Shown here piece by piece: positions 1 to 64,000 of a stretch of DNA of 64,000 nt; the first letter of the stretch is position 1; every line of letters starts with the position of its first letter. Source of the stretch: a bacterium (lineage in GTDB: Bacteria; Bacteroidota; Bacteroidia; Flavobacteriales_D; Crocinitomicaceae); contig JANSYQ010000010.1 in NCBI GenBank assembly GCA_024742305.1, positions 1-64,000 of the forward strand, written 5' to 3'. The notes beneath the pieces are model-generated. The model searched no databases and was not told the DNA's origin. It was given only the letters and a program-made list of their open reading frames with translations. A program made the position numbers and the translations under genes.

Positions 1-102
<102 letters not shown>

Positions 103-110
103 TTTTAGAA

Positions 111-142
111 AGCCTCATTCCTTCAGGAGTGAGGCTTTTTTT
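111..142 (+). terminator. Intrinsic terminator after the rRNA operon
   Basis: GCCTCATTCC, loop TTCA, GGAGTGAGGC (one G-U pair) followed by a seven-T run. It lies 9 nt after the 5S rRNA end and is the natural end of the rRNA transcript. Confidence 0.85.
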
Positions 143-301
143 GTTTATGAAAGTTAGCACGCCAAAATATATAGAATCCCGACAAAGCTTCAAGGTTAGG
201 ATCCATGGCAGGCGTAGTCATTAATGACACTCGAAAAGTGCTTCATCAATTCTTATAATAACATTCGTCCTAAACCGGATGCGGTTTGAAGGGAATTGCA
301 A

Positions 302-904
302 CTAATCAGGGAAATATCGAAGAACTGAACGGTGCCAAAGAGTTGAATTTGTATCCAGCGTATTCCTATAGCTAATGGAAGTAAAATTGGTTGGTTTCAA
401 CTTTCGAAAGTAAAAAGTAGCTTCCGTATTAAAGCTTATCGGTGCAAGGGATCTTGGGGGAAGAATATTAGCTCCACCTATTAAGTGTAATCGATTGGTG
501 TCTGAGCTAATTGTGAAAAAGTGAATTCCAAAATTGTCGTCGAATCTATTGTAATCTTGCCTCACGCAGCACTCCAAAATAAGATAGTTAGGAGCATCGT
601 AAACATTCGTTAGCTTAGATTCAGTGCAGTAAGAATCCTCCCGGAGAACAACTGAGTCCAAATACAAGCCTAAAGGAATAGCGTTAACCCTATCGAAATT
701 CAAGGAAATCGTATCAAAATTGAAAAATACAGGTAATTCGTACATGGAAGTGTCAAGTACTTCTACTGAGTCTTCTGTGTTTTCTGATATACTCTCTGAA
801 TTTTCCTGTAACGATTTCGACCTAGAAGGTTCTGAACAGGAAGACACACATACAAACGAAAGGATAACGAAACAAAGTAATTTAGGTATGTGTAAGCTGG
901 ACAT
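302..904 (-). CDS. Hypothetical lipoprotein
   Basis: A 200-residue protein of unknown function. The ATG at 904 is preferred over an upstream in-frame TTG, because it puts a clean signal peptide first: a Lys near the N-terminus, a hydrophobic core, then the lipobox V-S-S-C with Cys at residue 23. The residues after Cys are Ser/Glu-rich and disordered-looking, and the rest is predicted beta-rich. No catalytic motif was recognised. It lies about 25 nt downstream of an intrinsic terminator that ends the candidate small RNA at 925-1134, so it may be reached by read-through from the sigma-54-type promoter or have its own weak promoter. Likely membrane-anchored in the cell envelope. Confidence 0.6.
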   Translation of the reverse strand: MSSLHIPKLLCFVILSFVCVSSCSEPSRSKSLQENSESISENTEDSVEVLDTSMYELPVFFNFDTISLNFDRVNAIPLGLYLDSVVLREDSYCTESKLTNVYDAPNYLILECCVRQDYNRFDDNFGIHFFTISSDTNRLHLIGGANILPPRSLAPISFNTEATFYFRKLKPTNFTSISYRNTLDTNSTLWHRSVLRYFPD

Positions 905-924
905 CGTAAGTATGAATATAATCA

Positions 925-1134
925 AATGAAAAAGCCCCGACTAACGTCGAGGCTTTTCAATGCTACAACAATATCCCTCTAGTTGCTATGAAATTGAGAT
1001 GATGTCGGGATATCGATTGCTTACCCAGGAGCTGTAAACCCTAATTGCTCCATTATTTTTATCTATACGAGTAGATTTTTTTATTTCATTACACGAAGCA
1101 TTTCTCAGCTTCTACGGTAGCACCGTTGACTACA
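925..1134 (-). ncRNA. Candidate sigma-54-dependent structured small RNA
   Basis: No convincing ORF lies here, but the minus strand folds into a chain of short perfect stems: 1114-1126 (ACGGT/ACCGT), 1095-1112 (GAAGC/GCTTC), 1061-1076 (ATCTA/TAGAT), 1028-1051 (GGAGC/GCTCC) and 971-1013 (ATATCCC/GGGATAT). It ends in a 12-bp terminator stem at 930-957 with a T run. The 5' end is inferred as 12 nt downstream of the -12 GC of a sigma-54-like promoter at 1145-1161. The alternative is an unusually long, structured 5' UTR with attenuator for the lipoprotein gene at 302-904. The RNA itself is an inference; stems and promoter match are read directly. Confidence 0.5.
929..957 (-). terminator. Intrinsic terminator (works on minus strand, possibly both)
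   Basis: On the minus strand AAAAGCCTCGAC, loop GTTA, GTCGGGGCTTTT (one G-U pair) then TTTTTC. It closes the candidate small RNA and lies just upstream of the lipoprotein gene, so it could act as an attenuator for that gene. Confidence 0.75.
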
Positions 1135-1144
1135 CGTTCTTACT

Positions 1145-1161
1145 AGCGAAAGATGTTCCAA
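1145..1161 (-). promoter_or_regulatory. Sigma-54 (-24/-12) type promoter for the candidate small RNA
   Basis: Minus strand reads TTGGAACATCTTTCGCT: GG, ten bases, GC, the invariant spacing of sigma-54 promoters. It shares TTGGAAC with the promoter at 1885-1901. A pair of palindromes lies 67-100 bp upstream, the right distance for an NtrC-type activator. The predicted start is about 1134. Confidence 0.5.
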
Positions 1162-1225
1162 ACTTGATGAGTATCATAAGTATTTGATAAACAGATGATA
1201 ATGTTTTACGTCATAGGTGATTCTT

Positions 1226-1258
1226 TTTCATAATGAAAATAACCTTCTCATTATGAAA
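1226..1258. promoter_or_regulatory. Paired activator sites (TTTCA-N3-TGAAA), copy pair A
   Basis: Two 13-bp palindromes, TTTCA TAA TGAAA (1226-1238) and TCTCA TTA TGAAA (1246-1258), with centres exactly 20 bp apart, so they lie on the same helix face. Together they could also form a hairpin, but no T run follows on either strand. They are the likely enhancer for the promoter at 1145-1161. Confidence 0.5.
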
Positions 1259-1295
1259 GTATTCTTCAAGGTTTTGGAAAGGTGAAATGACTCAC

Positions 1296-1841
1296 TTAGA
1301 GGTAATTTATACTCTCTACTTTAATCACTGGCTTCAAAATATATTTACCCTGTCCAGTTTCAACAATAGATGCCGCGGCATCAAAATCAATTAACACTTC
1401 CACCAAGTCATTTGGAGAAATGGTTGTATTAATATTCAATTTTAATCCTGTATTCGTTTGACTTGTGAGTTCTAAAGGATAGGTCAAACTGTCAATGACA
1501 ACGCTGTTGTTAGATCCAAGAATCAATCGCATTTGTTGTAAATCTCCCACCGGAAGAACATTCGTGTCGGCTAAAACAGTGGTAATGTCGTTTTGTAACT
1601 CAAGAAGGTTGTAAACGCCTGCATTGGTGTTCAAGTCGACCCAGCCTGAATTTCCAACGTTGTTGCTAATATGTACTTGAACTTGTTGAATATCGACAAA
1701 GACACTATCAAAATCACCGGGAGCGTCTGTCATTTTCACGCGTAAATATCCCGTCTTTTCATTCGTCTTGTTACAAGAAATAGCGAATACCAAACTTAAT
1801 ACCGCTAAAACCGTAATTTTAATAATTCCTATTCGTTTCAT
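1296..1841 (-). CDS. DUF4382 domain lipoprotein
   Basis: A 181-residue lipoprotein with signal peptide and lipobox FAISC (Cys about residue 23). The remainder matches the DUF4382 pattern: an early beta strand with M-T-D-A-P-G-D-F-D (residues 37-45), a central G-V-Y-N-L-L-E-L, and a closing strand ending in an I-L-K-P-V-I-K-V segment. The family is made of small beta-sandwich envelope proteins of unknown role, common in Bacteroidota. The gene is last in the order kinase-regulator-DUF4382 on the minus strand, but it has its own sigma-54-like promoter (1885-1901) and paired upstream palindromes. It is therefore the best candidate target of the adjacent NtrC-type regulator. Function in the stimulus response is unknown. 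Confidence 0.8.
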   Translation of the reverse strand: MKRIGIIKITVLAVLSLVFAISCNKTNEKTGYLRVKMTDAPGDFDSVFVDIQQVQVHISNNVGNSGWVDLNTNAGVYNLLELQNDITTVLADTNVLPVGDLQQMRLILGSNNSVVIDSLTYPLELTSQTNTGLKLNINTTISPNDLVEVLIDFDAAASIVETGQGKYILKPVIKVESINYL

Positions 1842-1884
1842 AATTCCTACGTTAATTGTTACTACTACTTTTCGTAGGAAACTA

Positions 1885-1901
1885 TGCTAAACACGTTCCA
1901 A
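1885..1901 (-). promoter_or_regulatory. Sigma-54 (-24/-12) type promoter of the DUF4382 gene
   Basis: Minus strand reads TTGGAACGTGTTTAGCA, close to the sigma-54 consensus TGGCACG-N4-TTGCW, with exact GG-N10-GC spacing. The predicted transcript start is about 1874, giving a 33-nt leader to the ATG at 1841. Confidence 0.6.
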
Positions 1902-1956
1902 AATCGGTAATTCTCGATAAAACAAGGAATTAGAGGGATCGTTAGTCCAAGTTAAT

Positions 1957-1989
1957 TTTCGATATGAAAAATGACCTTTCAATTCGAAG
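1957..1989. promoter_or_regulatory. Paired activator sites (TTTCA-N3-TGAAA), copy pair B
   Basis: TTTCG ATA TGAAA (1957-1969) and TTTCA ATT CGAAG (1977-1989), centres 20 bp apart, as in the pair at 1226-1258. They lie about 60-90 bp upstream of the sigma-54-like promoter and just beyond the stop of the regulator gene. Confidence 0.5.
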
Positions 1990-1996
1990 AAAAAAG

Positions 1997-3355
1997 TCAG
2001 CTAACTTGGGTCTTCATCTCCTTCAACATGCGGTAAACAGTAGTTTGACCGATGCCCAACTTCTCTGCAACCAAAGCCGTGTCATTATTACATTGTCCCA
2101 TGTAGAAGTTGACGATTCGAATGGAATACTCGCGTAAAGTTTGCTCTTTTGTAAGTAAATCGGGAAGAAGATCAGATCCGGTGGAGAATGTTAAGTCGTC
2201 CTCTCCGATTTCCAATTCATTCGTCATTACGACCGCCAGTTCTACAATCGATTTTAACTCTCGAACATTGCCTGGCCATTGGTAACTCAAAATTTTATGA
2301 CGTGCCTCTTTGCTGAATCTCTTTTCTTCTAGACCATTCTCTTTGCAGAACTGCACCATGAAATGATTGGCAAGAATCAAAACGTCGTCTTGTCTGTCAC
2401 GCAAAGGCGGAAGAGAAATCGGAAGACCATACAAACGATAATAAAGATCTTCTCGGAAGTTCCCTTTCTTAACCTCTTCTAACAAATTACGATGCGTAGC
2501 TACAATGATGCGGCAGTTCACTGGAACAGGCGTATTACTACCAATTCGGGTAACTTCTTTTTCCTGTAGAACGCGCAGCAATTTTACTTGTGCATTGAGA
2601 TCCATTTCCCCTATTTCATCTAGAAATAAGGTGCCTCCATTCGCTTCTTCGAACTTTCCTTTTCTTCTGGAGATGGCTCCTGTAAAAGCCCCTTTTTCAA
2701 ATCCGAAAAGCTCGCTTTCAATTAGTTCTGAAGGGATGGCGGCCACATTAACAGCAATAAATGGCTTGTCCTTTCGATTCGAGTTAAAGTGAATTGCCTT
2801 CGCTACCATTTCTTTTCCGGTTCCTGTTTCTCCGGAAATTGATACGGTAATATTGTTGGCCAGTGCCCGATTCATTAGATCATACACTTTTCGCATGCCC
2901 GGGCTGTTACCGATAAGACTATTCTCAAAAGAGTACTTCTGTTGCACCTCTTTTTTCAACGATGCTAATTCTTTTCGAAGGTCAAAGTTCTTACAGATAT
3001 GATTTACCGTATTCAACACCATCTCTTTGATGTCTTTCGACTTTACGAGGTAGTCGTACGCACCAGATTTGAGCAATGAAACTGCCGTTTCTATCTTTTC
3101 TTGCTCTGAAATAATGATCACCTCAATGGAAGGATCTGCTTCTTTGATTTTATTGAGTAACTCGTCTCCCTTCATATCGGGCAATCCGTAATCAACCGTA
3201 ATTACTGCTGGACCGTTGTCAAGCTCACGCAGGACCTCCTTAGCTGAGTGAAATCCTTTTACCGTATAATCGGGGTTCAACGATAAGCTGTGAACCAACA
3301 AGCGATTGTACCATTCATCGTCTTCAACTACGTAAATTAAAAATTGTGAATCCAT
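1997..3355 (-). CDS. Sigma-54-dependent response regulator (NtrC family)
   Basis: 452 residues in the standard three-domain order. The receiver domain (1-120) has acidic D11-D13 and phospho-acceptor D55 in V-D-Y-G-L-P-D. The AAA+ domain (about 145-375) has Walker A GETGTGKE, the sigma-54 contact loop GAFTGA and a Walker B ending FLDEIGE. A Fis-type HTH ends the protein (about 410-448). It activates transcription with RpoN when phosphorylated. Its ATG abuts the stop codon of the hybrid kinase gene (TAA then ATG), so the two are co-transcribed and almost certainly partners, with the kinase's HPt domain as phospho-donor. The palindromes flanking the cluster (1226-1258, 1957-1989, 5885-5925) are candidate binding sites. 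The signal is unknown. Confidence 0.93.
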   Translation of the reverse strand: MDSQFLIYVVEDDEWYNRLLVHSLSLNPDYTVKGFHSAKEVLRELDNGPAVITVDYGLPDMKGDELLNKIKEADPSIEVIIISEQEKIETAVSLLKSGAYDYLVKSKDIKEMVLNTVNHICKNFDLRKELASLKKEVQQKYSFENSLIGNSPGMRKVYDLMNRALANNITVSISGETGTGKEMVAKAIHFNSNRKDKPFIAVNVAAIPSELIESELFGFEKGAFTGAISRRKGKFEEANGGTLFLDEIGEMDLNAQVKLLRVLQEKEVTRIGSNTPVPVNCRIIVATHRNLLEEVKKGNFREDLYYRLYGLPISLPPLRDRQDDVLILANHFMVQFCKENGLEEKRFSKEARHKILSYQWPGNVRELKSIVELAVVMTNELEIGEDDLTFSTGSDLLPDLLTKEQTLREYSIRIVNFYMGQCNNDTALVAEKLGIGQTTVYRMLKEMKTQVS

Positions 3356-5854
3356 TTACACTTCTTTTTCTCGAACCAGTTCTGATTCTACTATTGTAAT
3401 TACTTTTTCTCCCATCTTTGTTGCTTTCTCAAGTAGTGACTCGAGTTCAACGGTGGACGGGGACTCTGTTTTCGATTGATTTTCAATTTGTTTCAGCACA
3501 TTGTACAGCTGTGTTGCCTCCAAATGCTTGCACGGTGCACTGATGCGGTGTGCTATTTCTCCCATTCGTTTGATTTCGCCACCTTCCAGTAGCTTTTTCA
3601 TTTCGGCAAGACCGTTTTCTGTACCTCGAATAAAGGTTTCGAGCATTTCTACATAGAAACTTTCATCTTGACCACTCAGCGCTTTTAAACCTTCGAAGTC
3701 GAGTAGCCCCTCTGAGGAAGAATCATTTACATCCATTTTCTGTGTTATGAGCTGTTCCGCGATTACTGAAAGTAGCTGCGACTCGCGGAACGGTTTACCA
3801 AGAACCGCATTCATTCCTGCATTGATATAGGATTTTTTGTCCTCATCCGTGATCGCTGCAGATAGCGCAATGATCGGTGTTTCTTTGTTTTTTCCATTTT
3901 GACGAATGGCAACGGCTGCTTCTGTTCCGTTCATCTCAGGCATTCGAGCATCCATTAAGATGATATCGAATTTGTTTTTGTTCGAGAGCTTTACGGCGTC
4001 TTTTCCATTTTCTGCCTCCGTCATTTTTACACCGAATTTCCCAAGAATTGTAGCGATAAGCTTTCTGTTGAAGGCTTCGTCATCTGCTACTAAAATGGAA
4101 GTATTCTCTACAATTGGTTGGAAAGAGCTCGTCGGAGCCGCTTCTTCAAGCTCGGTTATTTCTCCGAGGGCATAAGGAATTTCAATAATGATTTCGGTTC
4201 CAACATTTTCCTTACTGTGAACTTGTACCGTTCCGTTATGTAGCTCGATAAGTTTCTTTGTAATGGACAGTCCCAGTCCGGTTCCACCGTATGTTCTTGA
4301 CGTACTGGCGTCGGCTTGTTCGAAGGCTTCAAAAACACGTTCTAGTTTTTCAGGTGACATTCCGATTCCGGTGTCGGCAATGGAGAATTCGAGAATGGCG
4401 ATTTTTTCTCCTACCTGAAGGGGCGTAACAGTAACAGACACAATTCCCTTGTCTGTAAATTTGACTGCGTTGCTTGTTACGTTGATCAAAATTTGAGAGA
4501 GTCGAATAGCATCACCAAGTATGACATCCGGCGTATCATCGAGCACAATGAACTCAAGTTCAATGTCTTTTTCTTCTGCAAGCGGTGTCATCAGATCTCT
4601 GACTTCGTTGAGTGTTTCTCTCAGTCGGAAGTTGCGCGTTTCCAACTCCAATTTGTAATTCTGCAGTTTTGTGAAGTCGAGCACTTCATTGATAAGTTGA
4701 AGTAGGTGAGAAGAGGCTTTGATCACTGTTTCCAGTTGGTCGCGTTGCTGTTGATTTAACTCGGAGTGGGATAATTGCTCAGTAAATCCCGAAATGATAT
4801 TCATCGGTGTTCTTATCTCGTGACTCACCGTGGCAACGAAATGTTCCTTCGCCTGTGCGAGAGATTCTGCCTCATTTTTTGCGCGTTTCAAGACTTTACG
4901 ATAACGGGTACTTCTTGAAATGTAGCGGATAATGGTATAACTGGTGATGAGCAGCAGGATGGAGATGAGTACACAGAAGATGATGATTTGCACATTGGCC
5001 TTGCTTACGATTTCGCGAGTTCGTTGAGCGCGTATTTTATCTCTTTTTAGTCCTTTGTTTTCCAAATCCGCAAGAATGCTACTTAAGTGGGCACTGTAGA
5101 GTTTGTCTAGCTCAAGCAGTTCATATTCTTGAAGTAATTGCTGTTCTTCTCGAGAAGTTTCAGACGATTGAATTTGCGCAAGATTGTTTTTAACTGTCTC
5201 ATAGTTCACACGCATCTCCTTCGGAACATTCGCGGCGATATTCGAATCATCGTCATCTTCCTCTTCGTTATCATTGTTGCGGCGCTTGTTTCTATTTTTC
5301 TTCTTTTTCAATTTGAAAAAAAGGAACCTACGCTCCTCTTCTGTTTCTTCTTCTTTTTTTTGAGATTTCGCTGATTGTGGTACCGAGGCATCTACTTCTT
5401 CTACGGCACCCTCAATAGTTTCATTTACGCGTTCCAGTGCTTGTTGCACTCGATATTCATTCTGAAGCACCAATAAACTGTCATATACTTCCAATTTATA
5501 CGACACGTACTTTGAAAGTGTGTCTAACTGTGCATCGTCTTTCTTAGAAGCCAATTCCATTGTATCCAAAGTGGATAATTGGTCTAGAATATTGGATCGA
5601 ATGGTCCTGTATTGATTTAGAAATAGTGTGTCTTCAGTAAGAGTGAATGTTTTTACTTTGTTTTCCGCCTCTGTAACACTGTAGATTACATTCTTGGTCA
5701 TGGCAACGGTTGGATCCGGTTTTCCCGATTCTTTTGCATTGTCTAAAACCTTTACAAAATCTCTATAAGTAATAAAGCCAACTGCGCTCACTAGTAGAAG
5801 TATGAGCAACATAATCATGAGGAATCCCTGTGTAATCGAAAACTTTAATTTCAT
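3356..5854 (-). CDS. Hybrid sensor histidine kinase with receiver and HPt domains
   Basis: 832 residues. Transmembrane helix 1 (about 9-28), a periplasmic helical region (30-285), and transmembrane helix 2 (289-311). Then HisKA with H345 in VSHEIRTP, the HATPase domain with DTGIGM and GGTGLGLS, a receiver (about 588-710) with D in LMDARMPEMNG, and a C-terminal HPt (about 730-815) with the His of A-H-R-I-S-A-P. The layout implies a His-Asp-His-Asp relay ending on the adjacent NtrC-type regulator. The periplasmic domain contains an odd low-complexity stretch (about 167-203), acidic, then Lys/Arg-rich, then acidic again. First gene of the operon; possible autoregulatory palindromes lie upstream. 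The ligand is unknown. Confidence 0.92.
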   Translation of the reverse strand: MKLKFSITQGFLMIMLLILLLVSAVGFITYRDFVKVLDNAKESGKPDPTVAMTKNVIYSVTEAENKVKTFTLTEDTLFLNQYRTIRSNILDQLSTLDTMELASKKDDAQLDTLSKYVSYKLEVYDSLLVLQNEYRVQQALERVNETIEGAVEEVDASVPQSAKSQKKEEETEEERRFLFFKLKKKKNRNKRRNNDNEEEDDDDSNIAANVPKEMRVNYETVKNNLAQIQSSETSREEQQLLQEYELLELDKLYSAHLSSILADLENKGLKRDKIRAQRTREIVSKANVQIIIFCVLISILLLITSYTIIRYISRSTRYRKVLKRAKNEAESLAQAKEHFVATVSHEIRTPMNIISGFTEQLSHSELNQQQRDQLETVIKASSHLLQLINEVLDFTKLQNYKLELETRNFRLRETLNEVRDLMTPLAEEKDIELEFIVLDDTPDVILGDAIRLSQILINVTSNAVKFTDKGIVSVTVTPLQVGEKIAILEFSIADTGIGMSPEKLERVFEAFEQADASTSRTYGGTGLGLSITKKLIELHNGTVQVHSKENVGTEIIIEIPYALGEITELEEAAPTSSFQPIVENTSILVADDEAFNRKLIATILGKFGVKMTEAENGKDAVKLSNKNKFDIILMDARMPEMNGTEAAVAIRQNGKNKETPIIALSAAITDEDKKSYINAGMNAVLGKPFRESQLLSVIAEQLITQKMDVNDSSSEGLLDFEGLKALSGQDESFYVEMLETFIRGTENGLAEMKKLLEGGEIKRMGEIAHRISAPCKHLEATQLYNVLKQIENQSKTESPSTVELESLLEKATKMGEKVITIVESELVREKEV

Positions 5855-5884
5855 TGGCTATTCACTATTTTTTCAAGGTAAGGT

Positions 5885-5925
5885 TTTCAATTTGAAATAA
5901 GTGACAAAAATATGTCAAAATGAAA
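5885..5925. promoter_or_regulatory. Palindromes upstream of the hybrid kinase gene
   Basis: A perfect TTTCA ATT TGAAA (5885-5897) and a weaker TGTCA AAA TGAAA (5913-5925), the same motif class as at 1226-1258 and 1957-1989. Centre spacing here is 28 bp rather than 20, and no GG-N10-GC promoter was found between them and the ATG. Binding would suggest autoregulation rather than classic activation. A further copy, TTTCA AAA TGAAA, is at 6060-6072. Confidence 0.3.
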
Positions 5926-6073
5926 ATTCCACCTTTTTCGGTGTACATTCCAATCGTGATGCCAATTATTGAGAGTTTTTTAAAATGCCGATTTTAAGAG
6001 GTTTACCAAAGCTATCGTTGGGGGAAATGCTTGAAAGCACACCATTATTGAAATAGCATTTTCAAAATGAAAA

Positions 6074-7123
6074 TTAAGCCAAGTTTCTCTTCCCACGATC
6101 CAATCCAAAGGTGAAGGTACTGCCAACACCCAAGGTGCTACGAACAGAGATGGTTTGACCGTGCGCCTCAATAAAGTGTCGCGCAATGGATAGTCCTAAA
6201 CCGGAACCACCGGCATTTCTGTTTCTACTTTTTTCAACGCGATAGAAGCGTTCAAATAGTCTCGGCAAATCTTCCTCAGGAATACCCGGGCCGTTGTCTG
6301 AAACTTCAACCGTAATGATGTTGTTTAAGATGTAAAAGCGGATGTTCGTTTCGCCACCATCGTTTCCATAGGAAATGGAGTTGCCGATTAAATTTGTTAG
6401 CACTTGGGTGATTTTCCCCTTGTCAGCATACACAAAAATGGGATCAAAGTCTTTGGCAAACTTCAGTTTTATCTTACGCTTTTTCGCCCGACCTTCCAGT
6501 TCATCAAAAATATCATCAACGAGCTCAACAATATCGAAATGGGAATAATCCAGTTCAATGACCCCCACTTCCATCTTGGCAATTTTGTCTAAATCTTCCA
6601 AAATGGTCGTCATGCGATCGGTAGCTTTTGAAGCGCGCTCCAAAAATTGACGGTTTACGTTATCATCTTCTAAGCCTCCTTCCAATAAGGTTAGAATATA
6701 GCCTTGAATGGAAAATACCGGTGTTTTTAACTCATGCGCTAAGTTTCCGAGGAATTCGCGACGAAACTCTTCTTGCTCTTTCAATTTATTGATCTCTTGT
6801 GTGCGCTCTTCGGTCCATTTTTTCGTTTCTACCTCGGCACGTTCTATAACATCATCAAACAGTGAAAAGTTCTCGTTGTGTTGATTGATAATCTTCCCTT
6901 TCCGAATGGAGCGATACAAGATTTTTAATTTCTGCGTAATGAATCTTCGCAAGAGAACATAGAATACCAAATAGGAGAGTCCACCTGTGAGTAAAGGAAA
7001 TAAAAGAAAATACAACGAGGGCACTCCAACCGACTGATTGAGAACAATCAACAGCAGGAAGGAAAGGACGGAAACAACAACGCTTCCGATTAAAAGTACA
7101 TGTACGGGCTTAAGGTTTTTCAA
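6074..7123 (-). CDS. phoR: PhoR-like sensor histidine kinase
   Basis: 349 residues with two N-terminal membrane helices (about 8-28 and 37-58) and only a short loop between them. There is no PAS or large sensor domain. A helical linker (90-120) leads to HisKA with H130 in NLAHELKTPVFSI, then the HATPase with DNGPGIPEEDL and GGSGLGLSIARHF. It overlaps the upstream regulator gene by 4 nt (ATGA), so the two are translationally coupled. The absence of a periplasmic sensor fits PhoR-type kinases that sense through a partner. Assignment to phosphate rests on similarity to PhoR plus the neighbouring Na/Pi transporter, and is an inference. Confidence 0.8.
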   Translation of the reverse strand: MKNLKPVHVLLIGSVVVSVLSFLLLIVLNQSVGVPSLYFLLFPLLTGGLSYLVFYVLLRRFITQKLKILYRSIRKGKIINQHNENFSLFDDVIERAEVETKKWTEERTQEINKLKEQEEFRREFLGNLAHELKTPVFSIQGYILTLLEGGLEDDNVNRQFLERASKATDRMTTILEDLDKIAKMEVGVIELDYSHFDIVELVDDIFDELEGRAKKRKIKLKFAKDFDPIFVYADKGKITQVLTNLIGNSISYGNDGGETNIRFYILNNIITVEVSDNGPGIPEEDLPRLFERFYRVEKSRNRNAGGSGLGLSIARHFIEAHGQTISVRSTLGVGSTFTFGLDRGKRNLA

Positions 7124-7803
7124 AACTCATTAAACGTATATCCAACTCCTTTAATAGTGCGAATATACGTATTACCGAGCTTCTCTCTAAGTTTACGGAT
7201 ATGAACATCAATAGTACGTTCGCCAACAATGGCGCCATCTCCCCAGACAATATTCAATATTTGATCTCGATTGAAGACCTTGCCCGGACGGCTTGCCAAC
7301 AATTCTAACAATTCAAATTCCTTCTTTGGAAGCGTTATGTTTTTTCCTTTGAATGTCACCAAAAACTTCTCTCGATCAATTGTGATCTCCTTGGTAACCT
7401 TTTCATTTTCGATTTCTTGTCCGCGTCTAAGGAGAGACTCTACTTTACTCACAAACAATCTAGGTCGAATTGGCTTTGTGATATAATCGTCGGCACCGGC
7501 ATCCAAGCCAGCAATTTGTGAATAATCTTCTGCACGCGAAGTCAAAAAAGCAATCACCGGACGGTTTAGATGCATTTCGTTGCGAATAATTTGACACGCT
7601 TCTATGCCATCCATCTGCGGCATCATGACATCCAATATGATTAAGTCAGGATTAAGGTCCTTGGCAAATTGAATACCGTCGGCTCCATTATTCGCAGTAA
7701 AGACTTTGTGCCCTTCCTTTTTCAAGGTGTACGAAAGAATATCCAAAATATCCTGTTCGTCATCTACGAGTAATACAGTACTTTCTTTATTGATTGGAGT
7801 CAT
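7120..7803 (-). CDS. phoB: PhoB-like response regulator (OmpR family)
   Basis: 227 residues. Receiver with phospho-acceptor D58 in IILDVMMPQMDG, conserved T/S and K near 87-110, and a C-terminal winged helix ending in the R-T-I-K-G-V-G-Y motif. First gene of the phoB-phoR pair and divergent from the beta-helix lipoprotein gene at 8072. Clearly paralogous to the regulator at 12541-13227: both share E-D-Y-S-Q-I-A-G-L-D-A-G-A-D-D-Y and nearly the same DNA-recognition helix region, so they may bind the same sites. Confidence 0.85.
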   Translation of the reverse strand: MTPINKESTVLLVDDEQDILDILSYTLKKEGHKVFTANNGADGIQFAKDLNPDLIILDVMMPQMDGIEACQIIRNEMHLNRPVIAFLTSRAEDYSQIAGLDAGADDYITKPIRPRLFVSKVESLLRRGQEIENEKVTKEITIDREKFLVTFKGKNITLPKKEFELLELLASRPGKVFNRDQILNIVWGDGAIVGERTIDVHIRKLREKLGNTYIRTIKGVGYTFNEF

Positions 7804-7959
7804 TTCCTCTGGTTTTGCTACAAAGCTACCGAGTGATGGGACTTACAGAGTTATTGAATATTTACACTTTGTTTAAGGAATCAAAAATGACCTTTAAGGT
7901 AATGTTACTATTCACATAGTTATCAACAGGTAAAACCAGTCAAAGCTGAAAGGTTTTAG

Positions 7960-7990
7960 TAACATATTAATATTGACTTAACGTATTAAT
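7960..7990. promoter_or_regulatory. Direct repeat TAACRTATTAAT, candidate regulator site
   Basis: TAACATATTAAT (7960-7971) and TAACGTATTAAT (7979-7990), period 19 bp, in the divergent space between the phoB-like gene and the lipoprotein gene. Direct repeats are what OmpR/PhoB-type regulators bind. The identification is tentative. Confidence 0.3.
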
Positions 7991-8071
7991 GATACAATCG
8001 TAAGTTTTTAGAAAGTTTTGTTTCAAGAAATCACCCAATCTTTGCAGTGTTCAAAATCGAAAAAGAAAAAG

Positions 8072-9385
8072 ATGAAAACAAAAACGATGAAAGTTGGTAT
8101 GATGGTTCTTGCAGTGGCTGCATTGTCCGTAGGAACAGTATCATGTAAGAAAAAAGGATGTACAGATCCGACTGCTGCAAATTACGATGCTTCTGCTGAG
8201 AAAGATGATGGTTCTTGTGAGCCAGCTGCTCCAGTTACTTCTACAGATATTCAGAAGTACGGAGCGATTACTGCAGACGAAACTTGGACTGCAGGTAACG
8301 TATATGTATTGAACGGTAAGGTAGTTGTTCCAAACGGAGTGACTCTTACTATCGAGGCGGGTACTATTGTAAAAGGTGCTGAAGGAACAGGAACTTTGGC
8401 TTCTGCTCTGTTGGTAAACCGTGGTGGAATGATCATGGCAAACGGAACTGCTTCAAACCCAATTATCTTCACATCTGTTTTGGATAATATCGAGCCAGGT
8501 CAATTAACAGGGACAAACCTTACTGAGGCTGACCAAGGATTGTGGGGTGGAATTATCGTTTGTGGTAACGCACCAACTTCAGCAGGAGACGGTGACACTG
8601 AAACACAAATTGAAGGTATTCCAGCTGACGGTGTAAATGGAATCTTCGGAGGATCTGATGCAGCTGATAACTCAGGTGTATTGAACTATGTATCTATCCG
8701 TCACGGTGGAGCATTGATCGGTGCTGGTAACGAAATCAACGGATTGACACTTGGTGGTGTTGGTACAGGTACTACTATCAGCAACATCGAAGTTATTGCT
8801 AACGTTGACGATGGTGTTGAGTTCTTCGGTGGAACTGTAGACGCTACTAACATTTTGGTTGGTTTCCAAGGAGATGACGGTGTTGATATCGACATGAACT
8901 ACTCTGGAACAGTTGACAACTTCATCGTAGTAAACGGAGGTAACTCTGATGAAGCGTTGGAAATCGACGGTCCTGAAGGAACAACTTATACAAACGGATT
9001 GTTCACATTGAACAACGGTTCAGTATACACTTTTGGAGGAACTGAAGCACGTGGAGATTTCAAATCAAAAGCTCAAGGTACAATCAACAACGTATCTATG
9101 GGTGAGGCTAAGATCCGCGCTTCTTACCAAAACAATTGTGCAGATACTAAGACTGATGCTTGGACTCACTTGACACAAGCTCAACCAACATTGGTATTCT
9201 CAGGTTCTGAATTCTCTGCGGTAACTGTTTACACAGGTTCTGAAGATGACCAAACAAACACTTGTCCGGTTCCAGCACAAGATCAAACTGATGCTGAAGC
9301 AGCAATGACTTCTGCTACAGCTACAGGAGCTGACGCTACTGGATTCGCATCTTGGACTTGGATGGGAGTTAACGGAAAGTTGTAA
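8072..9385 (+). CDS. Beta-helix surface lipoprotein (CTD-NY-DDGSC motif)
   Basis: 437 residues. The start at 8072 follows an A-rich ribosome site and gives a signal peptide with lipobox TVSC (Cys 25). A Cys-bounded acidic module follows (about 30-51: CTDPTAANYD, then DDGSC), a type seen in many Bacteroidota surface proteins. The rest is Gly/Asn/Thr-rich repeats resembling a right-handed parallel beta-helix. It sits directly upstream of the TonB-dependent receptor, separated by a hairpin that may damp read-through. By context a likely surface partner of that receptor, perhaps for a phosphorus compound; the substrate is not readable from the sequence. Strongly biased codon use (few rare codons) suggests high expression. 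Confidence 0.7.
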   Translation: MKTKTMKVGMMVLAVAALSVGTVSCKKKGCTDPTAANYDASAEKDDGSCEPAAPVTSTDIQKYGAITADETWTAGNVYVLNGKVVVPNGVTLTIEAGTIVKGAEGTGTLASALLVNRGGMIMANGTASNPIIFTSVLDNIEPGQLTGTNLTEADQGLWGGIIVCGNAPTSAGDGDTETQIEGIPADGVNGIFGGSDAADNSGVLNYVSIRHGGALIGAGNEINGLTLGGVGTGTTISNIEVIANVDDGVEFFGGTVDATNILVGFQGDDGVDIDMNYSGTVDNFIVVNGGNSDEALEIDGPEGTTYTNGLFTLNNGSVYTFGGTEARGDFKSKAQGTINNVSMGEAKIRASYQNNCADTKTDAWTHLTQAQPTLVFSGSEFSAVTVYTGSEDDQTNTCPVPAQDQTDAEAAMTSATATGADATGFASWTWMGVNGKL

Positions 9386-9419
9386 GAATAAGATTAGAAT
9401 AAAAGATTCTAAATAATTG

Positions 9420-9456
9420 AATGTCTGCTCTCCATTGGAGGGCAGACATTCTTCGT
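9420..9456 (+). terminator. Hairpin between lipoprotein and receptor genes
   Basis: AATGTCTGCTCTCC, loop ATT, GGAGGGCAGACATT (one G-U pair), followed only by TTCTT, so termination is probably partial. It would allow the lipoprotein to be made in excess of the receptor. Confidence 0.6.
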
Positions 9457-9487
9457 TAATAAGCTTTATCGCAATTTTACGATTGAA

Positions 9488-12469
9488 ATGAAAGGTAAAA
9501 TTTTAACATTGTTTTTTGTCATCGCTGCTACAACCCTTTCGTATGCACAAGGAACATTACGTGGAGTTGTCAAAAACAAAGACACTCAAGAGCCAATCGC
9601 ACTAGCAAAACTTAAATTCAAGTTGAATGGTCAAAACCGAGGTGCTGAATGTGATTTTGACGGAGAGTATCAGGTGAAACTGCCAGCAGGTACACACATG
9701 ATTACTTTCTCTATGCAGAACGAAGGCTACATCGATGAGGAAATTGAAGTGACCATTACAAATGGCGAAGTTCAAGTATTAAATGTTGAGCTATCAAAGT
9801 CCGGAGATGTAAAGGAACTTGGTCCTATCGTTGTAGAAGTAGTGAGAACAAAGATTGGTAAAACACTAGAGGATGACGACAAACGTCGTATGAACGAATC
9901 CGGTGCTACCGATGGGATGAGCGATGAGCAAATGAAAGAACGCGGTGTAAATACTGTTGTTGATGCTGCTCAAGCTGTTCCTGGAGTAACTATTGAAGAT
10001 GGAAAAAGTGTTTATGTACGAGGATTGGGGGATCGCTATACCAAAACGATTTTGAACGGAATGGAAATTCCCGGTTTGGATCCTGATCGAAACTCTGTAC
10101 AATTGGACATTTTCCCAACGGCCGTGGTAGACAACATTACTATCTACAAAACATTTCTTCCGAATTGGTCAGGAGATTACTCCGGCGGATTGGTGAACAT
10201 TATTACAAAAGATTTGCCTGCCGAAAGATACATTTATGCGAAAGCAGGATTGGGTTACAACAACTTTGCAACGTTCAACTCTAACTACGTTACCTACGAT
10301 GGTGGAGCACTTGACTTTCTTGGCTTCGATGACGGAACTAGAAAACTTCCAATCAATGAGCGCGCGGAAATTAGTAACCCAGTGGTTGATGATCCAACCT
10401 TGGAATTACAAACCAAAAGTTTCAATAGAACGATGTCGGCATCTCGTGCTGCACAGTTCATGAACCAAACCTATGCTTTTGGTATGGGGAACCGAAAAGT
10501 TTTCCGTGATTCATTGGCTCCAAAAGATCGAATTACCTACGGATACAATGTGGTGGTGAACTACCGAAATACACACAATTTTTTCGAAGGGGTAGAGTAC
10601 GGTGAGTACCGATTGTTCCCTAACCTTGGTCAAGAAATCAATCAGTTAGAGAGAAACCGTGTCTCTGTGGGAGACCAATCTCAGCACAACGTGCTTTGGA
10701 CAGCCTTGGTAAGTCAATCGGCGAAATACCGTCGATCGAAATTGGATCTTACCTTATTTCACACGCAAAACGCGATTTCTTCAGCGGCATTCTTTAACGA
10801 AGAAGAGTTTGAGGACAACCCGATTACAGTAGAAAGAACGAACCTTGAGTATACTCAGCGTTCTGTTTCCAATGCGAATTTGGGTGGTCGTCACTTCCTC
10901 GATTCATTGAGCCGATGGAAACTAGAGTGGAAATTGAGTCCAACGTATTCTTCCATCAATGATCCAGATATTCGTTCTACGTTGATCGCTTACGAAACCG
11001 ACGAAAATGGAAATCAAATTAATTATGAGTTGAACGGTCCTGGAGGTCAATCTTCTCGTATTTGGCGTTACTTGACGGAGTACAACCTCGGTGGACGTTT
11101 CGATTTCTCCTACAAATTCAAAGTAGATTCTACGCGCAAGGCGGAAATCATGTTCGGTGGATTGAATACGTACCGAAACCGAGATTTCAAAATCTTGCAG
11201 TACTTCACAAAGTACCGTAACGTGAATAACGTAGATTTCAATCCAAATCCGGATTGGTACTTCGAAGAGGAGAACATTTGGACAGTTGAGTCTGATCAAG
11301 GAACGTATATCGAAGGAAACTTTGAGCCAGCGAATAACTTTATCGGTCGCCAAAATGTTGCAGGAGCCTACGTGATGAATCAATTACCAATCACGGAAAA
11401 CTTCGAAGCAACCTACGGAGTTCGTGTAGAGAACGCGAAAAACTGGTACACTGGTCAAAACAACGCTGGTACAGATGTCTTCAACGACCGACTTATTTTG
11501 GATGAATGGAACGTATTGCCATCGGTGAATATGGTGTACAAGGTTGAGAAGGCAAAAGACTCTCTTAATCCTTACGACCGTCGTATGAACTTCCGCGGTG
11601 CTTACGCAACTACCGTTGCTCGTCCATCTTTCAAGGAGAAATCGTTGGCGCAAATTTTTGATCCACTACAAGGGCGTACCTTCCTTGGAAACATTGATCT
11701 TCAGCAAACAACGATTCACAACTTTGATGCTCGTTGGGAGTACTTCTTCGGAAGAACGGAGCTGATTTCATTCAGTGGTTTCTTCAAGCAGTTCCAAGAT
11801 CAAATTGAAATGATTGCGATCAGTACAGCACCTGATAACGTGACACCTTGGAACACAGGTTCGGCACAGGTGTTTGGAGCGGAAGCAGAAATTCGTAAGG
11901 CTATCGGATTTAACAAAGTGGAGAAGCAACACTTGAGCTTTGTTTTGGGTGCGAACTACACGTATGTTGTTTCACGAGTAGATATGCGTACTTCTATCAT
12001 TCCTGTAGGAGATACATTAATTGTTGAGAGAGATAACCGAGTAGACAATGCGCGTGAAGGAGAAGTTATTGGAAACTACCGCCAAATGTACGGTCAGTCG
12101 CCACACATTGTAAATGCCTTCGCAACTTTCCGAAATGATTCGCTTGGATTGATTTTCAACTTGAACTACAACGTTCAAGGAAAGAAACTTGCGGTTATTG
12201 GTACGGGACGAATTCCCGATGTTTTCGAGCAACCGTTTCACAGCTTAAACTTCAAAGTATCGAAACGATTCGGATCTGAAAGAGAATGGCAAGCGAGTTT
12301 GACAGGAAGAAACTTGTTACTTGCGAAACGTCAGTTGTTGTATGAATCCTTTAACACACAACCAGAGGTTTACAGTGCATGGAGTCCAGGGGTAAACGTT
12401 TCTTTCTCCGTTTCTTACAATTTGTCAGGAAAGAAGAAAAAACCGGAAGCGCCAGCTTCTGCGCAATAG
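9488..12469 (+). CDS. TonB-dependent receptor with carboxypeptidase-like N-terminal domain
   Basis: 993 residues. Signal peptide ending LSYAQ (about 20), a CarboxypepD_reg-like beta-sandwich (22-115), and a plug domain (about 150-265) with VPGVTIEDG, VYVRGLGDRY and the F-L-P-N-W-S-G-D-Y-S-G-G-L-V-N-I strand. A long outer-membrane barrel with alternating aromatic strands runs to the end. Takes up a ligand across the outer membrane using TonB energy. It lies between two PhoB-like regulators and upstream of a Na/Pi transporter, so a phosphorus-related ligand is plausible but not shown. It is not SusC-type, because there is no adjacent SusD. Stop followed by a bidirectional terminator. Confidence 0.85.
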   Translation: MKGKILTLFFVIAATTLSYAQGTLRGVVKNKDTQEPIALAKLKFKLNGQNRGAECDFDGEYQVKLPAGTHMITFSMQNEGYIDEEIEVTITNGEVQVLNVELSKSGDVKELGPIVVEVVRTKIGKTLEDDDKRRMNESGATDGMSDEQMKERGVNTVVDAAQAVPGVTIEDGKSVYVRGLGDRYTKTILNGMEIPGLDPDRNSVQLDIFPTAVVDNITIYKTFLPNWSGDYSGGLVNIITKDLPAERYIYAKAGLGYNNFATFNSNYVTYDGGALDFLGFDDGTRKLPINERAEISNPVVDDPTLELQTKSFNRTMSASRAAQFMNQTYAFGMGNRKVFRDSLAPKDRITYGYNVVVNYRNTHNFFEGVEYGEYRLFPNLGQEINQLERNRVSVGDQSQHNVLWTALVSQSAKYRRSKLDLTLFHTQNAISSAAFFNEEEFEDNPITVERTNLEYTQRSVSNANLGGRHFLDSLSRWKLEWKLSPTYSSINDPDIRSTLIAYETDENGNQINYELNGPGGQSSRIWRYLTEYNLGGRFDFSYKFKVDSTRKAEIMFGGLNTYRNRDFKILQYFTKYRNVNNVDFNPNPDWYFEEENIWTVESDQGTYIEGNFEPANNFIGRQNVAGAYVMNQLPITENFEATYGVRVENAKNWYTGQNNAGTDVFNDRLILDEWNVLPSVNMVYKVEKAKDSLNPYDRRMNFRGAYATTVARPSFKEKSLAQIFDPLQGRTFLGNIDLQQTTIHNFDARWEYFFGRTELISFSGFFKQFQDQIEMIAISTAPDNVTPWNTGSAQVFGAEAEIRKAIGFNKVEKQHLSFVLGANYTYVVSRVDMRTSIIPVGDTLIVERDNRVDNAREGEVIGNYRQMYGQSPHIVNAFATFRNDSLGLIFNLNYNVQGKKLAVIGTGRIPDVFEQPFHSLNFKVSKRFGSEREWQASLTGRNLLLAKRQLLYESFNTQPEVYSAWSPGVNVSFSVSYNLSGKKKKPEAPASAQ

Positions 12470-12490
12470 TTACTAACTATACAAAAGAAA

Positions 12491-12520
12491 AACGGGAGCA
12501 TTTCGATGCTCCCGTTTCTT
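12491..12520. terminator. Bidirectional terminator between convergent genes
   Basis: Perfect 11-bp stem AACGGGAGCAT / ATGCTCCCGTT closed by a TTCG tetraloop, with A-rich and T-rich flanks. It serves the receptor gene (plus) and the second PhoB-like gene (minus). Confidence 0.85.
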
Positions 12521-12540
12521 ATATCCTATTAGTACGATGA

Positions 12541-13227
12541 TCAATCTGATCCGGCGCCAGCAACAAATTTGTACCCCACACCTTTGACTGTTTTGATGTA
12601 TTTATTTCCGATTTTCTCTCGCAGTTTTCGAATGTGAACATCAATGGTTCTATCACCAACAACGATGCCTGATCCCCAAACGGATTCTAAAATGATATCG
12701 CGCTCGTATACTTTTCCTGGCTTTGACGCCAAAAGAGCCAACAATTCAAACTCTTTTCGTGGCAAATGAATGGGATTTCCCTTTTTCAGTACGATGTACT
12801 TCTCTCGGTCGATAACCAGATCCTCATTGCTATTGCTTGGCTTCGCAGAAGGCATATTATTCTTACGTCGTAGAATCGCCTTGATTCTGCTGGCTAGGAC
12901 TTTTGGCTTTACCGGTTTGGAAACATAGTCGTCGGCCCCAGCATCTAATCCTGCGATTTGAGAATAATCCTCGTTTCGCGCAGTTAGAAAACAGATACGA
13001 ATATCTTTCGTTTTGTTGTTTTCTCGCAAGGTTTGGCATACTTCGATTCCGTCCATCTCCGGCATCATTACATCTAGTAATACAAGGTCAGGTTTGTGCG
13101 CAATCGCGAGCTCTATTCCTTCACGACCCGTGGAAGCTTGAAATACCTGATATCCTTCTTTTTGTAAATTATAGAAGAGTATTTCTCTAATATCTTCCTC
13201 GTCATCAATGATCAATATTCTATCCAT
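12541..13227 (-). CDS. Second PhoB-like response regulator, no adjacent kinase
   Basis: 228 residues. Receiver with D52 in LLDVMMPEMDG and a winged-helix domain with IDVHIRKLREK and TVKGVGYKF. Close paralogue of the regulator at 7120-7803, but without a histidine kinase gene beside it. It may share PhoR or be fed by a distant kinase. Divergent from the candidate small RNA and Na/Pi cotransporter genes. Its 5' region holds a small perfect palindrome (13282-13301) and an 11-nt direct repeat (13311, 13363). Confidence 0.85.
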   Translation of the reverse strand: MDRILIIDDEEDIREILFYNLQKEGYQVFQASTGREGIELAIAHKPDLVLLDVMMPEMDGIEVCQTLRENNKTKDIRICFLTARNEDYSQIAGLDAGADDYVSKPVKPKVLASRIKAILRRKNNMPSAKPSNSNEDLVIDREKYIVLKKGNPIHLPRKEFELLALLASKPGKVYERDIILESVWGSGIVVGDRTIDVHIRKLREKIGNKYIKTVKGVGYKFVAGAGSD

Positions 13228-13281
13228 GAGCGCAAAATTTGTGAATTCTTTTTTTTCACGGCGAAATAATATAAAGATAAT

Positions 13282-13301
13282 ATTGGAATCTTAATTCCAA
13301 T
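13282..13301. promoter_or_regulatory. Perfect palindrome upstream of the second PhoB-like gene
   Basis: ATTGGAAT CTTA ATTCCAAT, about 55 nt upstream of the ATG at 13227. Could be an operator or a leader hairpin. Confidence 0.3.
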
Positions 13302-13310
13302 GTAAAAAAA

Positions 13311-13373
13311 CGGTTTTTCACCTAACTAAATCGTTTAACTGTCGAAAATTACCGACGAGCTACGGTTTTTCAC
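13311..13373. repeat. Direct repeat CGGTTTTTCAC (two copies, 52 bp apart)
   Basis: Identical 11-mers at 13311-13321 and 13363-13373 in the divergent regulatory region between the second PhoB-like gene and the Na/Pi cotransporter. The interval also contains AACTGTCG and CACTGTTAA, faintly similar to halves of enterobacterial Pho boxes. Confidence 0.35.
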
Positions 13374-13471
13374 TGTTAAAATATTCACAAGTACTCCCGA
13401 TTCAGAAAAATTGCCCTTAGAACTCTTAGGAAGCTAAAAAATCGGTTTAGAAAAAAAATAGAGTTGAAGGC

Positions 13472-13501
13472 TTGTGAGAATTCAAAGTTCGTATATCTTT
13501 G
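13472..13501 (+). promoter_or_regulatory. Bacteroidota-type promoter (-33 TTG, -7 TATCTTTG)
   Basis: TTG at 13472-13474, 19 bp, then TATCTTTG at 13494-13501, an exact match to TAnnTTTG at the expected spacing. Start predicted near 13507. Confidence 0.6.
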
Positions 13502-13506
13502 GCACT

Positions 13507-13577
13507 GTAGTAGTAGGTTAGGTTGATTAGTGTAGCGAGAGCCTTGGACACCCGTCCGCGGCTCTCGTTCTTTTTTT
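13507..13577 (+). ncRNA. Candidate small RNA or terminated leader upstream of the Na/Pi transporter
   Basis: About 70 nt between a strong promoter and an intrinsic terminator, without an ORF. The 3' half is a long hairpin: CGAGAGCC, inner stem GGAC/GTCC, GGCTCTCG, then TTCTTTTTTT. The 5' half (TAGTAGTAGGTTAGG...) is unstructured, as in trans-acting RNAs. It may be a free small RNA or a leader that aborts transcription into the transporter gene. Position in the probable phosphate cluster suggests a link to phosphate control. Confidence 0.5.
13536..13577 (+). terminator. Intrinsic terminator of the candidate small RNA
   Basis: CGAGAGCC (13536-13543) pairs GGCTCTCG (13560-13567) with an inner GGAC-ACCC-GTCC stem, followed by TTCTTTTTTT. 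Confidence 0.8.
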
Positions 13578-13682
13578 AGCCACTTTACGCTAAAGTTAAG
13601 TTTACGTGAAGACAATCAAATAAAGTCTATGCGTGCTATTCCAAACTTTTCAAACGACTATTTTTGGGGGAAAATTAGACCC

Positions 13683-15824
13683 ATGGTTTCTCGCTTGCAA
13701 ATTAAGCACCTTCTAGTTGCGGTAACGCTTTTGTTTTTCGGTCAGCTGTCTGCTGCTGAATCCGAATCTCCGGTAGAGAATATTTCTGCCAAAGGAGGGG
13801 CGGGAGACGTAAAAATTACGTGGAACCTAATCTATGACAGTATTCCTTTGGGACGTAAACTCGTGATTCGTTATTTGCCTAGCAATAAAACGAAACTCGA
13901 CGTTCACCCTGAATGGAAGTATTCGAAGCTCATCGATCCTAAGAAGACCTCTTACGAGTTAAAAGATCTTGCCATTAACGAGAAGTACAGCTTTGCCATT
14001 GGAGTAGTCAATGATCCTTCTGTGAAGAAGGTGAACAAAAAGAACGGCGAATCGGCGGTTGTTTGGAGTTCCGACAAATCATTTAAAACAGAACGCGGTT
14101 GGTCCTTTGGTTCGGGGTTGGTAATGCGAATTTTGATGTTGTTAGGATCTCTCGGAGTTTTCATCTACGGAATGAAAGTCATGAGTGAGGGAATCCAAAA
14201 GGCAGCGGGACAAAAGCTGCGCGAGATTCTCGGAGCAATTACCAAGAATCGTGTGAAGGGAATATTCACTGGTTTTCTGACAACGGCAATTATTCAGTCC
14301 TCTTCTGCCACCACAGTAATGGTAGTAAGTTTCGTAAACGCTGGCTTGCTTTCATTGAAACAAAGTATCGGTGTAATCATGGGAGCGAATATCGGAACTA
14401 CCGTAACCGCTTGGATTGTCGCCTTCCTTGGATTCTCCGTTTCCATGTCGGATTATGCCTTACCGATTTTCTTGGTCGCAATTATTCTTTTGTTTACCAA
14501 TCGAGATAACCTTCGCTCTTGGGGAGAAATGCTCGTTGGATTTGCCATTCTTTTCCTAGGACTTGAATTGTTGAAGGCAGGCGTTCCTGATGTGAAAGGG
14601 AACGTAGAATCCTTAGCATTTTTGGAATCTCTGTCCGGACATGGAACATTTAGCGTGATGTTGTTCGTTTTGATGGGAACCATCGTTACGATTATGGTAC
14701 AATCGTCGTCGGCCGCTATGGCAGTGACGATTTTGCTCTGTGAGCGCGGTATCATTCCATTTGAAATGGCAGCAGGAATGGTGCTTGGAGAGAATATCGG
14801 AACAACGATTACCGCCAACATTGCGGCAATTATTGGAAATGTCCATGCGAAACGTGCAGCGCGTGCTCACCTTGTCTTCAACGTTGTTGGAGTTATTTGG
14901 ATGGTGGCAGCCTTTTACTTGTTCATCGATTTGATTGATTACATGGTATCGACGCAATTGCCGAGTCCAATGATAAGTCAAGAAAGCCGACCGATAGCCC
15001 TAGCATTGTTCCATACAGTATTCAACATCCTCAACGTACTCTTGTTGTTCTGGTTTGCGAAGCATATAACGCGATTGGTGATTTGGATGGTGCCAAGCAG
15101 GTCTGATGCGGACGAAATCATCAACTTGGAATATATTTCTGCAGGAGTAATGGTAACGCCGGAATTGTTCTTGCTAGAGGCACAGAAAGAATTGGCGAAG
15201 TTCGGTAAGATCACCTCGAAGATGTCGAAGTTCTTTCAATCACTGATGTTTGAACAAGACAAGAAGGCGAAGAAGAAATTGTACGAGAAAATCGCTAAGT
15301 ACGAGGAAATCACCGACAGAATTGAGATTGAGATATCGGGATACTTGAGTGACTGTGCGGAAAACGACCTCTCACAGGAATCAGCGATGAAAGTCCGAGG
15401 AATGTTGGCAATCACCAATGAATTGGAGCGTATCGGTGATGTCTTCTATCAAATGTCACTGACATACAAACGTAAGGACGAGCAGAAGATTTGGTTTACC
15501 CCAGAACAGCGTACCAACGTGAAAACGATACTGGAAGCAGTTGATTTGGCCTTTGAAGAAATGCTTCGAAACCTCAGAAAAGAGCAAAAGGATGTTACCT
15601 TGGATAAGGCGATGGAACTGGAAAACCATATCAACGAATTGCGTAATAAGTTCCGTGCAGAGCACTTGTCTTCTATCGAAAAAGACGAGTTCAACATTCG
15701 AAGTGGAATCATCTACACCGACTTGATTTACAGCAGCGAAAAACTCGGCGACCACATCGTTAACGTAACGGAAGCCTTGGTTGGAAAGAACTTAATTGGC
15801 GAGAACTTACCAAAGTTGGATTAA
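13683..15824 (+). CDS. Na/Pi cotransporter family protein with N-terminal FnIII-like domain
   Basis: About 713 residues from the ATG at 13683. That start puts a signal peptide (GQLSAA) at the very N-terminus; an upstream in-frame ATG at 13629 is less likely. Order: signal peptide (1-24), a fibronectin type III-like domain (about 30-135), then two inverted Na/Pi repeats with the signature QSSSATTVMVV and GANIGTT, and QSSSAAMAVT and GENIGTT. A C-terminal PhoU-like helical bundle (about 520-700) closes it. Imports phosphate with sodium at the inner membrane; the PhoU part probably senses or limits uptake. The periplasmic FnIII-like module is an unusual addition to the family. TATTTTTG just upstream of 13683 may be a -7 element. 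Confidence 0.88.
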   Translation: MVSRLQIKHLLVAVTLLFFGQLSAAESESPVENISAKGGAGDVKITWNLIYDSIPLGRKLVIRYLPSNKTKLDVHPEWKYSKLIDPKKTSYELKDLAINEKYSFAIGVVNDPSVKKVNKKNGESAVVWSSDKSFKTERGWSFGSGLVMRILMLLGSLGVFIYGMKVMSEGIQKAAGQKLREILGAITKNRVKGIFTGFLTTAIIQSSSATTVMVVSFVNAGLLSLKQSIGVIMGANIGTTVTAWIVAFLGFSVSMSDYALPIFLVAIILLFTNRDNLRSWGEMLVGFAILFLGLELLKAGVPDVKGNVESLAFLESLSGHGTFSVMLFVLMGTIVTIMVQSSSAAMAVTILLCERGIIPFEMAAGMVLGENIGTTITANIAAIIGNVHAKRAARAHLVFNVVGVIWMVAAFYLFIDLIDYMVSTQLPSPMISQESRPIALALFHTVFNILNVLLLFWFAKHITRLVIWMVPSRSDADEIINLEYISAGVMVTPELFLLEAQKELAKFGKITSKMSKFFQSLMFEQDKKAKKKLYEKIAKYEEITDRIEIEISGYLSDCAENDLSQESAMKVRGMLAITNELERIGDVFYQMSLTYKRKDEQKIWFTPEQRTNVKTILEAVDLAFEEMLRNLRKEQKDVTLDKAMELENHINELRNKFRAEHLSSIEKDEFNIRSGIIYTDLIYSSEKLGDHIVNVTEALVGKNLIGENLPKLD

Positions 15825-15840
15825 CAGTTCGTTAAGATTT

Positions 15841-15848
15841 TATCTTTG
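15841..15848 (+). promoter_or_regulatory. -7 element TATCTTTG of the RprY-like operon
   Basis: Exact TAnnTTTG, 35 bp before the ATG at 15884. A TTG lies 22 bp upstream, slightly long for the usual spacing. Confidence 0.4.
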
Positions 15849-15883
15849 GATTTCTAGCTATCTTAGCCCAATATCACGCGTTT

Positions 15884-16570
15884 ATGAAAGTCAAAATATT
15901 GCTGGTTGAGGACGACACGAGTCTCGGTTTTATCATTTCCGATCAATTGAAAGCTGAAGGGTATGAGGTGACGCTTTGTACGGATGGTGCAGAGGGTTTC
16001 CAGCGTTTTACAGAAGATACCTACCACATGTGCATTTTCGATGTCATGATGCCGAAAAAGGACGGCTTCAGTTTGGCAGCTGACGTGCGCAAGTTAAACG
16101 CTAATGTTCCCATTCTCTTCCTTACAGCCAAATCCAACGACGAAGACAAAGTCCAAGGATTTAAGTCGGGTGGCGACGATTACCTTACAAAGCCATTCAA
16201 TTCGGAAGAGTTGCAGTTGCGAGTAGCAGCTTTGTTGCGCCGTGTGAATATTGAAGCTGAGCCAAGGAATACGGATGTTTATACCATCGGCGAATACGTT
16301 TTTGATACTGTAAACTTTGTACTGAAACACCCGAATTTTGAGAAAACATTGACCAAAAAAGAAGCACAGATATTATCCATCTTGTGCAAGTTCATGAATC
16401 AAGTGGTGGCGCGAGAAATTGTGCTGACGGGCGTTTGGGGACACGACGATTATTTTGTAGGTAGAAGTTTGGATGTCTTCATTACCAAGCTGCGTAAGTA
16501 CTTGAAAGAAGATCCATCTATTCAAATTGCCAACGTACATGGAATTGGATTTAAACTGGAAGTAAAATGA
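15884..16570 (+). CDS. RprY-like response regulator (OmpR family)
   Basis: 228 residues. Receiver with D53 in IFDVMMPKKDG, K near 104 in LTKPF, and a winged-helix effector domain with SLDVFITKLRKYLKEDP and V-H-G-I-G-F-K-L. The pattern resembles RprY of Bacteroidota, but no RprX-like kinase is next to it. It overlaps the next gene by 4 nt (ATGA), so that small secreted protein is translationally coupled to it. Confidence 0.8.
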   Translation: MKVKILLVEDDTSLGFIISDQLKAEGYEVTLCTDGAEGFQRFTEDTYHMCIFDVMMPKKDGFSLAADVRKLNANVPILFLTAKSNDEDKVQGFKSGGDDYLTKPFNSEELQLRVAALLRRVNIEAEPRNTDVYTIGEYVFDTVNFVLKHPNFEKTLTKKEAQILSILCKFMNQVVAREIVLTGVWGHDDYFVGRSLDVFITKLRKYLKEDPSIQIANVHGIGFKLEVK

Positions 16571-16971
16571 TAAAGAATGTACTAATTGTGCTCTTCTTGA
16601 GCATAGTCGGATTCGCACAGGCAGATCAATTGGCGTATATCTCAAAAGAGAAGGCAGAAGAAGCAGCGGCTTGGTTGAACAAAGGCAAAACGGTGTATTT
16701 ATTTTGTGGATGTTGTTCTGTGGAAGAGCCAGTAAAAGTGAAGGTGCTCGAAGCCAAAGCGAAGCATACTGGTTACGAAGATTACTGGGAGGTGGAGATA
16801 CGGTATGAAACGGAAGATGGAACCGTAAAAACAGAAACGATTGACTTGGCATACATTTGGAAAAAAGGACTTTTCAAAGCCAAAACACTGGGAAAGAAAT
16901 TCAACATGAGCCACGATCCTTGTATTTACCTGAATGATTGGGACAACAGAAAACACGCTGTAAAAGACTAA
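16567..16971 (+). CDS. Small secreted protein of unknown function
   Basis: 134 residues, signal peptide (1-19, ending AQA), then a mature domain of about 115 residues with a C-G-C-C cluster near residue 50 and a D-P-C near 117. These could form disulfides or bind metal. No family recognised. It lies between the RprY-like regulator (4-nt overlap) and tsaB (1-nt overlap, TAATG), so all three form one tight operon. Confidence 0.7.
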   Translation: MIKNVLIVLFLSIVGFAQADQLAYISKEKAEEAAAWLNKGKTVYLFCGCCSVEEPVKVKVLEAKAKHTGYEDYWEVEIRYETEDGTVKTETIDLAYIWKKGLFKAKTLGKKFNMSHDPCIYLNDWDNRKHAVKD

Positions 16972-17645
16972 TGGCACTACTTCTGCATCTTGAGACAGCA
17001 ACGAAAGTTTGTTCGGTAGCCATTTCACGGAACGGAGAGCAAATCGCCTTGAAAGAGATTGAAGAAGAAGGATACTCACACGGTGAAAACCTTACCGTGA
17101 TTATTCAAGGTTTGATCAAAGAGGTTGGTTTGACCATGAAAGATTTGGACGCGGTATCCGTAGCTTCTGGTCCTGGTTCATACACCGGACTTAGAATTGG
17201 GGCGGCGACGGCCAAAGGACTGTGTTACGCTTTGGATATTCCATTAATTGCGGTAGATGCACTAACCAGCTTGTGCGAATTGGCACGAAAAAATCATCCA
17301 AATACGAATCTGTGCGCGGTTATTGATGCTCGCAGAATGGAAGTTTTTGGATTGATACAAAACGCCGAAGGAGCAACAGTAAAGAAGATTTCAGCCGATA
17401 TTTTGGAAGAAGAGAGTTACGCCGAATTCGAGCCATTTGTTTATTTCGGTGATGGAGCAGCAAAGCTATCGGAAGTATGGGCGCAACGCAACGTCCATGC
17501 TGATTTAAGCATCAAATCCTCCGCTTCGGGCCAAATTCGATTGGCTTACGAAAAGTTCCAAAACCAAGAATTTGAAGATGTCGCGTATTGGGAACCGTTC
17601 TATCTCAAGGATTTTGTGGTTCAGGCGCCAAAACGCTCGAAATAA
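16971..17645 (+). CDS. tsaB: tRNA threonylcarbamoyladenosine biosynthesis protein TsaB
   Basis: 224 residues from the ATG at 16971, which overlaps the preceding stop codon by one base. It has the N-terminal phosphate-1-like motif HLETATKVCSVAIS and the family signature ASGPGSYTGLRIG, with the rest shortened as usual for TsaB/YeaZ. Works with TsaD and TsaE to form t6A37 in ANN-decoding tRNAs in the cytoplasm. Its last 41 nt overlap the 3' end of trpA on the other strand, an unusually deep convergent overlap with no terminator between them. Confidence 0.93.
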   Translation: MALLLHLETATKVCSVAISRNGEQIALKEIEEEGYSHGENLTVIIQGLIKEVGLTMKDLDAVSVASGPGSYTGLRIGAATAKGLCYALDIPLIAVDALTSLCELARKNHPNTNLCAVIDARRMEVFGLIQNAEGATVKKISADILEEESYAEFEPFVYFGDGAAKLSEVWAQRNVHADLSIKSSASGQIRLAYEKFQNQEFEDVAYWEPFYLKDFVVQAPKRSK

Positions 17646-18363
17646 AGTCTTCTGATTTCCCTTCAGCCAAAGCTTTAATGTATGCCGAGCCAATAATGGC
17701 TCCGTCCGCTTTTCGATGCACTTCTGCCACGTCTGCCTTCGTTTTTATGCCAAATCCAATCATTAGCGGTGTATCTCCGGCTGCAGATCGAATTCTCGAC
17801 AACTCTTCATCACTCACTCTCAAACTCTTTCCTGTATTCCCGGTGGTCATATTCGAAGAAACCAAGTACAGAAATCCATTCGAACTCAACTGACTCATTT
17901 TTTCTACGCGCGATGAAGAGGTTCTTGGCGTAATCAGAAAACACAAGGTCACTCCGTACTGTTCAAAATCACTTCGATACAATTTCTCATACACCTCGAG
18001 ACTGATATCGGGAACGATCACGTGTGAAACTCTTGCTTCTTGACATCGCTTCAAAAATCGCTCAATACCAAAATGTAGAATTGGATTGAAGTAACTCATG
18101 ATAATCAAAGGGACTTTAGCATTTACCAAGGCGATTTGATCAAAAAGAAGAGAAACGGTCATGCCATTTTTTAGCGCAATTTCACTGGATTTTTGGATGG
18201 TAGGACCGTCTGCCATCGGATCGGAAAACGGAACACCAACTTCGATAAAATCGACGCCGCGTTGCTCTAAATAACCAATTTGATCCGGCAGGGAGTTCAA
18301 TTCCGGATATCCGGCGGTTACGAAAATGCTCAATTGCTTGTGGTTTTTACGAAATGGATTCAT
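17605..18363 (-). CDS. trpA: Tryptophan synthase alpha chain
   Basis: 252 residues. TIM-barrel enzyme that cleaves indole-3-glycerol phosphate and channels indole to TrpB. Visible motifs: the first strand with F-V-T-A-G-Y-P, the catalytic Glu in [16 protein letters not shown], and the phosphate loop GFGI. Last gene of trpEGDCFBA. It overlaps trpB by 17 nt and runs 41 nt into tsaB. Confidence 0.97.
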
Positions 18364-19543
18364 GATGTTTGATATAAGTTGACATGTCTTTGTCGCCGCG
18401 ACCGGATAGATTCACCACAACAATTTCATCAGGTTGAAATTTTGTTTTCTTCAAGGCTGCGATGGCGTGAGCGCTTTCTAAAGCGGGGATAATTCCCTCG
18501 TTCCGCGTTAGTTCGAAGGCTGCTGCCACAGCTTCGGTATCAGTAATGTTGATTGCTTTTGTGCGCTGAGAAAGAATTGCGTGGGCGTGCTCGGGTCCAA
18601 TTCCCGGGTAATCGAGTCCAGCGGAGATGGAGTATGGCTCTACCACTTGACCGTCATCATCTTGCATAAGTAAAGTCATGCTACCATGGAGAACGCCGTT
18701 AACACCGAGCGCTGAAGTTGCCGCCGATTGTCCTGTGTCAACGCCCATTCCTGCGGCTTCAACAGCAATCAATTGAGCGGAACTATCGTAAAAATGATGA
18801 AAAGCTCCAGCGGCATTGCTACCTCCGCCAACGCAGGCAATCACTTTACTAGGAGTTTCTGTTCCCTCAGCTGCTAGTAATTGCGTCTGAATTTCATGAC
18901 TTATGACCGATTGAAAATATGCGACCATTTCAGGGTATGGATGTGGTCCGACAACACTTCCTATCAAATAATACGCATCAGGGTGATTGATCCAGTAGCG
19001 AATGGCTTCGTTGGTGGCATCTTTTAAGGTTTTACTTCCGCTCGTTGCTGCTATCACTTTTGCTCCCAGCATTCGCATGCGTTGCACGTTAGGTGCTTGT
19101 CGTTCCATGTCTTTTTCGCCCATAAAAACGATGCATTCCATGTTGAGGAGTGCACATGCCGTGGCCGTTGCAACGCCGTGTTGTCCAGCTCCCGTTTCCG
19201 CGATTATTTGACGTTTTTGCATCCGTTGCGCCAATAGAATCTGCCCCAAAGCGTTGTTGATTTTGTGCGATCCAGTATGGTTCAAGTCCTCGCGTTTTAG
19301 GTAGATTTTTGCGCCGTAGGTTTCACTCAAATAGTTCGAGAAGTAGAGTGGGGAAGGACGACCTACGTAATCTTTTAGTAATCGCTGAAATGACGAATGA
19401 AATGCATCGTCTTGTTTTGCTTCACGGAATGCTTCCTCTAGTGACGTTAGGTTCTGTCGGAGCAACTCAGGAACGAATGCCCCTCCGAAGCCGCCGTAGA
19501 AACCAAGCGAATCCGGTTTTTTGAAATCAATGGTGGAAATCAT
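18347..19543 (-). CDS. trpB: Tryptophan synthase beta chain
   Basis: 398 residues from the ATG at 19543, the usual length. An upstream in-frame extension of 17 residues lies inside trpF and is not needed. The PLP lysine is in HTGSHKINN and the phosphate-binding loop is GGGSNAAG. Condenses indole and serine to tryptophan. Overlaps trpF by 17 nt and trpA by 17 nt, typical of the tight operon. Confidence 0.97.
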
Positions 19544-20123
19544 GGAGAAATTGTTTGAGTGTTGAAATGTTTTTAATGCCGGGAGCTGTTTCAAATCCGC
19601 TGTTGAGGTCGATACCTACTAAGTTTTTATGGTTTAGTGATCGAATTTGAGGCAAGGTCTGAGGACGCAGCCCGCCGGATAAAATGAAGGGTGTTTTCCC
19701 GTGATAATTTTTCAGAATTTCCCAGTCGAACTGTTTGCCTGAGCCACCATAATGTGGTGTTTTTGTATCGAAAAGGAAGTAATCGACAAAATCATAGTAT
19801 GCTGTTAACTGGTCGAAGTTAAAGTGTTCATCAACGCCAAAACTCTTGATGACTTGAACCTGACCTTTGAGTGCTGCACAGTATTCAGGCGATTCATCAC
19901 CGTGCAACTGAACGGATTCTAGCTTCTCCAGCAATGCGGTTTGAATAAGCTCCTGCAAGGGAACGTTGACAAAAACACCTACTTTCTTTGCTTTCATTGA
20001 CGGATAGGATTGCGCAACGAATCGTGGTGAATTGGGGTGGAAAATGAATCCGATATAATCCACCAAAGAAGAGATCTCATTCGCCTGCTCTGGGGTAGTA
20101 ATGCCACAAACTTTTACGAACAT
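19527..20123 (-). CDS. trpF: Phosphoribosylanthranilate isomerase
   Basis: 198 residues. Begins with VKVCGIT, whose Cys is the general base, and carries [18 protein letters not shown] with the catalytic Asp, the LSGGL loop and a G-I-D-L-N-S-G-F-E phosphate site. Carries out the third trp step. Overlaps trpC by 10 nt. Confidence 0.96.
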
Positions 20124-20896
20124 GTTACGGGAGATTTAGAGATAATACTTTCGGGATTTTCGCTTTTCATCAAACTTTCCCCGATCAAGGCGCCATGGTA
20201 TCCGACGGATTGTAATCGTTCTAAGTCGTTCACGGATTTAATTCCAGACTCTGTAATGCACACACGATTTTTTGGCAAATAATCAAAGAGCTGCAACGAT
20301 GTTTCGATGTTTGTTTTTTGAGCGTGCAAGTCGCGATTATTGATGCCAATTACATCCACCAAATCATTGATTTTTTCGAGGTGCTTTCGGTCGTGTGCCT
20401 CCATCAAAACTTCCATTCCCAAGGATTGAGCGATGATGGTTAATTGTTTTGCGTGTTCTGGTTCCAATAGTTCTGAAATGAGGAGCACGGCATCCGCTCC
20501 ATGGGCTTTTGCTTCGAACAATTGAATTTCATCGAGAATAAAGTCTTTGCGTAAGACGGGAAGTTGCGTGTACTCGCGAATGATTTCTAAATCGCGCATG
20601 CTTCCACCAAAGTAGTGGCTATCGGTCAAACAGGAAATGGCTGTGGCTCCTGCACTTTGATAAGCTGAAACAATATCTATCGGGTCGGCCAAAGGACGAA
20701 TGTCTCCCGCACTTGGTGATTTTCGTTTAAATTCTGCGATAATTCCAAAGTCACTTTGTTTTAGTGCCGCGGAAAGTGATCGTGTTTCTACGTTAAAAAA
20801 GAACATGGACTCAAAATCCGAAAGTTTGTACTTCGATTTCAGTATGGCTATTTCGTGCCTTTTGCTTTCTGCTATTTGTTGGAGTATGGTTGTCAT
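20114..20896 (-). CDS. trpC: Indole-3-glycerol phosphate synthase
   Basis: 260 residues. TIM barrel with the EFKRKSPSAG motif (catalytic Lys), the LRKDFI lysine, G-A-D-A-V-L-L-I, INNRDL and ESGI. Converts CdRP to indole-3-glycerol phosphate. Its start is preceded by a five-copy TGAATTA tandem repeat exactly where the ribosome site would lie, so translation could vary with repeat number. Confidence 0.96.
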   Translation of the reverse strand: MTTILQQIAESKRHEIAILKSKYKLSDFESMFFFNVETRSLSAALKQSDFGIIAEFKRKSPSAGDIRPLADPIDIVSAYQSAGATAISCLTDSHYFGGSMRDLEIIREYTQLPVLRKDFILDEIQLFEAKAHGADAVLLISELLEPEHAKQLTIIAQSLGMEVLMEAHDRKHLEKINDLVDVIGINNRDLHAQKTNIETSLQLFDYLPKNRVCITESGIKSVNDLERLQSVGYHGALIGESLMKSENPESIISKSPVTCS

Positions 20897-20898
20897 AT

Positions 20899-20933
20899 TG
20901 AATTATGAATTATGAATTATGAATGATGAATTT
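20899..20933. repeat. Tandem 7-nt repeat TGAATTA (five copies, last two degenerate)
   Basis: Three exact copies, then TGAATGA and TGAATTT, between trpD stop and trpC start. Repeats of this size next to a start codon can expand or contract by slippage. Confidence 0.85.
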
Positions 20934-20951
20934 TGGGGCATCGATGTCCTG

Positions 20952-21935
20952 TTATTCTTTCATGTTAAAATGTTTGGCGGTTTGTCCGCTGCGAATGAAT
21001 TGATGTGCCTCCGAAAAGGCATCGTGTAATGTTGTTTTTGGTTCCATGGTTTGAATGGCGGTGGCAACATTGGCTGCGACTACATTCGTTTGAGCCTCGG
21101 ATCCGTTTCCATTCGTAATCGAGCGTAAAATCTTCGCTGCATTGTCAATGGTTCCTCCGGATCGTAATTCGGTAGGTTCAACATGTTTTCTACCGAAATC
21201 GCTAGCTGAAATCACGGAGTCGTTGTGTTGTTCCAACCGTCGCGTGGCATCGGTTAAAGTAATTTCATCGTAGCCGTCCATGGCATAAACCACAGAGAAG
21301 GCATGTCGTTTCGGTCGCAAGAGATGTTGGTACATTTTTGCCAATTCTAAAGAGTACGTGCCGGTTAATTGATACGACGGCTGAACGGGATTCACCAAAG
21401 GACCAAGGCTGTTGAAAATGGTTCGAACGCCAAGTTGCTTACGTACGGGTGCCACGTTTTTCAATGTCGGATGAAATAGAGGCGCATGGAGAAAACAGAT
21501 GTTGTTTCGTTTCAAGTCATCGTTCAATTCCTTGTTGTCAGTCGTAAATCGAAAGCCGAGCGATTCCAAAACATTCGATGATCCACATCCCGAACTCACG
21601 CCATAGTTTCCGTGTTTGATTACTTTGTACCCCATGGCAGCCAGCACTAAAGCGGAAGTTGTGGAGATATTAAAAGTATCCTTGCCATCTCCTCCCGTGC
21701 CACACACGTCGATGCAATTTTCGCTATTAAGTTCAGGTTTCAAGGCGCGTTCCAGCAATGCTTCTCGAAATCCATTTAACTCTTCCAAGGAGACACCTCG
21801 AAATTGAATTCCAGCCAAAATAGCGGCAATTTCTGCTTCTGAAATAGTCCCCTCGCCAATGGCATGGATAAAATCGGCAGCGGTTCCGTGTGACAAGAAC
21901 TCCTTGTCCATTATTATTTCTAAAAATCGTTTCAT
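20952..21935 (-). CDS. trpD: Anthranilate phosphoribosyltransferase
   Basis: 327 residues. Contains the PRPP-binding CGTGGDGKDTFNIST motif and KHGNYGVSSGCGS, both diagnostic of TrpD. Adds phosphoribose to anthranilate. It overlaps trpG by 4 nt (ATGA). Slightly shorter than the usual 335-345 residues. Confidence 0.96.
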   Translation of the reverse strand: MKRFLEIIMDKEFLSHGTAADFIHAIGEGTISEAEIAAILAGIQFRGVSLEELNGFREALLERALKPELNSENCIDVCGTGGDGKDTFNISTTSALVLAAMGYKVIKHGNYGVSSGCGSSNVLESLGFRFTTDNKELNDDLKRNNICFLHAPLFHPTLKNVAPVRKQLGVRTIFNSLGPLVNPVQPSYQLTGTYSLELAKMYQHLLRPKRHAFSVVYAMDGYDEITLTDATRRLEQHNDSVISASDFGRKHVEPTELRSGGTIDNAAKILRSITNGNGSEAQTNVVAANVATAIQTMEPKTTLHDAFSEAHQFIRSGQTAKHFNMKE

Positions 21936-22516
21936 ATCGTTACGGGAATGGATTGTTTTACAACGGTTAGGTAATTTAGAATCATGGTTCTTCCATCCGG
22001 TGTTAAAATGGATTCAGGATGAAACTGAACTCCAAAAAGTGGGAGTTCGTTATGTTCAAACGCCATGATCTCATTCTTGAAAAGAGCTGTCACTTTTAAT
22101 GAATCCGGCAAAGGAGCATCGGCAATCCAGCTGTGATAGCGTCCTACTTCAAACTCCGCAGGCACATTATTAAATAAGCGAGAGGATTCTGTTTTGAGTA
22201 TTTTGGACGATTTACCATGCATAGGAGCAGGAGCTAAAGAAAGCGATCCTCCGAAATATTCGGCAAGCGCCTGATGTCCAAGGCAAACGCCTAGAATCGG
22301 TTTTTTATTTACGAAATGGGCAATAACATCCATCAGTGCACCGGCTTCCGAAGGAATTCCCGGTCCGGGTGAAAGTAAAATTCCATCGCAGGAATCAAGG
22401 GTTTCAAAGTCGACTTGATCGTTGCGCTGCACTAGCACATCGCAGCCCGCCTCCTTGAGGTATCGAACCAAGTTGAAGACAAAGGAATCGAAGTTATTAA
22501 TGACCGCTATTTTCAT
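21932..22516 (-). CDS. trpG: Anthranilate synthase glutamine amidotransferase subunit
   Basis: 194 residues. Class I amidotransferase with oxyanion SPGPGIP, the catalytic Cys in GVCLGHQ, and His-Glu in VQFHPES. Supplies ammonia to TrpE. Overlaps both neighbours by 4 nt. Confidence 0.96.
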   Translation of the reverse strand: MKIAVINNFDSFVFNLVRYLKEAGCDVLVQRNDQVDFETLDSCDGILLSPGPGIPSEAGALMDVIAHFVNKKPILGVCLGHQALAEYFGGSLSLAPAPMHGKSSKILKTESSRLFNNVPAEFEVGRYHSWIADAPLPDSLKVTALFKNEIMAFEHNELPLFGVQFHPESILTPDGRTMILNYLTVVKQSIPVTI

Positions 22517-24003
22517 GTCGTTTTTTGTTTTTCTGTTTCTGACTGATAGCTGTGAGCCTTTCGAATCGCCTCGCGAACCGCCCTTAGCTTGTGATGTACC
22601 TCTTGTGTTTCTCTTTCTGGGTCCGAGTCGAGTACAATTCCCGCCCCAGCTTGGTAGTGCAATTGGTTTTCACGGCTCAAAATGCTTCGAATGACAATAG
22701 CCGTGTTCGCGTCACCGTTAGGTTGAATAATTCCGATTGCTCCACCGTAGAAACCACGTGGTTGCTTCTCGTATTGATGAATAAGTTCCATGGCGCGAGG
22801 CTTTGGCGTCCCCGATAAAGTTCCCGCAGGAAATGCTTCACTGATCGTTTTGAAGGTTTGGTTCGAATCGCACTTACCAGTGACCTTAGAAACTAAGTGA
22901 ATGACATGACTGAAGTGCTGAATTTCCTTATAGGCTTCAATGTGAACATCGGTGCAATTTCGACTTAAATCGTTCCGAGCAAGATCAACAAGCATTGTGT
23001 GCTCTGCATTCTCTTTTTCGTCCTTTTTTAAGAATTCGAGTTGTTCTGCATCCACGGCATCCTCCCCAGTCTTTGGGACCGTTCCAGCAATTGGGTGAAT
23101 TTCCACTTTGCCTTTTTTTACAACCGTTTGTGCCTCGGGAGAAGATCCAAACAAGCGATACGATTCAAAATCAAAGTAAAAAAGATAGGGCGAGGGGTTC
23201 GTCCGTCGCAACTGGCGATACACATGGAAATCATCGCCGAAATACGTTTGTTGGAACGCGTTGGATAGAACCAACTGAAACACATCGCCACGTTCGCAAT
23301 GCTTCACACCTTGGCGGACCAAATCGGCGAACTGAGCATCGGAAAGCGAGGGTTTTTCCTCTCCGATGGTTTCAAATGGCAAGATTGAGGGGGCAGGAAG
23401 GCGCATGATGGTTTCCATGGATAAGTTCTGAAATTCAGTGGAGAAGCTGTTTTCAAGCAGGGTGCCCTCGTTGGTGAAATGATCAATGACGATCACATAT
23501 CGAAACAGAAATAAATGGAGGAGAGGGATGTCAGATACTGTGTTTTCGATGGTCAAATGCGTTTCATCCTGATGTGCAAACTCGAAGCTCATTCTTCCGA
23601 AAAAACCATTGTTTTCGGGGTGCTCGAAGGTGTACTTGTTGAGGAGGTTTTGTACTTGGTCGGTCAACGATGACTCACATCTCTGCTCCGCTTTGCTTCG
23701 CTGGAACTTCGCGAAAGCAATGCTCGAGGTACTTTGGTTTTCGCTTGAATCAGTGCTTCTCGGCTCCGCCCGAATTACTGAAGTATTAGTTGAGACTCCA
23801 TTCTTTTTAATTTCAAACTGTCCGTTTTTCAATTCAATCGAAATCAAAGGGTCAAAGCCAATGAAAGAGCGACTGTTCTGCCGCGAGTGATAATCATTGC
23901 TTTCTAGTAAGCAGCAATTTCGAAAATGGTGCCGTAGCTGGAGGTACAGTTGTACCGGAGTATGGGTGTCCGCATTAAACGTGCGGGTTTTTGAATAAAT
24001 CAT
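22513..24003 (-). CDS. trpE: Anthranilate synthase component I
   Basis: 496 residues. The C-terminal chorismate-binding domain shows FQLVLSN, GSSPE, IAGT, LARNDL and FPAGTLSG. The N-terminal domain has the L-L-E-S region that often forms the Trp feedback site. First structural gene of the operon, starting only about 17 nt after the U-tract of the attenuator, so it is directly controlled by the trpL leader. Confidence 0.96.
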   Translation of the reverse strand: MIYSKTRTFNADTHTPVQLYLQLRHHFRNCCLLESNDYHSRQNSRSFIGFDPLISIELKNGQFEIKKNGVSTNTSVIRAEPRSTDSSENQSTSSIAFAKFQRSKAEQRCESSLTDQVQNLLNKYTFEHPENNGFFGRMSFEFAHQDETHLTIENTVSDIPLLHLFLFRYVIVIDHFTNEGTLLENSFSTEFQNLSMETIMRLPAPSILPFETIGEEKPSLSDAQFADLVRQGVKHCERGDVFQLVLSNAFQQTYFGDDFHVYRQLRRTNPSPYLFYFDFESYRLFGSSPEAQTVVKKGKVEIHPIAGTVPKTGEDAVDAEQLEFLKKDEKENAEHTMLVDLARNDLSRNCTDVHIEAYKEIQHFSHVIHLVSKVTGKCDSNQTFKTISEAFPAGTLSGTPKPRAMELIHQYEKQPRGFYGGAIGIIQPNGDANTAIVIRSILSRENQLHYQAGAGIVLDSDPERETQEVHHKLRAVREAIRKAHSYQSETEKQKTT

Positions 24004-24019
24004 TGGGAAAAAATGAGGT

Positions 24020-24056
24020 GAAAAAAAAACGACCTGCCAGATGTGACAAGTCGTTT
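24020..24056 (-). terminator. trp attenuator terminator
   Basis: Minus strand AACGACTTG, about 10-nt loop, CAGGTCGTT (one G-U), followed by nine Ts. It lies between the trpL stop and trpE start. Confidence 0.85.
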
Positions 24057-24079
24057 CAATATTTAAAAATCAACATATA

Positions 24080-24160
24080 CTAACGCCAGGCACACCATCG
24101 AAGAGTTGCGCTCCACCACCAATTTTGTGCTGCCGTGTTGATATGAGATATTGTATTCAT
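24080..24160 (-). CDS. trpL: trp operon leader peptide
   Basis: A 26-codon ORF (ATG at 24160, TAG at 24082) ending 24 nt before the attenuator stem. Five of 26 residues are Trp: three consecutive at positions 14-16, plus 22 and 25. Trp enrichment at this level ahead of a terminator and trpE is the hallmark of ribosome-mediated attenuation: stalling at Trp codons when charged tRNA-Trp is scarce should favour an antiterminator and let transcription into trpEGDCFBA continue. A TTTG-N21-GACCTTTG promoter-like sequence ends only about 5 nt before the ATG, so the mRNA may be nearly leaderless. Confidence 0.85.
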   Translation of the reverse strand: MNTISHINTAAQNWWWSATLRWCAWR

Positions 24161-24235
24161 CGTTACAAAGGTCTGAAATAATTTTTGTAAAAATCAAACG
24201 TCAATTGAAATATTTTTTTTCCCTTTGTGTTGTAA

Positions 24236-24283
24236 ATGATTACAAACAACGCATACAATTGGCTTTGGAACGACCTAACTTAG
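24236..24283 (+). CDS. Leader peptide of the DAHP synthase/chorismate mutase gene
   Basis: A 15-codon ORF, peptide MITNNAYNWLWNDLT, with one Tyr and two Trp. It is followed by an intrinsic terminator at 24317-24350 and then the aromatic pathway entry enzyme at 24362. A downstream GAACG (24268-24272) can pair either with CGTTC at 24287-24291 or with CGTTC in the terminator's 5' arm (24321-24325), giving mutually exclusive structures. Inferred to sense Trp and/or Tyr supply; no Phe codon is present. Confidence 0.7.
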   Translation: MITNNAYNWLWNDLT

Positions 24284-24316
24284 GGCCGTTCGTGTGTTGT
24301 ATGATATAAAAATGCT

Positions 24317-24350
24317 AACCCGTTCGGTCAATGACTGAAACGGGTTTTTT
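24317..24350 (+). terminator. Attenuator terminator upstream of the DAHP synthase gene
   Basis: AACCCGTT-C-GGTC, loop AAT, GACTG, one bulged A, AACGGGTT, then TTTTTT. It lies just 12 nt before the ATG at 24362. Confidence 0.85.
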
Positions 24351-24361
24351 GATTTAAAAGG

Positions 24362-25441
24362 ATGAGATTAGCAGATAAAATCAATCAGTCCAACCGCTCT
24401 TTTGTAGTGGCAGGACCGTGTAGTGCCGAGACGCGTGAACAAGTACTTTCCATTTGTGCGGACATTGCGAAAAACGATAATGTGCAATTGCTTCGAGCGG
24501 GTATTTGGAAGCCGCGAACACGACCCGATTCTTTCGAAGGATTGGGGGAAGAAGCACTGCCTTGGTTGGTGGAAGCTGGAAAGTTAAACGGCTTGCAAAC
24601 GACAACGGAAGTGGCTAACAAGGCACACGTGGAAGCAGCGTTGAAAGCAGGCGTGGATGTCCTTTGGATAGGTGCTAGAACCACGGTGAATCCGTTTGCA
24701 GTGCAGGAAATTGCCGATGCTTTGAAAGGAACTGGTAAACCGGTAATGATTAAAAATCCGATCAATCCTGATTTGGCTTTGTGGTTGGGAGCGTTCGAGC
24801 GTTTCGAGAAAGTTGGAATTACGGATTTAACAGCGATTCACCGCGGATTTTCGGTTTACAAACACGATAAATACCGCAACGTTCCAAGTTGGGAAATTCC
24901 GATTGCCTTGAAGGAAAATCGACCGGAAATTCCGATTATTTGTGATCCAAGTCACATTACAGGAAACCGCGATTTGTTGTTAGAGGTAAGTCAAAAAGCA
25001 TTGGATTTGAACTTCCATGGATTGATGATTGAAACGCACCCCGATCCTGACAATGCGTGGTCCGATGCGGCACAACAAGTGACTGCCGAAGGATTGAAAA
25101 ACATCCTCGATCAGCTAGTTGTTCGAACTGTGGAATTCAGCACAGACGTGGCGGAACAAATCAACGAACTCCGCGACAAAGTGGCAATTTTAGATGATCG
25201 TATGCTGGAGTTGTTGAGTGCCCGAATGCAGCTTAGCGAAGAAGTTGGATTGTTAAAACGCGAGAACAACATTACCATTCTTCAGCAGGAACACTGGGCG
25301 AAAATTATTTCCATGCGTCTAGAACAGGCGGATGATTTGCACCTAACGAAACAGTTTGTGCGACAGGTAATGGACGCCATCCACCAAGAGTCGATTCGCC
25401 ATCAGACAAAGATTATGAATCCGAAGACGTTGAAGGGGTAG
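24362..25441 (+). CDS. aroG: Bifunctional DAHP synthase / chorismate mutase
   Basis: 359 residues. N-terminal type I-beta DAHP synthase (about 1-255) with AGPCSAE, GIWKPRTRPDSF, GART, KNP and CDPSH. The C-terminal AroQ chorismate mutase (about 262-355) has LRDKVAILDDRMLELLSARM and the closing E-S-I-R-H-Q helix. Catalyses the first shikimate step and the chorismate-to-prephenate branch point. This fusion is characteristic of Bacteroidota, where the mutase part mediates prephenate feedback. Divergent from trpE; its own leader peptide and terminator indicate attenuation control. Confidence 0.94.
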   Translation: MRLADKINQSNRSFVVAGPCSAETREQVLSICADIAKNDNVQLLRAGIWKPRTRPDSFEGLGEEALPWLVEAGKLNGLQTTTEVANKAHVEAALKAGVDVLWIGARTTVNPFAVQEIADALKGTGKPVMIKNPINPDLALWLGAFERFEKVGITDLTAIHRGFSVYKHDKYRNVPSWEIPIALKENRPEIPIICDPSHITGNRDLLLEVSQKALDLNFHGLMIETHPDPDNAWSDAAQQVTAEGLKNILDQLVVRTVEFSTDVAEQINELRDKVAILDDRMLELLSARMQLSEEVGLLKRENNITILQQEHWAKIISMRLEQADDLHLTKQFVRQVMDAIHQESIRHQTKIMNPKTLKG

Positions 25442-25465
25442 GGCATTATCTACCTCTAATTAACC

Positions 25466-26131
25466 TTACCCAATAACGGAAACAGCGATAATCCCCCCGA
25501 CAATTAGCGCTAGGAATGACAATACACCAATTACACGTGTTCTTCTTGGTTTGTTTTTCAAAACGAACATTAAAATCAAAGCAGGAACAAGTAAGATTCC
25601 TACAATGACAAGTGCTGGCCATAGCTCTGAGAGGAGAATGAAGGCTATAATCCCTATGAAAAGTGTTGCGGCATAATACATGGCAAAGAAAAACCAAAAC
25701 CAAAACCCGGGCTTTTCGGCTAATTCTTCTGATGGCATGACGCGTTTTTCGGTGTTTTTCGCTTCTTCTTCCTGTAATTTCTCAGGATCATCATGGAGGT
25801 CGTCAATACCATCGCTCAAATCCTGATTTCCAAGAGTGCGTGTTGGTTCGCTTATTTTTTGGGTTGAAATTTCCTCAGTTATCACTTCAGCCTCGTTCGT
25901 TCTTCGCTCTTCATTAGATGAGGTGGTATGAATCGCTTTTGACGCTTTTTTCTCCGTTTTCACTGTATATGTGCGTTCCTTTTGAGTTTCGGGTGCCGAA
26001 ACATGTTCCTCGACTCGTACTTTTCGAATGCCTTTGGATTTGCTTCGCGAGAAGTTGGAAGTTGCGCACGAGGAAACTAATGCCACGATGAAAAGTGCTG
26101 GTAATAAGAGTGATGTGGTAAATTTTCGCAT
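25466..26131 (-). CDS. Hypothetical lipoprotein with C-terminal membrane segments
   Basis: 221 residues. Signal peptide with lipobox VSSCA (Cys about 22), a Lys/Glu/Thr-rich presumably disordered middle (30-135), then three hydrophobic helices (about 145-215) split by short basic loops. A lipoprotein with several following inner-membrane helices is unusual. Related DUF-type proteins exist in Flavobacteriales, but no function is known. Convergent with the DAHP synthase gene (24 nt between stops). Confidence 0.6.
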   Translation of the reverse strand: MRKFTTSLLLPALFIVALVSSCATSNFSRSKSKGIRKVRVEEHVSAPETQKERTYTVKTEKKASKAIHTTSSNEERRTNEAEVITEEISTQKISEPTRTLGNQDLSDGIDDLHDDPEKLQEEEAKNTEKRVMPSEELAEKPGFWFWFFFAMYYAATLFIGIIAFILLSELWPALVIVGILLVPALILMFVLKNKPRRTRVIGVLSFLALIVGGIIAVSVIG

Positions 26132-26171
26132 AATGTGAAGATAAGAAATTGAGGGGAATCAAATTTACCAT

Positions 26172-27296
26172 CTAAACCAACTCCGAAATATCGTCCTGAA
26201 AAACGTGCGTTCTATGAAAATCAAGATACTCTTCTCGGCCCTCAGGGTAAATCCGCATTTTGTTTCGAGCGTTAGGGTTGATGTTCAATTTTTCCCACGT
26301 GTAGGGACTCAACAAACTACCGCAGATCAGTTCACCATTGTCTGTAAAAGTGATGTAGCCTTGATCGAACAGGGTGTCGTACGTTGGTGATAAACTCAGA
26401 CCGTTCAATTTGTCCACATCTTGATCCGTTCGCCCTTCCTTAATGCAAGCAGCATGTGGCTTAATGTGACTAGCAATTAACAAACGTTCGTCTTTAATGA
26501 ATGTAAATGGACACTGAGGCATGTGATCGTGGACCTCTCGTTTGAATTTTGCTGCGCCTTGACGGAAGGTAGACGAAGCCGCTTTTTTCTGTGCTTCTTC
26601 CGCTGCATCGCTCTCCGGTTCCCCGGCAGAAATACTTGGGTGCACGAAGGATCTGTACTGATAATCGAGGAGAATTCTAAAATAAAAGTACGGTTCAGAG
26701 TTTGGATCGTCCACAGGATCCAATTTCAGTATGGATAAATAACTGATGCTGGGCAAAATGAGCTTTCTCCAAACGCTCCAGATTTTATCGTCTGAGCGAA
26801 TGTAACCACGATTTTGCTTCTTGTCCCAGTTATCTGAGGCGTCGTAAATCGTAAAATAGATGGGATTTGAACTGAGTTGCTGCAGCTCGTTGTAGCGTTG
26901 ATCGTAATAAGCACTGATATCGTCGTGGTATACTTGCTCTTGCTGGAAATACTCCTCCTTGGCGGCTGTCAAATACTTAAGAAGATTGCTTTTGCTAAAA
27001 AAGCATCGATTGCTGACAATTGCGTTTTCCGCTTGAGCCGAATTCACTGTTTTCCAGTTGTTTTTATTCGGGTCGCTGTGTGGTGTTCCCCAACGATCAT
27101 AATCGAAAAATTTCGAAATTTTCTCGCCCAGCTCTCCGCTGTAAGTTCCTACATGCTTCTTACTTTCGCCATTTCCGGTGAAGCGCGCCAGTTTATTGTC
27201 GTTGTGAATAAAGCTGTCCTCAGCACGGAAATCTTGCATGGAATCTACAATGAAGTATTCCCTGCCATCTACTTTTATTTTTTGACCGTCCGTCAT
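26172..27296 (-). CDS. HNH restriction endonuclease
   Basis: 374 residues from the ATG at 27296, one base after the methyltransferase stop. The C-terminal 110 residues form an HNH_2 nuclease: Q-C-P, LLIASHIKPH, then KLNGLSLSPTYDTLFDQGYITF. This arrangement is typical of type II restriction enzymes paired with 5-methylcytosine methyltransferases. The N-terminal 250 residues, probably the DNA-recognition part, have no recognised match. It presumably cleaves DNA lacking the partner's methylation. The methyltransferase is transcribed first, so protection can precede cutting. Confidence 0.8.
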   Translation of the reverse strand: MTDGQKIKVDGREYFIVDSMQDFRAEDSFIHNDNKLARFTGNGESKKHVGTYSGELGEKISKFFDYDRWGTPHSDPNKNNWKTVNSAQAENAIVSNRCFFSKSNLLKYLTAAKEEYFQQEQVYHDDISAYYDQRYNELQQLSSNPIYFTIYDASDNWDKKQNRGYIRSDDKIWSVWRKLILPSISYLSILKLDPVDDPNSEPYFYFRILLDYQYRSFVHPSISAGEPESDAAEEAQKKAASSTFRQGAAKFKREVHDHMPQCPFTFIKDERLLIASHIKPHAACIKEGRTDQDVDKLNGLSLSPTYDTLFDQGYITFTDNGELICGSLLSPYTWEKLNINPNARNKMRIYPEGREEYLDFHRTHVFQDDISELV

Positions 27297-27297
27297 C

Positions 27298-28785
27298 TTA
27301 CTGAGGATCTGCAAATTTTGTGATGTCCATTTGTTTCAATAGGGCGATTAACACATCTACCACAATACTATTTCCAGCCTGTCGGTATAGCTGCGTATCA
27401 CTAACTACTTGTTTGAAATCATCTCGGAAGCCCATCAATCTGAGACATTCTTTCGGCGTCAACTTTCTGATACGACCTTTGTCGTGCGTAACGTAATTGT
27501 CCACCCCGGCTCTGTGCATTTTATGCATGGATTGAAGCAAAGGTCGCGCAATTTCCAAGTCGGTTTTAATGGTAGTTTTAAAATTTTTCGTTCCGCTGGA
27601 TAGTACGTAATCTCTCACTTTTTCCGAGAGGTAATATTTCTCTTCAACCTGATTGACATCAAAAATAAATTCATCGAATTCACGGTACTCTTGATTCTCA
27701 AACACGAAATCTCCGTGCCAGTTGAACTGTTGATTTGCCTTCTGACAAAGCGCTATATCTCCATTGATTTGCGTGTATCTTTTCTGCCTGTTTTTGGAGC
27801 TAGTGACAAACTTCACGCCTTTTTCTTTTAGGTAGTACTTGCTGTCCGTGTAATCCTCTAGGAAATCCTGCATGGTATGTTCTAGCTTGATGGGCTGGGG
27901 GAACTCAAACTTGATGGATCGGTCCTTGAATCCGATGACAAAAATGCGCTCTCGGTGTTGCGGCATTCCATAGTCTTTGGCGTTCAAAACTTGATAAAAA
28001 TAGGTGTATCCCAGCTCATCGAAAGTGGCCTTTATCGTTTCAAAAGTATTCCCCTTATCGTGATTGATTAAGCCCTTCACATTTTCGAAAATGAATACTT
28101 TCGGCTGACTTTCTTTGACAACTCGGGCAAATTCGTAAAACAAGGTTCCGCGGGTATCCTTAAAACCTTTTCTTTTCCCGACCATGGAGAAAGATTGACA
28201 CGGACTTCCGCCCACCAATAGGTCAACTTGACCTTTGTATTTCTTCCCGTTGATATCTTTTACGTCGTCGTACCAACGCGATTCATCAATGTTGTAATTG
28301 GCAAAATAACTTTGTTTAGCAAACTTATCAATGTCGCTTGCGAAGACAACTTCGGACTGTAGGTTCAAGCGTTTGAAGGCATATTCAATTGCACCAATAC
28401 CTGAGAACATCGTGGCTACTCTCGTCGTTCTTGTAGGAAATTCGAACTCTTTTTTCGTCCAGTTTTTCTGAAACGATAAACGAATTTGATTGGCAATGTG
28501 TAGATCCAAATGCTCTGTCACGAGATTTAAAACGTCTTTGTATTGTGGATAGTACTTCAGCTCCTCAATAACCTTGGAAGCGTAGTAATGATTGGAGAGT
28601 TCGGTGGGTTCCGTTTCGAGAATTTCTGCCAAACATGCGATTAATTCAGTGGAAAGCACGCGCTCCTCACGTTCTATTTTTCCTAGTGTGGAAGTGTCGA
28701 TATCTAAATGAGAAGCTACTTTCCTGAGAGGATATCCAAGTTCTGTTCTTCGTTGTTTAATATATTCACCAAAAGTAGCGACCAT
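27298..28785 (-). CDS. DNA (cytosine-5) methyltransferase with N-terminal HTH control domain
   Basis: 495 residues from the ATG at 28785. N-terminal XRE-type helix-turn-helix (about 5-60: IKQRRTELGYPLRKVASHL, then TLGKIEREER). The C5-methyltransferase core has motif I MFSGIGAIEYAF, motif IV GGSPCQSFS with the catalytic Cys, motif VI ENVKGL, motif VIII QHRERIF, the target-recognition region (about 290-430) and motif X AGNSIVVDV. Modifies cytosine in the site cut by the downstream HNH enzyme. The layout matches M.SsoII/M.EcoRII-type enzymes that repress their own gene. The GGAC-N7-GTCC palindrome over its promoter supports that. Recognition sequence cannot be read from the protein by eye. Confidence 0.93.
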   Translation of the reverse strand: MVATFGEYIKQRRTELGYPLRKVASHLDIDTSTLGKIEREERVLSTELIACLAEILETEPTELSNHYYASKVIEELKYYPQYKDVLNLVTEHLDLHIANQIRLSFQKNWTKKEFEFPTRTTRVATMFSGIGAIEYAFKRLNLQSEVVFASDIDKFAKQSYFANYNIDESRWYDDVKDINGKKYKGQVDLLVGGSPCQSFSMVGKRKGFKDTRGTLFYEFARVVKESQPKVFIFENVKGLINHDKGNTFETIKATFDELGYTYFYQVLNAKDYGMPQHRERIFVIGFKDRSIKFEFPQPIKLEHTMQDFLEDYTDSKYYLKEKGVKFVTSSKNRQKRYTQINGDIALCQKANQQFNWHGDFVFENQEYREFDEFIFDVNQVEEKYYLSEKVRDYVLSSGTKNFKTTIKTDLEIARPLLQSMHKMHRAGVDNYVTHDKGRIRKLTPKECLRLMGFRDDFKQVVSDTQLYRQAGNSIVVDVLIALLKQMDITKFADPQ

Positions 28786-28802
28786 GTTTTTCGACAAGTT
28801 TG

Positions 28803-28840
28803 TTTAGGACGAAAATAGTCCAAAAACATGGAATTTCAAA
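28803..28840 (-). promoter_or_regulatory. Methyltransferase promoter with overlapping palindromic operator
   Basis: Minus strand TTTG (28837-28840), 19 bp, TATTTTCG (28810-28817), one mismatch from the Bacteroidota consensus. The palindrome GGAC-GAAAATA-GTCC (28807-28821; 7/8 when arms are extended to TTTAGGAC and GTCCAAAA) covers the -7 element, 22 bp before the ATG at 28785. It resembles the GGACA...TGTCC operator known for M.SsoII. Confidence 0.55.
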
Positions 28841-28913
28841 TGGGCAGCTGTGTTAAATGAGCAAAATTCTCCTCTTCACGATTCATTGCACATTCATGAC
28901 AAGAACATCTTTC

Positions 28914-29309
28914 TTACCCAATTCTTACTGTTCCAGTTGCGACAACTTTTCCAACAGGCAAATCAGTTGGGTCGTTGCAGGTCATGACTGTATCGCCGGA
29001 TCGTGCTGCTTGTCTTCCATTAATTCGAACGGTGAAACTACCGACAAATACTTTACCGATGTTGGAAGGTTCTTTGACAAACTTGATTCCCATGGGAACA
29101 TGCGCTGGAACATTGACACCCCAACTATCTTTCATGGCGGCCGGTTTGCCCATAATCTTGACGTTCTTGCTCAAGTTTTCAGTCAGTTTCCCATGAAAAG
29201 GGTGCGGAAGCGGAACAATTTCCGTGCCTGTGGGTGTCGGAATTTGTACCAAATGTATATCTGCTGGCGACACGATACTATCGCCTTTTTTTGCTGCTGG
29301 TCGTCCCAT
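28914..29309 (-). CDS. PAAR-like spike tip protein
   Basis: 131 residues. Starts M-G-R-P-A-A-K-K-G-D and repeats Gly/Ala-rich turns with G-K-P-A-A and G-R-Q-A-A-R-S-G-D, as in PAAR proteins that cap the VgrG spike of contractile injection machines. Located 5 nt downstream of vgrG on the same strand, so co-translated. No effector domain is fused to it. Whether it belongs to a type VI or an extracellular contractile system cannot be decided here. Confidence 0.7.
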   Translation of the reverse strand: MGRPAAKKGDSIVSPADIHLVQIPTPTGTEIVPLPHPFHGKLTENLSKNVKIMGKPAAMKDSWGVNVPAHVPMGIKFVKEPSNIGKVFVGSFTVRINGRQAARSGDTVMTCNDPTDLPVGKVVATGTVRIG

Positions 29310-29314
29310 TTGTT

Positions 29315-30868
29315 CTAGTTTAAGTCGATTGTTGCACCTTTCAAAGTCATCGTAGCAGCTGCTTTTATGTTCGTTTTTCCTTTGCTATCTACTTCAATAT
29401 TTTTGTTTGATATAATCTTTGCTCCGTCATTCTTACTCAGCTCAATCTTATTCGAACTACTGGAACTCAACTCAACCGATTGTCTATCATCGTTAAAAAT
29501 GAGTTTCATACCGCTGCTAGACACAAATCCCGTAGGAGTCCGAGCATCCAATTTGAATGGTGAAGGTGGCTTATTTGATCCAAGGTAGGTGGAAGTGCTT
29601 ATATACCCTTGATTGTAATTGCCGTGTAAAAATTCAATAATTACTTGCTCGTTTTCTTCCGGTAGGATATAGCTTGACTGCTTTGTACCAGCGGCTACTT
29701 GAGATGGATATACCCAGTACTTTTCTGTACCAAAGGACAAGACTTTTACGGGAATTCTTCCCAATCCCTCAGGGTCTTTTTCCCATTTCATGGCTAAGGC
29801 AATTTCAGCTGGGGTTGACTGAGGAATTGTTGGGTTCTCCATGGTGTCTTCGTCCATTTCGGTTGCACCAATTCCTACATGTGTTGTCCAAGTACCCATA
29901 CGGACTTCATGCACCACTTTGCTTACCGCGTAGCTTCCGTTGTACGATTTTGGAAAACTTTTGAGCGTTAACTGCTGCATAACTTTGAACCTTGCATTGC
30001 CGGGAACGGCTATTGTTCCATGCAGTTCATTGCGCGTATTGTAATTGGAGAAATAAGCACTAATTCCTTCGGCTTCTTGTTTAGCTGTTAAGTTGAGCAT
30101 GTTGTATTTCGCCTGAGGTGCAGCAATCGTTTTTGCCAGTTCACTAACACCTGTTCTTTTCACGATACCGGTGACATTTTTTTTGACATCCCAGTAGTTT
30201 ATTTCAACGGTTTGATTGAGTCGTTCTGCATCCAAGTCCAATTGAAAATCAATGATCTCATTGATGCCAAGTGTCAATGACTTTGTTCCTGTTGTATCGT
30301 TAGGATTCAAAATGCTGATTGCTCCGTCATCGAGTTGTGACACCAAGCCATAATTCGCAGCTCTGTTTCGTATAAAGTCCCACGCCGATTGCTGTTTTCG
30401 AACAAATTGATCGTACGTATTAGCCGTTAATTGGGCTGCCGCTTTTTTGAGCGAAACTCCTGCGATTGGGGAAAGCACATCTTCTATCATATTCTTGTCC
30501 GTTTTCTTATTGAATATTTGCGTATCAACGGCGTGTACCAATCGAAAAGCTGGATCTTTCACGGTAAGAGTCAATGTTGGTAATCCTTTCTCGGCACCAA
30601 ACTGAGACGTTACAACAACGCCTTTGAAGATGCTTTCATCTCTGTCTCCAGTCTCTTCGTATCGTATTTTGATATCAATTTCGGCACCAACTTGAACATC
30701 GACTGCATTAAACAGCGGGTAGTCGCGATCTGCGAAATTACCATCGCTTAGCACGATTTGAGCTGTGGGAATTGCGTTGAGTTTTTGTTCCGTTATTAAT
30801 GAGATCAGGTGATCACTTAGGTCGATGGATTTTTTTCCTTGCAGCGTTACTGTAATTGCGTTACTCAT
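29315..30868 (-). CDS. vgrG: VgrG-like spike protein
   Basis: 517 residues. N-terminal gp27/gp44-like domains (about 1-330) with repeated beta modules, the gp5 OB-fold (about 365-440: KWEKDPEGLGRIPVKVL, WVYPSQVAAG, IIEFLHGNYNQGYI), then a short C-terminal beta-helix ending in repeated I-x-V-D-S-K-G-K-T-N-I-K-A-A-A. Forms the membrane-piercing spike of a contractile injection system. No sheath, tube or baseplate genes lie nearby, so this is an orphan vgrG-PAAR island. Its ATGA start overlaps the stop of a short open remnant upstream. Confidence 0.82.
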   Translation of the reverse strand: MSNAITVTLQGKKSIDLSDHLISLITEQKLNAIPTAQIVLSDGNFADRDYPLFNAVDVQVGAEIDIKIRYEETGDRDESIFKGVVVTSQFGAEKGLPTLTLTVKDPAFRLVHAVDTQIFNKKTDKNMIEDVLSPIAGVSLKKAAAQLTANTYDQFVRKQQSAWDFIRNRAANYGLVSQLDDGAISILNPNDTTGTKSLTLGINEIIDFQLDLDAERLNQTVEINYWDVKKNVTGIVKRTGVSELAKTIAAPQAKYNMLNLTAKQEAEGISAYFSNYNTRNELHGTIAVPGNARFKVMQQLTLKSFPKSYNGSYAVSKVVHEVRMGTWTTHVGIGATEMDEDTMENPTIPQSTPAEIALAMKWEKDPEGLGRIPVKVLSFGTEKYWVYPSQVAAGTKQSSYILPEENEQVIIEFLHGNYNQGYISTSTYLGSNKPPSPFKLDARTPTGFVSSSGMKLIFNDDRQSVELSSSSSNKIELSKNDGAKIISNKNIEVDSKGKTNIKAAATMTLKGATIDLN

Positions 30869-30993
30869 AGTTCATCTTTTTCTAGAAAGAATGCACCTTC
30901 CGAAGAATCGTTGTTGGGCTTCTTGTGAATTGGGTTATCAGTGAATATTGTTTTGCGTCTAGAAACGATGGGTTTCTTAGAACATCTGTCGAG
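30865..30993 (-). pseudogene. Possible 3' remnant of a gene upstream of vgrG
   Basis: A 42-codon open stretch without a start codon, bounded upstream by an in-frame TAA. Its stop TGA overlaps the vgrG ATG (ATGA), the arrangement of a translationally coupled gene pair. The peptide is polar and ends F-F-L-E-K-D-E-L. It may be chance. Confidence 0.2.
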
Positions 30994-31250
30994 TTAAAGA
31001 TACTGATTTCATTCTGTACGAAGTGATCACAGAATAATGGAACAATTAGGTTATTGCAAGCGGTAATTTATGGACTTGTCTGTGAGAGCAATTAGTGTTT
31101 CACAAGAATATCGACCTCCTCGAATTCTTGATCTAGTTCGTTTATATGAAGTCGGTAGATATGCCAACACAAACAAAGTGATGCGCCACCTTCGACATGT
31201 TCTAGCATAACTCTGAGCGTGTCATTTGCTATGGAGTAATCGCCTAAATA
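30994..31250. other. Intergenic stretch without recognisable content
   Basis: No start-bearing ORF with coding character, RNA gene, terminator or consensus promoter is visible. A second start-less open stretch in another minus frame (about 30883-31060) hints at a decayed gene, but evidence is thin. Confidence 0.4.
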
Positions 31251-31520
31251 TTACATTTGACAAGGCGCCGCTAAACGAAACTGAATAACTTTTCCTTTTC
31301 TATCGTTCATGACCCAATCCACGTGAAAAGTGTTTGCCTCAACATCTGCGGAAGAACAATCATCCATTTTTTCCAGTTTGAAGTTTTTCGTCTTCATAAG
31401 CTTTTCATAGAAAGCCTTTTTAGGATTTTCGTTTATTGACGAGGGTGCAGGGTTTTCTCCACACGAAAGTACGGTGGCAATTAGCGAAGGAAGAAGGATC
31501 GCTATGTAGAGTTTGTTCAT
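31251..31520 (-). CDS. Small hypothetical lipoprotein
   Basis: 89 residues with signal peptide and lipobox TVLSC (Cys 20). The mature part (69 residues) has two further Cys residues (D-D-C-S and A-P-C-Q), possibly one disulfide. No family recognised. Small lipoproteins near vgrG are sometimes immunity proteins, but nothing here proves that. Confidence 0.55.
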   Translation of the reverse strand: MNKLYIAILLPSLIATVLSCGENPAPSSINENPKKAFYEKLMKTKNFKLEKMDDCSSADVEANTFHVDWVMNDRKGKVIQFRLAAPCQM

Positions 31521-31611
31521 TGGGTATAACGGTCTGCAGCTATGAAGCGAGCCGCATCTCGAATATAGTTATTTGCGGCTTGATTTGTAGGTGCTGTTAT
31601 AGGTACTCGCA

Positions 31612-31986
31612 TTATTCGATTTCAATGCGTAATGGGGTTAAATGATCCTCCATACCTGAAATTGGTAAAATGTATTTGTTTTGTACAGCCATTACTGTTA
31701 CCAATTTACCTTTCTCATATTCATTTTCAATCCCGAGCCTTTCAAATTGATAAATGCCATTTTCAGTTTCCATTCTGAACTCAGGAAAGTCATCATGCCC
31801 CGTGCTAACAAGGTCAGTTATTTTACCCTTTAACTCTTTGACAATACCATCTTGTTTGAGACTATTTAACCAACTCTCAGTGCCATAAAGTCCCCATTTC
31901 GTTCTGAATGCAGTTTTTTCAGATTTAATTCTTTTCTGAATTATTGGAGTCCGTTTTGGGTCAGTTGTTACATCGAATATTACCAT
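31612..31986 (-). CDS. Hypothetical protein
   Basis: 124 residues, no signal peptide, mixed alpha/beta composition, no recognised motif. Codon use and base composition (AT-richer than neighbours) fit an acquired gene in this accessory stretch. The start at 31986 is ATG but no clear ribosome site is visible. Could be a fragment of a larger protein. Confidence 0.45.
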   Translation of the reverse strand: MVIFDVTTDPKRTPIIQKRIKSEKTAFRTKWGLYGTESWLNSLKQDGIVKELKGKITDLVSTGHDDFPEFRMETENGIYQFERLGIENEYEKGKLVTVMAVQNKYILPISGMEDHLTPLRIEIE

Positions 31987-32249
31987 CAGCTTGTCATTAC
32001 CTATAACTTGTTTATATCAATCATCAATATACAATAAAAGGACATCTATACGGTGTGAATTGGTGTGCTATGTTGACCGTATGTGACACTTTAGTTGCTA
32101 CTAACTTGTCTATACAAACATCTCCCTCCAAACATTCGTAACCGCAAACCAAAAACCGATAATTACAACTTACTAGCATTTGCCTACAGGAAGCGTTCTC
32201 CAAGATACAAATACAACACGATACATACACACTTCGCACCCTTCCCAAC
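31987..32249. other. Non-coding stretch without recognisable content
   Basis: AT-rich, with no supported gene. A 99-codon minus-strand frame through it overlaps the terminator at 32250-32283 and looks random. Confidence 0.4.
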
Positions 32250-32283
32250 AAAAAAAATCCCCAACCGAGACGATCAGGGATTT
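32250..32283 (-). terminator. Intrinsic terminator downstream of the metallophosphoesterase gene
   Basis: Minus strand AAATCCC, inner pairs around TGATCG-TCT-CGGTTG, GGGATTT, followed by a T run. It lies about 140 nt after the stop codon at 32421. Confidence 0.7.
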
Positions 32284-32420
32284 CCGAGCTAGTGCTTTGA
32301 GAGACGCACACTAGTTCCGCCATTCAACTCGGTCGAATGAAGATGAATGGTACTATATGTAAGACTTTTGAGGCGGCAATTTGTTACAATAGCGCACGTA
32401 TCCAAAGAGTCTGATCCGTT

Positions 32421-33284
32421 TTACAGATCGGACAAAGATTTAAACTCCCAATCCAAAGATCGGTTTTCCACATCATGATGAAATAGTAACGCCTTATTAT
32501 TGGTGCCGTTAAAGTCAATACCAGATGCCAAAAAATAGATACCGTCAGGAGATCTATATTCGAACTCATTAGCCTTAAATCCAATATCTCCACCAATACA
32601 AAGCACTTCGGTACCACGAGATTGAACTTTGACCAACTCAGGGTAAATTTCAGTGTTGAAATTATTGGGATTGATGCAATAGAAACAATTATCCAAATGT
32701 GCATTTGATACCGAGGAAATTTGGGGCTCCAATGTTGGGTTGTCATACATCCAAATAAGTTTGTGGTGCAAGAGAATCAAATGCGATGATTCTTGAATAG
32801 TATCCAAAACGCTCAATACAAGGTCTTTTTGAGCACCTACAATATTACTGAGACTATCTTGAGTGTCTAAAACGATGTAAGTAATTCCCTCATTGTGGGT
32901 AGTGTAATACACAGGTTTGTTTGAGTACTGTTGAACTTTATCGAGATTCGAATAATCGTGATTTCCGAGTGCCCATAGTGTGTTCGCATCTCCTAGGTTG
33001 AAGATTGAGTCCGCTCGATTCATCGTAACAGCATCTGCAGAGGTTTGCATCGCTAAATCTCCACCGAGCCAAAGCATGTCGTACTTATTGAAATCCAATA
33101 TTTCCGCCTCCTCAACCATTAACGGGTTGTTGTTCGTTCTTGTATGGGATAGATGCAAGTATGTGCGTGTCTCGTTAGCGAAAGGCTCCGGTAATTCATC
33201 CTTTTTACATGAGAACAGGGAGAAAATAAGAAGGGCGAGCACTGCGAAATGAAAATGTTTAAAGTTGTGCTTATATCTTTCCAT
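32421..33284 (-). CDS. Calcineurin-like metallophosphoesterase lipoprotein
   Basis: 287 residues from the ATG at 33284. Signal peptide with lipobox FSLFSC, then metallophosphoesterase motifs GGD, GNHD, LLHHK and a closing GGDIG. The first metal-binding D-x-H motif is not obvious: the corresponding strand reads L-H-L-S-H-T, so it keeps His but may lack the Asp. Probably hydrolyses a phosphoester at the cell surface or in the periplasm. The substrate is unknown. Stand-alone gene with its own terminator. Confidence 0.75.
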   Translation of the reverse strand: MERYKHNFKHFHFAVLALLIFSLFSCKKDELPEPFANETRTYLHLSHTRTNNNPLMVEEAEILDFNKYDMLWLGGDLAMQTSADAVTMNRADSIFNLGDANTLWALGNHDYSNLDKVQQYSNKPVYYTTHNEGITYIVLDTQDSLSNIVGAQKDLVLSVLDTIQESSHLILLHHKLIWMYDNPTLEPQISSVSNAHLDNCFYCINPNNFNTEIYPELVKVQSRGTEVLCIGGDIGFKANEFEYRSPDGIYFLASGIDFNGTNNKALLFHHDVENRSLDWEFKSLSDL

Positions 33285-33495
33285 AATTATATGTACGAAC
33301 CGCACGCCAATTTGGATTTTGAGTATCGTTGATTTGGTAAATTATGATGATGAAATGTGTTTAGTCTTTCTACTAACTCTCACCAAGGCATAGGGCTGCT
33401 TCCTCGTAGGATTGCGTTCCGTCAGCTTAAAAGGACTATATAATTAGGATGTACTTTATTTGGTTGAAATTGTTCGGAAGTTTGCATGGAAAAAT

Positions 33496-34389
33496 CTAGA
33501 ACTCCTCCGTCTCATACTCCCAATCCTTAATCGCCTCGAAACGCGCTTGCGCCTCTTTGTTGGAGGGATGTTGTAACAAGGATTCCACGGAAACGGTTGG
33601 CACCAAATCCGTGAGGAGGTCTTCTCGCAGGAAGATAAAGTTGAAACCGAGTTCGTTCGATCCTACCAAACGGTAGCCTTTGCTTTTCGCTAGTTTGGTC
33701 ATCGCTATAGGAGAGGCTCCATGGTAATCGGGGTGTTTGCCGGGGTAGAAGTACTCCGGATCGTAAGGAACAATGATGTCGTGCAGTCCGAATTCGTTGT
33801 GCGTTTCTATAACGACTACTTCCGGTTTCACGCAGTCGATCGCTTTCCACACCCAATAATCGTTTCCGTCTATGTCGATAGATAAAAATCCAATGTCGCC
33901 ACTCAATCCGCCTTTTGTAATGAGCTCGTTGATGTTCTCCGCTGTGATCATCGCCTCCAAAAAGGTGGGAGCCGCTACTTTCGGATTGCCGTGTTTTTTG
34001 TAGAAGTGTCTACCGCGTTCAATCGCTTTCGAATTTCCGTCGATGAACAAACCGGTGAAATTGTGGTGAAAGTGCAAATTTGCCGCATTGCTATTGATTC
34101 CATCATCGGCACCAAACTCTACGAAAGTTTTGTTTTTCGAGTCCAACAAAGCGAACAAGTAGAGTACCAATCCGTCTTCCTCGAATTGCGAGAAGTTTTT
34201 GAACCCGTTCTGAGAAATAGGGGAGAGTTGCCCTTTGGCGGCCTCCTGCTGAATACGTTGCACAAACAATTGCTGCTCTTCACGCTTCTCTTTCGATAAA
34301 CGATTGCGTACTTTGTAGTACTTCAGATATTTCTTCAGGTAATGTTTCACTTGGCCGACAGAGACCTTGCTTTGCAAAGTCGAGCGCAA
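33496..34389 (-). CDS. FkbM-like SAM-dependent methyltransferase
   Basis: 297 residues. A basic coiled N-terminus (1-60) precedes a Rossmann-type domain with the SAM-binding loop FVEFGADDGINSNAANL (about 90-106) and acidic motif SIDIDGNDYWVW (about 168-179), then V-V-V-I-E-T-H-N-E-F. This pattern matches FkbM-type or glycan-modifying methyltransferases. It lies 9 nt upstream of the subtilase gene's stop in the same direction but shows no functional tie to it. The acceptor is unknown. Confidence 0.7.
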   Translation of the reverse strand: MRSTLQSKVSVGQVKHYLKKYLKYYKVRNRLSKEKREEQQLFVQRIQQEAAKGQLSPISQNGFKNFSQFEEDGLVLYLFALLDSKNKTFVEFGADDGINSNAANLHFHHNFTGLFIDGNSKAIERGRHFYKKHGNPKVAAPTFLEAMITAENINELITKGGLSGDIGFLSIDIDGNDYWVWKAIDCVKPEVVVIETHNEFGLHDIIVPYDPEYFYPGKHPDYHGASPIAMTKLAKSKGYRLVGSNELGFNFIFLREDLLTDLVPTVSVESLLQHPSNKEAQARFEAIKDWEYETEEF

Positions 34390-34398
34390 AGATAGCCA

Positions 34399-36012
34399 TT
34401 ATTTCATCTTTGTAGAATAACTTTCTGCCAACTCAACCGCATTGTACACATTGACAATTCCTCCGGTTTTGGAAAGTTGATTCAAAGACACCATTTTCTC
34501 TGTGTCGCCCGGTAATGGCATTGTTTTATTCGTTTTTTCTACCGATTGCAGAATGATATCGCGTACTTCGAACATGGTCAATTCCGGATAGTACGATTTG
34601 ATCAACGCTGCCGTACCCGCAACCATCGGTCCAGCCATGGAAGTACCGTCGTAGAGATCGTACTCGTTGTCAGGAACGGTAGAGTAGATGTCGTGTCCAG
34701 GAGCGAAAACATCTACGGTATTGTTTCCGTAATTGGAGAAATCGGCGGCAATTCCATCGCGTACAATAAATCCGTCTTTAATCTTCGCTTTTTTATGTCG
34801 GGTGGATGCGCCTACTTCAATCCAATTCGTGAATGATTGGTCCATGGCAGCGTATTTCGGACGAGGATAATTCTCTGAAATATTATTGTCCGATGCTTCA
34901 TTTCCAGCTGCGTGAACCACCAAAACACCATTCTTTTCGGCATAACGAAACGCTTCGATCATTTGTGCTTGTTCTGGCGAATACGATTTCCCAAAACTCA
35001 TGTTGATCACCTGAGCACCGTTGTCCACAGCATAGCGAACGGCCATGGCAATATCTTTGTCCCACTCATCTCCGTTGGGCACTGCGCGCAGCGACATTAT
35101 GGCTACATCGCCTGCTACTCCGTCGTTTCCAATGCCATTTCCTCGAACGGCACCAATAATTCCTGCGCAGTGCGTTCCGTGTCCGGCATCAGGACCTTCG
35201 TAATCGTTGTTTCCGTACCCGCTTGTGAAATTACTCACGTCATCGCCCAAAATTTGGGCTCTTGGATCAATGTCAGGATTGTAGTTGTAATCCAACACTT
35301 CATCGCAGTAATCCAAATAATCTTTCAGATCTTCAACGCGAACGCCCTCTTGCATTAGCAAATACATGACTTCCGCAGCCTCTCCAATTTTGTCGTCCTT
35401 TCGAGCTTTTTTAATTTGCTTCAGAGAGTAATTGTCTCCCAGTTCCTTTTTGATCATTTTGTCCAACTCAGCAAGGTATACGTAGGTTTGAGAAAGATCG
35501 CCTTTCACGGATTTTGCCTCATCGCGTTCTGCCATCACTTCTTCTTTCACCTTCAAGTACAAGGTGAATTCTTCCATGTCGTCAGCAGAAACTTCCGATT
35601 TCGAAACGCCCTCGTACTTTTTGTGCAATTGAGAATAGATACGTGTCACCTCTAAGCGCACGTTGTGAATGTTTTCCCCTTCGGCATTTCCCAAAAAGTT
35701 CCATCCGTGAACGTCGTCGATGTAGCCATTGTTGTCATCGTCAACTCCGTTGTTCGGAATTTCATCTTCGTTGATCCAAATTTGACCCTTTAAATCTTCA
35801 TGATCTACATCCACCCCGGAATCGATAACAGCTACAACGACCGTTTTAGTGCTCTTGCCGTCCAATAGTTTTTTGTAAGCTTTGTCGGTATTCATTCCCA
35901 AGCCCGATCCGTTGTACCAATTTTTTTGTTTGTCGGTAACTTCTTGACTGAAGGAGTAGGACGTAATAAAAACAGTGCATAGTGCCCCATAGAGGATGTG
36001 ATGTAATCTCAT
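34399..36012 (-). CDS. Secreted subtilisin-family serine peptidase (S8)
   Basis: 537 residues. Signal peptide (ending SYSFSQ, about 22), then the catalytic triad: D64 in AVIDSGVDVDHEDL, H278 in GHGTHCAG and S458 in DGTSMAGPM, with oxyanion Asn in HAAGN. About 210 residues separate Asp and His, against roughly 35 in typical subtilases. The insert is helical and highly charged (about 105-245). No T9SS sorting domain is seen at the C-terminus, so it is probably periplasmic or exported otherwise. A role in protein quality control is possible but unproven. Confidence 0.88.
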   Translation of the reverse strand: MRLHHILYGALCTVFITSYSFSQEVTDKQKNWYNGSGLGMNTDKAYKKLLDGKSTKTVVVAVIDSGVDVDHEDLKGQIWINEDEIPNNGVDDDNNGYIDDVHGWNFLGNAEGENIHNVRLEVTRIYSQLHKKYEGVSKSEVSADDMEEFTLYLKVKEEVMAERDEAKSVKGDLSQTYVYLAELDKMIKKELGDNYSLKQIKKARKDDKIGEAAEVMYLLMQEGVRVEDLKDYLDYCDEVLDYNYNPDIDPRAQILGDDVSNFTSGYGNNDYEGPDAGHGTHCAGIIGAVRGNGIGNDGVAGDVAIMSLRAVPNGDEWDKDIAMAVRYAVDNGAQVINMSFGKSYSPEQAQMIEAFRYAEKNGVLVVHAAGNEASDNNISENYPRPKYAAMDQSFTNWIEVGASTRHKKAKIKDGFIVRDGIAADFSNYGNNTVDVFAPGHDIYSTVPDNEYDLYDGTSMAGPMVAGTAALIKSYYPELTMFEVRDIILQSVEKTNKTMPLPGDTEKMVSLNQLSKTGGIVNVYNAVELAESYSTKMK

Positions 36013-36053
36013 AATTCTGAATTGTTCTTTAAAAGTAGGGATTTATCAACGTG

Positions 36054-36090
36054 AAAAAAGGCCGTTCATCCCATTTTGGGAGTAACAGCC
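36054..36090 (-). terminator. Intrinsic terminator of the outer-membrane protein gene
   Basis: Minus strand GGC, GTT, TCCCA, loop AAA, TGGGA, AAC, GCC in interrupted pairing, then TTTTTT. It lies 28 nt after the stop codon at 36118. Confidence 0.75.
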
Positions 36091-36117
36091 TTCGGTCCAA
36101 GGTAAAATCGTAGCGGG

Positions 36118-36819
36118 TTATTTTCCCGTAAATATCAAGGATAATGCAATGTTGTGATGATTCAAATCGCTGAATTCATCGCTATTGGTAATGTTGGATA
36201 AACCATACGAATAGCGTAATTCCGGAGACATTTTGAATCCAATGAGTGGAATATCCAATCCAACACCCACGTCGATAGCGAGATCGCTACTTGTTGGAAC
36301 GGAGTTATTATTTCGATTCGCCAAAGGAATGCGGTAATTCGGTCCGGCCAAAACATAAGGACTAAAGTTGGATCGCATCATACGGTATTTTAGATGTCCC
36401 ATTAATTCTAAGCTGGAAGCGCTCACGGCATACTCTGTATTTCCCTGATTGATTTGTCCGGCATTGAAGGATAGGTCTGCTTTTGGTGAGAGGACAATGC
36501 GTTTTCCGAGGCGAAGCTCTGAAACAACTCCTAAACGATAGCCCATTCCATTCACGATTTGATCGCCGTTTTCTTGTGCGGCGCCAAACTGTAAGTTGGA
36601 GCGGTTGACTCCAAATGAAAATCCGAAAGCCATAATTTTACGGTCCCTGTTTTTGTCTCCTGCACAACCGCAATTAATTCCCATTGGGCGGGCGAGTTCG
36701 GCTTGTGCAGCAAATGGATTTTGTAGGAGGCTTTCTTGAGGAGTATCCAAGGCGGATATATCTTGTGCAAACAATCCTCCGGAGAGAAGAAGTGCTGCAA
36801 TGAAGCTTACTTTTTTCAT
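36118..36819 (-). CDS. Outer-membrane beta-barrel protein
   Basis: 233 residues from the ATG at 36819, where a signal peptide begins (ending LFAQ). A longer in-frame extension upstream lacks coding character. A short Cys pair (N-C-G-C) precedes alternating hydrophobic strands ending N-I-A-L-S-L-I-F-T-G-K, typical of small outer-membrane barrels (PF13568-like). Function is unknown. Own terminator downstream. Confidence 0.7.
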   Translation of the reverse strand: MKKVSFIAALLLSGGLFAQDISALDTPQESLLQNPFAAQAELARPMGINCGCAGDKNRDRKIMAFGFSFGVNRSNLQFGAAQENGDQIVNGMGYRLGVVSELRLGKRIVLSPKADLSFNAGQINQGNTEYAVSASSLELMGHLKYRMMRSNFSPYVLAGPNYRIPLANRNNNSVPTSSDLAIDVGVGLDIPLIGFKMSPELRYSYGLSNITNSDEFSDLNHHNIALSLIFTGK

Positions 36820-37080
36820 GGTTTTATTTTTTAAGGTTGGGTATCTTTTTTCAAATCTTTGCTGGTTTACTCCAATTAACGTGCCGAAGCTGTCTTTTAT
36901 TTCTTCTGCATACATAATAAAGAAGCATTTAACAGTTGGGCTAGTTGTCTGTTTTGTGAAAATTAAATGGTGTTGCTGAGATTTTATCCTCCGCAGCTTA
37001 TCAACGGTTCGTGGAAAACTATTCTTAGCGACAAGCGATTTCATCTTGACTACCAAGTATTGAATTGGCATTTTTGTTTT

Positions 37081-37473
37081 ATGGAACTAAAAGACACTAT
37101 TGGCGCTGTGGAGAAGTTTCACAAGGCCTTTCGCATCGAGAACAATTACCAACCTACGGTAGATCTTTCGGATGCAGACATTTTGTTGCGTTACAAGTTG
37201 ATGCGCGAAGAAAATGAAGAGTATTTAGAAGCCGCTCAGAACGGCGACATGGTTGAGGTGGCCGATGCTTTGGGGGATATGCTCTACATTCTATGCGGAA
37301 CAATTTTAAAGCATGGAATGCAAGATAAAATTGAAGAAGTATTTGAAGAGATTCAGCGCTCCAACATGAGTAAGCTTGACAAAGATGGAAATCCAATTTA
37401 CCGTGAAGACGGCAAGGTATTGAAGTCGGATCAATACTTTAAACCGGATATTGCATCGATCTTAAACAGCTAG
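37081..37473 (+). CDS. MazG/phosphoribosyl-ATP pyrophosphohydrolase-like protein
   Basis: 130 residues from the ATG at 37081. The all-alpha NTP-PPase pattern is visible: M-R-E-E-N-E-E-Y-L-E-A followed by E-V-A-D-A-L-G-D-M-L-Y, supplying the four metal-binding acids. It hydrolyses a nucleoside triphosphate or phosphoribosyl-ATP-like substrate. It is not beside his genes, so a house-cleaning role is more likely. Followed after 1 nt by a small secreted protein gene. Confidence 0.75.
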   Translation: MELKDTIGAVEKFHKAFRIENNYQPTVDLSDADILLRYKLMREENEEYLEAAQNGDMVEVADALGDMLYILCGTILKHGMQDKIEEVFEEIQRSNMSKLDKDGNPIYREDGKVLKSDQYFKPDIASILNS

Positions 37474-37474
37474 T

Positions 37475-37855
37475 ATGAAAACAGCAATGATTGCCTTATT
37501 GGCGCTTTTGCCTCTGATGGGAGTGGCGCAGGATTGTGAACAATTCAAAACAGGAACCTACCGTATCAAAGGTGAAAGTGGGGAAATTGAACCAAATTAT
37601 TCGATTGTCCGAACGAAGAAGTTTCAGATAGAGCGAATCGGAGAGAATTACGTTAAGACGAAGGTGAAATGGATCGACGATTGCACGTATAAATTAACCT
37701 TCGTGAAAAGCGATATCATGGATATCCCGAAGGGAACCGTGACTATTTGTACCATTAAAGATACTTTCGAAGGAGGTTATCACGGTGTGGGATCGTCTCC
37801 GGGAATTGCTGAAGAAGTACCGTTCACGATGTATCGTGTTGATGGAGGCGAATAA
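37475..37855 (+). CDS. Small secreted protein, tandem paralogue 1
   Basis: 126 residues with signal peptide (ending GVAQ), then about 105 residues predicted as a small beta barrel. Shares with the next protein the frame F-x-x-G-T-[YF], x-x-x-Y-[ST]-I-V-R, then K-V-K-W-I-x-D. It starts 1 nt after the MazG-like gene's stop. No function known. Confidence 0.65.
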   Translation: MKTAMIALLALLPLMGVAQDCEQFKTGTYRIKGESGEIEPNYSIVRTKKFQIERIGENYVKTKVKWIDDCTYKLTFVKSDIMDIPKGTVTICTIKDTFEGGYHGVGSSPGIAEEVPFTMYRVDGGE

Positions 37856-37867
37856 TAATTAACGATA

Positions 37868-38227
37868 ATGAAACATCTCCTTATAATTATTGCACTTCTA
37901 GGCACTGGAATTGGGTACGCACAACCCAAAAAGGAGTTTAAGAACGGAACTTTTGGTGTAAAATCTGAGGGAGTGATATCCGAAGGGTATACAATTGTCC
38001 GAAAAGGAAGAAGGCAAAAAGAGAACTTTCAAGGCACAAAAGCCGTTTTCAAGGTCAAATGGATTTCTGATAGTTCGTATCGACTTACGATGATTCGTGA
38101 GGATAAGCCGGGTGAATTCAGCAAAACCTTGCACGTAGATATTATTGAAACACGTGAGGATGAATATACGGCGATTGTGGTTTCGGATTTTGGAACCACG
38201 CGAGTGACATTATTTCGACGGGAATGA
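37868..38227 (+). CDS. Small secreted protein, tandem paralogue 2
   Basis: 119 residues with signal peptide (ending GYAQ). Aligned by eye to the preceding protein: F-K-N-G-T-F, Y-T-I-V-R-K and F-K-V-K-W-I-S-D-S-S-Y-R-L-T match its F-K-T-G-T-Y, Y-S-I-V-R-T and T-K-V-K-W-I-D-D-C-T-Y-K-L-T. The copy has lost the two cysteines of the first. Its stop overlaps the Nudix gene start by 4 nt, so it is in the same operon. Confidence 0.65.
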   Translation: MKHLLIIIALLGTGIGYAQPKKEFKNGTFGVKSEGVISEGYTIVRKGRRQKENFQGTKAVFKVKWISDSSYRLTMIREDKPGEFSKTLHVDIIETREDEYTAIVVSDFGTTRVTLFRRE

Positions 38228-38652
38228 AGCGCTTCAACCTCAGAACTTACGCGATCATCATCAATGATGCCGATCAAATTTTGATCTCGGACGAAATGCG
38301 TTTCGGGAGAGCGTTTACGAAATTTCCTGGCGGCGGACTGGAATGGGGAGAAGGATTGACTGACGGATTAAAACGTGAGCTTCATGAAGAACTTGGAGTG
38401 GAGGCAGAAATAGGTTCGTTGTTTTACGTTAATGAGTTTTTTCAAAAATCAAGCTTTCGAGAAACCGACCAACTCATCAGCTTTTACTTTCGCGTTGAGA
38501 AAATAAATTTGGGGGCCATTCCCGCTTCCGAGCATGAGGTTCCACTCAAAGAGGAAGGTGAGAAATTTCGTTGGGTTCCTCTCTCAGAGCTTTCTGAAGC
38601 AATGATGACGTTTCCGGTGGATAAGTTGGTAGCGATGAAGCTGACTAAATAA
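38224..38652 (+). CDS. Nudix hydrolase
   Basis: 142 residues. Complete Nudix box GGLEWGEGLTDGLKREL followed by H-E-E-L-G-V (about residues 39-61), matching G-x5-E-x7-R-E-U-x-E-E-x-G-U. Hydrolyses a nucleoside diphosphate derivative; substrate not predictable. Last of four same-strand genes with tiny gaps or overlaps (37081-38652). Confidence 0.88.
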   Translation: MKRFNLRTYAIIINDADQILISDEMRFGRAFTKFPGGGLEWGEGLTDGLKRELHEELGVEAEIGSLFYVNEFFQKSSFRETDQLISFYFRVEKINLGAIPASEHEVPLKEEGEKFRWVPLSELSEAMMTFPVDKLVAMKLTK

Positions 38653-38782
38653 GATCGGGGTAATTTTTTGAAAAACAAAGAAAATTTTGCTTTTTTAGTT
38701 CGCCATTTCGCGAACAAGCGAATTTGCGAATTAACAGAATGGAGTCGTTCTGAGCCCGCTTTTCAAACTCCCTCTAAATCTC

Positions 38783-39109
38783 CTACTTCAATTTCTCGTT
38801 ATCCTTATGCCGCGAATGATCACGCTTAGTCTTCTTTTCCAAATTCTTCTGAACCGCTTCTTCTAAGTCGATGCCGGTTTGATTGGCCAAACACACCAAA
38901 ACAAAAAGAACGTCGGCCATTTCATCGCCAAGATCTTTGTTCTTGTCCGATTCCTTTTCGCTTTGTTCGCCATATCTACGCGCCATGATACGCGCCACCT
39001 CGCCCACTTCCTCCATGAGCATCGCCGTATTGGTCAATTCATCGAAATAGCGAACACCATATTGCTTGATCCAGTCATCTACAATTTTTTGTACTTCTTT
39101 GATTTCCAT
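38783..39109 (-). CDS. MazG-like nucleotide pyrophosphohydrolase
   Basis: 108 residues, single MazG domain with L-M-E-E-V-G-E-V and K-D-L-G-D-E-M-A-D-V-L-F, i.e. the EExxE and ExxD metal-binding motifs. Lys-rich C-terminal tail. Hydrolyses NTPs, probably non-canonical ones. It overlaps the stop of the upstream porin-like gene by one base (TAATG) and is last in the rsgA-dtd group. Second MazG-superfamily gene within 2 kb. Confidence 0.88.
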   Translation of the reverse strand: MEIKEVQKIVDDWIKQYGVRYFDELTNTAMLMEEVGEVARIMARRYGEQSEKESDKNKDLGDEMADVLFVLVCLANQTGIDLEEAVQKNLEKKTKRDHSRHKDNEKLK

Positions 39110-39894
39110 TACTTCTTCTTTGTGTCGAAATAAATATTGAATCCAAGCGAGTGGAACTGGTATTTGCTCGTAAGTCCGAAGCCGGAAACCCAGTCCAATT
39201 GGATATTCTCGCGAAGCAAGAATTGAAGTCCAAAATCAACCCCGTAATTATCGCCACTGAAAATAGATACATCGCCAACTGTCAATTCATTATAATTGCC
39301 AAACACTTCTCCAAAAGCAGTCCAGTTATCAGCGAATTGAAAACTGTATACTGCCGAAAAGGGAATGGCGTACATGGTAGTAATTGGATTGGGCTCTCCC
39401 GGATTCAGCCTAAATAAAGAGTAACCAAGATTGGCTCCAACGGAATGTCGTTCCAAAAACACGTGACTAAAAGCCAAAGTAATATCCCCTTGATTTCCGT
39501 CCCAGCCTCCATTGTAAGGTGAATACCGAGCAATCGCCGCTAGATTGGTATTGCCGTCATTGGGAAGGATAGAATACTTCGCTCCTATACCCAAGTGATT
39601 CATACGATAGCTCGTATTTCCATTGAAACGATTGAGACTTGTGTTCTGTTCCAAGCGCAGCTCTAATCGCTCTGTAATCCCGTATCGAACCAAAAGAAAG
39701 GGCAATTGATCGAATTGCGCATCGGGATTGGTGCCATTGTCTTGGATGGATACTTGAGTACTCAACTCGCCTTGAAGAAAGCCCGAAGGAACCGTCACCG
39801 CACTAGCCGAAACAGAAGGTGCTTCGGTACTAATAGATTGAGAAAAGCCTGTCGCAGAGAGCAACAGGCTTATTATAATGATATTCAGTTTCAT
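39109..39894 (-). CDS. Outer-membrane transporter-like beta-barrel protein
   Basis: 261 residues with signal peptide (ending GFSQ). Repeated amphipathic strands, with P-F-L-L-V-R-Y-G-I-T-E-R-L-E-L-R near residue 70 and a C-terminal aromatic strand, match the MetA-pathway phenol-degradation/transporter family (PF13557-like). Function in this organism is unknown. In operon with mazG (1-nt overlap). Confidence 0.7.
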   Translation of the reverse strand: MKLNIIIISLLLSATGFSQSISTEAPSVSASAVTVPSGFLQGELSTQVSIQDNGTNPDAQFDQLPFLLVRYGITERLELRLEQNTSLNRFNGNTSYRMNHLGIGAKYSILPNDGNTNLAAIARYSPYNGGWDGNQGDITLAFSHVFLERHSVGANLGYSLFRLNPGEPNPITTMYAIPFSAVYSFQFADNWTAFGEVFGNYNELTVGDVSIFSGDNYGVDFGLQFLLRENIQLDWVSGFGLTSKYQFHSLGFNIYFDTKKK

Positions 39895-39912
39895 TGAGTA
39901 AACTTTACAGGA

Positions 39913-40563
39913 TTACATGCCTCCCATGTTCTGCATTGCATCGAGACCTTGAATTTCAACGCCTTCCGGGATTTCTAAAGTGTACTCCTCCATATCCGCT
40001 CTGTCCTCGAACTCAATTGCCGTATACGTCATCGTCATACCTTCTGCACCCATTTCCATTTGTAAGCACAAGCCTGGAATACTGTTCGGCATTTGGTCCA
40101 TTCCTTCTGGTCGTTTGAAGTTTTCCGTGTACCAGTATGTGGATGTATTTCCTTCTGAGTCGGTGATAGTTGCTTTCTTACACTTCTCTCCCAAAATCTC
40201 TTTGGTTTCGTCATGCAAAACAACCTCAGGCCCTTCCGTTTCCTCTTCATCTTTGCCTAGTTCTTCTGGATCTCCTTGAAACGCCATGTTACCCATCATT
40301 CCCGACATAAAAATGGTCATTTGGTCCTCTTTAAGATCCATTTCCATTTCCATGGTCATCATGGTACCCATTTGCGTTTTTACCCAAGTTTTTTTCGAGC
40401 TTGATGCTACTTGCATGGTTGAACCATTCATCATCATTGCCATCATTTCTCCCTCTTCACCACTTGCGTCGATATTAGTCTCGTACTTTACGTACACCCC
40501 TTTTTGCGCGAATCCAGCGAAAGTGAAAGCAAGAACGGCAACTAAACTGTAAATAAATTTCAT
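39913..40563 (-). CDS. Methionine-rich secreted protein (DUF4412-like)
   Basis: 216 residues from the ATG at 40563, where a signal peptide starts (ending AGFAQ). The mature part resembles DUF4412 envelope proteins: Y-V-K-Y-E-T-N-I, I-L-G-E-K-C-K-K-A, Y-W-Y-T-E, then L-x-L-x-M. It is strikingly Met-rich between residues 35 and 95 (Met clusters such as E-M-M-A-M-M-M and T-M-M-T-M-E-M-E-M). Such clusters can bind copper(I) or act as oxidation sinks, but this is a guess. Same strand and spacing as the rsgA-dtd genes. Confidence 0.65.
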   Translation of the reverse strand: MKFIYSLVAVLAFTFAGFAQKGVYVKYETNIDASGEEGEMMAMMMNGSTMQVASSSKKTWVKTQMGTMMTMEMEMDLKEDQMTIFMSGMMGNMAFQGDPEELGKDEEETEGPEVVLHDETKEILGEKCKKATITDSEGNTSTYWYTENFKRPEGMDQMPNSIPGLCLQMEMGAEGMTMTYTAIEFEDRADMEEYTLEIPEGVEIQGLDAMQNMGGM

Positions 40564-40618
40564 TTCTCTTTTCTTAGATTGTTTTGCCCCTAAATTACAA
40601 CAATTGTTCCAATCCAAA

Positions 40619-41068
40619 TTATTGTTTATCACGTGAGTCCATCCAAATGGTTACGGGGCCGTCATTCACTAAATGCACTTTCATGTCTGCACCAAATTCT
40701 CCTGTTTCAACAGTGATATTTTGAGCAGCAAGCGTTTGAATAAATGCTTCGTATAATGGAATGGCTACCTCGGGACGCGCTGCTCGAATGTAACTAGGAC
40801 GATTTCCTTTTTTCGTGGATGCGTGCAAGGTAAATTGACTGATCACCAAAGCGCTTCCATCAATATCTTGAAGAGATAGGTTCATTTTTCCTTCACTATC
40901 GGAGAAAATGCGTAGTTGTCGCACCTTCTTAACCAACCAATCGATATCTTCTTGTGTGTCTTCATGCTCAATGCCGACCAACAAAAGCAATCCTTTGTCA
41001 ATACTTCCGCTTACGGTTCCATTAATGGTCACAGATGCTTCAGAAACACGTTGAATTAATACTCTCAT
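40619..41068 (-). CDS. dtd: D-aminoacyl-tRNA deacylase
   Basis: 149 residues, full length. Family motifs S-Q-F-T-L and N-D-G-P-V-T-I, forming the cross-subunit active site, are intact, and the start [13 protein letters not shown] is typical. Removes D-amino acids (and Gly) mischarged on tRNA. Overlaps rsgA by 4 nt. Confidence 0.96.
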
Positions 41069-42015
41069 GCAAATGGATTTTTTCTGTGCACCTCATTCTC
41101 ATCTTCTTCCATCAGTTGAAGGTAGGTTTCGTAGCGCGATTCAAATATTTCGCCTTCTTCCACAGCTTCCTTTATGGCGCACTTGGGTTCGTTTAAGTGC
41201 AAACAGTTGTGAAATTTACAATCAGCCATGCGCTCTCGCATTTCAGGAAAATAGTGAGAGATCACCGCTTTATCCAAGTCAACGATACCAAACGCACGAA
41301 TTCCGGGAGTGTCGATAATATATCCACCGGACTCTAATTCGTGCATTTCGGCAAAGGTGGTCGTATGTTGTCCTTGCTGATGTGCTTTCGAAATAGCCCC
41401 CGTTTTTACCTTCAAATTAGGATCCAAAGCGTTGATGAGCGTACTTTTTCCAACGCCGCTATGCCCGGAAATTACCACCTGCTTACCTTTAATTTCATTC
41501 CGTAGGAAGTCGATGTTTTTTCCGTCTCGGGCCGAAATGATTTCACTCGGATAACCGCATTCTCCGTACATGAATCTTAACGCTTCGATGTACTCCAATT
41601 CATCTTCATCCAACAAATCCGTTTTGTTGAAAAGCAAGGTAGTAGGAATACGAAAGGACTCTGCAGATACTAAAAAACGATCGATAAACGCCAAGTGGGT
41701 AACGGGCGATTTCAACGTTACGATGAGGTAGGCACGATCAATATTGGCGGCAATTATTTGTTTTTGCTTGCTGAGATTGGTGGACTTTCTAACGATGTAA
41801 TTTCGTCTAGGATCGAAATCTTCGATCATGCGATTGCCCTCACCATCAATTTCTTCAGAGACGTGTACGATATCTCCCACCGACAAAGGATTGGTAGTGC
41901 GAAGCCCATCCAATCGGAGTTTCCCACGAATTCGACAGTTCACATGTGATCCGTCGGGCATAGCAACAATGTACCATTTGCCCGTAGATTTCACCACTAC
42001 ACCTTTCTCTAACAT
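41065..42015 (-). CDS. rsgA: Ribosome small subunit-dependent GTPase A
   Basis: 316 residues. N-terminal OB fold, then a circularly permuted GTPase domain: G4 FNKTDLL comes before G1 [12 protein letters not shown], followed by G3 DTPGIRAFG. The C-terminal zinc knuckle has Cys/His in C-K-F-H-N-C-L-H and P-K-C. Acts in maturation of the 30S subunit. First gene of the rsgA-dtd-DUF4412-porin-mazG group. Confidence 0.96.
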
Positions 42016-42495
42016 GTAGCAAAAGTAATGAAGTCAGTTTGTTTTTTGGGCAGTCGTGATTAAGATAACACAATCACTTTCGTTCATTAAATACATTGAG
42101 ATTGTACTATTCGAATTCAAACAAGGCGAATCGCTTGGTCATCACACAGTGTTGATCTCGTGCCCTCCGCGCCCCCGTGGTGAATAAATACAATGAGTTA
42201 TTCTAAATAAAATTGCACTCCACCTAAAATCGACCAATTGATCTGTATAGACTAAGCGATCAAACTACATTAATCTCAACACGGAGTTGATCTTGTGTAT
42301 TCTAAAAGTGCGGATTCCCCAATTTTCTTTAGCGCTACATGATTCTTTGCGATAAAACATATCTACCTTTTTCTGTCTATTGTATCCGTTTTACGGCACA
42401 CCGTTATATCCATTGACTCCAATGGTGGAATTATTGAATCAATGACGAATTGAATCCTTCATAAATGTGTAAATTCGTGCTTCAAACCTGATGAC
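42016..42495. other. 480-bp intergenic region with dispersed repeats
   Basis: No gene was found. It holds near-identical GTTGATCTCGTG (42151-42162) and GTTGATCTTGTG (42286-42297), an inverted pair ATCGCTTGGTC (42130-42140) / GACTAAGCGAT (42250-42260), and on the minus strand around 42150-42187 the sequence TTCACCAC...GGAGGGCACGA, similar to one near 49520-49565. Likely remains of short intergenic repeat elements. A weak TAAATTCG element lies ahead of gldA. Confidence 0.45.
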
Positions 42496-43398
42496 ATGTC
42501 AATAGAGGTAAAAAACCTATTCAAATATTACGGGAATCAAGCTGCTGTGAAAGACGTTACTTTTAATGTCAAAAGCGGTGAAATTGTCGGTTTTTTGGGA
42601 CCAAACGGTGCTGGTAAATCCACTACCATGAAGATCATCACAGGGTACATCAATGCGAGCGGCGGAAACGTAAAAGTTTGTGGAAAGGATGTGACGGTTG
42701 ATACCCTAGACACCCGACGATTGATTGGTTACTTGCCTGAGAACAATCCGTTGTATCTTGACATGTACGTAAAGGAGTATTTGACATTCGTCGGAAAAAT
42801 TTACCGCGTTCCCAATGTGAAGCAACGCGTTGCCGAAATGATCCAAAAAGTGGGATTGGAAATCGAGCAGAACAAACGTATTGGACAACTTTCGAAGGGA
42901 TACAGACAACGTGTTGGGTTGGCACAAGCGATTATTCACGATCCTGAAGTACTCATTTTGGATGAGCCTACTTCCGGTTTGGATCCCAATCAGCTGGCCG
43001 ATATCCGAAACCTAATCAAATCGATTGGGAAAGAGAAAACAGTGATGCTATCGACTCACATCATGCAGGAGGTTGAAGCAATTTGTGATCGCGTAGTCAT
43101 CATCAACCGCGGTGAGATTGTAGCTGATAACAAAGCAAAAGAATTGCAGTTGGAAGGTGCTGTGCAAACAGTATTTGTTGAGTTTGAAGGATCCATATCC
43201 AAAAGCAGACTCAAGAAAATCCCTGGTGTTGGTCGCGTAGAACAAGTTCAAGATGGATGGCTGTTAGAGTCGTCTGAAGACATCGACCTGCGGAAAAGTG
43301 TAGCACAATTTGCCCAACAAAATAACCTCCTAGCAGTAACGCTGCGAAAAGAAGAGAAATCACTCGAAGAAGTATTTAAACAATTGACCAAGAGTTAG
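42496..43398 (+). CDS. gldA: Gliding motility-associated ABC transporter ATP-binding protein GldA
   Basis: 300 residues. Walker A GPNGAGKST (about 36-44), signature L-S-K-G-Y-R-Q-R-V-G (about 135), Walker B ILILDEPTSG-like VLILDEPTSG (about 158) and the H-loop STH. The length and the sequence around Y-L-P-E-N-N-P-L-Y match GldA of Flavobacteriia. It forms an ABC complex with GldF and GldG, which are not in this window. It stops 2 nt before tyrS. Confidence 0.88.
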   Translation: MSIEVKNLFKYYGNQAAVKDVTFNVKSGEIVGFLGPNGAGKSTTMKIITGYINASGGNVKVCGKDVTVDTLDTRRLIGYLPENNPLYLDMYVKEYLTFVGKIYRVPNVKQRVAEMIQKVGLEIEQNKRIGQLSKGYRQRVGLAQAIIHDPEVLILDEPTSGLDPNQLADIRNLIKSIGKEKTVMLSTHIMQEVEAICDRVVIINRGEIVADNKAKELQLEGAVQTVFVEFEGSISKSRLKKIPGVGRVEQVQDGWLLESSEDIDLRKSVAQFAQQNNLLAVTLRKEEKSLEEVFKQLTKS

Positions 43399-43400
43399 TA

Positions 43401-44681
43401 ATGCCCGAAAATTTTATTCAAGAATTGCAATGGAGAGGTATGATCCACGATATCATGCCCGGAACGGAAGAAGCACTCAACAAGCAAGTATCGAGCGGAT
43501 ATATTGGTTTCGATCCAACGGCAGATTCACTGCACGTAGGAAGTTTGGTGCAAATTATGATTTTGGTGCATTTTCAACGTGCCGGACATAAACCGTACGC
43601 TTTAGTGGGCGGCGCTACCGGAATGGTAGGAGATCCTTCGGGGAAGTCACAAGAACGAAATTTACTCGACTCAGAGACGCTAAATCACAACGTAGAGTGC
43701 GTTCGAAAGCAATTGGAGCAGTTTCTCGATTTTGACTGCGGCGAAAACTCTGCCGAGATGGTCAATAACTACGACTGGTTCAAAGACATGTCCTTTTTGG
43801 AGTTCATCCGTGACGTCGGAAAGCATATTTCTGTGAACTATATGATGGCAAAAGATTCGGTGAAATCACGCCTAGAGACGGGAATGTCTTTCACAGAATT
43901 TTCTTACCAGTTGGTGCAAGGCTACGATTTCTACCATTTGAACAAGCACCACAATTGCATCGTTCAGTTAGGCGGGTCTGACCAGTGGGGAAATATTGTG
44001 ACGGGTACTGAACTCATTCGCCGAAAAGGTGGAGGAGAGGCGTATGCAGTAACCACACCTTTAATCAAAAAAGCCGATGGAACGAAGTTTGGAAAAACGG
44101 AAGGAGGCAATGTTTGGCTGGACGCGAAACGAACATCTCCGTACGAGTTCTATCAGTTTTGGCTCAATGCCTCAGATGCCGACGCCGAGAACTACATCAA
44201 GATTTTCACGTTGATGCCGAAAGAAGAAATTGAAGCATTAATAACGAAACATAACGAAGCACCACATCAACGAGCTTTACAAATTGCTTTGGCAGAAGAT
44301 ATCACCGAACGCGTACACGGACAAGAAGCCTTGCAAACGGCAAAGGTGGTAACCAATCTACTTTTCGGGAAAGCATCTCATGAAGATGTGGTAGGTATGA
44401 GCGCCAACGATTTCGAAGGAATGCGAGGCGCTGTGGACGTTGCAACCATCTCCAAAGATGAATTCGGTGATGGCATCGGAATTTTGGATGCATTGTCCGG
44501 AAAAACCGGCTTTTTGAAGTCTAACGGAGAAGCAAGAACAGCGGCAAAACAAAACGCAGTATCAGTCAATAAAGAAAAAGTAGACGATCAATTTTCGATC
44601 ACTGTCGATACCCTGATTCATGACAAATATGTCCTTTTGAGCAAGGGAAAGAAAAATAATTACCTTTTAATCGTAGAGTAA
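43401..44681 (+). CDS. tyrS: Tyrosyl-tRNA synthetase
   Basis: 426 residues. Class I synthetase with the HIGH-like S-L-H-V-G-S-L, the tyrosine site region QGYDF and QLGGSDQWGN, and the KMSKS-like K-F-G-K-T-E. The C-terminal S4-like RNA-binding domain ends the protein. Charges tRNA-Tyr. Directly downstream of gldA. Confidence 0.97.
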   Translation: MPENFIQELQWRGMIHDIMPGTEEALNKQVSSGYIGFDPTADSLHVGSLVQIMILVHFQRAGHKPYALVGGATGMVGDPSGKSQERNLLDSETLNHNVECVRKQLEQFLDFDCGENSAEMVNNYDWFKDMSFLEFIRDVGKHISVNYMMAKDSVKSRLETGMSFTEFSYQLVQGYDFYHLNKHHNCIVQLGGSDQWGNIVTGTELIRRKGGGEAYAVTTPLIKKADGTKFGKTEGGNVWLDAKRTSPYEFYQFWLNASDADAENYIKIFTLMPKEEIEALITKHNEAPHQRALQIALAEDITERVHGQEALQTAKVVTNLLFGKASHEDVVGMSANDFEGMRGAVDVATISKDEFGDGIGILDALSGKTGFLKSNGEARTAAKQNAVSVNKEKVDDQFSITVDTLIHDKYVLLSKGKKNNYLLIVE

Positions 44682-44815
44682 GACAACGATTTACAGCGTA
44701 GTTACGTCTTCTAGTTGACTGATCAAAATGCTGATTCACCATTCGTTAGGATTGGGATGGAAATTTTGGACTTGATCCAGTTCTCGTTGTTTTGAAAATT
44801 AACGACTTACTACAG

Positions 44816-47800
44816 ATGAAACTACCACGATTGCTGCATGTTGTAGCGTTTTTGCTAATGACTTCTACCACGTTTGGTCAAGGAGGAATCATCCCTACCG
44901 TAGGGAAAGAATTTTGGATGGGCTACATGAATAATTATGGAACCTACGCCAATACCATCGACTTACAATTATTTATATCAGGAGGAACTGCTACCAGCGG
45001 AACTGTTGAAATTCCACTCCAAGGATGGTCACAAGGGTTTACCGTTACTCCAGGGGCAGTAACTACAGTAACAGTACCAACGGCAATGGCACACCATGTT
45101 TTGAATGATGTTGTGGAAAACCGTGGGGTGCATATTACTACCCTCGATACGGTCAGTGTCTTCGCGATTAACTTTCACCCTTACACGGCAGATGCCAGTA
45201 AGGTATTGCCCGTTCGATCTATTGGAACCGAGTACATCGTAAGTACCTTTCAAGGTATTGGTGGTGGATTCACACTGAATTCTGAATTTTTAATTGTCGC
45301 CACGGAAGATGGAACAGAAATAGAAATCACTCCATCTGTAGCTACGGCTGGAGGAAATCCAGCGGGAGTACCGTACATCGTTCAGCTCGATGAAGGAGAA
45401 ACCTATCAGGTCATGGCGGCCTCGAATAACACTGACTTATCCGGCTCAACGATAGTCGCCACGCCGTCCAGCGGAAGTTGTCGACCATTTGCTGTTTTCG
45501 CAGGTGCACAATGTACAAACATCCCTAACGGATGTACCGCCTGTGACCATATTTACGATCAATTATTACCCACAGATGCATGGGGCGATGAATACTACAT
45601 TGTTCCTTTTAGTGGAACGTCGGGCTATACATATTCAGTAACCGCCCGCGACAACGGAACATCTGTATCTGTTGATGGCGGTGCGCCTTTTATTCTGAAT
45701 GCCGGTCAATCACAATTCTTCAACAACGTTCCAACAGGAGTGCAAGTGGTAGGTTCTGCGCCTATCGCTGTGACTCAATTTATGCAAGGCGTAACGTGTA
45801 GTATTACTGGTGACCCGGCGATGCTTTCTTTGAATGGTGACGATCAGAAAATTTCGGATGTTACTTTCAGTACAGTGACCTCAGCTGTGATCAATCAACA
45901 CAACTTGAACGTAGTCGTTGAAACCGTGGACATTGGAACGGTTCTTCTAGACGGAGTTGCCATCCCCGCAGGAAGTTTTAGTCCGTTCCCGTCAAATCCT
46001 ACAAACTCGTATGCCTCTGTCGGAATTACGCAAGGAAGTCACAACCTTTCTGCTCCAAACGGATTCAGCGCGTATGTTTACGGAACGGGTAGCGCAGAAA
46101 GTTATGCTTATTCGGTAGGATCTTTCCAACCAGAACCGCCGCTTGTGGTAGATACAGCACTTTGTACCAACGACACAGTTTGGCTCGCTCCGCCGCAATC
46201 ATTATTCAGTCCAGAATGGACAACCTTATCCGATACGAACACTGTAATTGGGACGAACAACCAGTTAATCCTCGTACCGCCAATTGTGAATGACGTGTAC
46301 ATTGTAACTGGAAACTCATTGCTTTCCGGATGTGAGGAAGAATACTTATTCAGCGTAGCGACTCCAACACCACCAGTAATTGATGTTACGGCAAGTGAAG
46401 ATACCGTATGTATGTTCGAACAAGTGCAAATGAACGTCTCCATCGCACCTACAGGAAGTTACGATATTCAGTGGTCGCCTTCGTACTACTTTGATAATCC
46501 AACTTCGCAAAGTCCTGTACTTACGGCGCTAGTGAGCGGTTGGTACTATGCAGATGTTTCCACTATTGGCTCTACGTGTAGTTCGGCACGCGACAGTATT
46601 TGGATTGAAGTAAACGGTGGAAGTATCGGTGAACTCGATCTTACAACCACCAATTCATTTATTTGTGCCGGAGATTCAACACAACACAATTTGGATGTCT
46701 ATCAAATCGTTCATTTCGATGACTTCAACGGTGGTAACGATCCGAACCTTTGGAACAACATTGCAGGATTTACCAACTCAAATGCCTGTGGATCTGTAAC
46801 CGGAGATGCTCTCTTATTTGACGGTGCTGCTCCAAGAGTTGCGGAAACTGTGGACATGAACACCACCAATGGAGGAACAATTGACTTTACGATAAAAATT
46901 GCCAATGGAACAGCACCTTGTGATGATGCTGAATTTGGTGAGGACGTACTACTTCAGTATTCAAATAATGCGGGAGGTACTTGGACGACCATTTCAACGT
47001 TGTTCGAAAATGCGTATCCAAACTTTACTGTGGTTTCCACACCAATTCCGCTAGCAGCGCAAACGGCGGCAACCCGATTTAGATGGATTCAGCCTGTATT
47101 TACGGGTGTAGCAGAAGACGTTTGGGCATTGGACAATGTATCGTTCCAAATGCTAGACAATTCTGGATTTACATTTACATGGACACCTTCCGGAGACCTC
47201 GCCGATCCCACAGCAACAACAACTATGGCAGGACCGACAGTGGATACATGGTATGTGGTAGATATCGTGCAAGGTCAGTGTATTTATACGGACTCCGTAT
47301 TTGTAGATGTTGATGACTTTACCGTAGACGCTGGTCCAGACACAACCTTGTGTTTTACGAATGGATACCAAATGCAAGCATCAACTAACTCAGGAAATCC
47401 AACGTATCAATGGAACCAAGGTCCGGTACTTTCGAGCACCACGGTACTGAATCCGACCATTCAAGCGGATACAACGCTCACTTATACATTAACGGTTGAT
47501 AATGGCGTTTGTGCCATATCGGACTCCGTAACAGTTACCTACATTTCTGGAACTACGGTAGGCTCTTTGGGAGATACTACCATCTGTGAAGGCGATTCGA
47601 TTGTTATCGATATGACTGGAAACACAAACATTCAGTGGACGCCTACTACGGATATTACGAATCCAACTAGTACCAGCCCAATATTCCATCCAACAACGGA
47701 TCAAATTTACTATGTAACGTACACGTCACCGTTGAACTGTGCATTGATGGATTCCATCCAGTTTTGGGTAAATGAACTGCCAGATGTGACAATAACTACA

Positions 47801-49360
47801 TCGGATACAACCGTATGTCTAGGAGAACCAGTAACTATCAATACGACGATCAATAACGTGCCTAACCCAACCTATACTTGGGTGACTACTGAGACGACAC
47901 CGTCTATAACAACCAATACTGCCGGAGTATATTGGGTTACAGCAACCTCTTCGTGTGGAACGGATACAGACGCGATGACCATCTCGAATTTTGCACCAAT
48001 TCCTCTAGATTTAGGAAACGACACCACACTTTGCGATGGAGACGTTTTACTGCTGTCTGTTACGATTCCAGCAAACGGTTCGGCATTGTGGTCGGATAAC
48101 TCAACAGGTAACTCTTACACAGTAAACACAGCTTCTCAGGTATGGGTAGAATTGACCGATTCAAACGGTTGTGTTATTGCCGACACGATCAATGTGGGAT
48201 ATCACCCAGTTACCGTTGTTGATCTTGGACCAGACTTCAGTATTTGTGAGTACGAAACAGTACAAATTGATGCGACAGTTCCTTCTGGAGTATCCTATGT
48301 ATGGTCTCCAGGGAACCAAACAACCGCTCAAATTGATGTTGATGCCGGAGGAACCTACACGGTCACTGTTACAGATGTGAACGGATGTGTTGCCGACGAT
48401 GATATCGTGGTAACGGAAATCCTAGCACCAGTGCCTGATATCGTTGGTCCAACGGATTATTGTATCACGGACACTGTTACTTACTCATTGACGCAAGCAT
48501 ACAACGCATACAATTGGTCAACAGGAAGTACTGCTCCAACAACAGAGTTGTATGGTTCAAATAGTTTTGTTGCCGTTGCGGTAACGGGTCCTAATGGATG
48601 TATTGGGTACGATACGATGAACGTTCAAGTGCATCAAATTCCAACGATTGATTTACAGCCATTGTATTACTTATGTGATACCAATCAAGTTGCGGTGACT
48701 GCTTTTCTTCCGAATGCAACATCGTACACGTGGGATAATGGAATGACGGGAGCGACAGTTGTTTTAGGAGAAGGAACCTACACAGTAACAGGTGTTGCCG
48801 TGTGTGAAGTACAAGCATCCACTGAGATTATTGTAGGACAAGTTGACTTTACCTTGGGTAACGATCGCCATATCTGTCACGATGAAGAAGTATTCATTGC
48901 TCCTGTAATCAATGGTTTAGATTCAATATTGTGGTGGAATGATGGATCAACAAACTACATGTATAGTCATGACGAACCGTTTAGTTTCTACGATACGCTA
49001 GAAATCGTTGCGACAGCTTATGGTTGTGGAGATGTAACCGATACGGTTTACTTATACGTTGATGATTGTAACTGTCCGTTCTTCGTTCCGAATACATTCA
49101 CACCAAATGGAGATGAATACAACAACGGTTTAACGGTGGAGCACGATTGTCTATTCGAAGAGTTTGAGTTCCGCATCTTCAACCGTTGGGGAGAGGTCAT
49201 CTTCGAGGCACAAACAGCCGACTTTATTTGGGACGGCACGTTCGCAGGACGCGTGATACAAGATGGAACCTATGTTTGGCAAGCCGTTTACAAGTATGCC
49301 TACGACCAAGAAAGGACGGAGGTCTACACAAGAACAGGGCACATAAATGTGATCAAATAA
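44816..49360 (+). CDS. Giant T9SS type B surface protein (IgGFc-binding-type N-terminus)
   Basis: 1514 residues from the ATG at 44816; an earlier in-frame TTG would place extra residues before the signal peptide. Signal peptide (ending TTFGQ). N-terminal IgGFc-binding-like domain (about 25-450) with V-G-K-E-F-W-M-G-Y and F-L-I-V-A-T-E-D-G-T-E-I. A reelin-like module (about 615-790) contains C-D-D-A-E-F-G-E-D-V-L-L-Q-Y and F-R-W-I-Q-P. Many PKD/Ig-like repeats follow with D-T-T-[LVI]-C. A type B (gliding-motility-associated) C-terminal sorting domain (about 1425-1514) has V-P-N-T-F-T-P-N-G-D-E. Exported by T9SS and displayed or secreted; probably adhesive. Paralogue of the protein at 52792-57825. 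Confidence 0.9.
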   Translation: MKLPRLLHVVAFLLMTSTTFGQGGIIPTVGKEFWMGYMNNYGTYANTIDLQLFISGGTATSGTVEIPLQGWSQGFTVTPGAVTTVTVPTAMAHHVLNDVVENRGVHITTLDTVSVFAINFHPYTADASKVLPVRSIGTEYIVSTFQGIGGGFTLNSEFLIVATEDGTEIEITPSVATAGGNPAGVPYIVQLDEGETYQVMAASNNTDLSGSTIVATPSSGSCRPFAVFAGAQCTNIPNGCTACDHIYDQLLPTDAWGDEYYIVPFSGTSGYTYSVTARDNGTSVSVDGGAPFILNAGQSQFFNNVPTGVQVVGSAPIAVTQFMQGVTCSITGDPAMLSLNGDDQKISDVTFSTVTSAVINQHNLNVVVETVDIGTVLLDGVAIPAGSFSPFPSNPTNSYASVGITQGSHNLSAPNGFSAYVYGTGSAESYAYSVGSFQPEPPLVVDTALCTNDTVWLAPPQSLFSPEWTTLSDTNTVIGTNNQLILVPPIVNDVYIVTGNSLLSGCEEEYLFSVATPTPPVIDVTASEDTVCMFEQVQMNVSIAPTGSYDIQWSPSYYFDNPTSQSPVLTALVSGWYYADVSTIGSTCSSARDSIWIEVNGGSIGELDLTTTNSFICAGDSTQHNLDVYQIVHFDDFNGGNDPNLWNNIAGFTNSNACGSVTGDALLFDGAAPRVAETVDMNTTNGGTIDFTIKIANGTAPCDDAEFGEDVLLQYSNNAGGTWTTISTLFENAYPNFTVVSTPIPLAAQTAATRFRWIQPVFTGVAEDVWALDNVSFQMLDNSGFTFTWTPSGDLADPTATTTMAGPTVDTWYVVDIVQGQCIYTDSVFVDVDDFTVDAGPDTTLCFTNGYQMQASTNSGNPTYQWNQGPVLSSTTVLNPTIQADTTLTYTLTVDNGVCAISDSVTVTYISGTTVGSLGDTTICEGDSIVIDMTGNTNIQWTPTTDITNPTSTSPIFHPTTDQIYYVTYTSPLNCALMDSIQFWVNELPDVTITTSDTTVCLGEPVTINTTINNVPNPTYTWVTTETTPSITTNTAGVYWVTATSSCGTDTDAMTISNFAPIPLDLGNDTTLCDGDVLLLSVTIPANGSALWSDNSTGNSYTVNTASQVWVELTDSNGCVIADTINVGYHPVTVVDLGPDFSICEYETVQIDATVPSGVSYVWSPGNQTTAQIDVDAGGTYTVTVTDVNGCVADDDIVVTEILAPVPDIVGPTDYCITDTVTYSLTQAYNAYNWSTGSTAPTTELYGSNSFVAVAVTGPNGCIGYDTMNVQVHQIPTIDLQPLYYLCDTNQVAVTAFLPNATSYTWDNGMTGATVVLGEGTYTVTGVAVCEVQASTEIIVGQVDFTLGNDRHICHDEEVFIAPVINGLDSILWWNDGSTNYMYSHDEPFSFYDTLEIVATAYGCGDVTDTVYLYVDDCNCPFFVPNTFTPNGDEYNNGLTVEHDCLFEEFEFRIFNRWGEVIFEAQTADFIWDGTFAGRVIQDGTYVWQAVYKYAYDQERTEVYTRTGHINVIK

Positions 49361-49375
49361 CAACTAGCTAATAAT

Positions 49376-49404
49376 GAAAGGGATTCGAAAGGATCCCTTT
49401 TTTT
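49376..49404 (+). terminator. Intrinsic terminator of the first giant surface protein
   Basis: AAAGGGAT, loop TCGAAAGG, ATCCCTTT, then TTTT. Begins 17 nt after the stop. Confidence 0.8.
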
Positions 49405-49844
49405 GTGTGTATACTCATCCAAAGCTAATGATCTTTGTAGTTGCTTTAATTCTTTCTCGCGTCGAAGGAGTTGAAACTTAGGTAATAAGTAGGCGACTTT
49501 CTAGATAACGGCAAGGCTGCATTTTTTCACCACACCGTGCCTGTCGGCAGACAGGGAGGCACGAAGAACACAATGAAAAGCTGCTTGAGAAGGGACACTG
49601 AATTTTGACGGAGTCACAATCCTTAGTGTCTTCACTAGTCCTAGGTTTTGAACTTTACTCCGTGCGCGTGGAGCCTTTGTTCCTTCGCCAAAGCTGCGGC
49701 AAAGGTGCTGTGGTACACTCTCAATTTTGAGCATCGAGCCAACATCTATGCAATTACCTATAAGTACCCATTGAAATTCATAAGGAAACCAAATACATTT
49801 TCAGATTGGGTTTGGAAAGAATTTTAGTGATTTAAATTAGAAGA
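49405..49844. other. Non-coding region with a nested palindromic repeat
   Basis: No gene was found. At 49523-49575 the sequence TTTTTCACCAC...GGAGGCACGAAGAAC resembles a common intergenic element and is interrupted by the palindrome CCTGTC-GGCA-GACAGG (49540-49555). A TTGTTCCTTCGCC/GGCAAAGG-type structured stretch follows at 49678-49712. Similar TTCACCAC...GGGCACGA sequence is at 42150-42187. Confidence 0.4.
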
Positions 49845-52583
49845 TCACATCTTCGTAAATCGTAAGGTATGTGTACCAATGCGAATGAAGTAAGCTCCAC
49901 GTGCTAAATGTTCTACAGATACCACTTGAGTCTCATCCAACGTGCTCGAAGAAATGAATTCACCTGAAATGTTCAATATTTCATAGGTAGTTCCTGTTGG
50001 AATCTCTCCATGAATACGAATCTCATTCGTAGCAGGAACGGGTGAAAGAGAAATATCTTCTGTAGAAATGGAACTTAATGAGAGCGTACTAATGGTCACG
50101 CAATCAGATGTATCCGAACAGCCATCAAAAGTGACAATTACCGCGTATTCACCGTTTGAAGTTGGAGCAAATGAACTACTAGTAGCGCCACCAATTGGAA
50201 GGTTTGTCGCACAGTCGATCCATTGATAGGTAGCATTGGACTGTTGCGCTGTTATTACGTTGTTGTTTTCCGTTGTACCCACATTCACTGTGGTTACCGA
50301 AACATACGTCGTGATGGTTGAATCGCACCCATAGATTGTCGTGAAGTTGTCAACCTGAGAAATGTCCGACGTAATATTAGTTTGAGTTACGCCATTAGGA
50401 AACGTGTAAGAATCACCCGAGCAAATAAAGGCATCAATTATCTCAGAAACTTGTGCATGCACTATAACATTGGTCGTAATTGTAGAGTCGCATCCTTGGA
50501 TCGTAACTAGATTGTCTGTTTGGGAGATATTTGTGGTAATATTCGATACGGTTGTACCATTGGGAAACGTGTATGAATCCCCGGAGCAAATATCGGCATT
50601 GATTGTTAAGTTATAGTCCGGATGAAGCGCAACATTGGTCGTGATTATTGAGTCGCACCCTTGCCATGTTTGTAATGAGCTAATATGACTTGTTGGAGCT
50701 GTAATGACTTCTGAGCTTCCGTCAGGATAGTTTACAGTTTCACCTGAACAAACACTTACCGATTCATTCAGTGCGTAGGTCGGGTTAACAGACACAGCTC
50801 CGCTACCAATTTGACTAGTACATCCATTCAACGTGTATTCTACATCATATACAGTAGTTACCGCAGGGCTTACGTTGATTGTGGCAGTAACATCTCCTGT
50901 ATTTGTCCAGTTAAATGTTCCGCCTCCAGTAGATGGCGTAGCCGTTAAAGCAGTGCTTTCTCCAGCACAAATGGTCGTGCTATTCACAGTAACTGATGGA
51001 ATTGGATTCACCGTCACGGTGGCCGTTTCAGTAGCGCTCACGCAACCATTTAAAGTGTAAACTACATCGTAGCTTGTAGTCGTTGTTGGGGAAACCGTTA
51101 TGGTCTGGGTCGTTTCGCCGGTTGAAATCCAATCATAGTCACCACCTGAAGTAGATGGAGTAGCAGTAAGCGTAGTGCTTTCACCGTCGCAAATAGAGAC
51201 ATTATTGACAGCAACTGTTGGAATTTCATTGATGGTTACACTAAAGTTCGCAGTATTACATCCATTGCTGTTACACGCAGTCAAACTTGCGCTGTACGTT
51301 CCCGACGAGGGATAGCAAATAGTTGTAGGATGTTGATCCGTACTACTCGTAGTGCTCGCCCCGGGAAAGGACCACGTCCAAGAAGTGGGATTGTTCGTGC
51401 TAATATCAGTGAAGTCGATACAGCCGCCCTCACAAACAGCGTTAGTGGACGCAGAGATTCCTGCAACCGGGGCCACTGTTGGAACTTCATACCATTGCGC
51501 AATGTGATTCATCGGACTTCCCTCAGCCTGCGTGTAGGCTCCTCCTGCGAAGAAAATTCCATTCCAAACCGCCGCCGATTTTACATACTCGTCAATTCCA
51601 GTGGCGTCAAATCCTTGTCCCATCGGACTCCAGTTGGTGCCATCCCATCGAGCAATTTTATTACAAGAAACGCCTCCTGCCGTGGTGAAATATCCGCCGG
51701 CAATTAAATTTCCGTTGTATTCATGAATCGCACGACAATATTCGTTCAATCCCGTTCCCAATGCGGTCCAATCGGAACCGTTGTACATGGCAATTCCTGA
51801 CATATTGTAATCCACGACGCCTGCGTTTCCATCAATTAATTCAGGAAACTCACCGCCCATGTAAAGATTCCCATCGTTTGGGTTGACGTATAACACGCGT
51901 ACTGTTTCATTTACACCACCAACAAGGTCAACTCCAAAATTCCCTCCGATCCATTGGCTGTTGGCATCATCCCATTTTACCACGCCGTCACTTGGAGAGT
52001 TTCCACCAACGTTGTTGAAATCGCCGCCTACCCAAAGTTCTCCATCGAAAACAGTCATGCATCGAACATCATTATCCATATCCGTCACCGCTCCCATAGA
52101 CTCAAACGTTTGCGTCGTGGTGTTCCATCGTGCTACCCGGTTGATTGGAACGCCATTCGCTTGTGTAAAATCACCGCCAATAATCAAATCTCCGTTGTAA
52201 ACGGTGCACGTAAGTACGTCGTTATTAAATCCTTGATCCAATGCTGTCCATGATGTTCCATCCCAAACAGCTACTCCATTACAACCCGGACATGGTTGAA
52301 AGTTGTTCCAAAAATCACCTACAACGACCAAATTTCCGTTCCAAACACAGCCTGCGCGGGCAACAATTCCAACACCGCCTCCAAGACACGACCAACTTGT
52401 TCCGTCCCAAACTGCAACACGATTACAAGGATTGTTAAAACTGCCAAGATTTACTAGTTGCCCGTTCCAAACCAACATTCCGTGACTGCTATTATTAGTG
52501 CCGCCACCAACGTCTTGCCAAGTTTGAGAATAGGACGAAAATGAGACTCCGAAGAGTAGAAGTAGAAGGGTAATGGGTTTCAT
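49845..52583 (-). CDS. T9SS type A secreted protein with Kelch-like, PKD and Ig-like repeats
   Basis: 912 residues. Signal peptide (ending SSYSQ). N-terminal half (25-375) is a repeated W-D-G-T-[SN]-W motif with G-G-x-F-T, like Kelch/beta-propeller repeats. Then a PKD domain (about 378-455) with the W-T-W-S-F-P-G core, two near-identical Ig-like repeats (I-C-[DA]-G-E-S-T-[TA]-L-T-A-T-P-S-T, about 460-625), and three repeats of C-S-G-[DE]-x-x-x-[FY]-P-[ND]-G (about 640-780). A type A C-terminal sorting domain (about 840-912) ends I-R-I-G-T-H-T-L-R-F-T-K-M. Exported by T9SS. Divergent from the second giant protein. Confidence 0.85.
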   Translation of the reverse strand: MKPITLLLLLFGVSFSSYSQTWQDVGGGTNNSSHGMLVWNGQLVNLGSFNNPCNRVAVWDGTSWSCLGGGVGIVARAGCVWNGNLVVVGDFWNNFQPCPGCNGVAVWDGTSWTALDQGFNNDVLTCTVYNGDLIIGGDFTQANGVPINRVARWNTTTQTFESMGAVTDMDNDVRCMTVFDGELWVGGDFNNVGGNSPSDGVVKWDDANSQWIGGNFGVDLVGGVNETVRVLYVNPNDGNLYMGGEFPELIDGNAGVVDYNMSGIAMYNGSDWTALGTGLNEYCRAIHEYNGNLIAGGYFTTAGGVSCNKIARWDGTNWSPMGQGFDATGIDEYVKSAAVWNGIFFAGGAYTQAEGSPMNHIAQWYEVPTVAPVAGISASTNAVCEGGCIDFTDISTNNPTSWTWSFPGASTTSSTDQHPTTICYPSSGTYSASLTACNSNGCNTANFSVTINEIPTVAVNNVSICDGESTTLTATPSTSGGDYDWISTGETTQTITVSPTTTTSYDVVYTLNGCVSATETATVTVNPIPSVTVNSTTICAGESTALTATPSTGGGTFNWTNTGDVTATINVSPAVTTVYDVEYTLNGCTSQIGSGAVSVNPTYALNESVSVCSGETVNYPDGSSEVITAPTSHISSLQTWQGCDSIITTNVALHPDYNLTINADICSGDSYTFPNGTTVSNITTNISQTDNLVTIQGCDSTITTNVIVHAQVSEIIDAFICSGDSYTFPNGVTQTNITSDISQVDNFTTIYGCDSTITTYVSVTTVNVGTTENNNVITAQQSNATYQWIDCATNLPIGGATSSSFAPTSNGEYAVIVTFDGCSDTSDCVTISTLSLSSISTEDISLSPVPATNEIRIHGEIPTGTTYEILNISGEFISSSTLDETQVVSVEHLARGAYFIRIGTHTLRFTKM

Positions 52584-52791
52584 ACGTAGCAGGGTTGTTT
52601 TATCTTCTCTTAATAACGACGTAATATATTACTAATAGGTTGATTAGCATGAGGTATTGCTAGGAAAAATAATCTTTTGGCCTTTCTTCTACTTCCATAA
52701 AATCGGCTTTTTTACGGTTGAATCAATAATCGTGACACTTAAAGTTTTTGCCAAGAAAGATGTAGAGATTTCCCTTACATTGTAAGTACTT

Positions 52792-55700
52792 ATGAAAATG
52801 AAACCGACTCGCCAAGCGTTAGGAAGGTGTGCCCTTCTGATTGCGATGCTATTATGCATGGCTGCGCCAGCTCGCAGTCAGACGCTTGCAACGGTCGGTG
52901 ATGATTTTTGGCTCGGTTTTATGAACAACACCGGGTCCTCCAACGAAGAACTGCGTCTCTTCATCACTTCTCAAGTAGCTACATCCGGAACAGTGGAAAT
53001 TCCACTTTTGGGTTGGTCCACAAATTTTACAGTCGTTCCGAACGTTACGACCACCGTGATTGTGCCACTTGGTTTTGGAGAAACGCTAACGCATGATGTT
53101 GTTGATACCAAAGGAATACACGTTGTTTCCAATGATGACATCAGTCTGTTCGCTATCAATTTTTCGGTTTTTAGTGCCGATGCCTCGAAAATCCTACCGA
53201 CTCAATCATTGGGTACCGACTATCTCGTTTCAGCTTACCGCGGAATCACCAACATTACGCGTTCCGAAATGTTGATTGTTGCTACCGAGGACAATACAGA
53301 GATTGACATTACGCCCTCTGTTCAAACGCAGGGAGGATTTCCTGCTGGAGTTCCTTACACTATCACTTTGGATCAGGGAGAATGTTATCAAATTCGAGCA
53401 AACAATACTACGCAGGACTTAACTGGAACGCGTGTAACTGGAACTCTGCAAAGTGGCGATTGTCGACCTTTTGCCGTGTTTGCAGGAGCGCAATGTGCCA
53501 ACGTTCCGACTACTTGTACCACGTGTGATCACCTATTCGATCAACAATTTCCATCTTTTGTTTGGGGCACTGAATACTACATGCCGTCGTTCGAATCAAC
53601 GGGTGTGTACACTTATCGAATATTAGCAAAAGACAACGGTACGCAAGTTTCCGTGGATGGCGGACCCTTACAAAATTTGAATGCCGGACAGTTTATTGAA
53701 GTGAACGATGAGGCGCAACCACGCCAAATTACCTCAAACTTACCGGTGCAAGTCGTGCAGTTCATGCAGGGAGATAATTGTTCATTGAATGGAGATCCTG
53801 CAATGCTCATATTAAACGCACACGATCAAAAGATTTCAAACGTAACTTTCAGTACTGTGGCCTCCACGGTGATTACGGATCATTATCTGAATATTGTAGT
53901 AGAAACATCGGATATTGGAACCGTTTTGCTCGATAATACGCCTATCGCTGCTACGAATTTCGCTCCTTTTCCTAGTAATCCAGCGACATCTTTCGCGCGA
54001 GTGCCAGTGACTCAAGGAAGTCACAACATTTTTACGCCCAACGGTTTTACCGCGTATTTATATGGAATGGGAACCGCTGAGAGTTACGCGTACTCCTTGG
54101 GCTCGTACAAAGAAATTCAACCAATACCTGTAGATACGGTAGTTTGTAGTGATGTCGCGCTCACTTTGGTTCCTCCAATTAATTTGTTTCAGCCAGAGTG
54201 GTACGCCATGTCGGATACGTCGCAAATATTATCCACATCGAATTCACTTGCACTGAACAATCCTCCGCACAACACAGACGTGTATGTCATTGAGGGTGTT
54301 TCCCCTGTTTCAGGTTGCCCTGATTCATATAGTTTCTCCGTGGCTTCGCCGGGAACGGTTGGGGTCAATATCACCGTAAGCGATGATACCATTTGTAGTT
54401 TTGAATCTGTTTCTGCGATTGTCAATGTATTGGACACCGGATTCTACGAATATCAATGGACACCCTCGTATGTTTTTTCCAATCCGAATAACGATACCAC
54501 GGAAATCGTTCCCTTTGCTTCGGGATATTATGGTGTAACTGTTCAAAATGTCGGCGGAGGATGTTTGACCGGCATAGATAGCGTTTACATCCATGTGGAG
54601 CCAAGCAATATACAAGGTGTGAGTATCTCTGTCTCTGATACGCTACTTTGTCTGCCCGATACAGCTACTTTGTCTGCCGTGGTGAACGAAATCGCCTTTA
54701 TTGAAGAATTTAACGGTACAGCTATTTCTCCATTTTGGACCTCATCATCGGGAGGAGTTTTGAATGCAACCTGCGGATCTCTTTCTGGAACGGCTTATCT
54801 ATTCAATGCGGGACCAACGCGCAAGCTAGTTACCCAAGATTTTGATTTTTCGGGAGGCGGAAACCTACAATTTTACTTGAAAGTAGCTACCGGCGTTGCA
54901 CCGTGCGATGACGCCGAATTAGGAGAGGACATACTTTTAGAGTACAGCACGAATGGTGGAGCAACTTGGCAGCTTTGGACGACCCTTTTTGAATTCAACT
55001 ATCCAACTGCGACATTCGTGGATTTACCTGTTCCTGCTGGAGCACAATCACCGAATACACGTATTCGATGGTCGCAACCCAATTTCTCAGGAATTAACGA
55101 GGATGTTTGGTGGATCGATAATGTAATTGTTGCCACAACAAGCTCCGGGGGCGTTGCCTACAATTGGACACCGACTGGACCATTGACAAACCCGACAGGA
55201 CAGAATACCGACGTAATTCCGATCAGCGCCGATTGGTACGTGCTTGAGGTTGGAACAGGAAGTTGTGCTTACAAAGATTCGGTATACATTGATATTTCTG
55301 AGCCATTCACTGTTGATTTATGGCAAGATACGTTGCTGTGTGGTAATCAAACCGTTGATTTACAAGCCATCGTTTCTAGCGGCTCCAATCAAAATTACAC
55401 GTGGCAACCAGCAGGAGTTTTTACCAACTTGAGTGGCAATAATGCAACATTAGCTGCCAATATTGATACGACTGTTTACGTCATTGTAAGCAGTCCTGAT
55501 GGATGCTTTGTTGTCACAGATTCAGCGACCGTGGTCAATCAAGCGGGAACAGTGAGTTTGCTCGGAGATTCCGTGATGTGTCTTGGAGAAAATCAAACAT
55601 TTTCGGTACTCATCAACACCAATGCACAAAACACGGTAACGGAATGGTACTCGGGCAGTACTTTACTCTCCTCGGGAACAAATTCTCAAACTATTACACC

Positions 55701-57825
55701 AACTACATCAGGTTGGTATTCTGTAGTGGTAAATGATCCTAATTCCGGATGTTCGTGGTCGGATTCACTTTTTGTGTCTGTTGTCAGTTTTACTGTTGAT
55801 GCTGGTCAGGACGATACACTTTGTAACACCATTGGCTATCAACTGCAAGGGTTTGCAAATAACGGTGGATTGTCTACTGTAACTTGGACGAACGGTGGAT
55901 CTTTATCGAACCCAAGTATATTGAATCCAACGATTACGCAAAACACGAGCGGCACTTATGTGCTTACGGTAGACAACGGTGTGTGCGCATTTTCCGATAC
56001 GGTAACCATCACTTACAATACGCCGATAGTGCCTTACATTCCAAACGATACAACAATTTGTGCAAATCAAAGCATCGCAATTGACATGGGACAAGCTACC
56101 AACGTGGCGTGGTCTCCAAATTTTGGAATCAGTACCAATGGAAACACATATACTTTCCAGCCGGTAGGGTCCATTGATTACATCGGGACGTATACCACAG
56201 TGAATGGCTGCCCAATGGTAGATACTCTCGAAGTTACAGTGTTAGAACTGCCGCAAGTGTTTTTAATTCCAGATACTACTTTGTGTCCGGGAGAAACCAT
56301 AGATGTCACAGCATTTGCCACGCCAATTGGAGGGAACTTCCTTTGGAATACGGCACAAACCACACCAACAATCACCCTTACTACTGCTGGACTTTACTCC
56401 GTGACTTACACAACAGTTTGTGGAACTGCAACAGATGATGTTCAGATAGATTATCATCCACCGTATTCTTTTTCTCTTGGAAACGATACGACTGTTTGTC
56501 TGAATGACCTAGTGTTACTGCAGCCGAATGTACCTCAAGGCGGCTCAATCACATGGAACGATGGTTCTACGAATAATTTCTACGCTTCGACCACCGCGGA
56601 ACTTGTCTACGCAACCGTAGATGACGGAAATGGATGTCTACAAAGCGATAGCGTTGAGGTGTTCAATCATCCACTGATACAAACCAATTTACCTTCGAGC
56701 GTACAAATATGTGATGGAAGTTCAACTGCTTTGGATGCGTCTTCGGCGCAAGGTGTTTCGTACGCTTGGAATACGCAAGAGACCACGTCTTCGATCAATG
56801 TGAACTCGGGAGGAACGTATTCTGTCACCATATCAGATGCCTTTGGATGTTCCATACAGGCGACTTCCACAGTGGTGATTTTGAGCTTGCCAACTCCAAG
56901 CATTCTCGGTCCCGTCGATTATTGTTCCAATGAGCTAACCACCTTCAGTGTTTCGGGAAGTTACTCGCAATACGCTTGGAGCACTGGGAGTACCAATTCG
57001 ACGACAACAATTACAGGCGTTGTAAATGAAGTTAGCGTTGTCGTAACGGATGGAAATGGTTGTCAAGGTGTGGATACCTTGGCATTGGCTCCAATTGATG
57101 TGCCCGAACTGAATTTAGGAGAAGATATTGTGCTGTGCGATACAGCAACAACGGTTTTGGATGGAACCATCGTAGGCGCATCGGGTTATCAATGGAGTCC
57201 AAGCGGTGCTACTTCGCCCAGTCTTGATGCATTACCAGGAACGCACCAGTTAACTGTGACCTATCAAACCTGTGAAATTCGTGATACCATCACAATCGCT
57301 GTTGAACCCTATACTTTAGATTTAGGAGAGGATAGAACCATCTGTAAGGACGATGATATTCTCGTGGTGCAATCCATGTCGAACATAGACTCGCTGCATT
57401 GGATGGATGGAGAAGTCGGAGGTTGGTACATTTTACCGACCGCGAATCTTTTTGAAGACTCTATCTACATTTCTGCAACTGCTTACGGCTGCGATGTCCA
57501 GCAGGATACATTGAAAGTTGTTTTAGTAGATTGTGACTGCGATTTCTACGTGCCAAATTCATTTACACCGAACGGAGATAACATCAATGAATCTTTTCGG
57601 GTATATCAAGATTGTCCGATCAAATATTTCGAGTTGATTCTATTCAATCGTTGGGGAGAAGTTGTTTTTGAAACGAATGATATTCACTTTTCATGGGACG
57701 GGAAGTTGAAAAACGGGAATTATGCTCAGGATGGAGTTTACACTTGGCAGATCAAATTTTTAGCAGAGTATTTGGATGAGGCGCAATATGAAGAGATACA
57801 CGGTCATTTGAATGTGCTACGATGA
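52792..57825 (+). CDS. Giant T9SS type B surface protein, paralogue of 44816-49360
   Basis: 1677 residues with signal peptide (ending PARSQ). Same order as its paralogue: IgGFc-binding-like domain (about 30-450), reelin-like module (about 640-790) with C-D-D-A-E-L-G-E-D-I-L-L-E-Y, about eight PKD/Ig-like repeats, and a type B sorting domain (about 1583-1677) with V-P-N-S-F-T-P-N-G-D-N and N-R-W-G-E-V-V-F-E. It has about 160 more residues of repeats than the paralogue. Probably cell-surface adhesive or matrix protein delivered by T9SS. Confidence 0.9.
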   Translation: MKMKPTRQALGRCALLIAMLLCMAAPARSQTLATVGDDFWLGFMNNTGSSNEELRLFITSQVATSGTVEIPLLGWSTNFTVVPNVTTTVIVPLGFGETLTHDVVDTKGIHVVSNDDISLFAINFSVFSADASKILPTQSLGTDYLVSAYRGITNITRSEMLIVATEDNTEIDITPSVQTQGGFPAGVPYTITLDQGECYQIRANNTTQDLTGTRVTGTLQSGDCRPFAVFAGAQCANVPTTCTTCDHLFDQQFPSFVWGTEYYMPSFESTGVYTYRILAKDNGTQVSVDGGPLQNLNAGQFIEVNDEAQPRQITSNLPVQVVQFMQGDNCSLNGDPAMLILNAHDQKISNVTFSTVASTVITDHYLNIVVETSDIGTVLLDNTPIAATNFAPFPSNPATSFARVPVTQGSHNIFTPNGFTAYLYGMGTAESYAYSLGSYKEIQPIPVDTVVCSDVALTLVPPINLFQPEWYAMSDTSQILSTSNSLALNNPPHNTDVYVIEGVSPVSGCPDSYSFSVASPGTVGVNITVSDDTICSFESVSAIVNVLDTGFYEYQWTPSYVFSNPNNDTTEIVPFASGYYGVTVQNVGGGCLTGIDSVYIHVEPSNIQGVSISVSDTLLCLPDTATLSAVVNEIAFIEEFNGTAISPFWTSSSGGVLNATCGSLSGTAYLFNAGPTRKLVTQDFDFSGGGNLQFYLKVATGVAPCDDAELGEDILLEYSTNGGATWQLWTTLFEFNYPTATFVDLPVPAGAQSPNTRIRWSQPNFSGINEDVWWIDNVIVATTSSGGVAYNWTPTGPLTNPTGQNTDVIPISADWYVLEVGTGSCAYKDSVYIDISEPFTVDLWQDTLLCGNQTVDLQAIVSSGSNQNYTWQPAGVFTNLSGNNATLAANIDTTVYVIVSSPDGCFVVTDSATVVNQAGTVSLLGDSVMCLGENQTFSVLINTNAQNTVTEWYSGSTLLSSGTNSQTITPTTSGWYSVVVNDPNSGCSWSDSLFVSVVSFTVDAGQDDTLCNTIGYQLQGFANNGGLSTVTWTNGGSLSNPSILNPTITQNTSGTYVLTVDNGVCAFSDTVTITYNTPIVPYIPNDTTICANQSIAIDMGQATNVAWSPNFGISTNGNTYTFQPVGSIDYIGTYTTVNGCPMVDTLEVTVLELPQVFLIPDTTLCPGETIDVTAFATPIGGNFLWNTAQTTPTITLTTAGLYSVTYTTVCGTATDDVQIDYHPPYSFSLGNDTTVCLNDLVLLQPNVPQGGSITWNDGSTNNFYASTTAELVYATVDDGNGCLQSDSVEVFNHPLIQTNLPSSVQICDGSSTALDASSAQGVSYAWNTQETTSSINVNSGGTYSVTISDAFGCSIQATSTVVILSLPTPSILGPVDYCSNELTTFSVSGSYSQYAWSTGSTNSTTTITGVVNEVSVVVTDGNGCQGVDTLALAPIDVPELNLGEDIVLCDTATTVLDGTIVGASGYQWSPSGATSPSLDALPGTHQLTVTYQTCEIRDTITIAVEPYTLDLGEDRTICKDDDILVVQSMSNIDSLHWMDGEVGGWYILPTANLFEDSIYISATAYGCDVQQDTLKVVLVDCDCDFYVPNSFTPNGDNINESFRVYQDCPIKYFELILFNRWGEVVFETNDIHFSWDGKLKNGNYAQDGVYTWQIKFLAEYLDEAQYEEIHGHLNVLR

Positions 57826-57889
57826 CCTCTTCGCTAACCACCCTACCCGAGAAATCATTGACGAAACTAGATCTTGCTTCGAAGGGATT

Positions 57890-58735
57890 CTATGCATCGA
57901 GTGGGTCTTTTGCATCGTGCGGAGTCCGGGCATCGTGCGGAGCCGAGATGCCTTTCACGGCCTTCAACGTATACATCAGCGGAATTTTATTCCCAAACTT
58001 CGTAATGCGAAATTCATCCGGTCCATCTTCTTGCATACCACCAAAACAATCGTAAGGCGAGAAATCATATTCTTTGAAATGCCGAATGGTCAATCCTTCC
58101 TCCATCAAAGAAGTCATAACTTCTGCTAATCCGTGGTTCCAAGAGATAGTTTTAAATGCAACGTCCGAGTCTTTTTGGGCGTATGTGCCCGTGTACTCCT
58201 CAACAATCGGGTCAGATGTAAAATAGTTGTAGTGGACTTTTTCGTGATCGTCATCAAACATCCATATAGCCGGATGAAACTCAGCAAAAATGAACGTGCC
58301 TCCATCCTTTAAAAAGTGACTGACAACCTTCGCCCACTTGCTTAAATCAGGAAGCCAACCAATGGTTCCGTAAGTTGTGAAAACGATGTCAAACTCACCA
58401 TTGAGCACATTAGGTAGCTCGTAAATATCAGAAACTACGAACTCAGCATCTGTGCCACAAGTTGTATTCAGTTCCCGCGCTTTCTCAATGGCTGTATCAG
58501 AAAGATCAACCCCGGTTACTTTGGCCCCCATCCGACTTAGCGAAATGGTGTCTTGACCAAAATGACATTGTAAATGAAGAACGGATTTTCCCGAAATATC
58601 CCCAAGAATAGCGAGTTCGGGTTGCTTTAAACTACTTTTTCCTGCAATAAAACCGGGAACGTCATAGAAATCGCTTTCCAGGTGAACCATTACTCGATCG
58701 TTCCAAGACGTTTTGTTAACCTTTTTGTAATCCAT
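57890..58735 (-). CDS. Class I SAM-dependent methyltransferase
   Basis: 281 residues from the ATG at 58735, which overlaps truA by 20 nt. SAM-binding motif VLHLQCHFGQDT (about 48-59), post-I acidic V-T-G-V-D-L-S, and the motif II region F-D-I-V-F-T-T-Y-G-T-I-G-W. Substrate not predictable; the family includes UbiE/Trm-like enzymes. The last 17 residues are an odd tripled motif (P-H-D-A-R-T-P-H-D-A-K-D-P-L-D-A) from a short DNA duplication next to the stop. Convergent with the giant protein gene. Confidence 0.82.
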   Translation of the reverse strand: MDYKKVNKTSWNDRVMVHLESDFYDVPGFIAGKSSLKQPELAILGDISGKSVLHLQCHFGQDTISLSRMGAKVTGVDLSDTAIEKARELNTTCGTDAEFVVSDIYELPNVLNGEFDIVFTTYGTIGWLPDLSKWAKVVSHFLKDGGTFIFAEFHPAIWMFDDDHEKVHYNYFTSDPIVEEYTGTYAQKDSDVAFKTISWNHGLAEVMTSLMEEGLTIRHFKEYDFSPYDCFGGMQEDGPDEFRITKFGNKIPLMYTLKAVKGISAPHDARTPHDAKDPLDA

Positions 58736-59486
58736 CGTATTCAATTTTCCATAGGAACAGTCCTTGCGGCGGAACAGATGTTGCAGCGGCACCTCTGTCT
58801 TTTGCTTCCAATACCGATTTTATCTCTTCGGGCTTCATTTTACCCAATCCAACTTCCAATAGAGTGCCAACCGTAGCACGGACCATATTTCTTAAAAATC
58901 TATCGGCGGAAATTTCAAAGTACAATTGATTTCCATCCTTCACCCATTCGGCTTTTGTTACCGTGCAAATGTTCGTTTTTACGTCGGTGTGTAGTTTTGA
59001 AAGTGAGGTAAAATCTTGCTCGCCGAGTAGAAGTTTTGCTGCCGAGTTCATGGCGGTTACATCTAGTGTTTGCGGGAAGTGCAAGCTATGTCTTGTTTCA
59101 AAAGGATTTTTCTCCTGATGTACGAAGTAGCGATAGGTTCTCGCCGTTGCACTGAATCTTGCATGCCAATCCTTGGATACTGGGTAAACCGAATGAATGG
59201 CAATGGCGTCGGGCAACATTCGATTGAGTTTGAATTGAAACTTGTTCAAATCTTGGATTGGTGGAACATCAACATGAAGAATGTAGTGATGCGCGTGTAC
59301 TCCCGTATCGGTTCGTCCACAACCAACAACAGAAATCGGTTGATTCGAGTGAAGTTTGCTCAACTGTGTTTCAATGACCTCTTGAACTGAAATATCCTTG
59401 GGCTGTTTTTGCCAACCAAAGAAGTCCGTGCCGTCGTAACTTAATTCGAGAAAATACCGCTGAAGAGCGTCAGCATTGGAGTCCAT
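58716..59486 (-). CDS. truA: tRNA pseudouridine(38-40) synthase
   Basis: 256 residues from the ATG at 59486, which has an A/G-rich ribosome site (AAGGAAAAG). A longer frame would start inside the upstream gene. Catalytic Asp in G-C-G-R-T-D-T-G-V-H-A, with R-Y-F-L-E-L-S-Y-D-G-T at the start and F-L-R-N-M-V-R near 200. Modifies the anticodon arm of several tRNAs. Confidence 0.96.
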   Translation of the reverse strand: MDSNADALQRYFLELSYDGTDFFGWQKQPKDISVQEVIETQLSKLHSNQPISVVGCGRTDTGVHAHHYILHVDVPPIQDLNKFQFKLNRMLPDAIAIHSVYPVSKDWHARFSATARTYRYFVHQEKNPFETRHSLHFPQTLDVTAMNSAAKLLLGEQDFTSLSKLHTDVKTNICTVTKAEWVKDGNQLYFEISADRFLRNMVRATVGTLLEVGLGKMKPEEIKSVLEAKDRGAAATSVPPQGLFLWKIEYDGLQKG

Positions 59487-59499
59487 TGATTTCTTTTCC

Positions 59500-60882
59500 T
59501 TATTCTGGGAATTCGAAGTTGGTGAGATCAATTTCGTACAGGTCCATACTTGATTTCTGCCCTACAATTTCCAATCCTGAGATATACCCCTTCTTGCGCT
59601 TTGCATCATAAACAAAGTGTGTATCGTTGTTCACTGTGTTGATACCAGCTCCCAAGTTTACCGGGTCCGTCCATTCATTAGAACCAATGCGCTTGGAAAC
59701 GTAAATGTCCGTTCCGCCCATTCCTTCTGCTTGACCGTCAGAGCTAAAGAACAAATACTGTCCGTCAGGCGTGATGAAAGGTGTCGTTTCTCTTCCCGTC
59801 GTGTTGATGTTGTCTGGCAATACCTGAGCTGTTCCCCAAGATTTTCCGTTGCGTTCTACACGATAAATATCCGTTGATTTCTTTTCTCCTTTACGATCTG
59901 AAACAAAGTACATTACATTTCCATCAGCCGTTAGCGATGCCGCGCCGTCAAAGAAAGAAGAGTTGATTGATTTATTATCAATCGGTTTCGGTGAGTTCCA
60001 AGTTCCTTTGTTGTTCTTTTTGATCACACAGATATCCGAAACACGGGTGGTCTTTCGTTCGTCTGTCATGGTGTTGTTCAACGTAAGGATTCCCCAGTGT
60101 CCGTCTTCCGAAATCCAGTTAAGACAGTCGAAGCCTTCGCTGTTCAATTTACCTAGATCGTTTGTTTCTTCATCCCATGAATCCATTTCAGGATCGTACA
60201 CAATGCGATAGGTATCCTCAAAATACAACTGATCGTCTGGGTTCATATTTCCTCCGGTAGTGTTAGATCTTCTCGAAACAAAGTAAAGAACGGTATCTTG
60301 ACCGGACAATACAATATTGTAATCGTTATAACCCGAATTGATGTCGCCTCGCATGCGAACGCGCTCGAATTTTGATTCGGCAGCCAGCTGTTTTTTAGCG
60401 TAGTTGCATTGATCCATGCTGTGCTGAACGAGTAGTTCACTGGAACGCATTTTGGACATGTTCTCCATTGCCAATCCATAGTATTTCAAGGCTTCATCCA
60501 ATTCTCCATTTCGGTGATACGAAAGCGCCAAAACGTAATAGAGTTCTTCATTTACCTCTTCGTCACTCATTGATAGTGCTTCTTTCGCATACTGTAACGC
60601 ATATCCGTAATTGTCCATTCGATAGTGGCACTTGGCAATCCAGTAAGGAGCACGCCATGTGTATGGATCTTTCACAGCGGCTTGACGAAATTTGATGAGT
60701 GCATCACGAACTTTTCCTTCTCCCCATTTCGTTTTTCCATCCTCTATCATGACAAGGGCGGCGGAACGATCAATCAATTTACTTGTGGAATCTTTTGGAG
60801 ATTCAAAAACATCGGCTCCGAAGGATAGATTCACAGCCAAAACAAACAAGCAACTTAGCGCGATACGGTACAATTGATTCAT
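59500..60882 (-). CDS. TPR and PD40 repeat protein (PorE-like without OmpA domain)
   Basis: 460 residues from the ATG at 60882. Signal peptide (ending LSFG). Three TPR-like helices pairs (about 40-165: W-R-A-P-Y-W-I-A-K-C-H-Y-R-M, L-Y-Y-V-L-A-L-S-Y-H-R) are followed by a PD40/WD40-like propeller (about 195-450) with F-D-G-A-A-S-L-T-A-D-G, V-M-Y-F-V-S-D-R and F-I-T-P-D-G-Q-Y-L-F-F-S-S-D. T9SS protein PorE has the same first two parts but continues with a carboxypeptidase-like and an OmpA domain, both absent here. A T9SS or envelope role is possible. Ends 13 nt before truA. Confidence 0.75.
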   Translation of the reverse strand: MNQLYRIALSCLFVLAVNLSFGADVFESPKDSTSKLIDRSAALVMIEDGKTKWGEGKVRDALIKFRQAAVKDPYTWRAPYWIAKCHYRMDNYGYALQYAKEALSMSDEEVNEELYYVLALSYHRNGELDEALKYYGLAMENMSKMRSSELLVQHSMDQCNYAKKQLAAESKFERVRMRGDINSGYNDYNIVLSGQDTVLYFVSRRSNTTGGNMNPDDQLYFEDTYRIVYDPEMDSWDEETNDLGKLNSEGFDCLNWISEDGHWGILTLNNTMTDERKTTRVSDICVIKKNNKGTWNSPKPIDNKSINSSFFDGAASLTADGNVMYFVSDRKGEKKSTDIYRVERNGKSWGTAQVLPDNINTTGRETTPFITPDGQYLFFSSDGQAEGMGGTDIYVSKRIGSNEWTDPVNLGAGINTVNNDTHFVYDAKRKKGYISGLEIVGQKSSMDLYEIDLTNFEFPE

Positions 60883-60947
60883 AGTTTTTAATTTGTAGTT
60901 GCGAGGGTAGTACAAAAGTTGTGCAAAACAATTAAAAAATCCAAAGT

Positions 60948-61793
60948 TTAGGATTCTTCCACCTCTAAAGTATCTATTTTTTGTGAGTATACGTTGGTTT
61001 TCAGGTCAACAAGACCGTCCATGGCAATCGTTGTGGCCACAATTGTTAGAATAGGAGCAACGGATGCACAGGCCCATAATCCCAAATGAAGTAAGAATGG
61101 TAAAAATTCAAAATTCGACCAATTGAAAAGAATTCCTACATCCACGGGGACAAAAATCATTAGAGAGTAGATGCTTCCGAGTGCAACCGCTACACCTCTG
61201 TGGTCGCGGACAAAATGAATACTCTGATCGATATCCATTCTAACTCGCTCCAGTACATAATCCATGAATCCGAAGCCATAGTAGAAACATCCCACCAAAT
61301 AAGTGAGATAAAATAATGGCGATTCACCAAACTTCGATCCGCTAATAATGTAGGTCACAAGTAGGATGACTACGAAAATCGTGTATTCCCACATCATATT
61401 TCGAACAACGATACGCATGGCTCGTTTTACATCTGCTACTAATTGTTTGAAATTGAAGGGGTAAGTGTTCCCCGTGAGAATCTTTTCAGTTCGCATACTG
61501 ATTTCCGAGAGTAGTGGCGAGAGGATTATAATTACGAGGTACTTCGCAAATTTCATGAGTAAAAAGGCCAAAGTCAGTTCTAACATTACCTGTATCAGAA
61601 ACCAAACGATTTCATTCATGTTCTGAGCATCCGTTGGAATGTATCGAGATTGAATCCAATCGCCGATTTTGTAAATCACGAGCATCAAAACTGCCGGGAT
61701 CAGAAAGAACCAATACAGCTTGTGCTCAAAGATGAACTTAATGGCTTTGATGTAGGATTTATAGCCGAAAATGAGGTTTCTCAGAAATCGCAT
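60948..61793 (-). CDS. EI24/CysZ-like membrane protein
   Basis: 281 residues from the ATG at 61793. Five or six hydrophobic segments (about 26-44, 66-95, 140-160, 166-182, 205-222, 232-255) and the conserved S-P-L-L-S-E-I motif of the EI24 domain (PF07264), the CysZ superfamily. Inner-membrane transport-like protein of unknown substrate; no sulfur genes lie nearby. Divergent from purB. Confidence 0.8.
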   Translation of the reverse strand: MRFLRNLIFGYKSYIKAIKFIFEHKLYWFFLIPAVLMLVIYKIGDWIQSRYIPTDAQNMNEIVWFLIQVMLELTLAFLLMKFAKYLVIIILSPLLSEISMRTEKILTGNTYPFNFKQLVADVKRAMRIVVRNMMWEYTIFVVILLVTYIISGSKFGESPLFYLTYLVGCFYYGFGFMDYVLERVRMDIDQSIHFVRDHRGVAVALGSIYSLMIFVPVDVGILFNWSNFEFLPFLLHLGLWACASVAPILTIVATTIAMDGLVDLKTNVYSQKIDTLEVEES

Positions 61794-61843
61794 AGTCAAA
61801 AATAAACAAAGCTTTCAATATCCTATAGTTTCTAAGGTATTTG

Positions 61844-61851
61844 TATCTTTG
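61844..61851 (+). promoter_or_regulatory. -7 element TATCTTTG of purB
   Basis: Exact TAnnTTTG match 38 bp before the purB ATG. No clear -33 TTG at the usual distance. Confidence 0.4.
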
Positions 61852-61888
61852 CGCTTTCAATTATTGTGGATTCACAAAGCAAAATCGT

Positions 61889-63244
61889 ATGAATTTCAGC
61901 AGTTTAACAGCGATTTCTCCGGTCGATGGAAGATACCAGGGAAAAACGCAGGAATTACAGTCGTACTTCTCGGAATTTGGTCTTATTCGTTACCGTGTCA
62001 TCGTTGAGGTAGAATATTTCATCGCCATGGTGGAAACGGGAGTAGCTCCGTTACAATCATTTCCAAAAGATAAATACGATGCTCTGCGTGCCATTTGTAC
62101 GAATTTCTCTGAGGAAGATGCACAGTGGATCAAAGACACCGAAAAAGTGACCAATCACGATGTGAAAGCTGTGGAGTATTTCGTGAAAGAAAAAATGCGC
62201 GAACTACAATTGGACGATTACCTTGAGTTTGTACACTTCGGCCTGACGTCTCAAGACATCAACAATACCTCGGTTCCACTTTCCCTGAGAGATGCAGTAA
62301 AAGAACAATATTTGCCTCTTTTGGAAGAGTTGATCGCAACTTTAGAAGGATATGCGCAAGACTGGAAGAATGTACCGATGTTGGCAAAAACACACGGCCA
62401 GCCGGCTTCTCCCACACGATTGGGGAAAGAAATACAAGTGTTCTCAGAGAGATTGTCCATCCAAAAGCAACAATTGGAAGCCATTCAATACTCCGCAAAA
62501 TTTGGAGGAGCTACTGGAAACTTTAATGCACATCACGTGGCATTTCCTGAGAACGATTGGGTATCGTTCGCGAATGGATTTGTAAACAACGCGCTAGGTC
62601 TTTCAAGGAGTCAAACTACTACGCAAATTGAGCACTACGACAATTTGGCGGCACTTTTTGATGTATTAAAACGCATTAACACCATCATTCTTGATCTCAA
62701 TCGAGATATGTGGATGTACATCTCTATGGAATACTTCAAGCAGAAATTGAAGGAAGGAGAAGTAGGATCTTCAGCGATGCCGCACAAGGTGAATCCAATT
62801 GACTTTGAGAACTCGGAAGGAAATATCGGAATCGCGAATGCTTTGTATGAACACCTTGCCGCAAAGTTACCTGTATCTCGATTGCAGCGTGACCTTACGG
62901 ATTCTACGGTTCTTCGAACTGTGGGTGTCCCAATGGCACATTCGTTCATCGCGTTTAAGGCAACCTTGAAAGGACTTGGCAAATTATTGCTGAACGAAGC
63001 TGCATTTGAAGCGGATTTAGAGCAAAACTGGGCCGTGGTTGCCGAGGCAATTCAAACGATTTTACGTCGTGAAGGATTTCCAAAACCTTACGAGGCACTA
63101 AAGGGACTTACTAGAAAAAACGAGGCAATTACCAAGCAAACTGTACATTCTTTTGTAGATTCGTTAGAAGTGTCCGATGCACTGAAAGCTGAGTTGAAAG
63201 AAATTACACCGCAAAATTACACGGGGATTCAGTTGGTAAAGTAG
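61889..63244 (+). CDS. purB: Adenylosuccinate lyase
   Basis: 451 residues from the ATG at 61889, the usual length. Fumarase/aspartase-superfamily signature S-S-A-M-P-H-K-V-N-P, the catalytic-His loop K-T-H-G-Q-P-A-S-P-T and H-F-G-L-T-S-Q-D-I-N-N-T. Acts twice in purine synthesis: SAICAR to AICAR and adenylosuccinate to AMP. Monocistronic. Confidence 0.97.
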   Translation: MNFSSLTAISPVDGRYQGKTQELQSYFSEFGLIRYRVIVEVEYFIAMVETGVAPLQSFPKDKYDALRAICTNFSEEDAQWIKDTEKVTNHDVKAVEYFVKEKMRELQLDDYLEFVHFGLTSQDINNTSVPLSLRDAVKEQYLPLLEELIATLEGYAQDWKNVPMLAKTHGQPASPTRLGKEIQVFSERLSIQKQQLEAIQYSAKFGGATGNFNAHHVAFPENDWVSFANGFVNNALGLSRSQTTTQIEHYDNLAALFDVLKRINTIILDLNRDMWMYISMEYFKQKLKEGEVGSSAMPHKVNPIDFENSEGNIGIANALYEHLAAKLPVSRLQRDLTDSTVLRTVGVPMAHSFIAFKATLKGLGKLLLNEAAFEADLEQNWAVVAEAIQTILRREGFPKPYEALKGLTRKNEAITKQTVHSFVDSLEVSDALKAELKEITPQNYTGIQLVK

Positions 63245-63275
63245 CATTGGACCGATATTTGAAGTTCAATAGCTG

Positions 63276-64000
63276 GTGAGATTTACAATCGTAATACTTT
63301 TATTTATTTGGGCAATGCCTTCTCAGGCGCAGGATTACACTGTGGAGTGGGGAGAGTTGCAACGCTCGAACGGTCGCATGATTCGAGTGATGCCCGATTC
63401 TCTTGGCAACTTCTACGCATTGCGTTGGGTGGGGGGAAACCTCTTCGGTAAATACAAGGTTTCGCGACATGAGAATTTGGAGCAAGTTGTGCGTGGAGCC
63501 ATTTCCCTGCAAGTTCCCGGTGGTATCGGCACATTTGAAGGAATTCGCTTGATTGGCAATCGACCTATTGTTTTTCTATCTGATAAACGAGGAGATACTC
63601 GCTTGCTTTTCATGCAGGAATACACAAGAGACTTAGAGAAAAAGGGTGATCCTATTCAATTGGCATCGTACGATGTAGATAAAATTATTGATCGAGGTTG
63701 GTTTGATGTCATTGAGTCTAATAATGGAAAGTATTTCTCCGTGCTATGGGAAATCCCGGGCAAGAAGGAAGAAAGAGATCGATACGGCTTTCGTATTTAC
63801 GATAACAATATGTACGAAATCAATGAGGGGGATTACGTGTTACCGTTTGCCTCGGAGCTTTCGACCATTCATGGACATTATCTTTCTAACAAGGGAGAGT
63901 ACTTCCTGTCCATTTCAGAATATAAGCACGGTGAGAAAAACTTGATTTTCAGGGATAATCGAGAATTCATCGCTCTTCATATTTATCACATTGCCAAAGA
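63276..64000 (+). CDS. Secreted protein of unknown function, 5' part (runs off window)
   Basis: Open for 241 codons from a GTG start at 63276 to the window end without a stop. The GTG is chosen because it begins a signal peptide (V-R-F-T-I-V-I-L-L-F-I-W-A-M-P-S-Q-A-Q). The mature part has repeated aromatic beta strands of propeller type, e.g. D-S-L-G-N-F-Y-A-L-R-W-V, L-I-G-N-R-P-I-V-F-L-S-D-K-R and N-N-G-K-Y-F-S-V-L-W-E. Family not recognised. Starts 31 nt after purB. Confidence 0.7.
   Translation, partial: MRFTIVILLFIWAMPSQAQDYTVEWGELQRSNGRMIRVMPDSLGNFYALRWVGGNLFGKYKVSRHENLEQVVRGAISLQVPGGIGTFEGIRLIGNRPIVFLSDKRGDTRLLFMQEYTRDLEKKGDPIQLASYDVDKIIDRGWFDVIESNNGKYFSVLWEIPGKKEERDRYGFRIYDNNMYEINEGDYVLPFASELSTIHGHYLSNKGEYFLSISEYKHGEKNLIFRDNREFIALHIYHIAK

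Follow-up and report, generated by a model that had tools for sequence, protein, structure and literature searches.

Which product does an NtrC-type response regulator of the Crocinitomicaceae control from the intergenic gap downstream of its own gene, and is that product an RNA in its own right or a part of a neighbouring messenger? The question is raised by a window of 64,000 nucleotides (the whole stretch of DNA that was analysed) from a 4.09-Mb genome, in which the minus strand carries, from 5′ to 3′, the genes for a hybrid histidine kinase and an NtrC-type regulator, a DUF4382 gene, a gap (1295-929) and a lipoprotein-like gene (Table 1). The initial annotation proposed that the kinase/regulator pair controls a regulatory RNA encoded in this gap. 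The evidence gathered here points to a free-standing small RNA (sRNA) of ~205 nt that is probably activated by the adjacent regulator via sigma-54, a reading to which we give a probability of roughly three in four. The proposal stands insofar as the operator can be tied to the regulator and the promoter and the core of the RNA are conserved, but the RNA is probably not the sole target: the regulon apparently extends to protein genes, and the RNA is better regarded as one of its members.

Table 1. Features of the locus, in window coordinates
Feature	Position	Strand	Evidence or remark
Hybrid histidine kinase, likely partner of the regulator	3356-5854	-	Pfam PF00512, PF02518, PF00072, PF01627
NtrC-type response regulator	1997-3355	-	Pfam PF00072 (receiver) and PF00158 (sigma-54 interaction)
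Second putative operator pair, ahead of the DUF4382 gene	1957-1989	.	
Predicted sigma-54-type promoter of the DUF4382 gene, TTGGAACGTGTTTAGCA	1885-1901	-	Exact pattern match
DUF4382 lipoprotein gene	1296-1841	-	Pfam PF14321, E 2.2e-34
Putative paired palindromic operator, 20 bp centre to centre	1226-1258	.	TTTCATAATGAAA-N7-TCTCATTATGAAA
Predicted sigma-54-type promoter of the RNA, TTGGAACATCTTTCGCT (GG-N10-GC)	1145-1161	-	13/17 positions the same in Fluviicola sp. XM-24bin1
Predicted small RNA, ~205 nt	929-1134	-	Core kept in Fluviicola sp. XM-24bin1; no Rfam family at gathering score
Three short 5′ stems	1061-1125	-	Not conserved
Hairpin 1, GGAGC stem and 14-nt loop AAUUAGGGUUUACA	1028-1051	-	Same in both genomes; formed in both core folds
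Hairpin 2, GCAAUCGAUAUCCC / GGGAUAUUGUUGU	965-1020	-	Kept in Fluviicola sp. XM-24bin1
Hairpin 2 loop, CAUCAUCUCAAUUUCAUAGCAACU (24 nt)	981-1004	-	Predicted seed, antisense to a lipoprotein start codon
Predicted intrinsic terminator	928-958	-	Strong stem; pair probability 1.00 at full length
Lipoprotein-like gene	302-904	-	Likely ATG at about 904

The genomes named most often below are that of the window (G000), Fluviicola sp. XM-24bin1 (G021, locus L019) and Crocinitomix catalasitica ATCC 23190 (G098, locus L208), the latter two being assigned by the NCBI taxonomy to the Crocinitomicaceae, Flavobacteriales, Bacteroidota. The Pfam domains of the hybrid kinase include a receiver and an Hpt domain. 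In the regulator, GAFTGA can be read in the translation and a C-terminal helix-turn-helix was assigned by eye. Upstream of the kinase gene, both the window (5855-6075, minus strand) and Fluviicola sp. XM-24bin1 (L019 2051-2330) carry further TTTCATTTTGAAA-like palindromes and TTGGCAT-N5-TTGRA, which suggests that the kinase-regulator operon may be autoregulated.

A predicted -24/-12 promoter, as expected of a sigma-54-dependent sRNA, lies at 1161-1145, where a GG-N10-GC match had been reported, and Fluviicola sp. XM-24bin1 conserves it. With one mismatch tolerated, the pattern TTGGAACNNNTTTNGCW has 3 matches in the window versus 0.27 expected, the exact ones being 1145-1161 and 1885-1901, and as the pattern was derived from these two sites, its enrichment in the window is not an independent test. 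Over the whole genome, a pattern similar to TTGGAACNNNTTTNGCW gave 108 matches at up to one mismatch versus 97 for its reversed control and is not enriched; the promoter call is therefore based on position and conservation. No TAnnTTTG, given as the sigma-A element of Flavobacterium in PMC9723704, occurs on the minus strand between 900 and 1320, and no housekeeping promoter for the RNA was seen.

Upstream of this promoter, two TTTCA-N3-TGAAA palindromes 20 bp apart had been described; the pair exists, but its second palindrome has one mismatch (TCTCA). Defined as two TTTC-N5-GAAA palindromes 20 bp apart with up to one mismatch, the pair pattern occurs at 1226-1258 and 1957-1989 in the window, versus 0.01 expected, and in the 4.09-Mb genome at three places only, ahead of the RNA, the DUF4382 gene and an outer-membrane-protein-like (OMP-like) gene, with a -24/-12 element after each. 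The DUF4382 gene is thus likely a second regulon member beside the RNA. The third pair (C13:78823-78855) lies ~140 nt upstream of TTGGTATCGTTCTTGCT, which is beyond the usual 54-66 nt, and of a 176-residue protein that was labelled OMP-like by eye and has no Pfam match; pair and promoter of this gene are both kept in Fluviicola sp. XM-24bin1 (L072 1500-2249, L088). With up to two mismatches, the window's genome has 16 pair sites versus 4 for the reversed pattern, and 12 of the 13 two-mismatch sites, which were scanned for nearby -24/-12 words only, have such a word. In Fluviicola sp. XM-24bin1, the pair ahead of the RNA has 3 mismatches to the pattern, and another pair of that genome, with one mismatch (C4:28760), has no promoter.

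The attribution of this operator to the regulator was followed through the 27 of 240 family genomes with a regulator match at E <= 1e-155. DNA downstream of the regulator was covered for all 27 orthologs (the shortest stretch being 297 nt), and 24 were scored, L199-L201 being left out for a missed stop codon. A module was defined as a pair (up to 3 mismatches) followed 50-70 nt on by a sigma-54-type element, no more than 700 nt downstream of the regulator. With these thresholds, which had been fixed after inspection of an earlier scan of regulator-downstream DNA, a module is present in 14 of the 24 orthologs versus 0 of 2400 dinucleotide shuffles, its pair and promoter standing 54-66 nt apart; the remaining 10 have none at these thresholds. 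The module counted for the window's genome is that of the DUF4382 gene, the RNA's own lying just beyond 700 nt. Half of the 14 have the full GG-N10-GC (G000, G021, G027, G098, G097, G067 and G164), whereas in the other 7, namely G160, G165 and five members of genus group g29, a good -24 element is present but GC is lacking at -12. In G027 and G097, the module precedes an operon for a lone receiver protein, an OMP-like protein and a DUF4382-like protein, and in G160 it precedes OMP-like and DUF4382-like genes, all labels in these operons having been assigned by eye except one receiver domain. Among wider relatives of the regulator (80 kept of 121), a scan for pair and promoter at up to 2 mismatches gave matches in L119 (ahead of the kinase), L120 and L188 and none in loci titled Prolixibacteraceae or Roseivirga; it undercounts, since one Crocinitomix locus (L121) has the pair only at 3 mismatches. 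Two further matches, in L175 and L196, were taken for chance. At the level of sequence, the association with 14 of the 24 orthologs and the scan of the window's own genome assign the putative operator pair to the adjacent NtrC-type regulator and provide the putative activating sequence expected of a sigma-54-dependent sRNA.

The 5′ end of the predicted RNA was set ~12 nt past the -12 element and its 3′ end at the terminator. Positions 1134-925 have a folding energy of -57.7, compared with -43.6 (sd 4.1) in 200 shuffles (z -3.46), and the core (1062-925) reaches a z of -4.41. At full length, the mean pair probability is 0.15, 0.38 and 0.85 for the three 5′ stems, 0.37 for hairpin 1 and 0.93 for hairpin 2. 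Hairpin 1 rises to 0.96 in the core alone; in the folding model, the 5′ half thus competes with hairpin 1 in the full-length window RNA. At its gathering scores, Rfam recognizes only 5S rRNA in the window and no sRNA family, and at relaxed thresholds it yields only terminator-like similarity in the window and nothing in L117.

A second copy of the RNA is found in Fluviicola sp. XM-24bin1, where the regulator is directly followed by the pair, the promoter and the RNA, no DUF4382 gene lies between and the neighbouring genes of the RNA differ from those of the window. Identity between the two genomes is 23/33 over the pair, 26/64 over the spacer, 13/17 over the promoter, 40/82 over the 5′ half of the RNA (1063-1144), 39/42 over the hairpin-1 segment and 87/92 over the remaining core. 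It is the 3′ two thirds of the RNA that are kept, the core being 93-95% identical versus 41-49% for the flanks. Hairpin 1, hairpin 2 and the terminator form in both cores (z -3.06 in Fluviicola sp. XM-24bin1), and in the full-length RNAs of both genomes a mean pair probability of at least 0.93 is kept by hairpin 2 and by the terminator, hairpin 1 reaching 0.98 in Fluviicola sp. XM-24bin1, whose full-length RNA has a z of -2.05 (4 of 200 shuffles as good). The five consecutive perfect stems and the strong terminator of the initial annotation therefore fare unequally. The terminator is confirmed at 958-929 and short stems are indeed present in the sequence, but conservation in the relative, judged from these two sequences only, is confined to hairpins 1 and 2 and the terminator and does not extend to the three 5′ stems. 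By blastn, the core was found in 2 of the 240 family genomes (the window's own and Fluviicola sp. XM-24bin1); 34 genus genomes were also searched, and across both sets the matches in G023, G036 and G259 (two of them in the family search) cover the 3′ terminator end only. When a covariance model of the core was applied to 33 other loci, of which some overlap, no divergent copy emerged (best weak match E 0.067, in L120); in the window it returned the RNA itself, the opposite strand of the terminator (E 0.0045) and one weak match.

These data bear on whether the conserved stretch could belong to a messenger after all. It is extremely improbable that it is a short mRNA for the peptide MEQLGFTAPG or for an unlisted small protein: a 10-codon ORF (1053-1021, ATG at 1053-1051) does lie within the most conserved part, but Fluviicola sp. 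XM-24bin1 has CTG for the ATG, and 1-nt insertions or deletions, which flank loop 2, shift all later frames. Both changes argue against coding, in agreement with the earlier view that the stretch holds no convincing ORF, and the terminator and the lost ORF start support, at the level of sequence, the prediction of a noncoding, terminator-ended transcript at 929-1134. If the transcript were instead a 5′ leader belonging to the 302-904 lipoprotein gene, and the hairpin at 958-929 an attenuator with regulated read-through, this would account for the short distance of ~25 nt from this hairpin to the likely ATG (904) on the same strand, which leaves little room for a separate promoter. This reading appears quite unlikely, given that Fluviicola sp. 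XM-24bin1 keeps the RNA and its terminator with no lipoprotein-like start in the remaining 180 nt of the contig and that the terminator stem is strong; the initial annotation had itself named read-through as the 5′ UTR of this gene as fatal to its proposal, and nothing seen in Fluviicola sp. XM-24bin1 connects the RNA with a 302-904-like gene. Very unlikely, too, is an RNA that is mainly the 3′ UTR of the DUF4382 mRNA. Since a search of the minus strand from 1296 to 958 detected nothing terminator-like, DUF4382 transcripts may run into the RNA, but the RNA of Fluviicola sp. XM-24bin1 has its pair and promoter with no DUF4382 gene upstream, and that of the window has a pair and a promoter of its own, apart from those of the DUF4382 gene. 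Read-through from the DUF4382 gene may nonetheless add to the RNA, no terminator having been detected between the DUF4382 stop and that of the RNA. A free-standing sRNA remains the preferred reading.

A candidate target of this sRNA comes from the loop of hairpin 2, which is the same in both RNA-bearing genomes. When the reverse complement of 18 of its letters was searched with up to 3 mismatches, the best site besides the RNA itself fell, in both genomes, on the start codon of one and the same exported lipoprotein (267 residues), for which there is no Pfam or NCBIfam match. The predicted duplex has 15 contiguous base pairs in both genomes and an energy of -20.3 kcal/mol, compared with a mean of -9.0 (sd 2.6, best -14.6) for the 44 window ORFs with a length of 150 aa or more; none of 2000 mononucleotide shuffles of the loop reaches this value, the lowest being -17.8. 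The matches to the loop-2 complement number 5 versus 0 for the reversed control in Fluviicola sp. XM-24bin1 and, in the window's genome, 4 (the RNA itself included) versus 9, which does not exceed the control. G018 has the target gene at 88% identity with the site unchanged, and neither an RNA match by blastn nor a regulator match at E <= 1e-100; conservation of the site therefore does not depend on the RNA. Co-evolution of the RNA and its target site was considered and dropped, the co-occurrence test having come out against it in this genome. Translational block of the lipoprotein mRNA by loop 2 would be the best single guess, with a chance of about one in three.

Downstream of the same regulator, other lineages carry other noncoding stretches. 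Nine of the 240 family genomes, all of genus group g29, have a conserved stretch without a long ORF, located 3′ of the regulator in 9/9 (L209-L217). In the 8 that can be aligned, it measures 433-446 nt from promoter to terminator, and near identity is seen over a 3′ segment that exceeds 100 nt and carries UUAGG repeats; in 7 of the 9, tblastn within a 12-sequence database (E values as low as 2e-6) shows the remnant of an OMP-like gene, such as GIVGLNYKIPKAPVA. In Crocinitomix catalasitica (L208 354-700), a pair (3 mismatches) and TTGGTATATAATTCGCT are followed by ~340 nt in which no ORF reaches 60 aa, with a terminator at the end and a hairpin whose whole loop is UUAGGGU. Comparison by blastn of the window RNA, the g29 stretch and the Crocinitomix stretch revealed no convincing relation besides the operator sequence. 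We infer that the slot is conserved and its RNA product is not, all three being predicted transcripts. This suggests that the promoter adjacent to an NtrC-type regulator serves either protein genes or noncoding RNAs, depending on the species, and the slot may offer a natural series for the origin of regulatory RNAs from messenger RNAs. A speculative and doubtful extension is that the slot is a nursery of RNAs: within one family, a single type of operator and promoter would serve a surface-protein operon or else, in three lineages, noncoding RNAs without mutual relation, of which one or more arose from a decayed outer-membrane-protein gene, and these RNAs would converge on UUAGG loops or repeats for a common partner.

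Such a partner could be an RRM-type RNA-binding protein, to which the slot RNAs would present UUAGG motifs instead of pairing with mRNAs, an idea based on PMC12119571 and PMC11697453; according to the former, RbpB of B. thetaiotaomicron binds GUAGGAUA (PMC12119571, citing Adams 2021). Loop 1 of the window RNA contains UUAGGG, comparable to the Crocinitomix loop and the g29 repeats, and RRM_1 proteins are encoded in 5 of the 6 genomes checked. The idea is nevertheless unlikely: the only one of the six without an RRM_1 match is Crocinitomix, despite one of the clearest UUAGGGU loops, hairpin 1 is poorly paired in the full-length window RNA (0.37), and UUAGG is a short word common to AT-rich RNAs and weak evidence. 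The window's own contig codes for an RRM_1 protein of 92 residues (G000 C52 104226-104435), ~103 kb from the RNA, and C7 for a second one.

Under the preferred reading of a free-standing, sigma-54-dependent sRNA, the hybrid kinase would phosphorylate the adjacent NtrC-type regulator, for which the paired palindromes would be the upstream activating sequence; once bound there, the regulator would activate sigma-54 polymerase at 1161-1145 through DNA looping, transcription presumably stopping at 958-929. The same regulator would activate the DUF4382 lipoprotein gene and the OMP-like gene, and for this reason the RNA may be seen as the post-transcriptional arm of an envelope-type response. It would most likely act by base-pairing, and the 24-nt loop of hairpin 2 might block translation of the exported lipoprotein mRNA by pairing over its start codon. 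With the regulator, the operator, the promoter, the RNA and a candidate target site all named, the circuit is directly testable in culturable relatives.

Comparable circuits are known from other bacterial groups. In Vibrio, the NtrC-type response regulator LuxO and sigma-54 drive the terminator-ended Qrr sRNAs, and in Enterobacteriaceae the response regulator GlrR and sigma-54 drive GlmY/GlmZ, with an RNA of ~200 nt. The logic of the window locus is that of Qrr in another phylum; unlike in Qrr, the operator of the window's regulator also precedes DUF4382 lipoprotein and OMP-like genes. GlmY/GlmZ share with it a response regulator, sigma-54 and an RNA of ~200 nt, whereas no link to amino-sugar synthesis is seen at the window locus. 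As no Rfam sRNA family matches, the window RNA is not a relative of either. Among sRNAs of Bacteroidota, BTnc231 of Bacteroides (RF04180) gives a weak covariance match at 928-1079, best aligned in the terminator, and membership was rejected at 25.4 bits versus a gathering score of 80.4. As regards sRNAs bound in vivo by RRM proteins (RbpB-FopS type), RRM_1 proteins are encoded in the window's genome. Of the same class is Rfp36 of Flavobacterium psychrophilum, described in the part of PMC9723704 at hand as a putative regulatory RNA at a sigma-54 (SM4) promoter, the shared feature, and as a member of co-expression cluster B419 with gliding-motility genes, exported-protein genes and a probable lipoprotein. 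A sigma-54-driven RNA in Bacteroidota is therefore not without precedent, although that part of the source, unlike the present analysis, names neither activator nor operator for Rfp36. In the open literature, to which the search was confined (subscription papers lying outside it), no report of an RpoN-dependent sRNA in Bacteroidetes was found, and the main text of PMC12316311 on sigma-54 regulons, as far as accessible, contains neither “sRNA” nor “small RNA”; in the literature searched, a controller is named for few of the regulatory RNAs of Bacteroidota. Such a setup thus has counterparts in other bacterial groups, whereas in Bacteroidota there are mere hints of it. New with respect to that literature are the sequence of the RNA, its assignment to a specific regulator and operator, and the turnover of RNAs at a single slot.
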